Shown piece after piece: positions 1-40,111 of a stretch of 40,111 nt of DNA. The notes beneath the pieces are model-generated. The model did no database searches. It was not told the DNA's origin and saw only the letters and a program-made list of their open reading frames with translations. The number at the start of each line of letters is the position of its first letter. The first letter of the stretch is position 1. This DNA is from Bacteroidota bacterium (GTDB lineage Bacteria > Bacteroidota > Bacteroidia > JAFLBG01), in the NCBI GenBank assembly GCA_017303975.1, contig JAFLBG010000035.1, positions 1 to 40,111 on the forward strand. The letters are read 5' to 3'. A program made the position numbers and the translations under genes.

Positions 1-404
1 GATACGATAGAAGACATGATGCATCTGTGGTATTAACATACGACTTGAGCAGCAAATGGACATTCTCTACCATATTTGTTTATGCAACCGGAAACGCAAT
101 TACACTGCCCGTTGCAAGATATGTTTTTGAAGGACGACTTGTAAGCGAATACGGAGAACGAAATTCATACAGGATGGCACCGTACCACAGAATGGATATT
201 TCTGCTACATATACTGTAAAGAAAACAAAACGATTAGAGAGCAGCTGGAACTTTTCGGTTTTCAATGTTTACAATCGATACAACCCGTATTTTATTTATT
301 TTGCCAATGAAGGAGATATTGCCAATGGCACCTTAAAAATTCAAGCAAAACAAGTTTCGCTGTTTCCTGTTTTACCATCTGTAACCTGGAATTTTAAATT
401 TTAA
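1..404 (+). CDS. TonB-dependent outer-membrane receptor, C-terminal fragment
   Basis: The reading frame is already open at base 3 and runs to TAA at 402-404, so this is the last ~133 residues of a gene that begins before the window. The fragment shows alternating aromatic/polar beta-strands, including NVYNRYNPY and a final strand ending VTWNFKF, with a terminal Phe as expected for an outer-membrane beta-barrel. Bacteroidota TonB-dependent receptors end this way and import substrates across the outer membrane using TonB energy. The stop codon overlaps the ATG of the next gene by one base (TAATG), which implies translational coupling with a DUF4249 lipoprotein, a common pairing. The substrate cannot be told from this fragment. 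Confidence 0.8.
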   Translation, partial: YDRRHDASVVLTYDLSSKWTFSTIFVYATGNAITLPVARYVFEGRLVSEYGERNSYRMAPYHRMDISATYTVKKTKRLESSWNFSVFNVYNRYNPYFIYFANEGDIANGTLKIQAKQVSLFPVLPSVTWNFKF

Positions 405-1228
405 TGGAATTGCATTTACAACATATCCAATCAACTACAAAAGCAATTCTTTCATTCTGTTTTGTTATTCTTTTTTTTGTATTCAGCTCCTGCGAAAAAG
501 ATATTTCCGTTAAACTGCCCGATGTAGAAGAAAAATTAATGGTAGAAGGATTCATTGAAAATGATATGCCGGCAACTGTTTTCCTTACTAAAAACACTCC
601 CTATTTTGCAACATTTACAAATGTAGGTGTAGAAGACTATGCAGTTAGCAATGCCATCATTACCATAAATGATGGTATTGTAACCGATACATTATTTGAA
701 TTTCTGCCATTTGCACCTGGATTTTATGTATCACACATTCTTGGAGAAATTGGGAAAACATACCAATTATCAGTTTCTTCTGGAGGGAAAAATGTTACTG
801 CAACAACTACCATACAACAACCAGTTCCGATAATAAATATTCGCTTTCAAAAAAATTCAACTACAAATAAAGGAACTGTTTGGACAAAAATACTTGACCC
901 AACTACCAAGCAATACTACCGTATGTTACACAAGGAAACCGAATTCGCATTATACGATTCGCCTCCAACTTCTGTTTACAAAGACGATTCCTTTAACGGA
1001 CAAGAATTTGAATTTGGAGATTTTTTTGAAGACCTAGGCGACTCAAGCTATATCAAGATTTGCGTAATTGATAAAGCAGCGCATGATTTTATAAATAATT
1101 TTGAAATTGATGCGCGCAACAGAGGGAACCCTTTTGCCAATCCTATTACGATAAAAGGAAACATAAATGGAGGTTTAGGCATTTGGTGCGGATATGGAGC
1201 CAGTTACGCCTCTATTAAAAATGAATAA
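404..1228 (+). CDS. DUF4249-family lipoprotein (first of two)
   Basis: This 274-residue protein has a hydrophobic signal segment (about residues 14-28) and a lipobox-like FSSC with Cys30, followed by EKDISVKLP. Bacteroidota lipoproteins of the DUF4249 family begin this way and are regularly encoded next to TonB-dependent receptors. The tail contains GNPFANP and GGLGIWCGYGASY, which recur in the next gene and mark the two as paralogs. It is probably anchored in the outer membrane and accessory to the upstream receptor. The start ATG overlaps the receptor stop by one base. No enzymatic motif is visible, and the biochemical role of the family is unknown to me. Confidence 0.8.
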   Translation: MELHLQHIQSTTKAILSFCFVILFFVFSSCEKDISVKLPDVEEKLMVEGFIENDMPATVFLTKNTPYFATFTNVGVEDYAVSNAIITINDGIVTDTLFEFLPFAPGFYVSHILGEIGKTYQLSVSSGGKNVTATTTIQQPVPIINIRFQKNSTTNKGTVWTKILDPTTKQYYRMLHKETEFALYDSPPTSVYKDDSFNGQEFEFGDFFEDLGDSSYIKICVIDKAAHDFINNFEIDARNRGNPFANPITIKGNINGGLGIWCGYGASYASIKNE

Positions 1229-1271
1229 GTAGCTTAAAAATGTTAACATTACATAAAATCTGCTTTAGGAA

Positions 1272-2168
1272 ATGAATACTAAAACAAATAGTTTTTACTT
1301 TTTTATTTCTATTTTTTGCATTCTTTTAATTACCCTATTTTTATTTACTGCTTGCGAAAAGGACATTACGGTGGATATTCCTACCAATGAAACTAAAGTG
1401 GTTATTGAAGGTCAAATTGAAGCTGGAAAGAATCCATACGTAATCTTGTCTAGAACATCGGGGTACTTTTCTGCTGTTGACTCTGTAGCCATTGCAAATA
1501 CAATGATTCTAAACGGAGTGGTACTTGTTAAGAACAATGCACAAATTGATACCCTAAAACCAACACTCGATTTTAATTTTTTTCCTCCAATTATATATAC
1601 TACAAATAGCCTTGTTGGACAAATTGGACAAACATATACACTTACTGTTATTGCAGATGGAAAAACATTTAATGCATCTACCATAATTCCTCAGCCTGTA
1701 GAGTTAGATAGCCTCTGGTTTGAGTTAGATCCACCAAACGATGACCTTGGGTTTATTTATGCATACCTAAGCGACCCTCCCGGCAAAGGAAACACTTACC
1801 GGTGGTTCGCAAAACGGCTGGGCAAAGACAGAAAGTTTATTGCTCCTTACGGCTCTGTATTTAACGATGACTTTTTTGATGGAAAGACCTTTAAGTTCGG
1901 CTACAACAGAGGTTCGGAATTTAACTCGCAAGCCGAAGACGATAAGAATGACGAAAGAGGCTATTTTAAGGTAGGAGATTCTGTTGTAGTAAAATATTGC
2001 AGTATAGATAAAGATACTTATCAATTTTACAGAACATTTGAAACCGATGTAGCAAATAATGGCAATCCTTTTGCACAACCAATGCCAGTTAAAACAAATA
2101 TTGATAATAATGGTTTAGGAGTATGGGGCGGACTAAGTGCTACTTACGATACACTTGTAGCCCAATAA
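1272..2168 (+). CDS. DUF4249-family lipoprotein (second of two)
   Basis: This 298-residue paralog of the preceding lipoprotein lies 43 bases downstream, likely in the same operon. It has a long hydrophobic signal segment (about residues 8-26) and lipobox FTAC with Cys28, followed by EKDITVDIP, closely matching EKDISVKLP in its neighbour. The C-terminal GNPFAQP and GLGVWGGLSATY also match. The central region carries an extra acidic insertion (around AEDDKNDERG), which accounts for the greater length. It is presumably a surface or periplasm-facing lipoprotein that works with the TonB receptor. Tandem DUF4249 genes suggest duplication in place. The function is unknown. Confidence 0.8.
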   Translation: MNTKTNSFYFFISIFCILLITLFLFTACEKDITVDIPTNETKVVIEGQIEAGKNPYVILSRTSGYFSAVDSVAIANTMILNGVVLVKNNAQIDTLKPTLDFNFFPPIIYTTNSLVGQIGQTYTLTVIADGKTFNASTIIPQPVELDSLWFELDPPNDDLGFIYAYLSDPPGKGNTYRWFAKRLGKDRKFIAPYGSVFNDDFFDGKTFKFGYNRGSEFNSQAEDDKNDERGYFKVGDSVVVKYCSIDKDTYQFYRTFETDVANNGNPFAQPMPVKTNIDNNGLGVWGGLSATYDTLVAQ

Positions 2169-2173
2169 TTTTG
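2166..2173 (+). promoter_or_regulatory. Putative -7 box for trxB
   Basis: TAATTTTG matches the Bacteroidota -7 consensus TAnnTTTG and overlaps the stop codon of the preceding lipoprotein gene. It lies 27 bases before the trxB ATG. No clear TTTG -33 element is seen 19 bases upstream, so confidence is limited. Confidence 0.35.
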
Positions 2174-2200
2174 TTAAATTTATACACTAAAAAAATTTAT

Positions 2201-3145
2201 ATGAGCGAGCAACTAGAACACGTTAGATGTTTAATTATAGGATCGGGACCTGCAGGTTATACTGCTGCAATATATGCAGCTCGTGCCGACCTAAAACCCG
2301 TTATGTACCAAGGGTTACAACCTGGCGGACAATTAACCATAACCACCGAAGTTGAAAACTATCCGGGATACCCTAAAGGAACTCACGGACCGCAAATGAT
2401 GGAAGATTTTAAAGCGCAAGCCGAACGTTTTGGAACGGACATACGTTGGGGTATTGCCACATCGGTAGATTTTACCGGACCTGTGCACAAAGTTGTGATA
2501 GATGAGAAAACAACTATTTTGGCCGATACTGTTATTATTTCAACAGGCGCATCGGCTAAGTGGCTTGGGTTAGAATCCGAACAAAAGTTAAATGGGTTTG
2601 GGGTTTCTGCGTGTGCTGTGTGTGATGGATTTTTCTTTAAAGGGCAAGATGTAGCAATTGTAGGTGCAGGAGATACCGCAGCTGAAGAAGCATCTTACTT
2701 GGCTAAACTTTGCAACAAAGTATATATGTTGGTTCGCAAAAGCGAAATGCGTGCCTCAAAAGCAATGCAACACCGAGTACTTAATACTCCTAACATTGAA
2801 GTGCTATTTGATACCGAAACGCTAGAAATACTGGGCGAAAAAACGGTGGATGGTGTACTAACAAAAAATCAAAAAACCGGAGAAACTAAAAAATTAAATG
2901 TAACAGGTTTCTTTGTTGCTATTGGACATACACCTAACTCTCAAATATTTAAAAACTGGCTTCAAATGGACGAAAGCGGCTATATAAAAACAATACCCGG
3001 AACCAGCAAAACTAATATTGAAGGTGTTTTTGCCTCTGGCGATGTGCAAGATAAAGTTTACCGACAAGCAGTTACAGCAGCCGGAAGCGGATGTATGGCA
3101 GCCCTAGATGCAGAACGTTACTTGGCAGCAAAAGGAATTCACTAA
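2201..3145 (+). CDS. trxB: Thioredoxin-disulfide reductase
   Basis: This is a 314-residue cytosolic flavoenzyme that passes electrons from NADPH through FAD to thioredoxin. The FAD-binding GSGPAG lies at residues 14-19, the redox pair CAVC at 138-141, the NADP Rossmann motif GAGDTA at 155-160, and a C-terminal FAD motif ASGDVQD follows. Length and domain order fit low-molecular-weight bacterial TrxB. The segment after the NADP fold reads VRKSEMRAS rather than the usual HRRxxFRA, so the 2'-phosphate pocket is somewhat divergent and NADPH preference deserves care. The ATG at 2201 gives the standard N-terminus; an upstream in-frame start at 2123 would lie inside the preceding gene. A strong hairpin follows the gene. 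Confidence 0.95.
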   Translation: MSEQLEHVRCLIIGSGPAGYTAAIYAARADLKPVMYQGLQPGGQLTITTEVENYPGYPKGTHGPQMMEDFKAQAERFGTDIRWGIATSVDFTGPVHKVVIDEKTTILADTVIISTGASAKWLGLESEQKLNGFGVSACAVCDGFFFKGQDVAIVGAGDTAAEEASYLAKLCNKVYMLVRKSEMRASKAMQHRVLNTPNIEVLFDTETLEILGEKTVDGVLTKNQKTGETKKLNVTGFFVAIGHTPNSQIFKNWLQMDESGYIKTIPGTSKTNIEGVFASGDVQDKVYRQAVTAAGSGCMAALDAERYLAAKGIH

Positions 3146-3169
3146 ACTGATATACTAAATTTATTTGCT

Positions 3170-3205
3170 TAAAAGCTACCTAGTATATATATTAGGTAGC
3201 TTTTA
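3170..3205 (+). terminator. Intrinsic terminator after trxB
   Basis: A perfect 13-bp stem (3170-3182 paired with 3193-3205) encloses a 10-base AT loop. Its arms contain AAAAGCTACCTA and TAGGTAGCTTTT, so the 3' arm ends in a T-run. It lies 24 bases after the trxB stop and separates trxB from the next gene. Confidence 0.75.
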
Positions 3206-3246
3206 GTGTTTTTATATAAACTAAAGCTTTAATACAGAATAAAAGA

Positions 3247-4044
3247 ATGTTATTTAACGCTAAAATTCAATTACCTATTTTCCACATACATGTTGGTACT
3301 AGAGGCGTTATTTACCATGCTTTTTTTGTCATTTTTCTAATTCCCAAAATCTATTTTTCTCAGAAATTTGCAGGACAATTTCCTAGTGATAAAAAATATA
3401 AATTAATTGAGGTGTATGATTCTACTTACGGAATTAATATATACGACAAACTTATCATGGGCTTTAACAGCGATACCATTAGAAATGACAAACGTGGATA
3501 TGCAGGACAAGGCTGGATTGAAGATTATTACGAAAGTGGGAAAACCTTACACCGAGGATATTATGTAGATGGTCAGCTAAAAATTTTCAAAAACTATTTT
3601 GACAATGGCCAGATGGAACGAAATTTTAGAGTTGTTGATTTTAAAAAATCTAGCATGGAGGTATATTACCAAGATGGCAAACTTCGTTCTAAAAGCGAGT
3701 TTGTAGAAGGTGTTGCCCAAAAAGAAGAAGATTATTACCCAAACGGACAATTAGAATATTATGAAGAATTGGCAAAAGATTTAGATCAAGTAATTCAACG
3801 AAAATCATTTTTTATGGACGGAAAACCGGAATCTACCTTTGAATTGCTAGATAAGAAGAAAAAGCGTTATGCAAAAAAAGAATACCATGAAAACGGTGTG
3901 TTAAAGGAAGAAGGGGAAATGGTTTACAACGAAAACTCCTTAGATTATGTAAAAGATGGTAAATGGAAAACATTTGATGAAAACGGGAAGATTACTAGTG
4001 AAGAAGAATATGTTGCAGGAGAGTTAAATAGAAAAATAAAATAA
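3247..4044 (+). CDS. MORN_2 / YwqK-type repeat protein
   Basis: This 265-residue protein is built from about seven degenerate repeats with the core Y-x-x-N/D-G-x-L, for example YYESGKTL, YFDNGQME, YYQDGKLR, YYPNGQLE and YHENGVLKEEG. This is the MORN_2 pattern of proteins called YwqK-family antitoxins in databases; that label is by homology and no toxin partner is seen here. Residues 22-39 are hydrophobic and end in YFSQ, consistent with an export signal, although about 20 residues precede them, which is long for a signal peptide. The gene stands alone after the trxB terminator and converges with the next gene. Stop codons of the two genes abut at 4044/4045. The function is unknown. Confidence 0.7.
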   Translation: MLFNAKIQLPIFHIHVGTRGVIYHAFFVIFLIPKIYFSQKFAGQFPSDKKYKLIEVYDSTYGINIYDKLIMGFNSDTIRNDKRGYAGQGWIEDYYESGKTLHRGYYVDGQLKIFKNYFDNGQMERNFRVVDFKKSSMEVYYQDGKLRSKSEFVEGVAQKEEDYYPNGQLEYYEELAKDLDQVIQRKSFFMDGKPESTFELLDKKKKRYAKKEYHENGVLKEEGEMVYNENSLDYVKDGKWKTFDENGKITSEEEYVAGELNRKIK

Positions 4045-6306
4045 TTATTTCCGTTTAATAAGCCACAATAACAGCGGAGGTAAGAGTAATAAATCGACTA
4101 TTACTGCAATAAACAAAATAATACTTACCAATAATCCAAAGTAGAAGGTACTCTGAAAGTCGGACATGATGAGCGAAAGAAACCCTCCGCTAAGTATCAA
4201 AGATGTTACAACCACCGCTTTACCGGTAGAAATATATGTACGTTTTATTGCATACAACATACTTTTCCCTTTCATTAATTCCAACTTTAATCTTCCCAAA
4301 AAATGAATTGTATCGTCAGTTGCAATACTAAAGGCAATGGAAAAAATAATTGAAGTAGATACTTTTAATTCAATACCTGCTAATCCCATCAAACCTCCTA
4401 CCAAAATCATTGGCACAACATTCGGAATAATAGAAATTATAACAATTTTGAATGATTTGTGCACCAATGCAATAATTACAGATACAACTAGAATAGACAT
4501 GAATATTCCTTGTAGCATATTTATGGCTAAGTATTGATTATTTACATCAATTAAATGAGCAGTGCCTGTAATTCGATATCCAAGAATATTTTTGTTGATA
4601 TGTGAATCGAAAAACAAATTTAAACTATCATTTTTTTGATTAATTACCCTACTCCCCAAGTCATTTATCTTTCCGGTTAATCGGCCTTCTAAGAAATTCT
4701 TAGTAAGTATCGTTTTAAATTCGGGTCGCTTTATAATTTTTTTAACCAATGTTACACACTGGTTAAATTCCGCAGTATCGGTGGGGATTTTATAAAACTC
4801 GTTTCCTCCACCATTTATTGCTTTATTGGCTTGCTTAATAATTGAAGTGGGGGAAATTATAAATCCTGCACCATAAGAAGAACTTCTTAAATAGTGCTCT
4901 AGTTTATCTAACTCGTTAATTGCCTCAAATGAAAGTATATTTTTGGAAGAATCTTTTGCGAATACAGCAATTTCAACAGGTCTTATTCCCTGAAAATTTT
5001 CCTCGAAAAAATTCATATCAATCATTAATTCATCGCTATCAACTAAATCTTCCAGCAAATTATTATTAATCACTATGGTAGAAATACTATATATGCTTAA
5101 TGCACATAACAACAAGGTTGTAGCAATAATTCCGTTTCTTCGCTTAAGCACAAACAAAAGCAATTTATGCAATTGTTTATTCCAAAAAAGTTGATTGTTT
5201 TTTTCGTTTTTATCTATCGGATTCTTTATAAATGGTAATAAAATAGGAAGAAGTAAAAAAGCCAATACAAAAGCTATTAAAACTCCTATAGAGGTGTATA
5301 TTCCAAAATCTTTTACCGGCTTAATGGTTGAAAATAAAAGTGCCAAAAAACCTACACTAGTAGAAATAAGTGTTATAAATGTTGGAAAACCTACTTCCTT
5401 AAGTGTGATAGAAATAGCATTAGATATACTATTCCCTTCACGCAATGCTTCTAAATATTTAGATAGAATATGAACCACATCTGACATTCCCACAATAAAC
5501 ATCATGGTAGGCATTAGCACCATCATTAAATCGAGCGGTTTGTTCATTAATCCCATCAACCCAAAAATCCAAATCATCGATAGGAAAATAACCAACATTG
5601 GTATCCAAATTCCCCATAAGCGCCTAAATGAAATAATAAGAAAAATAATAACCAGCACTACGGAGGCTAGCATAAATTGAATAAAATTTTTACTTATTTT
5701 TTCTATATAAACGTATTGGGCTTTAAATTTCCCGGCAATATGATAATCATCGAAATCATATACTTTCAACATACGCTCTAGTGCAAACAATAAAGTGTCG
5801 GATGCTTGCTTGCTAATACCTTCTTTTGTTTTAAAAACAATACATATAGAAGGTGTTTTTTTAGAAAAAAATGTCCCAACCAACTCCTCCGAAGTAAAAA
5901 TATCGGTAGAATCTTCTTGGTATTTTTCAGGTTCTTGATAGTGTAAATAAGGAATTTCGATAAAACCAATTGGTGCAACTATCTTTTTTGTAAGATTGGT
6001 TGGAGAAACTAGCGAAACAACATTTGGAATACGTTTAATAGAGTCCGAAAGGGTTGCTACTTTAGTCAAGAATGATTTAGTAAAAACACCTTTCTTACTT
6101 TCAATACCAACTATACCAAACTCATTGTCATAGCCAAATTTTTGCCTAAAATTGAGATAGAATTCTAATTCATCGTCTCCGTAGGGGAAAAAACTTTCAA
6201 AATTGTAGTCGAACTTTAATCTTGTTGTATAAAATGCAAAAACACATGTGATAATAGCTACAACTACCACAATAGACATTTTTACGTTTTTATGCTGAAA
6301 ATCCAT
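4045..6306 (-). CDS. RND/MMPL-superfamily membrane transporter
   Basis: This 753-residue inner-membrane protein has the repeated RND layout: TM1 near residues 10-28, a large extracytoplasmic loop to about 205, a TM bundle at 210-365, TM7 near 390-410, a second loop, and a last bundle from about 610. Each half carries the charged TM4-type motif: GMSDVVHIL near 272 and ATDDTIHF near 661. Such acidic residues carry protons in RND pumps. Bacteroidota homologs are annotated as MMPL or RND exporters, and the substrate is unknown. No periplasmic adaptor or outer-membrane channel lies beside it. The ATG at 6306 is preferred to a TTG at 6318, because that TTG sits inside the likely -7 promoter box. 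Confidence 0.85.
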   Translation of the reverse strand: MDFQHKNVKMSIVVVVAIITCVFAFYTTRLKFDYNFESFFPYGDDELEFYLNFRQKFGYDNEFGIVGIESKKGVFTKSFLTKVATLSDSIKRIPNVVSLVSPTNLTKKIVAPIGFIEIPYLHYQEPEKYQEDSTDIFTSEELVGTFFSKKTPSICIVFKTKEGISKQASDTLLFALERMLKVYDFDDYHIAGKFKAQYVYIEKISKNFIQFMLASVVLVIIFLIISFRRLWGIWIPMLVIFLSMIWIFGLMGLMNKPLDLMMVLMPTMMFIVGMSDVVHILSKYLEALREGNSISNAISITLKEVGFPTFITLISTSVGFLALLFSTIKPVKDFGIYTSIGVLIAFVLAFLLLPILLPFIKNPIDKNEKNNQLFWNKQLHKLLLFVLKRRNGIIATTLLLCALSIYSISTIVINNNLLEDLVDSDELMIDMNFFEENFQGIRPVEIAVFAKDSSKNILSFEAINELDKLEHYLRSSSYGAGFIISPTSIIKQANKAINGGGNEFYKIPTDTAEFNQCVTLVKKIIKRPEFKTILTKNFLEGRLTGKINDLGSRVINQKNDSLNLFFDSHINKNILGYRITGTAHLIDVNNQYLAINMLQGIFMSILVVSVIIALVHKSFKIVIISIIPNVVPMILVGGLMGLAGIELKVSTSIIFSIAFSIATDDTIHFLGRLKLELMKGKSMLYAIKRTYISTGKAVVVTSLILSGGFLSLIMSDFQSTFYFGLLVSIILFIAVIVDLLLLPPLLLWLIKRK

Positions 6307-6315
6307 TTTACCCCA

Positions 6316-6323
6316 CAAAAGTA
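6316..6323 (-). promoter_or_regulatory. Putative -7 box for the RND transporter
   Basis: Read on the minus strand, TACTTTTG matches TAnnTTTG and lies ten bases before the ATG at 6306. The position 19 bases upstream reads TTTT (consensus TTTG). The box overlaps a TTG that would otherwise look like the start, so it decides the start codon. Confidence 0.45.
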
Positions 6324-6372
6324 TTAGAAAGTCGCATTGAGAAAAATTATATAGAAATTAAATAATTATTTT

Positions 6373-6403
6373 TTTGCTTAAATTTTTAAAAAGTGTATAT
6401 TGG
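6373..6403 (+). promoter_or_regulatory. Promoter of the TM2-domain gene
   Basis: A -33 TTTG (6373-6376), a 19-base spacer and TATATTGG (6396-6403, one mismatch to TAnnTTTG) give the typical Bacteroidota promoter arrangement. The expected transcription start leaves a leader of about 15 bases before the ATG at 6425. The A-rich stretch just before the ATG is typical of efficient initiation in this phylum. Confidence 0.5.
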
Positions 6404-6424
6404 CACAACTAAAAAACAAAAAAT

Positions 6425-6832
6425 ATGAAAAAACTACTAACAATTTTCGCATTATTGCTGAGCCTTTCAGTTGTAAAAGCTAGCAATTACAAATTAGACA
6501 ACCAGGCTATCGACAACATGTTCGATAACTCTGAAGAATTATCAATCACAGATGCAAACATCTCTGACTTAGCAATGGACTATGCAGGAGTTTCATCAAC
6601 TGCTGACGGAAAAACTCAAGTTGGATTCTTAGTAAGAGCTTGGTTTTGCGGTGGTATTGCATTACACAGATACTACATGGGAACAAACCAAAAATGGATG
6701 TGGGCTATGTATTTCTGTATCCCTGTTGTAGGTTATGTAAACGTGTTGGTTGATTTCTGGGCATCAGTATTTATTAAAGATAACTACTTAAAATATGCAA
6801 ACAATGACAAGTACATTGTTTGGTTAGACTAA
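6425..6832 (+). CDS. TM2-domain membrane protein with signal peptide
   Basis: This 135-residue protein begins with a clear signal peptide (about residues 1-19, ending VVKA). A short polar acidic region follows, then a TM2 domain at about 67-120: a first helix containing FCGGIALHRYYMG, a turn with NQKWMW, and a second helix ending in VLVDFW. GxxxxHRYYxG and the Asp near the end of helix 2 are the conserved TM2 features. TM2 proteins are small two-helix membrane proteins, and their role in bacteria is unclear. The gene has its own promoter and a strong terminator, so it is monocistronic. An unusual detail is the pairing of a cleavable signal with TM2, which leaves the ~45-residue acidic segment outside the cytoplasm. 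Confidence 0.8.
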   Translation: MKKLLTIFALLLSLSVVKASNYKLDNQAIDNMFDNSEELSITDANISDLAMDYAGVSSTADGKTQVGFLVRAWFCGGIALHRYYMGTNQKWMWAMYFCIPVVGYVNVLVDFWASVFIKDNYLKYANNDKYIVWLD

Positions 6833-6846
6833 TTATATATTATCTA

Positions 6847-6890
6847 AAAAAAGAAGAGGCGGTGTTAATTAACACCGCCTCTTCTTTTTT
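6847..6890. terminator. Bidirectional intrinsic terminator
   Basis: The 44 bases are a perfect palindrome centred at 6868/6869. The stem has a GC-rich core (GAGGCGGTGT) with an A-run on the left and a T-run on the right, so it works as an intrinsic terminator on both strands. It sits between the convergent TM2 gene and the DUF167 gene. Confidence 0.9.
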
Positions 6891-6907
6891 ACATACTTAT
6901 CAAAATA

Positions 6908-7168
6908 TTATTTATTCTCAGCTATCCACTGAGTTATAATAGGTCCATACACATCATCAATTTCTAATCTTTTTATAGCAGAGCTTTCTCCTTTTAGAAT
7001 TACAATTCTTGACTTTGGAATATGCCACAAATCAGACAAATAAGCCAACAAACACTTATTTGCCTTTCCATCGGTTGGAGGAGATGCAATTTTGCATCCC
7101 AACATATTGTTTTCAAAGTATAAACTGTTTTTTTTGCTATTGGGCTTTGCCTTTATGGTAAGAATCAT
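6908..7168 (-). CDS. DUF167 / YggU-family protein
   Basis: This 86-residue protein matches the DUF167 (UPF0235, YggU) family: an N-terminal strand ILTIKAKPNSKK, the signature PTDGKAN at 31-37, and a final segment VILKGESSAIKRLEI. Family members are small alpha/beta proteins of unknown function. Its ATG overlaps the stop of the ABM-domain gene (TAATG), and it is the last gene of a three-gene coupled operon ending at the bidirectional terminator. Confidence 0.85.
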   Translation of the reverse strand: MILTIKAKPNSKKNSLYFENNMLGCKIASPPTDGKANKCLLAYLSDLWHIPKSRIVILKGESSAIKRLEIDDVYGPIITQWIAENK

Positions 7169-7461
7169 TATTCCTCAAAAATAGCGTTGGTAGAATAGGC
7201 TTCTGGTTTACCGGCAAAAAGAATTTTTGTTTTAGCCCATGTAGATTTAAACAATTCAGAATTTCTATAATTCTCTAATGCTTCTGAGTTTTCCCAAATA
7301 CTATAGGTGAAAAATATGGAAGGAGAGTTTTTATCGTTAAGTAGTTTCAATCCTTTGCAGCCATCAAAATTTCTAATTAGATGTTTTGATACATTAAAAA
7401 CCTCTAAAAAGGAATCGACCTTTTCAGGAATAAATGTCATTTTCACTATTCTTGTAATCAT
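7168..7461 (-). CDS. Antibiotic biosynthesis monooxygenase (ABM)-domain protein
   Basis: This 97-residue protein has the dimeric ferredoxin-like ABM fold pattern: MITRIVKMTFIPEKVDSF, a central DGCKGLKLL strand, and FTYSIWENSEALENYRNSELF leading into a final helix (quoted in two overlapping parts: FTYSIWENSEA and ALENYRNSELF). ABM proteins include quinol monooxygenases, heme-degrading enzymes and many small uncharacterised proteins, so the substrate cannot be given. Its ATG overlaps the stop of the DUF62 gene by the ATGA arrangement, and its own stop overlaps the DUF167 start. All three should be made from one transcript with coupled translation. Confidence 0.75.
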   Translation of the reverse strand: MITRIVKMTFIPEKVDSFLEVFNVSKHLIRNFDGCKGLKLLNDKNSPSIFFTYSIWENSEALENYRNSELFKSTWAKTKILFAGKPEAYSTNAIFEE

Positions 7462-8243
7462 TGGAAATTAACGGTAATTATATCTCCCAAATGCAAATTT
7501 AGCAAATTGGCAATTTTCCCTTTATTGATAGATAGTTCAATATGATTAGCCGAATTAAAAATTGCTACCATCTCCCCCTCTACTACATCGTTATACGTTT
7601 CGCTTATTTTTGAAATACTATAGCGAGTGATGTCGATGGTATATTTTCTGCCTTTACCTGTTTCGGCAAACAAGCCTTTTGTTATGTTGGTAATGGCATT
7701 TCCATAAGAATCAATATATATAATTGAGCCTCTTATTGCTGTAGGATTTGCAATTGGTCTCAAAATAGTTTTTTCCTTCAATTCTTTTTTCAACGTACCA
7801 ATAACCTCTAAAGTTCCACCTCGTGCAATATGGCAAGCAGCTTTCGCAAATATATCCCGAATTGGGAAGTTTAATGTATCTACATCTTGTTTAAGATTTA
7901 GCTCAACTACAATATCAGGAACCTTATCAAACAACAACGAAAAAATACCATTGTCCGCACCAATAAAATACTGTCCGTTTATCTGCACTGCGGTATAAGG
8001 CGAATTAATATCAGGATGTGCATCAATTCCAATTATATGAACGGTACCTTGCGGAAAATTAGGATAACTATTTTTAATTACGTAAGAAGCCTGCATAATA
8101 TCAAAAGGCTCCAGTTCGTGCGTTATATCAACAATACAAGCAGTTGGCAATTGCGAAAAAATAGCTCCTTTTATTGCTCCTACATAATAATCCTTTAAGC
8201 CAAGATCTGTAGTAAGTGTAATTATAGGTTGATTATGTTTCAA
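7458..8243 (-). CDS. SAM hydrolase / SAM hydroxide adenosyltransferase (DUF62)
   Basis: This 261-residue protein carries the DUF62 signatures: TTDLGLKDYYVGAIKG at the N-terminus, GADNGIFS in the middle, FPIRDIFAKAACHIA, and the C-terminal domain start DSYGNAITNI. Characterised relatives hydrolyse S-adenosylmethionine to adenosine and methionine, or use halides in fluorinase and chlorinase enzymes; a plain hydrolase is the conservative reading here. The start is TTG at 8243, because the frame has a stop just upstream and the first internal ATG is too far in. It is the first gene of a three-gene operon and is divergent from phoH. Confidence 0.85.
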   Translation of the reverse strand: MKHNQPIITLTTDLGLKDYYVGAIKGAIFSQLPTACIVDITHELEPFDIMQASYVIKNSYPNFPQGTVHIIGIDAHPDINSPYTAVQINGQYFIGADNGIFSLLFDKVPDIVVELNLKQDVDTLNFPIRDIFAKAACHIARGGTLEVIGTLKKELKEKTILRPIANPTAIRGSIIYIDSYGNAITNITKGLFAETGKGRKYTIDITRYSISKISETYNDVVEGEMVAIFNSANHIELSINKGKIANLLNLHLGDIITVNFQ

Positions 8244-8271
8244 TTCCGTGCTATATAATACTGTTAATATG

Positions 8272-8279
8272 CAAAAATA
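8272..8279 (-). promoter_or_regulatory. Putative -7 box for the DUF62 operon
   Basis: Read on the minus strand, TATTTTTG matches TAnnTTTG and lies about 28 bases before the TTG start at 8243. The -33 position reads TTAG (three of four consensus bases). Confidence 0.4.
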
Positions 8280-8373
8280 AAAACTAATTTCCTTACATCT
8301 AACAAAAGAGTTTAAATGTTATTTTTACAATCTGTAAAATCTATCTGTACAACAATCTAAACCAACCAATAAG

Positions 8374-9321
8374 TTGAACGAAAAAACTATCATTCTTAAT
8401 TCAGTAAACCCCATCGATATTTATGGTGTAAACGATACTCAATTAGAGGCGATAAAAAAACAATTTCCAAAACTGAAAATAATTGCCCGTGGCGAAACTC
8501 TTAAGTTAATTGGAGATGAGCAAGAAATAGCCATTTTTGAAAGTAAACTAACAATGCTTATCGATTATGTTAATCGCTACGGAAAGCTTACGGAAACGAA
8601 TATAGAAGAAATAGTATCAAGTGTAAATGACACAGCAGAAACACCTATAAACTCAAACGATGTGCTTGTGTTTGGGAATGGAGGATTGATTATAAAACCA
8701 AAAACAAAAAATCAACGTAAGTTGGTAGAAAGTTGTCGCAAAAATGATATTGTTTTTGCCATTGGTCCTGCAGGTACAGGAAAAACATATACCGCTGTTG
8801 CATTAGCTGTGCAAGCGTTAAAAAACAAACAAGTTCGAAAAATTATTCTTACACGACCAGCTGTGGAAGCCGGAGAGAATTTAGGTTTTTTGCCGGGAGA
8901 TTTAAAAGAAAAGCTCGACCCTTATTTGCAACCATTGTACGATGCCTTGCACGATATGATTCCGGCCGACAAACTAGCATATTATTTAGAAACACGAGTA
9001 ATTCAAATTGCACCGCTAGCTTTTATGCGCGGTAGAACGCTCGATCATGCTTTTGTAATATTGGACGAGGCACAAAATGCTACTGAAGGTCAGTTGAAAA
9101 TGTTTTTGACCAGAATGGGCTCTTCTGCTAAATTTGTTATTACAGGAGATGTTACACAAGTAGATTTACCTAAACACCAAAAATCAGGCTTAAGCCAAGC
9201 CATGCGTTTGTTTAAAAACGTTGATGGCATTGACTTTGTGCTACTTAACAATAGTGATGTAATTAGACACCGACTGGTAAAATCAATTATTGAGATTTAT
9301 GAAAAAGAAAGTAACAACTAA
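8374..9321 (+). CDS. phoH: PhoH-family ATPase
   Basis: This 315-residue cytoplasmic P-loop ATPase has an N-terminal KH-like segment (about residues 1-90, with FPKLKIIARGETLKLIGDE), then Walker A GPAGTGKT at 131-138 and Walker B ILDEAQ near 228-233. TGDVTQVDLP follows as the sensor region. Length and motifs fit the PhoH/YbeZ type, which is linked to RNA metabolism and ribosome maturation; the exact substrate is unsettled. The start is TTG at 8374, giving the usual N-terminus MNEKTIIL. purC follows after nine bases, so the two are probably co-transcribed. Confidence 0.9.
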   Translation: MNEKTIILNSVNPIDIYGVNDTQLEAIKKQFPKLKIIARGETLKLIGDEQEIAIFESKLTMLIDYVNRYGKLTETNIEEIVSSVNDTAETPINSNDVLVFGNGGLIIKPKTKNQRKLVESCRKNDIVFAIGPAGTGKTYTAVALAVQALKNKQVRKIILTRPAVEAGENLGFLPGDLKEKLDPYLQPLYDALHDMIPADKLAYYLETRVIQIAPLAFMRGRTLDHAFVILDEAQNATEGQLKMFLTRMGSSAKFVITGDVTQVDLPKHQKSGLSQAMRLFKNVDGIDFVLLNNSDVIRHRLVKSIIEIYEKESNN

Positions 9322-9330
9322 AAATAATTT

Positions 9331-10287
9331 ATGATGGCAAGTGCTTTAACTCAAACCAATTATACATTCCCAAATCAAACCAACTACTATAAAGGTAAAG
9401 TGCGTGATGTATATACTATTGCCGACAAATATTTAGTAATGGTTGTTTCTGATCGTATTTCTGCATTTGATGTAGTGCTACCAAAAGGTATTCCGTACAA
9501 GGGACAGGTGCTAAATCAAATTGCTCACAAATTTTTGAAAGCAACAGAAGATATTTTGCCAAATTGGATAATTGATGTTCCTGACCCGATGGTTACAATA
9601 GGAAGAATGTGCCAACCATTTAAAGTAGAAATGGTTATTCGTGGTTACTTAAGTGGGCATGCCTGGCGAGAATACAGTGCCGGAAAACGTATGTTATGCG
9701 GAGTACAAATGCCCGATGGAATGAAAGAAAACGATAAATTTCCAACTCCAATTATTACCCCTTCTACCAAAGCTTCCGTTGGTCATGACGAAGATATTTC
9801 AAAAGCAGATATTATAGCCAGAGGAGTTGTTACAAAAGCCGATTACGAACAATTAGAAATCTACACACATGCAATTTATAAAAGAGGATGTGAGATAGCG
9901 GATAAGCAAGGACTAATACTCGTTGATACTAAATATGAATTTGGCAAAATTGATGATACAATATACTTGATAGATGAAATTCATACTCCTGATTCCTCAC
10001 GATATTTTTATAAAGAAGGGTATACTGAACGCCAACAAAACGGAGAAGCGCAAAAACAATTGTCTAAGGAATTTGTAAGACAGTGGCTTATATCAAATGG
10101 TTTTCAAGGAAAAGAAGGACAAACTATTCCGGAAATGAGCGAAGATTGGGTAAATCAAATTTCGGAAAGATACATTGAGTTGTATGAAAAAATTACCGGA
10201 GAAAAATTTACAAAAGACAATAACAACAATTTATCTGAACGAATAGAAAAAAACATTGCTGCATCTTTACAAACACTTAAAAAATAA
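9331..10287 (+). CDS. purC: Phosphoribosylaminoimidazole-succinocarboxamide (SAICAR) synthase
   Basis: This 318-residue enzyme joins CAIR with aspartate using ATP to make SAICAR in de novo purine synthesis. It shows YKGKVRDVY at the N-terminus, [22 protein letters not shown], the substrate loop TPSTKA, and a late [11 protein letters not shown] motif. At about 318 residues it belongs to the longer SAICAR synthase type rather than the ~240-residue E. coli type. Two adjacent ATGs (9331 and 9334) are possible starts. It lies nine bases after phoH and converges with the flavoprotein gene, with three bases between the stops. No other purine genes are nearby. Confidence 0.95.
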
Positions 10288-10290
10288 TCA

Positions 10291-11514
10291 TTATTTTTCT
10301 GTAATGCTTTTAGCCGCAATCCAGGCTGTAGACCACGCATTTTGAAAATTAAATCCACCGGTAATACCATCAATATTTAATACCTCTCCAGCAAAAAAAA
10401 CATTTTGGTTGATTTTACTTTCCATTCTTTTTAAATCAACCTCATTCAAACTAACACCACCACAGGTTACAAACTCCTCTTTAAAAGTTGTTTTACCTTT
10501 TGCTTCATAAACATCAGCAACCAAGCACACAAATAACCTATTCAACTTTTCGTTCGATAAATCGGCCCATTTGGCATTTTCGGGTATTCCGGATTTAGCA
10601 ACAAAAAATTCCCAAAGTCTAGACGGTAAATTACCGATAGAAGAATTAAGTACATTCTTTACATGGTTCTTTTTTTTGTGCTGAATCAACTGTTCCATAA
10701 AATAAGCTTTATTCTGCTCCCCTACCCAATTTACCTCCACACTAAAATTATAATTCACTTTATGCAATTCCGTAGCACCAAATGCTGACAGCTTAAGTAT
10801 TACAGGGCCACTAAGCCCCCAATGAGTGATGAGCAAAGGACCTTGCAACTGCAACTTTGTGTTTCTAATAGACACAATTGCTTGTGGTACACTTATACCC
10901 AATAGTTTTAAAATAGGATTATTAGGAACATTAAATGTAAACAAGGATGGGATGGGCGAAACAATAGAATGTCCCAGTTTTTTTATAAACGAATACGATT
11001 CCTCTTTGGCACTCCCTCCGGTTGTAATCAATAGTTTGTCTGCATTAAAAATTGTTCCGTTTTTAAATTCAAGAACGTAGGCAGCAGAATCTGTCTTAGT
11101 AATCGAAATTAACTCAGAACCTAAATTTATTTTTATTCCTAGTTGCTGAGCCTCTTTTAAAAAACAATTTGCAATCGTGGCAGAATTGTTAGATACAGGG
11201 AACATTCTTCCATCGGGCTCTGTTTTCAATTCTATATCATAATTTCTAAACCAACTCACAATATCTTCTGTACTAAACCTACTAAAAACGCTTCTTAACT
11301 CTTTCTCTCCACGAGGGTAATTTTTTACAAGCACAGCATTTTCGTAACATGCGTTTGTTACATTGCATCTCCCCCCTCCCGACACCAAAACTTTTGTAAG
11401 CAACTTATTCGTTTTTTCAAACAAAACTACCTCGCAGTTTGGATTAAACATTTTTATATTAATAGCTGCAAAAAAACCTGCGGCTCCACCTCCTATTACT
11501 GCAACTTTATTCAA
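10291..11514 (-). CDS. HI0933/BaiN-family NAD(P)/FAD-dependent oxidoreductase
   Basis: This 407-residue flavoprotein begins NKVAVIGGGAAGFFAA (FAD Rossmann motif GGGAAG), followed by VSGGGRCNVTN, which is diagnostic for the HI0933/BaiN-like family. The C-terminal FAD region includes FAGEVLNIDGITGGFNFQ. Family members are annotated as aminoacetone oxidase or BaiN-like enzymes, and the real substrate is mostly unknown. The reading frame stays open well upstream, but the protein starts naturally at TTG 11514, just before the FAD motif. Any earlier start would overlap the divergent miaE gene and add non-homologous sequence. It lies 37 bases from miaE. Confidence 0.85.
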   Translation of the reverse strand: MNKVAVIGGGAAGFFAAINIKMFNPNCEVVLFEKTNKLLTKVLVSGGGRCNVTNACYENAVLVKNYPRGEKELRSVFSRFSTEDIVSWFRNYDIELKTEPDGRMFPVSNNSATIANCFLKEAQQLGIKINLGSELISITKTDSAAYVLEFKNGTIFNADKLLITTGGSAKEESYSFIKKLGHSIVSPIPSLFTFNVPNNPILKLLGISVPQAIVSIRNTKLQLQGPLLITHWGLSGPVILKLSAFGATELHKVNYNFSVEVNWVGEQNKAYFMEQLIQHKKKNHVKNVLNSSIGNLPSRLWEFFVAKSGIPENAKWADLSNEKLNRLFVCLVADVYEAKGKTTFKEEFVTCGGVSLNEVDLKRMESKINQNVFFAGEVLNIDGITGGFNFQNAWSTAWIAAKSITEK

Positions 11515-11523
11515 TTGTATTTG

Positions 11524-11531
11524 TACTTTTG
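11524..11531 (+). promoter_or_regulatory. Putative -7 box for miaE
   Basis: TACTTTTG matches TAnnTTTG and lies 20 bases before the miaE ATG at 11552, inside the 37-base divergent spacer. No TTTG is present 19 bases upstream, so support comes from the -7 box and its placement only. Confidence 0.4.
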
Positions 11532-11551
11532 TTTTGTTAAAAATACAAATT

Positions 11552-12133
11552 ATGTTAGGATTAAAACTACCCACCGACCCAAGATGGGTTAATATTGTAG
11601 AACAAAATATAGATGAAATACTAACCGACCATGCTTGGTGCGAGCAAAAAGCAGTATCAAATGCCATATCAATTATTGTAAAATATCCGGAACATACTGA
11701 TATGGTTGACGCTTTGCTTGAAATTGCAAAAGAAGAATTAGCGCACTTTGAAATGGTGCACGAAAAAATAAAACAACGCAACAATGTGCTAGGACCTGAG
11801 CGAAAAGACGAGTATGTAAATGATTTATATAAATTTATTCGGACCGGATTTGCACGCCATATTGTACTTGTAGATAGATTACTATTTTCTGCGTTGATAG
11901 AAGCTCGAAGTTGTGAGCGTTTTAGAGTACTTTCAGAAAATATAAAAGACAAGAACTTAGCCGAATTTTACCGTGAACTTATGATAAGCGAAGCCACACA
12001 CTACACTACTTTTATTGGTTTTGCCCGCAAATATGGACAGGGTGTTGATGTAGATAAACGCTGGAAAGAATACCTTGAATACGAGGCTACTGTTATAGCA
12101 AAATATGGAAAAAAGGAAACCATTCACGGATAA
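11552..12133 (+). CDS. miaE: tRNA-(ms2io6A37)-hydroxylase, diiron MiaE family
   Basis: This 193-residue ferritin-like protein hydroxylates the isopentenyl group of ms2i6A at tRNA position 37. The diiron ligands are visible as Glu31, Glu62 and His65 (EELAHFE), Glu117, Glu147 and His150 (SEATHY). The DHAWCEQKA start of helix 1 is also typical. The ATG at 11552 gives the family N-terminus MLGLKLPTDPRW; the frame is open further upstream, but that sequence lies in the divergent flavoprotein gene. Some relatives only share the fold, so the hydroxylase activity is by family. Confidence 0.85.
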   Translation: MLGLKLPTDPRWVNIVEQNIDEILTDHAWCEQKAVSNAISIIVKYPEHTDMVDALLEIAKEELAHFEMVHEKIKQRNNVLGPERKDEYVNDLYKFIRTGFARHIVLVDRLLFSALIEARSCERFRVLSENIKDKNLAEFYRELMISEATHYTTFIGFARKYGQGVDVDKRWKEYLEYEATVIAKYGKKETIHG

Positions 12134-12287
12134 TCTTCTCTAAATAGACAATTGTAAGGCGCACCCCGTCAATTTAAGGTTAAAAACATGTTGAAAACTC
12201 TTCAAAAGTAAAAAGTCTCCAACTGCCAATTTCTATGGGCTTTTTATGTCTTTTTAGTATATTGTATTTCTAAAAAAAACAGATTTT

Positions 12288-14708
12288 ATGGCATCTAAAG
12301 CCCAAAAAAAAGAATCATTAACTTTTGAGGATTTTAAACAAATAGTTTTAAACGACTATAGAATTGCAAATGAAAGTCGCGAAGCATCGCTTCTTGGTAG
12401 AAAAGAAGTTTTGACCGGAAAAGCCAAGTTTGGAATTTTTGGCGATGGAAAAGAAGTGGCACAAATTGCCATGGCAAAAGTTTTTAAAGAGGGAGATTTT
12501 AGATCGGGTTATTATCGCGACCAAACATTTATGTTTGCCACAGAAAACCTAACTATAAAAGAATGGTTTGCCGGCTTGTATGCCAATGCTGATGTAGATT
12601 TGGAACCATCATCGGCTGGAAGACAAATGAACGGCCATTTTGCTACACGTAGCTTAAACCCCGATGGAACTTGGAAAGATTTAACAAAAATAAAAAACTC
12701 ATCGTCCGATATTTCTCCAACCGGAGGTCAAATGCCACGACTATTAGGATTGGCAATGGCTTCGAAGGTTTATAAAGAAAATCCTGAACTACAACAAGGA
12801 GATTTTTTAAAATTTTCGAACAAAGGAAATGAAGTAGCTTTTGGAACCATAGGAGATGCTAGCACCTCCGAAGGACTTTTTTGGGAAACCTTAAATGCTG
12901 CGGGCGTAATGCAAGTGCCCATGGTAATGTCTGTTTGGGATGATGGTCATGGAATATCTGTTCCCAAAAAGTACCAAACCATAAAAGAAAGTATTTCAGA
13001 AGCGCTAAAAGGGTTTCAAAGAAATGCAACTCAAACAGGATACGAAATTTTGGTAACTAAAGGGTGGGATTATGCGCACTTATGCGAAACATACGAGAAA
13101 GCCGCAAAAATTGCCAGAGAACAACACGTTCCTGTGTTGGTACATGTTGATGAAATGACACAACCGCAAGGGCACAGCACATCTGGCTCTCACGAGAGAT
13201 ACAAATCGAAAGAAAGGTTGCAGTGGGAACAAGACTTCGACCCTATTTATAAAATGCGAGAGTGGATTATCTCCTCAGCCATTGCAAGTGCCGAAGAACT
13301 TGATAAAATAGAGAATGACAGCAAGCAATTTGTTCGTGAACAAAAAAATTTAGCATGGACAGATTTTATTACTCCCATAAAACAGGAAGTAAAGGAAATT
13401 GCCGACATAATTGAACACGTTGCCGCAGAAAGCAAATACTCCGAAGAACTACACAAAATTAAATCTACGCTATTAGAAACACCAGATGCTATAAGAAAAG
13501 ATTGTGTAGTAGCAGCAAAAAAGGCGCTAAGAGTTACTCGATTCGAAAACAATACAGCAAAACAACAACTAAGCAATTGGTTAAATATTTCTACCATTTC
13601 TAATTACGACCGCTACAACTCTTATCTATTCAGTCAATCAGAACTAGCTATTTCTAATAGCAAACCGGTATCGGTAGAGTATTCAAGCGAAAACAAGGTG
13701 GTAGATGGAAGAGAAATATTAAGAGATAACTTTGATGCAATTCTAGCAAAACACCCGGAAGTATTGATATTTGGCGAAGATGCTGGTAAAATTGGCGGTG
13801 TAAACCAAGGATTAGAAGGATTACAAAAAAAATACGGAGAGCACCGTGTTTTTGATACAGGTATTAGAGAAGCAACTATCATTGGACAAGCAATTGGTAT
13901 GGCCTTAAGAGGATTGCGTCCAATTGCAGAAATTCAGTATTTAGATTACTTATTGTACGCAATTCAAATCATGAGCGATGATTTGGCTACAGTGCAATAC
14001 CGCACCAAAGGTGGACAAAAAGCTCCGGTTATTATCAGAACCAGGGGACATCGATTTGAGGGTGTTTGGCACTCTGGCTCTCCAATGGGAATGATTATAA
14101 ATTCAATTAGAGGAATTCATGTTTGTACGCCACGTAATATGACACAAGCAGCGGGCTTCTACAACACACTTTTGGATGCTGACGAACCTGCAATTGTAAT
14201 TGAACCACTTATGTGTTACCGCATGAAAGAGCCACTTCCCCTTAACCACGGACAGTATAAAGTACAGCTTGGCATGCCAGAAATTTTATGTAATGGAACA
14301 GACGTTACTATTGTTACCTACGGATATTCCTGTTATTTAGCCGTTGAAGCTGCTGAACAATTAAAAGAATTTGGAATTTCAGTTGAGGTTATTGATGTAC
14401 AAACCTTATTGCCATTTGATATAACAAGCACAATTGTAGAATCTATAAAGAAAACCAATAGAGTATTATTTTTAGACGAAGATGTGTCCGGAGGTGCAAG
14501 TGCATATATGATGCAAAAAGTGTTGGAAGAACAAAGCGCTTATAGATACTTAGATGCCGAACCTAAAACATTATCAGCAAAAGACCACCGACCTGCATAC
14601 GGATCAGATGGTTCTTACTTCTCAAAACCTGCATCAGACACTATATTTGATGCTATTTACGGAATGATACAAGAAACAAATCCGGAGCAATTTCCAAAGT
14701 TGTATTAA
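12288..14708 (+). CDS. Fused alpha/beta E1 component of a 2-oxoacid dehydrogenase complex
   Basis: This 806-residue thiamine-diphosphate enzyme fuses E1-alpha (about 1-465) and E1-beta (about 471-806). The alpha part has the ThDP motif starting GDASTSEG at 189 and ending WDDGHGIS, where many relatives read NNGYAIS; an Asp in the metal-ligand position is also seen in related fused Bacteroidota enzymes, as I recall them. The beta part starts VVDGREIL and contains FGEDAGKIGGV, FDTGIREATIIG and HSGSPMGM. It decarboxylates a 2-oxoacid and passes the acyl group to an E2 lipoyl protein. Branched-chain 2-oxoacids are the likely substrates, but pyruvate cannot be excluded. No E2 or E3 gene is in the window. 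murQ follows after eight bases. Confidence 0.85.
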   Translation: MASKAQKKESLTFEDFKQIVLNDYRIANESREASLLGRKEVLTGKAKFGIFGDGKEVAQIAMAKVFKEGDFRSGYYRDQTFMFATENLTIKEWFAGLYANADVDLEPSSAGRQMNGHFATRSLNPDGTWKDLTKIKNSSSDISPTGGQMPRLLGLAMASKVYKENPELQQGDFLKFSNKGNEVAFGTIGDASTSEGLFWETLNAAGVMQVPMVMSVWDDGHGISVPKKYQTIKESISEALKGFQRNATQTGYEILVTKGWDYAHLCETYEKAAKIAREQHVPVLVHVDEMTQPQGHSTSGSHERYKSKERLQWEQDFDPIYKMREWIISSAIASAEELDKIENDSKQFVREQKNLAWTDFITPIKQEVKEIADIIEHVAAESKYSEELHKIKSTLLETPDAIRKDCVVAAKKALRVTRFENNTAKQQLSNWLNISTISNYDRYNSYLFSQSELAISNSKPVSVEYSSENKVVDGREILRDNFDAILAKHPEVLIFGEDAGKIGGVNQGLEGLQKKYGEHRVFDTGIREATIIGQAIGMALRGLRPIAEIQYLDYLLYAIQIMSDDLATVQYRTKGGQKAPVIIRTRGHRFEGVWHSGSPMGMIINSIRGIHVCTPRNMTQAAGFYNTLLDADEPAIVIEPLMCYRMKEPLPLNHGQYKVQLGMPEILCNGTDVTIVTYGYSCYLAVEAAEQLKEFGISVEVIDVQTLLPFDITSTIVESIKKTNRVLFLDEDVSGGASAYMMQKVLEEQSAYRYLDAEPKTLSAKDHRPAYGSDGSYFSKPASDTIFDAIYGMIQETNPEQFPKLY

Positions 14709-14716
14709 TTGTATAG

Positions 14717-15529
14717 ATGAAAAAATTTACAAGAACAACCGAAGCAGACTCTAAGTATAACAACTTGGAGAAAATGAATATTAAGGAATTGCTTGCAAAC
14801 ATAAACAAAGAAGACCACGATGTTCCAAAGGCAATTAGTAAGGTAATTCCGTCAATTGAAAAACTAGTTTCTCAAGTAGTAAAAAAGCTTAAATCAGGTG
14901 GCCGATTATTTTATTTAGGAGCCGGAACCAGCGGCAGACTAGGAATTGTAGATGCTTCGGAATGCCCACCTACTTATGGAGTGCCTCATGGCATGGTTAT
15001 AGGTCTAATTGCCGGAGGCGATGCTGCTATACGCAAGGCTGTTGAGTTTGCAGAAGACGATACCAAACAAGGGTGGAAAGATTTAAAAGCACATAAAATA
15101 TCAACAAAAGACATAGTTATTGGAATTACCGCATCCGGCACAACCCCTTATGTAATTGGAGCAATAGAAGAATGCAACAAACAAAAAATTACAACAGCCT
15201 GCATTACCTGCAACTCCAATAGCCCACTTGGCAAAATTGCAATGTATCCTATAGAAGTAGTTGTGGGGCCTGAATTTGTAACAGGCAGCACCAGAATGAA
15301 AGCAGGTACTGCTCAAAAATTAGTGCTAAATATGATTTCGTCTGCTGCTATGATAAAATTGGGAAGGGTAAAAGGAAATAAAATGGTAGACATGCAATTA
15401 AGCAACAACAAATTAGTTGACAGAGGAACCAATCTGGTAATGAAATCTCTTGGAATACCCTATAAACAAGCCGAACAACTACTTTTAAAGCATGGTAGTG
15501 TAAGAAAGGCGATTAGTGCAATTAAGTAG
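14717..15529 (+). CDS. murQ: N-acetylmuramic acid 6-phosphate etherase
   Basis: This 270-residue SIS-domain lyase cleaves the lactyl ether of MurNAc-6-phosphate to give GlcNAc-6-phosphate and D-lactate during cell-wall recycling. The N-terminal TTEADSKYNNLEKM, the SIS motif GAGTSGRLGIVDASECPP, and VTGSTRMKAGTAQK are all MurQ signatures. The acidic residues in DASECPP and AVEFAEDD correspond to the catalytic glutamates. It is slightly shorter than the ~300-residue E. coli protein at the C-terminus. It is probably co-transcribed with the E1 gene and converges with pyrG. A BadF/BcrA-type sugar kinase lies about 2 kb away and could supply its substrate. Confidence 0.95.
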   Translation: MKKFTRTTEADSKYNNLEKMNIKELLANINKEDHDVPKAISKVIPSIEKLVSQVVKKLKSGGRLFYLGAGTSGRLGIVDASECPPTYGVPHGMVIGLIAGGDAAIRKAVEFAEDDTKQGWKDLKAHKISTKDIVIGITASGTTPYVIGAIEECNKQKITTACITCNSNSPLGKIAMYPIEVVVGPEFVTGSTRMKAGTAQKLVLNMISSAAMIKLGRVKGNKMVDMQLSNNKLVDRGTNLVMKSLGIPYKQAEQLLLKHGSVRKAISAIK

Positions 15530-15562
15530 TACTTTATTTATTTCACAACCCGAAACAAACAG

Positions 15563-17239
<1,677 letters not shown>

Positions 17240-17246
17240 TTAAGGT

Positions 17247-17369
17247 TTACTCTTTTTTGAGCTCAATTATTTTTTGATCCACCCTAGACTCAATTGCTTG
17301 ATTTTGAGAATAAGTTGTAAGCCAGAAAAAAACTAAAACTGTAACTGCAGCAAAAGTTATTTTATTCAT
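17247..17369 (-). CDS. Small ORF, 40-residue putative secreted peptide
   Basis: An ATG-started frame of 40 codons plus TAA fills most of the gap between the sugar kinase and pyrG. Residues 1-21 form a signal-peptide-like segment (Lys3, then a hydrophobic run through VLVFFWLTT, ending TYSQ), and the ending ...SQ matches other exported proteins in this window. The remaining ~18 residues are charged and helix-prone (ESRVDQKIIELKKE). It could be a small secreted peptide, a membrane micro-protein, or chance. No homolog is recognised. It lies upstream of pyrG on the same strand and could share its transcript. Confidence 0.45.
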   Translation of the reverse strand: MNKITFAAVTVLVFFWLTTYSQNQAIESRVDQKIIELKKE

Positions 17370-17414
17370 TAGTATTTTGCCTTATTTTTTTGTGAAGTCA
17401 TAATTACAACCAAA

Positions 17415-18278
17415 CTACTCTTTGTGGTACTCAATCAAACCCAAAATCGGTGACTGTAGCGTCTTTCCTAATTTTATACCGTATTTAGAGGCTACAAAAC
17501 TTATTTCATCTGCAAAATTAATAGCAATAGAGCCTACACAATTGAAGGGCAAATTCTTGTAGCCATCGTACTTGCATATGTGATTTATAAAAAACTCATC
17601 GAAACATGAGTATAGTATTTTTTTTACACCTAAATTACTTTTATGTTTAAAAGCAAACTTTGCAAAAGAAGCTAAAAATCTATTAGGTAGAGGCTTTTTA
17701 TATACTGCATCTAAAATAGAAGCTACATCTAATTTGTATTCATTGGCAAAATCATCCAACACGTCTTTATCTAACTCTTTATAGATAATTGATTTTACTA
17801 TAGACTTTCCAATATGCGCCCCACTTCCCTCATCGCCCAAAATAAAACCTAATGATGTTACATTTTCTATAATCTCCATACCATCATACAAACAGGTATT
17901 GGCACCCGTTCCTAATATGGCTGCAATTCCATTTTCCTTTCCTAACAAGGCTCTGGCTGCAGCCAACAAATCGTGGTTGATTGTTATATCGGCATCCGGA
18001 AACACACTACGCAGCGCGTTATACACAATTTTTATTTTGTCTTCGCTCGAGCAGCCGGTTCCGTAAAAAAAGAGTTTGCAATTAGGTTGTAGTTGATTAC
18101 GAATTTTAGGTAATAAATTTTCTGAAAGCTCTTTAGAAATATCATTGCTGCTTTGAAAGTAAGGGCTAAAGCCTATTGTAGAAAAAAACTCCTTTGAACC
18201 ATTTGACACTAAACACCAATCTGTTTTAGTAGATCCGCTGTCGGCAATTAATAGTTGTTGGTTCATCTTATATTCCAT
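17415..18278 (-). CDS. BadF/BadG/BcrA-type ATPase, probable amino-sugar kinase
   Basis: This 287-residue ASKHA-fold protein has the phosphate-1 motif ADSGSTKTDW near the N-terminus, the phosphate-2 motif LGTGANT, and GDEGSGAHIG. Single-domain BadF/BcrA proteins of this size include N-acetylglucosamine kinases and the clostridial MurK, which phosphorylates MurNAc and GlcNAc. With murQ two genes away, a role in producing MurNAc-6-P or GlcNAc-6-P is a reasonable inference, but substrate choice cannot be read from sequence. Two starts are possible, the ATG at 18278 and another four codons in. It is divergent from the M20 peptidase gene. Confidence 0.75.
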   Translation of the reverse strand: MEYKMNQQLLIADSGSTKTDWCLVSNGSKEFFSTIGFSPYFQSSNDISKELSENLLPKIRNQLQPNCKLFFYGTGCSSEDKIKIVYNALRSVFPDADITINHDLLAAARALLGKENGIAAILGTGANTCLYDGMEIIENVTSLGFILGDEGSGAHIGKSIVKSIIYKELDKDVLDDFANEYKLDVASILDAVYKKPLPNRFLASFAKFAFKHKSNLGVKKILYSCFDEFFINHICKYDGYKNLPFNCVGSIAINFADEISFVASKYGIKLGKTLQSPILGLIEYHKE

Positions 18279-18288
18279 AATTATTCAA

Positions 18289-18319
18289 TAAATTTAACAA
18301 TGTGCTTTATGCAAACAAA
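18289..18319 (-). promoter_or_regulatory. Putative promoter of the sugar kinase gene
   Basis: On the minus strand a TTTG -33 element (18319-18316), a 19-base spacer and TAAATTTA (18296-18289, one mismatch to TAnnTTTG) are correctly spaced. The -33 element lies inside the inverted repeat at 18312-18328. Confidence 0.4.
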
Positions 18320-18328
18320 TTTTGTTTG
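18312..18328. promoter_or_regulatory. 17-bp inverted repeat in a divergent promoter region
   Basis: CAAACAAA and TTTGTTTG form perfect 8-base arms around a single central T. The site lies between the divergent kinase and M20 peptidase genes and covers the putative -33 element of the kinase, which is operator-like placement. Because the region is AT-rich and TTTG is itself a promoter element, it could also be coincidence. Confidence 0.3.
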
Positions 18329-18351
18329 TAAATAGATTTAAGTAATTAGAT

Positions 18352-19821
18352 ATGATAAAAAAAACAGTGAAATTATTAGGTGGAATATTACTTCTGCTGA
18401 TTATAGTCCTTTTAGTTCAAACATTTCGTTTCAAATCTAAACAACCACCAATCAGTGCTCCTATTTCGTTTAAAATGGATACTGCCAGCATTAAAAATTT
18501 ATGCGATGCTATTAATTATCAAACGGTCTCGTTTGATGATACATCGCTCATTGATAAAAATCAATTTACATTGTTTACAAAATTTTTGTCTGAGAGATAT
18601 CCATTGGTCGATTCAATTTTATTGCCCCAAAAAATAAACTCCAGCTTGTTATATACTTGGAAAGGGAAAAATAACAACATAAAACCAATTATACTTATTG
18701 CGCACATGGATGTTGTACCTGCAACCAATACAAGCGACAATAAATGGAAAGAAGATCCGTTTAGCGGCATTGTTAAAGATGGATACATTTGGGGGCGTGG
18801 CACGCGAGACGATAAAATATCTGTTATCAGTATTTTAGAAGCTGTTAATTCATTACTAAAAGAAAACTATTCGCCCGAAAGAACTATATACATTGGCTTT
18901 GGACACGATGAAGAAATTGGAGGATTAAATGGCGCAAAAAAAATTGCCGAACACTTAGAAAAACAAGGCATAAAAGCGGAATACGTATTAGACGAGGGAT
19001 TACTGGTTACAAAAAATCTAGTCCCAGGTATTTCTAAAAAAGTAGCATTGATAGGCACTTCAGAAAAAGGATATGTATCGCTTGAATTATCTGCCCATAT
19101 TGATGGTGGACATTCATCCATGCCGGGTAAAAAAACAGCAATAGGCACACTATCTGAAGCAATAGCTAAACTCGAAAAAAATCAAGCTCCCGCAAAAATT
19201 TGCAAACCGGTTGAGGAATTTTTTGAATATGTTGGCCCTGAAATGCCTTTTATACAGCGAATGGTGTTTGCAAACACGTGGCTACTAAAAAATATCGTGA
19301 TCGGAATATTTGAAAAAACAAATTCGGGGAACTCGTTGGTGCGAACAACTATGGCTGCAACAATTTTTGATGCAGGAACAAAAGACAATATTTTGCCGGC
19401 AGAAGCTAAAGCCACTATTAATTTTAGAGTTTTACCCGGAGAAACAATATCGGAAGTTGTAAATAGAACAAAAAGAATAATTGGAGATGAATCTGTTTCA
19501 ATTACTATTAAAGGTCAACAGAACGAACCAATGCCTTCATCAACAGCAGACTCGCCATCGTTTAAAATTATCGCGCAAAGCATTTCACAAACATTTGATA
19601 GTACATTAGTAGCACCATCGCTGTTTATTGCAGCAAGCGATTCTAAACATTATTTGAATGTTGCCGAAAATATTTATAGATTTTTACCATTGGTAACAAC
19701 TGGAGAAGAGCTAAAACAAATACATGGAGAAAACGAACGAATATCAATTGATAATTACCAAAAATGTATTCTATTCTACCAACAATTGATAAAAAATTCT
19801 AATGTAATGGAAGTAAATTAA
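18352..19821 (+). CDS. M20-family metallopeptidase, membrane-anchored
   Basis: This 489-residue protein starts with one hydrophobic segment (about residues 8-24) that acts as a signal anchor. The M20 fold follows: AHMDVVP with the metal ligand His118 and Asp120, GRGTRDDK with the bridging Asp153, HDEEIGG with the catalytic and metal-binding Glu pair, and DEGLL. A dimerisation-domain motif DGGHSSMP and a final metal His in the HGENERI region follow. The organisation resembles the PM20D1/carboxypeptidase S subfamily, which cleaves or forms N-acyl amino acids and peptides. It probably acts outside the cytoplasmic membrane. Its stop overlaps the end of a small ORF on the other strand. Confidence 0.85.
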   Translation: MIKKTVKLLGGILLLLIIVLLVQTFRFKSKQPPISAPISFKMDTASIKNLCDAINYQTVSFDDTSLIDKNQFTLFTKFLSERYPLVDSILLPQKINSSLLYTWKGKNNNIKPIILIAHMDVVPATNTSDNKWKEDPFSGIVKDGYIWGRGTRDDKISVISILEAVNSLLKENYSPERTIYIGFGHDEEIGGLNGAKKIAEHLEKQGIKAEYVLDEGLLVTKNLVPGISKKVALIGTSEKGYVSLELSAHIDGGHSSMPGKKTAIGTLSEAIAKLEKNQAPAKICKPVEEFFEYVGPEMPFIQRMVFANTWLLKNIVIGIFEKTNSGNSLVRTTMAATIFDAGTKDNILPAEAKATINFRVLPGETISEVVNRTKRIIGDESVSITIKGQQNEPMPSSTADSPSFKIIAQSISQTFDSTLVAPSLFIAASDSKHYLNVAENIYRFLPLVTTGEELKQIHGENERISIDNYQKCILFYQQLIKNSNVMEVN

Positions 19822-19931
19822 TCGTTTTTCTTGATTTTCGATTTAACGCCTTCTACTATTTTTACAAAAACAAAAATTGTTGCAAATAGTAAAAATCCGG
19901 CAACAATTACCATTAATAAGGCAAAAAGCAT
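19818..19931 (-). CDS. Small ORF, 37-residue single-span membrane protein
   Basis: An ATG-started frame of 37 codons plus TAA begins 16 bases after the 3' end of tRNA-Arg on the same strand. Residues 1-25 form a hydrophobic span (LLMVIVAGFLLFATIFVFV) followed by a strongly basic tail ending KSKIKKND, which fits a small inner-membrane protein with its C-terminus in the cytoplasm. It could be transcribed with the tRNA. No homolog is recognised, and its stop overlaps the M20 peptidase stop. Chance cannot be excluded, but the composition is unlike random frame. Confidence 0.45.
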   Translation of the reverse strand: MLFALLMVIVAGFLLFATIFVFVKIVEGVKSKIKKND

Positions 19932-19946
19932 AGTTGAAAAGATAAG

Positions 19947-20020
19947 TGGACCCGAAGGGAGTCGAACCCCCAACCTTCTGATTCGTAGTCAGATGCTCTA
20001 TCCAGTTAAGCTACGAGTCC
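19947..20020 (-). tRNA. tRNA-Arg (anticodon ACG)
   Basis: The minus strand folds into a full cloverleaf of 74 bases. The acceptor stem pairs GGACTCG with CGGGTCC (one G-T wobble), the D-arm is GCTT/GAGC, the anticodon stem is TCTGA/TCAGA, and the loop CTACGAA presents ACG (complement at 19984-19986). The T-loop is TTCGACT. The discriminator base is A and CCA is not encoded. ACG decodes CGU and, after A34-to-inosine editing by TadA, also CGC and CGA. Confidence 0.97.
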
Positions 20021-20073
20021 ATTTTAGTATTTTATAGAACCGAGGCAAAGATAATAAAAAAGAATAAACCAGC

Positions 20074-20631
20074 TTAATTTCTACCCATTTCGCTCTTAAT
20101 AAGCTTTACTAGCTGTTTAGCCTCATTATCGGTAAGCTCCATCCCTATTCTAATAACTCCGATTGATGTATCAAGCACAATGCGCTCGCCTGAAATTGAC
20201 CAATAAGAAAGTGTTAGATTTTGAAAAAAATTACGTTCATTGTATGTTACAACCTGGACATCACGAATACTGCCAACATTTACAGTTTCTTGTTTATAGG
20301 GCTTAAATACCTGCCTATAATAATTTATTACCCCTGCATCAAAAATAATTTTTTCGTACCCATGTTTACGCCATTGATACGCTTTATACGCAAATTGTAA
20401 AAAATACACCCAAAACCCTGCCCAAACAATTATACCAACCTTTGTTTGAGAATCTGTTACAAAAAACAGCTGTGAAATGAGTGCAATACCTCCAATAAGC
20501 CATGCAATTAGCCAGAATTTTAGTATTTGAGATTTTTTCTCCACAAAAAACGCTTTAATAGTAACTTCTGTATAGTTCTCTTTTGGGTTTTCGACCGAAA
20601 TTCTATCTGAATTAAATTTTATACCGTTCAT
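20074..20631 (-). CDS. Uncharacterised two-helix membrane protein
   Basis: This 185-residue protein has two adjacent transmembrane helices (about residues 39-60 and 66-85) joined by a short turn, then a cytoplasmic beta-rich C-terminal half containing TVNVGSIRDVQVVTY and RIVLDTSIGVIRIG. The layout resembles small bacterial PH-like or YcxB-type membrane proteins, but I do not recognise a specific family. The ATG at 20631 is chosen over a TTG at 20652, because that TTG is the end of the likely -7 promoter box. It is divergent from the first metalloprotease gene and downstream of it lies tRNA-Arg. Confidence 0.7.
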   Translation of the reverse strand: MNGIKFNSDRISVENPKENYTEVTIKAFFVEKKSQILKFWLIAWLIGGIALISQLFFVTDSQTKVGIIVWAGFWVYFLQFAYKAYQWRKHGYEKIIFDAGVINYYRQVFKPYKQETVNVGSIRDVQVVTYNERNFFQNLTLSYWSISGERIVLDTSIGVIRIGMELTDNEAKQLVKLIKSEMGRN

Positions 20632-20649
20632 ATAATTGGGTTGAAAAAA

Positions 20650-20657
20650 CAAAGGTA
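20650..20657 (-). promoter_or_regulatory. Putative -7 box for the two-helix membrane protein
   Basis: Read on the minus strand, TACCTTTG is an exact TAnnTTTG match, 19 bases before the ATG at 20631. The same octamer followed by TTT recurs before the HisF2-like gene at 28448-28455. No good -33 element is visible. Confidence 0.45.
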
Positions 20658-20701
20658 TTATTAATATCTTTACTTACATACACCCAACAACCTTGATTTA
20701 T

Positions 20702-22753
20702 ATGCAAAACTTCACGTTACTTCTATTTTCATTGTGTTCTACATTTCTTTACTCACAGAGCTTTTGCGGAACGGATACTAAATACTTGGATTTGCTGTCC
20801 AAGAATCCTGCACTGCAGCAAAAAATGGATGCTCAAGAAAGTTTTATTAAACAATACATTGCAACTAAAGGCGCAAATAAAACCAACACGGTAAAAATAA
20901 TTCCTACCGTTTTTCATATTATACATAATTATGGTCCGGAGAATATTTCCGATGCACAAGTAATTGATGCGTTAAGAATATTGAATGAAGATTTTAGAAA
21001 ACTTAATTCAGACACCAATCTTATTGTTTCCGGATTTAAAGGAATTGCAGCCGATTGCGAAATTGAATTTAGATTAGCACAACTAGACCCTGAAGGAAAA
21101 TGTACAGACGGAATTACACGAACAGTATCTTTATTTACCAATGCCGGAGACGACAATGTAAAGACGCTTATAAGCTGGGATACCGACAAATACTTAAACA
21201 TATGGGTAGTTGCAGGCATTAGCATGTCGGGCGTTGCGGGCTTTGCATACTATCCGGGAACAGCGCCACAATTAGACTTTGAAGGCGTTGTTATAGAACA
21301 AGCTTATGTTGGCAGTATTGGAACATCTTCCGCAGCGAACAGCAGAGTGCTAACACACGAGGTTGGTCATTTTATGAACTTGGTGCATACATTTGGCTTT
21401 GGCACTTGCGGAGATGCAAGCAATTGCAATACAAGTGTTAGTGACTTTATAACGGATACACCACCTACCAAAGGTAATTGCAGCACTTGTAATTTAACTG
21501 CCACATCGTGTGGTGTGCTTGAAAATGTTCAAAATTATATGGATTACTCTTCATGCAATTTGATGTTTACAACCGACCAAAAAAGTAGAATGGATGCCGC
21601 ATTAAACTCTCCATTAGCTGGCAGAAGCAATTTATGGTCTCCTACAAATCTATCATTTACAGGTGTTTTAAACACACCTTCTGTTTGCTTTCCTGTTGCA
21701 GATTTTACAAGTAGTGTAAAAAATATATGTTCCGGAGATAGTCTTCTATTTACCGATTTATCTTGGAATGGATCTCCAACGCAATGGCAATGGAACTTTC
21801 AGGGAGGAACACCGGCAAGCTCTACAATTGCAAATCCTACCGTTTATTATTCTACACCCGGCTTGTATTCTGTTACATTAACATGCAGTAATAGTGCCGG
21901 GCAAGATGTTAAAATAAAAACCTCACTGATTAATGTTGGCACATCTGTTGGAACATATTCTACCATTTTTACCGAAGGATTTGAAGGTTCCTCCATTCCA
22001 AATTCAGATTGGGATATAAATAATCCCGATGCACAAGGCACTTGGCAAACCTCAAATTCAGTAGCTTTTACAGGTAGCAAATGTGCGTTTGTAGATAATT
22101 ATACCAACGGAATTAATGGTGAATGGGAAGAGTTAATCTCCCCCTCCGTTAATCTTTCTACCATGTCTAACCCTATTTTATCTTATAGAGTAGCCTACGC
22201 AAGAAGATTTAGCACAGAAACCGATAAGTTAGAAGTTTACTATTCTGAAAACTGTGGAGAAACTTGGACAATTAGACAAACTAAATTCGGATTTGCTTTG
22301 CAAACAGCATCTGCCACGTCAACAGCATTTGTGCCTGGCAGCTCCAATTGGCGTAAAGAATTGGTAAATATTGCACCAGTTCAGGCAAAAACAAATGTGA
22401 GATTCAAATTTAAGTTTACGAGCGATTTAGGAAATAATCTATATATAGATGACATTAATGTACAACCCTTAAGCTTATCTGTAGGTGAAGATGAGCGACT
22501 AATGTATAATGTATTTCCAACCATAAGTTCAGACTTTGTTACCATTCAAATTTTTGACAACACGTCAACAAATAATATAACCATTAAGTTGGTAGATGCC
22601 TTAGGTAAAACAGTTCTTATTCAAAATGGAAAAGCTATTGAAACAGACAGCAATAACATGAGTTTGAATATTAGCCATCTTGCTAAAGGCATATACACGT
22701 TGAATATCATCAACAACAGCAATGCCAGACAGTTTAAGGTAATTAAACAATAA
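20702..22753 (+). CDS. Secreted M43-family zinc metalloprotease with T9SS sorting domain (paralog 1)
   Basis: This 683-residue protein has a signal peptide ending near LYSQ, an M43 (pappalysin-like) catalytic domain (about 60-315), a PKD domain (about 335-415, ADFTSS to LINV), a jelly-roll choice-of-anchor J-like domain (about 420-595), and a C-terminal type A sorting domain. The zinc site is HEVGHFMNLVH with His219, Glu220, His223 and His229, and the Met-turn is NYMDY. The usual Gly in HExxHxxGxxH is Asn226 here. The last ~85 residues (YNVFPTISSDF to KVIKQ) fit the T9SS sorting signal, so it should be exported and attached to the surface or released. The ATG at 20702 is preferred to an in-frame TTG three codons upstream. 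Confidence 0.85.
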   Translation: MQNFTLLLFSLCSTFLYSQSFCGTDTKYLDLLSKNPALQQKMDAQESFIKQYIATKGANKTNTVKIIPTVFHIIHNYGPENISDAQVIDALRILNEDFRKLNSDTNLIVSGFKGIAADCEIEFRLAQLDPEGKCTDGITRTVSLFTNAGDDNVKTLISWDTDKYLNIWVVAGISMSGVAGFAYYPGTAPQLDFEGVVIEQAYVGSIGTSSAANSRVLTHEVGHFMNLVHTFGFGTCGDASNCNTSVSDFITDTPPTKGNCSTCNLTATSCGVLENVQNYMDYSSCNLMFTTDQKSRMDAALNSPLAGRSNLWSPTNLSFTGVLNTPSVCFPVADFTSSVKNICSGDSLLFTDLSWNGSPTQWQWNFQGGTPASSTIANPTVYYSTPGLYSVTLTCSNSAGQDVKIKTSLINVGTSVGTYSTIFTEGFEGSSIPNSDWDINNPDAQGTWQTSNSVAFTGSKCAFVDNYTNGINGEWEELISPSVNLSTMSNPILSYRVAYARRFSTETDKLEVYYSENCGETWTIRQTKFGFALQTASATSTAFVPGSSNWRKELVNIAPVQAKTNVRFKFKFTSDLGNNLYIDDINVQPLSLSVGEDERLMYNVFPTISSDFVTIQIFDNTSTNNITIKLVDALGKTVLIQNGKAIETDSNNMSLNISHLAKGIYTLNIINNSNARQFKVIKQ

Positions 22754-22849
22754 GCTTGTTTATTTTTAGTATTTTCTGTAACTTATAGTGTATATATTTT
22801 CCCCTGTATATATAATCACTAACTGTTTTATTGTACATATACTTTTTAT

Positions 22850-24910
22850 ATGAAAAAAATTATTTTATTATTTACAGTAATTTCTATATTGGGTGGAAAT
22901 GAATTTTTTGGACAAAAAACATGCGCTACCGATTCTTTCTACTTGGAACGCATAAAAATAAAACCTTCTATTGTTCCGGATAGAGAGGCATTTTTGGAAG
23001 AAATTAATTCGAAAAGCAATTCTACCAACTTAACTACACAATCTTCTGCCACTAAAATTATACCTGTTGTATTTCATATCATTCATAATTATGGAGCAGA
23101 GAATATTTCCAAAAATCAAATACTAGATCAACTTCGCATCTTAAACGAAGACTTTCGCAAAAAAAATGCCGATACAACATCTATAGTTGCTTCATTTAAG
23201 CCAATAGCTGCCGATTGCGATATTGAATTTAGATTAGCACAAATTGACCCACAAGGAAATTGCGCAGAAGGAATTACACGAACGGCATCTAGCTTAACCT
23301 ATGGAGGGGATAACTCTATAACTAATTTAATTTCTTGGAATACGCAAAAATATTTGAACGTATATGTATTTAATCAATTAGGTGTTGGAGGGGCGGCTGG
23401 ATACACATTTCTGCCGGGAACATTCAACGCAGGCGACCCGGAAGATGCTATCTATATGAGTTACGATTATATTGGAAGCATTGGCACTTCTAGTTCAAGC
23501 AGAAGCAGAACACTTACACACGAAATTGGTCATTGGCTTGGCTTACAACACACCTGGGGAAGTGGCAATAATAATAATGTTGCGTGCGGAAACGATGGAG
23601 TAAACGATACTCCTATTACTAAAGGTTCGGCTACAAGCGTTTGTAATTTGAATTTGCAAGTATGTGGTAGTGTAATAGAAAACGTACAGAACTATATGGA
23701 TTATTCCTACTGTTCAAAAATGTTTACAGCTGGGCAAAAGTTGTTAATGCAATCCGTACTTAATTCGAATTCTTATCCTAGAAAAAATATTTGGTCAACA
23801 ACAAACTTAAATGCTACGGGTGCTTTACTTACAGGTAATCTTTGTCCACCTACAGCTGATTTTATTGCCACGAAAACAACTTTTTGTGCAGGCAGCAATA
23901 CTCAATTTACAGATAAAAGCTTTACAGCCACACCAACTCAATGGTTATGGACATTTGCCGGTGGAACACCTTCTACATCTACCTTACAAAACCCTATTGT
24001 AACATATAGCGCAAGTGGAATGTATTCTATTACGCTAACCGCGAGCAACAGTATAGGCTCAAGTACAAAAACGCGAACATCCTATGTAGATGTACTTTCA
24101 ACAACAGCTGATTATGCTAATACATACTCGGAGAGTTTTGAAGTAGGAACCATCCCGAACGTTGATTGGACAAGAATAAATGATGATGGGGGAACATCTT
24201 GGACAACTAAAATTGGAGCCGCCTCATCAGGAAACAAAAGTGCCTATATTAACAATAGCAATAATACCGATGGTGAAATAGATGAACTCGTATCTCCATC
24301 GATAAACATAGCTTCTATTTCCAATGCTGCATTAAGCTTTAAATTATCATACGCACAAAAAAATAGTGGTAATAACGACAGACTTCAAGTTTACACATCA
24401 GTAGATTGTGGTGTGAGTTGGTCGTTACGTTATAATAAAGCAGGTAGTACATTAGCAACCGTTTCGGCACAAGCAAGTGCATTTACACCTAACAACGCAG
24501 CGCAATGGAGAAAAGACATTGTAAACATATCTCCGGTTTTAAATAGCACCAATGTGTTAATTAAGTTTAAGTTTACGTACAACAATGGAAACAATATTTA
24601 TATAGATGAAATAAACTTGCAACCTACCGGAACAGGGATAGATGAGTATAATCCAATTTCTAATTTTATGGTTTATCCGTCTTCTACTTCTAGCCTATTA
24701 AATGTAAATTTTTATGCTACAACTAATGAAAAAGCATATATTAAGTTATTTGATATGCTTGGTAAAGAATTGAAAACATTGGAACTAAGCAACAATGCCA
24801 TTGGTAGCAATACGGTAACTATTGATGTTTCTAATTATACAAGCGGCATCTATTTTATTTCCATGGGAACAAAATACGCTTCTCTAAAGACTAAATTTAT
24901 AAAGCAATAA
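22850..24910 (+). CDS. Secreted M43-family zinc metalloprotease with T9SS sorting domain (paralog 2)
   Basis: This 686-residue protein is a tandem duplicate of the preceding gene with the same domain order: signal peptide, M43 domain, PKD domain, jelly-roll domain and T9SS type A tail. Its zinc site HEIGHWLGLQH (His224, Glu225, His228, His234) has the canonical Gly231. The Met-turn is NYMDYS. The pro-region VIPVVFHIIHNYGAENIS is nearly identical in the two proteins, whereas the regions between motifs differ clearly. M43 enzymes cleave extracellular proteins; the substrate is unknown. A 96-base gap separates the paralogs, and the stop overlaps the next ATG. Confidence 0.88.
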   Translation: MKKIILLFTVISILGGNEFFGQKTCATDSFYLERIKIKPSIVPDREAFLEEINSKSNSTNLTTQSSATKIIPVVFHIIHNYGAENISKNQILDQLRILNEDFRKKNADTTSIVASFKPIAADCDIEFRLAQIDPQGNCAEGITRTASSLTYGGDNSITNLISWNTQKYLNVYVFNQLGVGGAAGYTFLPGTFNAGDPEDAIYMSYDYIGSIGTSSSSRSRTLTHEIGHWLGLQHTWGSGNNNNVACGNDGVNDTPITKGSATSVCNLNLQVCGSVIENVQNYMDYSYCSKMFTAGQKLLMQSVLNSNSYPRKNIWSTTNLNATGALLTGNLCPPTADFIATKTTFCAGSNTQFTDKSFTATPTQWLWTFAGGTPSTSTLQNPIVTYSASGMYSITLTASNSIGSSTKTRTSYVDVLSTTADYANTYSESFEVGTIPNVDWTRINDDGGTSWTTKIGAASSGNKSAYINNSNNTDGEIDELVSPSINIASISNAALSFKLSYAQKNSGNNDRLQVYTSVDCGVSWSLRYNKAGSTLATVSAQASAFTPNNAAQWRKDIVNISPVLNSTNVLIKFKFTYNNGNNIYIDEINLQPTGTGIDEYNPISNFMVYPSSTSSLLNVNFYATTNEKAYIKLFDMLGKELKTLELSNNAIGSNTVTIDVSNYTSGIYFISMGTKYASLKTKFIKQ

Positions 24911-25680
24911 TGCCTACAAAAACAGTTGTATTAATAGGTGCAGGTAGGCTTGCAACTAATTTGGGTATAGCGCTAGTAAATAATAAATTCAAGATATTGC
25001 AAGTGTATAGCAGAACTGCAAAATCTGCTAAGGAATTAGCTTCAAAATTAAATTGCAACTATACCAATAACTTTAACCAATTAGATAATAGTGCAAGCTT
25101 GTACATAATTTCTGTAAAAGATGATGTATTACCAGTAATTGCCAAAAAAATAGCCTTAAAAAACAAATTGGTAGTACACACATCAGGCTCAATAAATATG
25201 GATGTTCTAAAAAATGTTTCTTCCTCTTACGGCATTTTTTATCCACTGCAAACATTTAACAAAAACAAAACACTTGATTTTAGAGAGATTCCCGTTTTTA
25301 TAGAAGCCAGTGATTTGAAAACAAAAAAACAAATTAGCACTATCGCAAAAAGCATTTCAAAAAAAGTGCATTATGCAGATTCGGAAACTAGAAAGCTAAT
25401 ACATTTATCGGCTGTATTTGCCTGCAATTTCAGTAATCACATGTACACAATTGCTAGCACACTTTTACAATCGAAAAAAATTTTATTTTCAATTTTACAA
25501 CCACTAGTTGTAGAAACAGCAAAAAAAGCATTTGAAATAACGCCCAACAAAGCACAAACAGGACCTGCAATTAGACGAGACCAAAAAGTAATTGAGGAAC
25601 ATCTAAAGCTTTTAAAAGCAACTAAAACAAACAAGGAAATATACAGCCTACTAACAAAATCAATTCAACAAACACGTTAA
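24910..25680 (+). CDS. Rossmann-fold and DUF2520 protein
   Basis: This 256-residue protein begins VVLIGAGRLATNLGIAL, an NAD(P)-binding Rossmann motif like those of F420-dependent and ketopantoate-type reductases. It continues with IISVKDDVLPVIA and a C-terminal helical DUF2520 domain (about 125-250) with HLSAVFACNFSNHMY and TGPAIRRD. Bacteroidota genomes usually have one such protein; its substrate is unknown. The ATG overlaps the stop of metalloprotease 2 (TAATG), so it is translationally coupled to a protease with no obvious functional link. Confidence 0.85.
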   Translation: MPTKTVVLIGAGRLATNLGIALVNNKFKILQVYSRTAKSAKELASKLNCNYTNNFNQLDNSASLYIISVKDDVLPVIAKKIALKNKLVVHTSGSINMDVLKNVSSSYGIFYPLQTFNKNKTLDFREIPVFIEASDLKTKKQISTIAKSISKKVHYADSETRKLIHLSAVFACNFSNHMYTIASTLLQSKKILFSILQPLVVETAKKAFEITPNKAQTGPAIRRDQKVIEEHLKLLKATKTNKEIYSLLTKSIQQTR

Positions 25681-25690
25681 ATCGTTTCTT

Positions 25691-26404
25691 TTAGAAATTA
25701 GGCTTCAATAAGTATTTTGAGTAGAACTCATTAATCTTGTCAACGGCCTCATCAGCGGTATCTACAACAAAGAAGAATTTCATATCCTCCGGACTAATAT
25801 TTTTTTCTTCGCCCAATACCACATTTTTTATCCATTCAATCATTCCGCCCCAATACGATTTTCCAACCAAGATAATTGGGAAATGGGCTATCTTATCAGT
25901 TTGTACTAAAGTAATAGCCTCAAATAATTCATCTAACGTTCCAACACCACCTGGTAGAGCGATAAAACCCTGCGAATATTTCAAAAACACCGTTTTACGT
26001 ACAAAAAAGTAATCAAAGTTTATCAATTTATCGTAATCAATAAAGGGGTTTGAAGACTGTTCGAAAGGAAGTTTAATATTTAACCCTACAGATTTTCCAC
26101 CACCTGCTTTTGCACCTTTATTGGCAGCTTCCATAATACCTGGTCCACCACCGGTTATAACACCATATCCTTCTTTGGTAAGCTTATATGCAATTTCTTC
26201 AGCTAATTTATAGTACTTATTATCGGGTTTTGTACGTGCAGAGCCAAAAACAGAAACACAAGGTCCAATTTTACCCATCTTCTCAAAACCTTGAACAAAC
26301 TCAGACATTATTTTAAATATCTGCCAAGAATCTGTAGCCTTTATATCACTCCAATTTTTATCAGCAAATGCTTTTCTTATTTTTTCTTCTCCTTTATTTG
26401 TCAT
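25691..26404 (-). CDS. LOG-family nucleotide phosphoribohydrolase
   Basis: This 237-residue cytosolic protein has the LOG/TIGR00730 signatures: SVFGSARTKPD, GGGPGIMEAANKGA near 82-95, and the PGGxGTxxE motif as PGGVGTLDE near 149-157. Relatives cleave nucleoside 5'-monophosphates to base and ribose 5-phosphate, including cytokinin ribotides. Converging with the DUF2520 gene (ten bases between stops), it has its own promoter on the right side. The start ATG at 26404 suits the family's longer N-terminal extension. Confidence 0.88.
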   Translation of the reverse strand: MTNKGEEKIRKAFADKNWSDIKATDSWQIFKIMSEFVQGFEKMGKIGPCVSVFGSARTKPDNKYYKLAEEIAYKLTKEGYGVITGGGPGIMEAANKGAKAGGGKSVGLNIKLPFEQSSNPFIDYDKLINFDYFFVRKTVFLKYSQGFIALPGGVGTLDELFEAITLVQTDKIAHFPIILVGKSYWGGMIEWIKNVVLGEEKNISPEDMKFFFVVDTADEAVDKINEFYSKYLLKPNF

Positions 26405-26436
26405 AATGGGTATAATTTAATTCAATTAATGAATGG

Positions 26437-26444
26437 CAAAAATA
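26437..26444 (-). promoter_or_regulatory. Promoter of the LOG-family gene
   Basis: Read on the minus strand, TATTTTTG matches TAnnTTTG. A CTTG (three of four -33 bases) sits exactly 19 bases upstream at 26467-26464. The leader to the ATG would be about 25 bases. Confidence 0.45.
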
Positions 26445-26470
26445 AGATATTAATTACATAAAACAAGTAT

Positions 26471-27655
26471 CTATTTATCTGGCCTACCAGAGCTTGTTTT
26501 ATAGCTTTTTATTGCATTATTTAATGCCGTAATTAAACCGGTAGCAACATTCTCCCATTTTAGGTTTTTCTCTGTAAAATATATCGATTCTACTTTTTTC
26601 AAGTCAAGTTCATTTTTGGGGAACTTAATAATATCAGTCAACACAGTCTTAATGGCTAATACAGTTGGCTCTTTTATCAACCAACCATTCTTACTAGAAA
26701 CTAAATAATTAATTGCACCTACATCTGTTGCCATAATTGCCAATCCTCTGCTCATTGCTTCTATTATAACATTCGGCATTCCTTCTGAGTAGCTTGGACA
26801 CACAAGAACATCACACGAATCTAAAATAGACACAATTTTACTTTTATCTGAAATTGCTCCATGATAAAAGATATTGGAACCTTTTATTTTTTTTCTCTCG
26901 GGAATTGGGCCTACAAAATGAAATTCTGCTTTCAAAAATTTATCCAATTGTTTAATTGCAAGCGACAATTCCTCTATGCCTTTTAAACGCTCATACCTGC
27001 CAACATATACAAACTTTATATCATCTGTTGTTTTTTTAATTTCATTACTGCTTTTTATCCAATCCGATTCAATACCGGTTGGCAATTCAATAATTTTTTC
27101 ATTTAACACCCCTACTCTTTTCGTTATTTCTGTAATTCTGCCTCCATAGGAAAAAACGTAATCTGCGTTAAGCATATTATACTTTACTGGCGATTTAAAC
27201 AGCAAACTCTCCAACCAACCTTTAATGCCTGGCGGTTTCTGAAACATATTTAAACCGTGGAACTTTACTGCAATGGGTGCACCAAAATAATGTCCTTTAA
27301 TTTTTTCTTGAATACATTTCCATCCGGAAAACCCCTTTGCATAAATAAAATCAACATTTTTGATATCCTTTAGCTTGTTAAAAATTCGAATAGAATACTC
27401 GTACGACTCTCGAAGATAATGCCCCGGAGCCTTACCCATTTGAGGGAATTGAATCACATGCGAATTGATATATTTTTTTTCGTCATCAGTAAAACATTCC
27501 AACTTAGAAATAGCAAGATTGTTATTATGTTGCGTATGAAACAGCTCTACAAAAATTTTATTTTGAGCTAAATACTTGGCTATGAAGAAAGAATGCCTTT
27601 GCATTCCGCCCATTACGTATGGCTGTATTCCGTCTGTAAGAAGTGCTACTCGCAA
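26471..27655 (-). CDS. GT4-family glycosyltransferase
   Basis: This 394-residue GT-B glycosyltransferase has the N-terminal GGMQRHSFFIA acceptor-side motif, a GRYERLKGI donor-domain motif, and the EX7E signature SEGMPNVIIEA near 290-300. It presumably adds a sugar from a nucleotide donor to a lipid-linked glycan in the cytoplasm. The start is TTG at 27655, five bases after the HisF2-like stop, and no ATG is available in frame nearby. It belongs to the same two-gene transcript as the HisF2-like gene. Confidence 0.88.
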   Translation of the reverse strand: MRVALLTDGIQPYVMGGMQRHSFFIAKYLAQNKIFVELFHTQHNNNLAISKLECFTDDEKKYINSHVIQFPQMGKAPGHYLRESYEYSIRIFNKLKDIKNVDFIYAKGFSGWKCIQEKIKGHYFGAPIAVKFHGLNMFQKPPGIKGWLESLLFKSPVKYNMLNADYVFSYGGRITEITKRVGVLNEKIIELPTGIESDWIKSSNEIKKTTDDIKFVYVGRYERLKGIEELSLAIKQLDKFLKAEFHFVGPIPERKKIKGSNIFYHGAISDKSKIVSILDSCDVLVCPSYSEGMPNVIIEAMSRGLAIMATDVGAINYLVSSKNGWLIKEPTVLAIKTVLTDIIKFPKNELDLKKVESIYFTEKNLKWENVATGLITALNNAIKSYKTSSGRPDK

Positions 27656-27660
27656 GAAAT

Positions 27661-28434
27661 TTAATTTAGTTTTTTATAAAACTCATCCACTAATTTTTGT
27701 TGATCGGGATAATTAATTAAAACCGCACGATGCGGACCATGAAATACAAATAAGCTACCGGCAGCCACAGCAGAAGCACCGCCTTCGTTTACCGCAGATA
27801 ACAAATTAGCAACATTATTCGCACCACCTAAGGCTATTACAGGAATAGAAACGTTTGAGGTGATACTCTTTAATAAATCTATATCATACCCTTTGTAAGT
27901 ACCATCTCTATCAATAGAATTTACAATCAATTCTCCGGCACCTAATTGCTCCATCCTGCATGCAAATGTAATTGGGTCTTCGGAAGTTGATTTTTCTCCG
28001 CTATTATAGTGAACCTTATATCCACCAATAAATTTCTTCTTTACATCAATAGAAACAACAATACTTTGACTACCAAATAACGCAGCGGCTTGTTGAACTA
28101 GTTTTTCATTGGTTATAGCAGACGAATTAAGAATAATTTTCTCGACACCTAAGCTTAATATTTTTTGAATTTGGTCGGTAGTAGTTATTCCTCCTCCATA
28201 AGCAAGCGGCATAAAACATTCCTCGGTAATTTCTCTTATTCTATCATAATTAGGTTCTTTCTTATTTCTTGTTGCAGAAATATCAATAAATGCCAATTCA
28301 TCAACTTCTTTTTCGTTGAAAATTTTTACTGCATTTATAGGATCGCCAACATAAGAAGGATTTTTGAAATTGACTGTTTTTACCAACCCTTGATTTTGGT
28401 ATTGCAACACTGGTATAACTCTTATTCTTCGCAT
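27661..28434 (-). CDS. HisF2/AglZ-type cyclase-like protein
   Basis: This 257-residue (beta/alpha)8 protein is related to imidazole-glycerol-phosphate synthase subunit HisF, with GDPINAVKIFNEKEVDELAF, PLAYGGGI, NSIDRDGTYKGYD and PVIALGGANN. The first strand reads RVIPVLQYQNQG, so the catalytic Asp11 of histidine-pathway HisF is Gln11, while the second acid (SIDVKK) is kept. This matches the O-antigen paralogs that act with HisH2 and WbpG/PseA-type amidotransferases in acetamidino-sugar formation. Neither partner is in this window. A glycosyltransferase follows five bases downstream. Use in histidine synthesis is unlikely. Confidence 0.82.
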   Translation of the reverse strand: MRRIRVIPVLQYQNQGLVKTVNFKNPSYVGDPINAVKIFNEKEVDELAFIDISATRNKKEPNYDRIREITEECFMPLAYGGGITTTDQIQKILSLGVEKIILNSSAITNEKLVQQAAALFGSQSIVVSIDVKKKFIGGYKVHYNSGEKSTSEDPITFACRMEQLGAGELIVNSIDRDGTYKGYDIDLLKSITSNVSIPVIALGGANNVANLLSAVNEGGASAVAAGSLFVFHGPHRAVLINYPDQQKLVDEFYKKLN

Positions 28435-28447
28435 ATGCTTCAGGAAA

Positions 28448-28455
28448 CAAAGGTA
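28448..28455 (-). promoter_or_regulatory. Putative -7 box for hisF2-GT4
   Basis: Read on the minus strand, TACCTTTG matches TAnnTTTG exactly, 14 bases before the ATG at 28434. TTAG (three of four consensus bases) lies 19 bases upstream. Confidence 0.45.
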
Positions 28456-28469
28456 TAAAATTAAGCTAT

Positions 28470-28924
28470 CTACACTAATTGAAACTGCCTTAAATGATGC
28501 ATAGCATGTTTATGAAGCAAATGCAGCCACTGTTCATAATTAAGATTTCCAAAAATAGGATTCATAATAACCAAATCCTTTTGATTAGCAAATAAAATAA
28601 AGAATGTGTCTAACTCCCTCTTTAGTTCATCTATTGCAAGCTCTATTGAATTATTCCTACATGCTGCAGGAGTATCGGGAAGTTCTATATTCTTTGTATT
28701 TTCTTTAAATGGTTTATCGCTTAACATAAAGGTTCTATAGCGCTCTAATAAATCAGATGGTGTAATAAGATTTTTCTTTATTTTTCCATTTGCAAGTAGT
28801 ACAGAATCGCACATGTGCTCCACCATTTGCTGGGCATTCATTACACCCCAAATACCTTTTTGACTGGGATGAAGTTTTTTAACAAATCAAAATAAGTTGA
28901 TTTCAAAAAAAATTCTTTTTCCAT
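28470..28924 (-). pseudogene. DUF1569 (DinB-like) gene split by a one-base frameshift
   Basis: From the ATG at 28924 the frame reads MEKEFFLKSTYFDLLK, then leaves frame at the six-T run 28875-28880 (six A on the coding strand) and soon meets a stop. In the next frame the protein continues KLHPSQKGIWGVMNAQQM and on through the DUF1569 domain to a TAG at 28470-28472. WGxMNAQQM and HKHAMHHLRQFQ are typical of this DinB-like family. With seven A instead of six, one continuous 151-residue protein results. The intact remainder could start internally at the ATG at 28841 (123 residues). This may be a true mutation, phase variation or a sequencing error. Confidence 0.75.
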
Positions 28925-29091
28925 AAAACATTATTCTTTATTAGACGCACAATTTAGTTATAGAACAAGAGAATACTACCCTGTGCAAAACAGGATGAGA
29001 ATTGACAATGAACTATTTTTTTTGTAAATTGTTTTGTCTGTTAAATATGGTACAATCTTATTTAACTAAAGCAATAATTCAAAAACATTTT

Positions 29092-30789
29092 ATGAAAAAA
29101 ATTATACTTCTTTTCGCTACAATTCTATTTACCTATTCCGCAAAATCTCAATGTGCACAAAACTCTACAGAAGTGCTTGTTTTAGGAGATAGTTGGGGTG
29201 CATTTACATGGGAAAACAACTCACACAATATAAATTTTGACAAATACGGACTATCTGATAAAAAGGCATTTTCAACTGGAGCTTCCGTTTCTCCAACAAG
29301 TAATACAGATCTTACTCATAGTGGGGTTGAGAGCAATAATTACTTAACATCGGCTAGAAAAGTAAGTATTTTGAATGCACTTAATAGTAATCCCAATATA
29401 AAGATTGTTCATATTAGTTTAGGTGGGAACGATTTTATTAACAATTGGGATACCACGTGGACACAAGCTCAAATTGATACACTTACCCAAACAACACTTG
29501 ATAGCATTACTTCAATTATTAATTTTTTGCGTCAACAAAAACCTTCACTAAAAATATTTTTATCGACTTACGACTATCCAAATTTTGAAGAAGTTATCAA
29601 TGGTTCAACCTCCCATCCATTCTATGGAAGATGGAATGCAATGAAAAAACCTAGCTTTTATCAGGTTAATAAACTTTTATCAGATTTCAATGTTGCTTTA
29701 AGTAGTTATATCACTACTGCCCCTGATTTATACTTTGTAAATACGCTTGGTTTAATGCAATATTATTTTGGACAAACATATAATCTGCCATATGCTCCAT
29801 TTGGAAGCTATCCTGCCTTAACTGCTCCATTGCCAAATGGATACATAAATTATCCTAGTCCAATGGTTGCAATGAATACCTACCTAATGATTATTAAGGA
29901 TGCCTTTCATTTAAGTCCAACTGGATTTGAATATTTGATTGGACATCAAGTAAAGAACTATTATTTTGAAGAACTTAGAAACTATGACATTACCACCAAA
30001 GGAGAACATTTAAAGTGTGGATATGCAAATGCAAATAATTCTTTTGGAGATAGCTCTATTATTATTGGAAATGTAAACAATGTAAAGCATGTTGGATTGT
30101 TGTCATTTACGGTACCAACACTTAATTCAAGTAAGAGTGTTGGGAAAGCAAGCATTTTCCTTAAAAGAAAAGGCTTAGTAGGAACAAATCCTATAGGTTC
30201 TTATTCATTTAACGTTGAAATGACTGCAGATTCACTAGGCAATTCATCATTTCCGGACAATATGGATTTTTCGGCATCTGTAACAGCTACAGCAACTGCT
30301 TGCAATTTTGGATCAGTTAGTGGCAATGACTATTGGCTGCGACTCGATTTGCCTCAAAGTATGGCACAGCAACTTACATCAAATACTCAATATCAGTTTA
30401 AAGTTGGAATTGTAGGAAATAACTCTAATGCAAATCAAGCTCTACTATTTTATTCAGACTCTACTTCCAACAATGCTCCATTTATTGATATATTTTACAC
30501 AACACCATTATCAATTAATGATAATACTCTAAACAATACATCCGGATTAAGTATTTATCCTAATCCGGCTGCAAGTGACCTTAGTGTTCTCTTTACTGAA
30601 GATTTCTCAGGTAGTATTGAACTGGTTGATATACTTGGGAATAAACTAACAGAAGTGATTGTTAATACCAACAGTCAACAAGTAAATATAAAACTACCGA
30701 ACATAGCCAACGGAATCTATTTTATACTTGCAAAGAATAGAAATACAAACAAAATAATCACAGAGAAAATAGTAGTTGAAAACAAATAA
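29092..30789 (+). CDS. Secreted SGNH/GDSL-like hydrolase with T9SS sorting domain
   Basis: This 565-residue protein has a signal peptide (residues 1-20, ending KSQ), an SGNH hydrolase domain (about 24-300), a beta-rich middle domain and a T9SS type A tail starting near YPNPAAS. Catalytic residues are visible: Ser34 in GDSWG, Asn113 in LGGND, and Asp270/His273 in DAFHLSP. SGNH enzymes are esterases or acetyl-hydrolases; glycan deacetylation is plausible next to polysaccharide genes but is only inferred. The ATG at 29092 is preferred, because upstream in-frame starts add a non-signal extension. A 167-base gap to the DUF1569 pseudogene holds no gene I can see. Confidence 0.85.
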   Translation: MKKIILLFATILFTYSAKSQCAQNSTEVLVLGDSWGAFTWENNSHNINFDKYGLSDKKAFSTGASVSPTSNTDLTHSGVESNNYLTSARKVSILNALNSNPNIKIVHISLGGNDFINNWDTTWTQAQIDTLTQTTLDSITSIINFLRQQKPSLKIFLSTYDYPNFEEVINGSTSHPFYGRWNAMKKPSFYQVNKLLSDFNVALSSYITTAPDLYFVNTLGLMQYYFGQTYNLPYAPFGSYPALTAPLPNGYINYPSPMVAMNTYLMIIKDAFHLSPTGFEYLIGHQVKNYYFEELRNYDITTKGEHLKCGYANANNSFGDSSIIIGNVNNVKHVGLLSFTVPTLNSSKSVGKASIFLKRKGLVGTNPIGSYSFNVEMTADSLGNSSFPDNMDFSASVTATATACNFGSVSGNDYWLRLDLPQSMAQQLTSNTQYQFKVGIVGNNSNANQALLFYSDSTSNNAPFIDIFYTTPLSINDNTLNNTSGLSIYPNPAASDLSVLFTEDFSGSIELVDILGNKLTEVIVNTNSQQVNIKLPNIANGIYFILAKNRNTNKIITEKIVVENK

Positions 30790-30802
30790 GTAAAAATTTC
30801 AA

Positions 30803-31390
30803 TTATTTAGATTGCCAAGTTTTATAGATATCTTGCTGTTTAGGTCTATCAGCAGGAATTTCGCGAAGTGGCTCACATTCTTTTAATGTCGCGTGTAATT
30901 CTGCAGGTAATTGTTGATAAAGCTTTGTGCCTTCGGTTTTCCATTCTATTCTTTCATCGGTCATCTCTTTAATTATTTTTGCAGGGTTACCTGCTACAAT
31001 TTTTCGTTCTGGTATTTGCATTCCTTCAGGCACAAAAGAGAGTGCGCCCACGATGGAATTATCCCCAACAACAACATTATCCATAACTACTGCATTCATA
31101 CCTACCAGCGTATTCATTCCAAGAGTCGCACCATGAATTACGGCACCGTGTCCAACATGAGCACCTTCTTTTAATAACACCGTAGTGCCAGGAAACATGT
31201 GAATAGTACAGTTCTCCTGCACATTACAACCATCTTCAATGATTACTTCGCCCCAATCTCCTCTAACTACTGCCCCAGGAGCGATATATACATTTTTTCC
31301 AATAATTACATTTCCAACTACTGTGGCTTGTGGATGCACAAAAGAAGATTCGTGAATTACAGGAATGTAGCCGTTAAAACTATATATCAT
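30803..31390 (-). CDS. PaaY-like gamma-carbonic-anhydrase-type hexapeptide protein
   Basis: This 195-residue left-handed beta-helix protein shows repeating hexapeptides (VVGNVIIGKNVYIAPGA) and the gamma-class zinc ligands His64, His81 and His86 (IHMFPG, GHGAVIH). The C-terminal EWKTEGTKLYQQL and PLREI match PaaY, which has thioesterase activity in phenylacetate breakdown. No other paa genes are visible, so the metabolic link is open. It converges with the SGNH gene and sits 104 bases downstream of the glycan locus. Confidence 0.82.
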   Translation of the reverse strand: MIYSFNGYIPVIHESSFVHPQATVVGNVIIGKNVYIAPGAVVRGDWGEVIIEDGCNVQENCTIHMFPGTTVLLKEGAHVGHGAVIHGATLGMNTLVGMNAVVMDNVVVGDNSIVGALSFVPEGMQIPERKIVAGNPAKIIKEMTDERIEWKTEGTKLYQQLPAELHATLKECEPLREIPADRPKQQDIYKTWQSK

Positions 31391-31494
31391 ATTATTTTTA
31401 TTGAATATAGATTGCTAAACCAACGTTCCTTTTAAACAGCATTGATTCAATTAGAAAGACTGAGAAAACAAAAAATACTTAGCAAAAATGAAAT

Positions 31495-32190
31495 TTATGC
31501 ACCTATTACTTTTCTAATCGTTTCAAACTCTTTAGCTGTATTTTTAATTAGTGCTAGTTCGTTCATATCCATTGATCCAAGATGAGCCTTTTCGGTTTCA
31601 AACTGGAAGGAATGCTTTAACGTAAAGTGTTTTTCTAAATATTTTGCTCCATGCGCAGAAGCATATAATGCGCCAGCACAACCTAATGTATGGTCAGAAA
31701 TTCCATGAAAAATAGAATTCTTAAAATCTGGCATACTAAACTCATCTACACGTGTTGGATATTTAACAATGCAATACAAGTAGATTGCATGATCGTACTT
31801 TTTTACTTTATTTACATCATAATCAGATGGAATGGAAACAAACGTAGGAAGGTTTTTACTCATGATTTTTTCTACTAAATCAGGAGATTCAGCATGCATA
31901 CGAGCAGCGACTTTTAAATACGGCAGTTTCAAGTCCATACACCAATCTAATCTTTCATGTGTAAATGCAGTGCCAAATAAAGCAATATTAAGAGTGTCAG
32001 CATATTTTTTCAAACGAGCTAATCCATCGTAAGTTAACTCCAAATAGGCTCTTTCGGCACCAAACTGAGTAGCTGTATAAAGCTGCACTTTAACCGCATC
32101 AGCTCCTGCCAATTTAGATTGAAGTATCATTTGTTCGGCTACTTCTAAACTTCCTCCATGTTGAGGAAAAATTTCTGATATAATAAACAT
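31495..32190 (-). CDS. Short NeuB-family protein lacking the SAF domain
   Basis: This 231-residue protein is a NeuB-type TIM barrel. It has SEIFPQHGG at 5-13 (in place of AEIGxNHxG), KVQLY, LYCIVKYPTR, GISDHTLG near 166-173, and EKHFT near 186-190. NeuB enzymes condense phosphoenolpyruvate with an N-acetylhexosamine to make nine-carbon acids. The chain ends right where the linker to the antifreeze-like (SAF) domain would start, so the domain that caps the partner active site is absent. Domain loss, not frameshift, is suggested by the neat end. It is the last gene of the glycan operon, 17 bases after the cytidylyltransferase. Activity is uncertain. Confidence 0.8.
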   Translation of the reverse strand: MFIISEIFPQHGGSLEVAEQMILQSKLAGADAVKVQLYTATQFGAERAYLELTYDGLARLKKYADTLNIALFGTAFTHERLDWCMDLKLPYLKVAARMHAESPDLVEKIMSKNLPTFVSIPSDYDVNKVKKYDHAIYLYCIVKYPTRVDEFSMPDFKNSIFHGISDHTLGCAGALYASAHGAKYLEKHFTLKHSFQFETEKAHLGSMDMNELALIKNTAKEFETIRKVIGA

Positions 32191-32207
32191 AATTGATTAT
32201 TGTTAAA

Positions 32208-32966
32208 TTATTTTAACTCTAAATTAATAGTATTTTTTACTTGGTCTTTAGAAACCTGAATAATATTCTTATTGATTTCTACAATTTCGGGATGTGCATC
32301 TAAAAAGGCAATCATTCGTTTATAATCTACAATGGATTTGCCATCGTATAAATTTGCATATACCTCTTTAATAAATTTCAAATCGTCCGGAGTATCACAA
32401 TGCAAGCGATACTGAGGTCTTTTAAGAGATTCTTCTACATCTAACCACTGTACTTTAAAATGTTTGTCGTCTGCAAAAAGCCAACTTAAATACTCACTTG
32501 CATTTTCATCTTGCATTAGTTTATTAAGTCTAACCAGTGCATCGTAAGAAAAAATATCACCCTTACCACCTCCCGCCATCTGTTTGGTTGTGGTATAATC
32601 AACACCATTCTTAATATGTTGTTCTATTCCATAATCAATAAATTCTGGTGAAAACAAACAATTATCACCAGTAATACGAACACAAATATCTGGTTTAAAA
32701 AGCTCTGCTGCACCCAAAAAACGGGCTACCACATTATTCTCACTACCTCTAAAAAAAGGAACACCTTTCTTTTGCGCATACTCCAACAACGGAGTATCTT
32801 CTTCATTGGTAGATGTGCAAACAACAATATTTTTGGCATGTTTTATTTGTTTGGCTCTATCTATAATATGCTCTAAAATAGTTTGACCCGCAACTTCTAC
32901 AACTGCTTTGCGAGGCAGTCGCTTACTTTTAAGTCTTACTGTTATATAAATATCAACTTTTTTCAC
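32208..32966 (-). CDS. SpsF-type cytidylyltransferase
   Basis: This 252-residue GT-A-fold nucleotidyltransferase has the nucleotide-binding motif RLKSKRLPRK at 11-20, LEHIIDRAKQ, and the metal-site region VRITGDNCL. It matches the SpsF/acylneuraminate cytidylyltransferase group, which transfers CMP onto a ulosonic acid. The position between two NeuB genes supports activation of their product. It starts with GTG at 32966. The first residues, MKKVDIYITV, lead straight into the binding loop, so this start is natural. Confidence 0.85.
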   Translation of the reverse strand: MKKVDIYITVRLKSKRLPRKAVVEVAGQTILEHIIDRAKQIKHAKNIVVCTSTNEEDTPLLEYAQKKGVPFFRGSENNVVARFLGAAELFKPDICVRITGDNCLFSPEFIDYGIEQHIKNGVDYTTTKQMAGGGKGDIFSYDALVRLNKLMQDENASEYLSWLFADDKHFKVQWLDVEESLKRPQYRLHCDTPDDLKFIKEVYANLYDGKSIVDYKRMIAFLDAHPEIVEINKNIIQVSKDQVKNTINLELK

Positions 32967-33023
32967 TTTAACACTTTTTAATTTATTAATTACGAAACGA
33001 GATTAATATAGCTATTCTGCTCT

Positions 33024-34013
33024 TTACATTTTAATAGCGTTCCAAGTTAATCTGGTATTTGCTTCAATATCAATAGATGCGGGCTTCCCTTCTATTTTAT
33101 CAAACTGATCAACTAAAATTCTATCGTCCATCAAACTTCTTTTAAAACACAAATTTTTCAATGAAAATAATTCTCCTGCTTTAATATCAGTCAATGTGTA
33201 AATAGATTTCTTCAACAAATTGCGATATTTCATTTCATCGTCAGATAATTCAAAAGAATCGGAACCCATTACCAACTCAGTCTCTTTAACATAGTTTACT
33301 AATGCTGTCAATTCGTTTGGATTCAATGAGGAATAATAATCCGACTCCTTTAAAGATCTATCCAAGGTAAAATGTTTTTCGATAACCGTACATCCCATTG
33401 CTATTGCTAATAATGGAACAATGGTTGCCATCAAACTTTCGCCATCTACATGATCTTGAATACCAATGGGCAACCCAAACTCTTTCTTTAGTGCAGCAAT
33501 CTTCGAAAGATTAATATTCTTAAGTTCTGTAGGAAAATTTTGATAGCCATGTAAAATTACGATATCTGATTTCCCATTTTCTTTTATTATTTTAATTGCT
33601 TTATGAACCTCCTCTTTAGTAGAACCTCCAGAGGAAAGATAAATTGTTCTATTTTGGGCTGCAATTTCTTTCAACAATATAATATCAGAAATGGTAGTTG
33701 AGTGCACTTTGTAACCACTAATATTCATTTTTTTCGTAATCAAAAAACTGGAATAGTCGAATACTTCAGCAACTACATTAATTTTTTTATTTAAACAATA
33801 ATCAGAAACGCTTATCCACTGCTGCTCAGAATATTCCTTTATATGATAATTTTCATACTTCGGATGATCTTCCGCAACTAACTCTTTTGCTCTGAAAAGT
33901 TGGAATTTAACATAGTCGCATTTAGCATCAACGGCTACATCAACCATCTTTAATAAGGTCTCCATTCTACCTTCGTGTGCACTGGCAATTTCTGCAATAA
34001 CTTTAATATTCAT
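33024..34013 (-). CDS. NeuB-family synthase with SAF domain (AEIASAHEG subgroup)
   Basis: This 329-residue protein has a TIM barrel (about 1-250) and a C-terminal SAF domain (about 265-329, with KKSIYTLTDIKAGELFS). Motifs are AEIASAHEG at 7-15, VKFQLF, LSSGGSTKEEV, ILHGYQNFPTEL, GIQDHVDGES and EKHFTLDRS near 211-219. The HGYQNFPT and DHVDGES pattern differs from the HCxSxYP and SDHxxG of sialic, legionaminic and pseudaminic acid synthases and marks a subgroup with unknown sugar substrate. It should condense phosphoenolpyruvate with an aldose. The cyclase-family gene ends seven bases upstream, so they are co-transcribed. Confidence 0.88.
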   Translation of the reverse strand: MNIKVIAEIASAHEGRMETLLKMVDVAVDAKCDYVKFQLFRAKELVAEDHPKYENYHIKEYSEQQWISVSDYCLNKKINVVAEVFDYSSFLITKKMNISGYKVHSTTISDIILLKEIAAQNRTIYLSSGGSTKEEVHKAIKIIKENGKSDIVILHGYQNFPTELKNINLSKIAALKKEFGLPIGIQDHVDGESLMATIVPLLAIAMGCTVIEKHFTLDRSLKESDYYSSLNPNELTALVNYVKETELVMGSDSFELSDDEMKYRNLLKKSIYTLTDIKAGELFSLKNLCFKRSLMDDRILVDQFDKIEGKPASIDIEANTRLTWNAIKM

Positions 34014-34020
34014 ATTTCAT

Positions 34021-34692
34021 TTATTTTATCAATACTGCTCTGCAATGAGCAGCACTTGTGTCTTTAATACGCAATGGCAAACATGAAAATAAATATTCTC
34101 CTGTTTCAATTTCATTTAAGTTTAAAAGCAAAGGCGCCACCACCAATAGTTTTTCGTTAGCGGCAAACATTTTTTCAACAGGAAAATATTTGTCGTAAAA
34201 ATCATCAATCATTGGAGTATCTGTTGCCAACAACATAAAATTTTGTTCAATAATCCAATCGGTTAAATCTTTGGTAAAGTAAGGCGAATCTTTAATATAG
34301 TTCTCGTTATTGCGGTTTACTCCCCAACCACAAGCAATTATTAATGAATCGTATAATTTCGAATCGATATTCTTTTTACTCAATTCAATTAAAACATCCT
34401 GCTTAGTAATTTTAGAATTTGCATGCTGCTTGCCCTCGATTTTCACAACTAAAGTTTTTCTATAAAAATCAGTTAAAGCAAAATCACTTAATAATATCGA
34501 GTTGTTTAACTTATGTTGAGAGGTTTCAATGTATGTTCCAGTATGACTGCACAAATTAAAACGATAAACAGTAGATGGTTCATTATTACGTGTACTCATA
34601 AGCACAGAAACTTCATTGTCCCAACCATCTCTATACTTCCACATTTTATTGTAAATTGGAAGTGTTGCATCTATAATTGTGCACTTACTCAT
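34021..34692 (-). CDS. Cyclase-family (kynurenine formamidase-like fold) protein
   Basis: This 223-residue protein matches the cyclase family (PF04199 type), with IIDATLPIYNKM at the N-terminus and ATDTPMIDD in the middle. The metal-binding motif HxGTHxDxPxH appears as HTGTYIETSQH (50-60): the spacing is exact, the first and last His remain, but the second His is Tyr54 and the Asp is Glu56. Family enzymes hydrolyse amides such as N-formylkynurenine, or lactones, using Mn or Zn; the altered site suggests different chemistry or loss of metal. Its ATG overlaps the stop of the dehydrogenase by eight bases. The role in glycan synthesis is unknown. Confidence 0.78.
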   Translation of the reverse strand: MSKCTIIDATLPIYNKMWKYRDGWDNEVSVLMSTRNNEPSTVYRFNLCSHTGTYIETSQHKLNNSILLSDFALTDFYRKTLVVKIEGKQHANSKITKQDVLIELSKKNIDSKLYDSLIIACGWGVNRNNENYIKDSPYFTKDLTDWIIEQNFMLLATDTPMIDDFYDKYFPVEKMFAANEKLLVVAPLLLNLNEIETGEYLFSCLPLRIKDTSAAHCRAVLIK

Positions 34693-36160
34693 TTACTGAT
34701 TTTATAACTTGTTCAAGCAAATCAATCATTGCCTTACTTTCTGAATCTATTGTACAACCTGCAATATGGGGCGATACTAATAAATTTGAATTATTTCGTG
34801 CATATTCTATTACCGGATGATTCCATTTTTCTTGAATATGTTCATTGGTAATTACATCAACCGCTGCAGCTTTTAGCTTACCGGATTTCAAAGCATTTAG
34901 CATCGCTTGCTCATCCACCAGTTCACCTCGTGCGGTATTTAAAAAATAAGCGCCATCTTTCATTAACTCAAAATCTGAAGCTCCAAATGAATTACAGGTT
35001 TCATCTGTTAAATGGTAATGTAATGAAACAATATCTGCTTTCTGCAGTAGCTCTTTTCTTGAATTTACTTGGGTAACATAAGAATCTGTAATTTCTTTAA
35101 ATGGATCAAACGCAATTACTTTCATTTCAAAACTATTGGCAAAACGAGCCATCTTACGACCAATTCTACCATAACCTATCAATCCAATTGTTTTTCCATT
35201 TAACTCTATACTTCTAAAAATATGTTCTTGTTCTCGCCAAGTACCATATTTTGCAGCATTGCAACTAAAAGGAACTTTATTAATCATGGCTAACAACAAT
35301 GAGAATGAAAACTCTGATGAAGCATGAATTTGTTCAATTACTGGAGAAGACTTTATGCTCAATATTTTAATATTCCTTCGTTCTACTTCCTTTGTGTCAA
35401 TATGATTTGTACCGGTTGAGGGTGTTGCAATAAGAGTTAGTTGTGCTGCCGAGTCCAAAATATCCTTATCTATCTTATAAGGAGGGCATGTTCCTGTTAT
35501 CCATACTTGCGCGTTTCTTATCAATTCTACAACCTTTTCTTTGGGTGCATTAAACACAAAAGTAACATCAAAAAGTTTTGAAATTTTCTGCTTTAACTCA
35601 TCTGAAAAAAATTCGTAAGGAGCAGAAAACAACATTTTTTGTTTTCCGGTTGCTTTGAAATGCTCTATTTTGTATGGAGGAGAAAATCTAATGGGATGGT
35701 TCTTATTAAAGTCACTGTGTATGTATGCCGAAATAAACACAAAATCGATCTCATCCAAAACTGTAAGTAGCTCCGGCTTGGTTAAGTTTATTGTTTTGGT
35801 ATTCTCAGACTGATATTTCCAATTAATAGCAGAAAAACTTAATTGAAAACTATTTGCCAAATTTTGTTCTACTAGATTTAATGTTTCTGCAGATAATAAT
35901 GGGAAACAAACACTTAATTCGAACAAATAGCCTTTATCTATTTCATTTTTAGATGCAACATAGTTAGTTGATTTAAAACCATAATCCTTAATTTCATTTA
36001 CAACATCCATTGAATTTGCATACACATCAACGCGACTAGACAAATTACTATTCTGTAATGAGTTTATAAAATAGATATATGCAGGATGAAAATTAATTTC
36101 CTTTTTTAACGCAGAATTAGCGGTATCAATAAATAAAAAACCTTTCTTGCTATACTCCAT
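34685..36160 (-). CDS. D-2-hydroxyacid dehydrogenase with an extra N-terminal domain
   Basis: This 491-residue protein has a C-terminal D-isomer-specific 2-hydroxyacid dehydrogenase (about 175-491): NAD motif GYGRIG near 327-333, TARGELVDE near 407-415 carrying the catalytic Arg, a later Glu, and the catalytic His in SPHIAG near 464. The first ~170 residues are not part of that enzyme. They recall a cytidylyltransferase (AYIYFINSLQNSNLSSRV then FPLLSAETL) but lack the basic GSKR-type nucleotide loop, so they may be degenerate; this is inference. ATG 36160 is preferred over TTG 36190, being one base after the upstream stop. Substrate unknown; it presumably oxidises or reduces a sugar-acid precursor. 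Confidence 0.78.
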   Translation of the reverse strand: MEYSKKGFLFIDTANSALKKEINFHPAYIYFINSLQNSNLSSRVDVYANSMDVVNEIKDYGFKSTNYVASKNEIDKGYLFELSVCFPLLSAETLNLVEQNLANSFQLSFSAINWKYQSENTKTINLTKPELLTVLDEIDFVFISAYIHSDFNKNHPIRFSPPYKIEHFKATGKQKMLFSAPYEFFSDELKQKISKLFDVTFVFNAPKEKVVELIRNAQVWITGTCPPYKIDKDILDSAAQLTLIATPSTGTNHIDTKEVERRNIKILSIKSSPVIEQIHASSEFSFSLLLAMINKVPFSCNAAKYGTWREQEHIFRSIELNGKTIGLIGYGRIGRKMARFANSFEMKVIAFDPFKEITDSYVTQVNSRKELLQKADIVSLHYHLTDETCNSFGASDFELMKDGAYFLNTARGELVDEQAMLNALKSGKLKAAAVDVITNEHIQEKWNHPVIEYARNNSNLLVSPHIAGCTIDSESKAMIDLLEQVIKSVNE

Positions 36161-36161
36161 T

Positions 36162-37253
36162 CTATATATTTTCAATAATTTTTTTTGCAATTACTTCAGC
36201 TCCATTTATTTCAAATTGATGATTCTTCATATTACTAAGAATTTCAGAATATTTGGTTGAAATAAAACTTGTCAAAAAAACTGCAAGATTATTCTTAAAA
36301 TCTTCGATAGAAATAAACTCTCCTAAACCTAAAGATTTAAGTTGCTTAATATTTTCAGCCATTTCAGGATTCATCGCTTCTCCAATCAACAGCATTGGTG
36401 TTCTATAAGCTATACACTCCGAAATGGTATTAAATCCAGCTCTTCCAATTACCAAATCCATGTTTAGAATATGATCTACCATCAAATCCGACTTTGCTAC
36501 TTTTTTGAAATTTGCACTTTGAAAATCAAAATTTTCTGAAACATAAAACTCAAACTCTTGCAGCGAGCTTAGTTGTCCTAATGATTTTGTTATTAAACTT
36601 TTTAACACTTGGGCTCCACTATCAATTATCAAAATTTTAAACTTATCATTACTTACTCTGCTCTGTACGGTTGATTTTCTTACTATAAATGGAACTTCAA
36701 TAGCTTTACTTTTGTAGGTGGAGAGAATCTCCTTTGGGGTTAATGGTGGAAAAAATAATAGTTTCGCCTTGATAGCTTGTTGTTTAAATCTATCTAACAA
36801 TTCATTGGAAATAGGCTTGTTAACCAAATAGCTAAAAAACCAATCCCATGTAAAATGAGCAACTCCAAATGAGGGAATTTTTTTTGTATCAGCTACATCA
36901 AAAGCTTCGTAAACAAAATCTGAAATGATAAAATCATAAGCAGATGTATTCTTTAATTCATCCGAAATATAGTTATTAGAGGATGGTATATAGTTCACGT
37001 AAAAATTTCTTATTGAATCTATATCTGGAGAGCCATTTAGATTCTTATGCCAAATTATGTTATTGAATTTATTAAGATAGTTTACATCTTTAATAATCAA
37101 CTCAGCATCTTTTATATGGGTATTGAGTTGCAAGTCAAACTCAATTTGCCGACTAAGCTTTTTAAGCTCTTCAATAATTACACTCTGCCTCACAATAGGT
37201 CCAAAACCTTCGTCAGTGATATAGATTTTTGAGCGTAATTTATCTTTTAACAT
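36162..37253 (-). CDS. GT28/MurG-like glycosyltransferase
   Basis: This 363-residue GT-B protein has an N-terminal TDEGFGPIVRQ loop, analogous to the glycine-rich acceptor loop of MurG-like enzymes. Its C-terminal donor domain carries DLVIGRAGFNTISE near 266-278 and later EAMNPEMAENIKQL. That C-terminal pattern is typical of GT28 and related transferases, and also of PseG-type UDP-sugar hydrolases, which share the fold. The dehydrogenase starts one base after its stop. In context it may transfer or process the sugar made by the locus. Confidence 0.72.
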   Translation of the reverse strand: MLKDKLRSKIYITDEGFGPIVRQSVIIEELKKLSRQIEFDLQLNTHIKDAELIIKDVNYLNKFNNIIWHKNLNGSPDIDSIRNFYVNYIPSSNNYISDELKNTSAYDFIISDFVYEAFDVADTKKIPSFGVAHFTWDWFFSYLVNKPISNELLDRFKQQAIKAKLLFFPPLTPKEILSTYKSKAIEVPFIVRKSTVQSRVSNDKFKILIIDSGAQVLKSLITKSLGQLSSLQEFEFYVSENFDFQSANFKKVAKSDLMVDHILNMDLVIGRAGFNTISECIAYRTPMLLIGEAMNPEMAENIKQLKSLGLGEFISIEDFKNNLAVFLTSFISTKYSEILSNMKNHQFEINGAEVIAKKIIENI

Positions 37254-37288
37254 AGTTCAAGTAGAAAATTACGAAAAAAGATTAAGTT

Positions 37289-38599
37289 TTACGGATTTAC
37301 ACTTAAAATAGGATGTTTACGTATAGTATAGTCTTCAATACCATTTTCTTGAAAGAACGCACTTGTAGAGACATTAAAAGCCTTAGAAATAGACAACTCT
37401 AAAGATTCTAAATCATTTATACAAATTGAATTGAACGGGCTCATTTTAATAGGAAAATTTGGATATCTATTTATAGGAAATAATAGTGTTTTATGACCAT
37501 AAAATAGTCGCTCAAATGCTATTGCAGAGAAAAAAGTTACCACTAATTCCGCTTGGTAAAACAATTCAATATTTGATTTACTTTCGTCAGCATAAGATAT
37601 ATTTTGGTAGTTAAAAGAGCTGTAATACGCATTAGTTTCTTCTTTATGCTTTTTTTCCAAAGGATGCAAGAAAATCAGAAGTGGCATTTTATTTCTTTTG
37701 CATACCTCCATCAATGCATCAAGTACTTTAATTTCAAACTCATCTTTCTTATTATCTAAGTGTCCCAGTTTTTTTCGAAGCCATCCTGCTGTAGAATAAA
37801 AACCCAACTTACTCTTGTATTTTTTTTCTGAATTGTCAGCATATATTTTTCTGATTTCCAGATAAATTTCTGGAGCCCAATAATTAAGTTTTTCATACTT
37901 AATTGTTTTATCAAAAAAAGCGACTTCTTCTTGCTGGTACTTGAAACAGATAGAAATTGAGTTTGCTATCAAAAGCTCATTCCATAAAAACAGAGGAACC
38001 TCTGATGTTATAATATTGGTATACACATTTATCTTTTTTAGAAGTAAAGAATTGATGCATACATCACGCTCATAGGCAGAAAAAAAATGTACCTTCTTTA
38101 TTTTATTATCTGCAACCAGATACTTAAGTGCTACAGAACTAGCATATTCTAATGGCAACAAGGAATATTTTTTTCGGAGTGTTTTAGACAATACCGTTAA
38201 AGGAAGAAAGACAATTGTTATAAGAAAGCAGCCTAACAATATCCATAACTTTTTAAAAAACGATTGTGTAGTAAAAACATCATTTCGAGAAAACAATCCT
38301 TCAATCTTCTCTCCCGAAAAAAACTCAACATATTCTATTCGTTGGGTTTTTGATTTTGTATTTGTATCATATATATATATACCGGAATTTGCAAGTTGTT
38401 CTAAAACAGTTGTTTTATTTAACTGTTTAGCAACTTGAAAAAATGTGCTTACCAACAAAAGTAAATTTGAATATGCTTTTTCAGGATAGAAATACGTTCT
38501 GCCGGTTAATTTTCTTCCTGCAATTTCAAAATCAGAATTCTTTGAAGAAAAATTAGCCGCAAAAACACATCGTAGATATAAAACTAATACTGAAATCAT
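37289..38599 (-). CDS. Unrecognised GT-like surface-glycan protein with one membrane span
   Basis: This 436-residue protein has a hydrophobic segment at about 118-137 followed by a basic cluster. The C-terminal half looks like a GT-B donor domain: LLIFLHPLEKKHKEE, then AELVVTFFSAIAFERLFYG and TLLFPINRYPNFP. That shape is seen in capsule and polysialyl-type transferases, but I do not recognise a family. Placed between glycosyltransferases and upstream of the NeuB genes, it is a candidate ulosonic-acid transferase. Its ATG follows the GT4 stop directly (TAAATG). Confidence 0.65.
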   Translation of the reverse strand: MISVLVLYLRCVFAANFSSKNSDFEIAGRKLTGRTYFYPEKAYSNLLLLVSTFFQVAKQLNKTTVLEQLANSGIYIYDTNTKSKTQRIEYVEFFSGEKIEGLFSRNDVFTTQSFFKKLWILLGCFLITIVFLPLTVLSKTLRKKYSLLPLEYASSVALKYLVADNKIKKVHFFSAYERDVCINSLLLKKINVYTNIITSEVPLFLWNELLIANSISICFKYQQEEVAFFDKTIKYEKLNYWAPEIYLEIRKIYADNSEKKYKSKLGFYSTAGWLRKKLGHLDNKKDEFEIKVLDALMEVCKRNKMPLLIFLHPLEKKHKEETNAYYSSFNYQNISYADESKSNIELFYQAELVVTFFSAIAFERLFYGHKTLLFPINRYPNFPIKMSPFNSICINDLESLELSISKAFNVSTSAFFQENGIEDYTIRKHPILSVNP

Positions 38600-39796
38600 T
38601 TAAATGGACTTTTCAAGTTCTTTTGCAAAGTTAGTATAGGTATTTTCAGCATTAAAGTTTTGATTCCAAAAATCTTTTACACCTTGTCTAAATTCTTGCG
38701 TGTTCATATCCGAAACAAAAAATTCATCTAAATAGGAAGATACTGTACCCGGACTAAAATCCTTATCAATTAATATTCCAGTTTTATTAGTACAAATCTC
38801 CGAACATCCGCCAACATTAGTTGACAATAAAGGTATTCCGAAACTAATAGCTTCTATCATTGAAAATGGAAGTCCTTCGGATGAGCTAACACTACAAAAC
38901 AAATGAATAGGATTTGTCTTGTAAAACTGCATCAATTCCCCTTTGTTTAAGTATCCTACAAAAACAACCTGCACATGACTTGGCAACTGCTTACACTGTA
39001 TTTTCAAACTATCCAAATCATCTCCATTTCCAATTACATACCATTTTACAGGAGTTTGAACATGCATTAACACTTTAGCCAAAGCTTGTAACCGCTTTAC
39101 ATTTCTTACAATAGAGCAAGTAGCAATTGTAAAAACAGTTGAATTAGAATATGGATTAATACCACAATCAAAGCTTCCTAAATACGAAACATTTATTTTA
39201 TGTGAATGGTTAAAATATACTCTTTTTAAATGAGCAGCTCCTTTCTTAGATACAGAAAAAACAGAATCACATTTTTTTAGCTGAAACTCTCTGAATGGAA
39301 TAAACTTATAAGCTGTTTGTTCTTCAAAAACATCAAAACCATGAACTCTAAAAACAAACTTTACAGAAGGTTGTAATTCCTTAATAAATGATGCTATGGT
39401 GGCAAGTTCATTTCCCCAATAACTATAAACTACAAAAGAATCATCAATTTTTTTGGCCAATGAACTTGCAACGCCCAAACAGTGCTTTAATTGCGAGAAA
39501 TTATACCTAAATCTCTCTAAAAAATAATTCTTACTTTTTGAGTTTATGGCATCTTTAAGTATTTCAAAAAGAATTTTAATTTTTGCACCAAAAGAAATAC
39601 TTTTTTCAATAGTAAGATTAGAGATTAATGTTACATTCTTGGGCAAACCACTTCTAATCTCTTCCTCTGATTTTATAAAACAGTATATAAAGATCTTCTT
39701 AAATTTCTTCGACAAAACCAACAATTCATCTTCCAAATAGGGCTCTCCTCCAGGGAAAGGGAACTTTGATGTCAATATTAGAAGATTGGTTTTCAA
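38600..39796 (-). CDS. GT4-family glycosyltransferase
   Basis: This 398-residue GT-B glycosyltransferase starts LLILTSKFPFPGGEPYLEDE, where the Gly-Gly loop lies (quoted as LLILTSKFPF then PGGEPYLEDE). It shows FRVHGFDVFEE and the EX7E motif SEGLPFSMIEA near 306-316, followed by TNVGGCSEI. The start is TTG at 39796, one base after the stop of the upstream gene, with no ATG nearby, so translation is probably coupled. It acts in the cytoplasm on a lipid-linked glycan; the donor is unknown. Confidence 0.88.
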   Translation of the reverse strand: MKTNLLILTSKFPFPGGEPYLEDELLVLSKKFKKIFIYCFIKSEEEIRSGLPKNVTLISNLTIEKSISFGAKIKILFEILKDAINSKSKNYFLERFRYNFSQLKHCLGVASSLAKKIDDSFVVYSYWGNELATIASFIKELQPSVKFVFRVHGFDVFEEQTAYKFIPFREFQLKKCDSVFSVSKKGAAHLKRVYFNHSHKINVSYLGSFDCGINPYSNSTVFTIATCSIVRNVKRLQALAKVLMHVQTPVKWYVIGNGDDLDSLKIQCKQLPSHVQVVFVGYLNKGELMQFYKTNPIHLFCSVSSSEGLPFSMIEAISFGIPLLSTNVGGCSEICTNKTGILIDKDFSPGTVSSYLDEFFVSDMNTQEFRQGVKDFWNQNFNAENTYTNFAKELEKSI

Positions 39797-39797
39797 T

Positions 39798-40111
39798 TTA
39801 TTTAATTATGGTTTTCAAAAATTCTGTTTGCTTAAAAAAAGAATACGAATGTATATCAAAGAGTTTATTTATCTGTTTTTTCGAGTAGATGATTTCAATT
39901 AATTCAGTTACCTTTCTCTCAATTTCAGCATCTTTATATAATGCTACACCTATATTTTCTTTAGTAATAAAATCTCCTAAATCACTTTCATCTCCTAGAT
40001 AAAATATAGGCTTCCTCAATGCAACTAACTCGTAAAATTTGGAACTTTTAAAGTTTTGCTCCAACACAACACTTGCACGTGGCTGCAATAAAACATCATA
40101 AGCACACATCG
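39798..40111 (-). CDS. Glycosyltransferase, C-terminal fragment
   Basis: The frame is open to the window edge, so only the last ~104 residues are present. The segment QNFKSSKFYELVALRKPIF, then YLGDESDLGDFI, is the donor-domain helix-loop of GT4-like enzymes, in which KxYE holds the nucleotide sugar. An ATG at 40109 is probably internal. It is the first visible gene of the minus-strand glycan operon, which continues beyond the window. Confidence 0.7.
   Translation of the reverse strand, partial: MCAYDVLLQPRASVVLEQNFKSSKFYELVALRKPIFYLGDESDLGDFITKENIGVALYKDAEIERKVTELIEIIYSKKQINKLFDIHSYSFFKQTEFLKTIIK

Follow-up and report, generated by a model that had tools for sequence, protein, structure and literature searches.

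We describe a gene cluster that would make an unusual 3-deoxy-2-ulosonic acid, activate it with CMP, and add it to a surface glycan, a reading to which we assign a probability of about 0.6. The cluster lies in a 40,111-bp stretch of Bacteroidota DNA (referred to here as the window), which is an entire contig (G000:C35:1-40111) of a 3.4-Mb assembly of 70 contigs. Its core combines a NeuB-family protein reduced to the catalytic barrel, a GT-B fold protein, a CMP-synthetase, and a probable CMP-ulosonate transferase, and this combination was found in all eight related Bacteroidia loci that were compared.

Gene content and the conserved core

The five open reading frames (ORFs) originally predicted on the minus strand between positions 31495 and 36160 are all present, nearly abut, and give Pfam matches far above chance. 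They encode a short NeuB-family protein of 231 residues (31495..32190), which consists of a TIM barrel only and is a predicted PEP-dependent ulosonate synthase; an SpsF-type cytidylyltransferase of 252 residues (32208..32966; PF02348 CTP_transf_3, 2.3e-23), the predicted CMP-ulosonate synthetase; a full-length NeuB-like protein of 329 residues (33024..34013; PF03102, 7.5e-55), predicted to be a cytidylyltransferase partner and not a second synthase; a PF04199 cyclase/hydrolase of 223 residues (34021..34692; Cyclase, 6.2e-16); and a D-2-hydroxyacid dehydrogenase (34685..36157; PF02826 2-Hacid_dh_C, 1.2e-49). An in-frame ATG gives these limits for the dehydrogenase, and an alternative TTG start at 36190 is possible. 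On the same strand follow a GT28/MJ1255-like GT-B protein (36162..37253; PF04101), predicted to be an NDP-sugar hydrolase or a glycosyltransferase, the predicted CMP-ulosonate transferase (37289..38599), and a GT4 glycosyltransferase (38600..39796; PF00534, 2.7e-19) belonging to the same glycan locus, a homologue of which also adjoins the GT-B gene in loci L008, L009, and L038.

As had been noted, the dehydratase, aminotransferase, and acetyltransferase genes of the standard legionaminic and pseudaminic acid pathways are missing from the cluster, as is the hydrolase gene, up to the contig end at 40111. No acceptor-making gene was identified in the cluster within the same limit, and precursor genes located past the contig end may be out of view. 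The genome contains two further NeuB genes, each within a set of its own. Contig C29 carries NeuB together with LegB, LegC, NeuC/LegG, a PtmE-like gene, and a LegF-like gene (legionaminic acid), and contig C20 carries PseB, PseC, PseI, and PseF (pseudaminic acid). LegC, NeuB, NeuC, PseB, PseC, PseI, and PseF all scored above their NCBIfam cut-offs, with LegB slightly below. Since these two sets are separate, the cluster in the window represents a third ulosonate system of the organism.

Related loci were collected by a search with the cyclase, which led to L008 and L009 (the latter and G725 are apparently one genome, as their genes match and their contigs are equally long); using the short NeuB as the query against Bacteroidia added more. 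When the ORFs of eight loci (the window, L008, L009, L031, L037, L038, L039, and L040) were clustered, the gene content observed directly in all eight comprised the short NeuB, the GT-B protein, one CMP-synthetase, and the transferase. The CMP-synthetase is a NeuA-type protein of 184-196 residues in L008, L031, L037, and L040, a lone SpsF in L009 and L038, and an SpsF accompanied by a full-length NeuB in the window and L039. Because the dehydrogenase is present in only 4/8 loci (the window, L009, L038, and L039) and the cyclase in 3/8 (the window, L008, and L009), both were considered optional accessories outside the core. The original grouping of five genes was thus retained but extended, as the core unit reaches position 38599 through the addition of the genes at 36162-37253 and 37289-38599. 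Recurrence of the same five-gene neighborhood was borne out in part: the exact set was not seen elsewhere, but L039 lacks only one of the five gene types, its dehydrogenase gene being separated from the other three by a single opposite-strand ORF.

In one sample of the class, the short NeuB and the GT-B protein were each found in the identical 7 of 395 Bacteroidia genomes, a co-occurrence observed directly. Across the loci, identity to the window copy ranges between 60 and 85% for the short NeuB, 46 and 55% for the GT-B protein, and 24 and 33% for the transferase, making the short NeuB the slowest-evolving core protein. The transferase was found in those seven genomes and, at lower scores, in 17 more. 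All 14 relatives fetched from these 17 genomes lie near a full-length synthase of NeuB type and a CMP-synthetase, the synthase being of PseI type in L070, L072, L074, L075, and L078, of Kdn type in L071, L073, L076, L077, and L079-L082, and of another type in L069. The Kdn label is based on L077, whose phosphatase scored above the NF058599 cut-off and with whose synthase the other Kdn-type synthases group (support 100/100). Given that its relatives always stand beside a synthase and a CMP-synthetase, the transferase is probably a CMP-ulosonate transferase, with the short NeuB occupying the synthase slot.

The transferase carries an HP motif in 22/22 homologues and adjoins the synthase in most of the 22 loci. 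The two ulosonate transferases of Tannerella forsythia, of 445 and 442 residues, are reported to have HP and D/E-D/E-G motifs (PMC6388019), and in the T. forsythia O-glycosylation locus (pseBCFHGI, gtfS, asnB) gtfS comes after pseI, with asnB further downstream (PMC6120980). The loci compared here similarly have a synthase followed by an HP-motif transferase of ~440 residues, and in many of them asnB is near; however, the window cluster lacks pseB/C/H/G and has the short NeuB in place of the synthase. The likeness to GtfS concerns size, place, and the HP motif. The window protein scored 24 bits against the NF046086 model (BFO_1060; cut-off, 200), and a profile search of the PDB returned nothing meaningful for it. 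AlphaFold models of the transferase and the dehydrogenase had mean pLDDT values of 53 and 44, too low for fold searches. AsnB was also considered as a gene specific to the short NeuB and rejected, since it accompanies the transferase with other synthases as well and belongs to the wider glycan locus, to which HisH/HisF/WbuX were likewise assigned.

A NeuB-family barrel without a SAF domain

The short NeuB matches PF03102 at 2.6e-24 (86.4 bits; gathering score, 22.1). Both NeuB-family proteins of the cluster are divergent, in line with the original prediction, neither reaching the cut-offs of the NCBIfam NeuB and PseI equivalogs; the short one scored 94 bits against 340 for PseI and 88 against 400 for NeuB. 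Residues were mapped onto Neisseria meningitidis NeuB (NmNeuB) in the eight copies. Twelve residues of the PEP, metal-binding, and catalytic sites (E25, K53, Q55, T110, K129, S154, Y186, S213, D214, H215, E234, and H236) are retained in 8/8. The changes seen directly are S132 to A and N184 to V or L, together with the absence in 8/8 copies of two residues that contact the acceptor, D247 and R314, the latter missing along with the whole SAF domain. The protein therefore resembles NeuB/PseI/LegI synthases (PF03102 plus SAF) in its barrel and in its catalytic Glu, Lys, and metal-binding His/Glu set, but differs from them in missing SAF, D247, and R314 and in its position in the tree, where it was placed in a clade of its own (support 100/100) with a long stem branch. 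It groups beside the Kdn-type synthases with weak support (90/81).

In NeuB, R314 is an essential residue that contacts and positions the ManNAc N-acetyl group; the SAF domain to which it belongs is missing from the related KDO8P synthases (PMC6795526). The catalytic Glu, the metal-binding His, and the Arg equivalent to R314 have also been probed in Caulobacter NeuB (PMC7591256). As R314 is also missing from the Kdn-type synthases, which have S at this position in 8/8 and are expected to use an acceptor devoid of an N-acetyl group, loss of this N-acetyl contact in the short NeuB suggests from sequence that its acceptor probably lacks an N-acetyl group. Bacteroidia Kdn clusters (synthase, SpsF, and Kdn-9-P phosphatase NF058599) further share with the window the same type of transferase and an SpsF-type CMP-synthetase. 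Nevertheless, Kdn-type synthases keep SAF and D247, and the ten window-cluster genes scanned gave no HAD-type match and thus include no KdsC/Kdn-9-phosphate phosphatase. A SAF-less NeuB located beside asnB on an Azospirillum plasmid was set aside as a relative: it retains D247, and its grouping with the short NeuB (96/89) may be an artefact of long branches. A search of the open-access literature returned no paper on a SAF-less NeuB or on a fusion of NeuB with a cytidylyltransferase.

The full-length NeuB-like protein and the accessory enzymes

The full-length protein is also a NeuB-family barrel and, unlike the short one, keeps D247 and R314 as well as the metal ligands and a weak SAF match (18.6 bits). 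Its differences from the NeuB/PseI/LegI synthases lie in the PEP site. T110 is replaced by E and S213 by Q in the window and L039, and both positions are altered throughout the clade, with K53 also changed to T in two members; in all synthases compared, the short NeuB included, positions 110 and 213 are occupied by T/S and S, respectively. The clade (100/98) holds three cytidylyltransferase fusions (L072, L079, and L081) and an adjoining pair in L078, and Pfam detects both the NeuB and the cytidylyltransferase domains in L072 and L079. There is one CMP-synthetase per locus in 22/22 loci, the SpsF-type protein being the sole one in the window cluster. This substitution pattern was observed directly: in the six loci with a full-length protein of this type, which cover three pathway types, the stretch examined contains no other CMP-synthetase, and each of the remaining 16 loci has a lone one. 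Being fused or paired with the cytidylyltransferase where no other CMP-synthetase is present, the full-length protein and the SpsF-type protein may be read as a two-part CMP-ulosonate synthetase, and the former is more likely an SpsF partner than a second synthase.

The dehydrogenase has a GYGRIG NAD motif and the residues R410/E439/H464, invariant in four homologues, which are the catalytic Arg/Glu/His of the D-2-hydroxyacid dehydrogenase family. An extra N-terminal domain of ~165 residues, found only in the window and L009, had been missed originally, as had the lack of SAF in the short NeuB. Because this domain sits where L008 has a CMP-synthetase, it was considered as a relative of that enzyme, for which profile comparison gave no support (probability, 2.7%). 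The cyclase aligns over its full length with kynurenine formamidases. Its metal motif reads HTGTYIETSQH (HTG[TS]YIETSQH in 3/3 loci), in contrast to HTGTHIDAPFH in the formamidase, and deviates from the PF04199 pattern HxGTHxDxPxH. Weak relatives of the cyclase in other Bacteroidota have surroundings unrelated to this cluster.

A predicted pathway and its alternatives

In the pathway that we propose, where the order of the steps and every enzymatic activity are predictions, a pathway-specific sugar would be supplied, or used, by the GT-B protein, and the short NeuB would join PEP to an aldehyde acceptor, probably one other than an N-acetylhexosamine. The SpsF-type cytidylyltransferase, helped by the full-length NeuB-like protein, would form the CMP-ulosonate, which would then be transferred by the neighboring transferase. 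Tailoring of the acceptor or the product by the dehydrogenase and the cyclase would be confined to some of the strains. The earlier view of a nonstandard CMP-ulosonate pathway is upheld by the divergent synthase clade, the single CMP-synthetase per locus, and the transferase that always stands beside ulosonate synthases, whereas its premise of two synthases is probably wrong in view of the fusions and pairs and of the altered PEP site. A more specific version is put forward tentatively, at distinctly less than even odds: a new bare-barrel synthase using a non-N-acetylated acceptor, which could be a short aldose and would then yield a product of <9 carbons, together with a NeuB-like pseudo-synthase serving as a subunit or domain of the CMP-ulosonate synthetase.

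Alternatively, two active synthases could make two ulosonic acids, one through the full-length NeuB and SpsF and the other through the short NeuB, whose product would be activated by PseF or the LegF-like enzyme encoded in the other clusters of this genome; a CMP-synthetase may act in trans in this way. We consider this unlikely, although the full-length protein keeps its metal ligands, D247, R314, and a weak SAF, and Bacillus subtilis spsE and spsF form a working synthase/CMP-synthetase gene pair (PMC7439481). In the B. subtilis sps operon (SpsE, SpsF, and SpsG), a NeuB-like gene likewise adjoins an SpsF-type cytidylyltransferase, but SpsE is needed for legionaminic acid synthesis, whereas the window protein has an altered PEP site and coexists with another synthase. 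The clade-wide changes at T110 and S213, the loss of K53 in two members, and the replacement of a lone CMP-synthetase by the pair or fusion at six loci covering three pathway types argue against a second synthase. Even less probable is that the short NeuB is a degenerate barrel with a scaffolding or regulatory role. Losses of SAF, D247, S132, and N184 and the long stem branch would fit such a decay, but all eight copies conserve every metal and general catalytic position that was checked, the protein evolves more slowly than the rest of the core, and 6/8 loci would be left with no other synthase.

The role of the GT-B protein is more evenly balanced, and both an NDP-sugar hydrolase and a glycosyltransferase are possible predictions from its sequence. 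That it is an ordinary glycosyltransferase adding the sugar next to the ulosonate, with the acceptor of the short NeuB drawn from central metabolism as for Kdn synthases, is somewhat less likely than not. Its match to the MJ1255 glycosyltransferase subfamily is weak, and PF04101 (GT28_C) is detected in 8/8 homologues. It gave no NCBIfam PseG match and no significant similarity to PseG profiles, and the Kdn-type loci likewise yielded no PseG-type hydrolase. Its motif is GFGP in 5/8 loci, with P for the conserved PseG-type H, and GYGH in 3/8. Against this, its strict co-occurrence with the short NeuB, and not with the transferase, also fits a supplier of the acceptor, and a PseG hydrolase lies near the synthase in 4/5 Pse-type loci. 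The loci with GYGH (L031, L037, and L040) have neither dehydrogenase nor cyclase, and those with GFGP have one or both, a correlation that is only suggestive among eight related loci.

Within the proposed pathway, the sugar made by the cluster is probably one not yet described. In the characterized sialic acid-type synthases, recognition of the acceptor depends on the SAF domain. The existence of a conserved clade that lacks this domain, and that is linked with one partner gene and a family of ulosonate transferases, points to an undescribed surface sugar of Bacteroidia and to enzymes open to direct testing. The clade of NeuB-like proteins linked to a cytidylyltransferase also calls for caution in equating the number of NeuB genes with the number of pathways in surveys of genomes.

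Gene content of the c0 loci

A shortened NeuA-type CMP-synthetase of 184 to 196 residues, with a highly conserved core, is encoded at four loci carrying c0, the short predicted synthase of the NeuB family lacking an SAF domain (L008, 9433-9990; L031, 7559-8149; L037, 6999-7553; L040, 7601-8182), and was restricted to c0 loci within the sample examined. In L008 (93-4812) and L009 (1-3494), a conserved block lies upstream of the core, in which a pair of sugar nucleotidyltransferases accompanies a kinase-like domain and a class II aldolase. The N-terminal domain of the accessory D-2-hydroxyacid dehydrogenase (approximately 165 residues; window 35663-36157, minus strand), common to the window and L009 only, had no match in a family search and lies in the place occupied by the CMP-synthetase in L008.

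Other genes in the window

According to ORF clustering of the eight c0 loci, the PaaY/gamma-carbonic-anhydrase-like hexapeptide protein adjoining c0 (30803-31390, minus strand) was not found in the remaining seven. A HisF2/AglZ-type acetamidino-modification gene (27661-28434, minus strand) scores above its NCBIfam cut-off, and no match to HisH or WbuX was seen within the window; complete HisF2/AglZ-HisH-WbuX trios are present at several related loci.

Variant NeuB-family architectures

At three loci with relatives of the predicted transferase c2, a NeuB-like domain and a cytidylyltransferase form a single fused protein (L072, 3094-4866; L079, 4638-6302; L081, 12551-14311), and all three also encode a separate synthase. 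On Azospirillum plasmid NZ_CP032327.1 (Alphaproteobacteria), the stretch L041, 10146-12699, holds asnB and, overlapping it, a gene for a 232-residue NeuB without an SAF domain, possibly a SAF-less synthase of independent origin.
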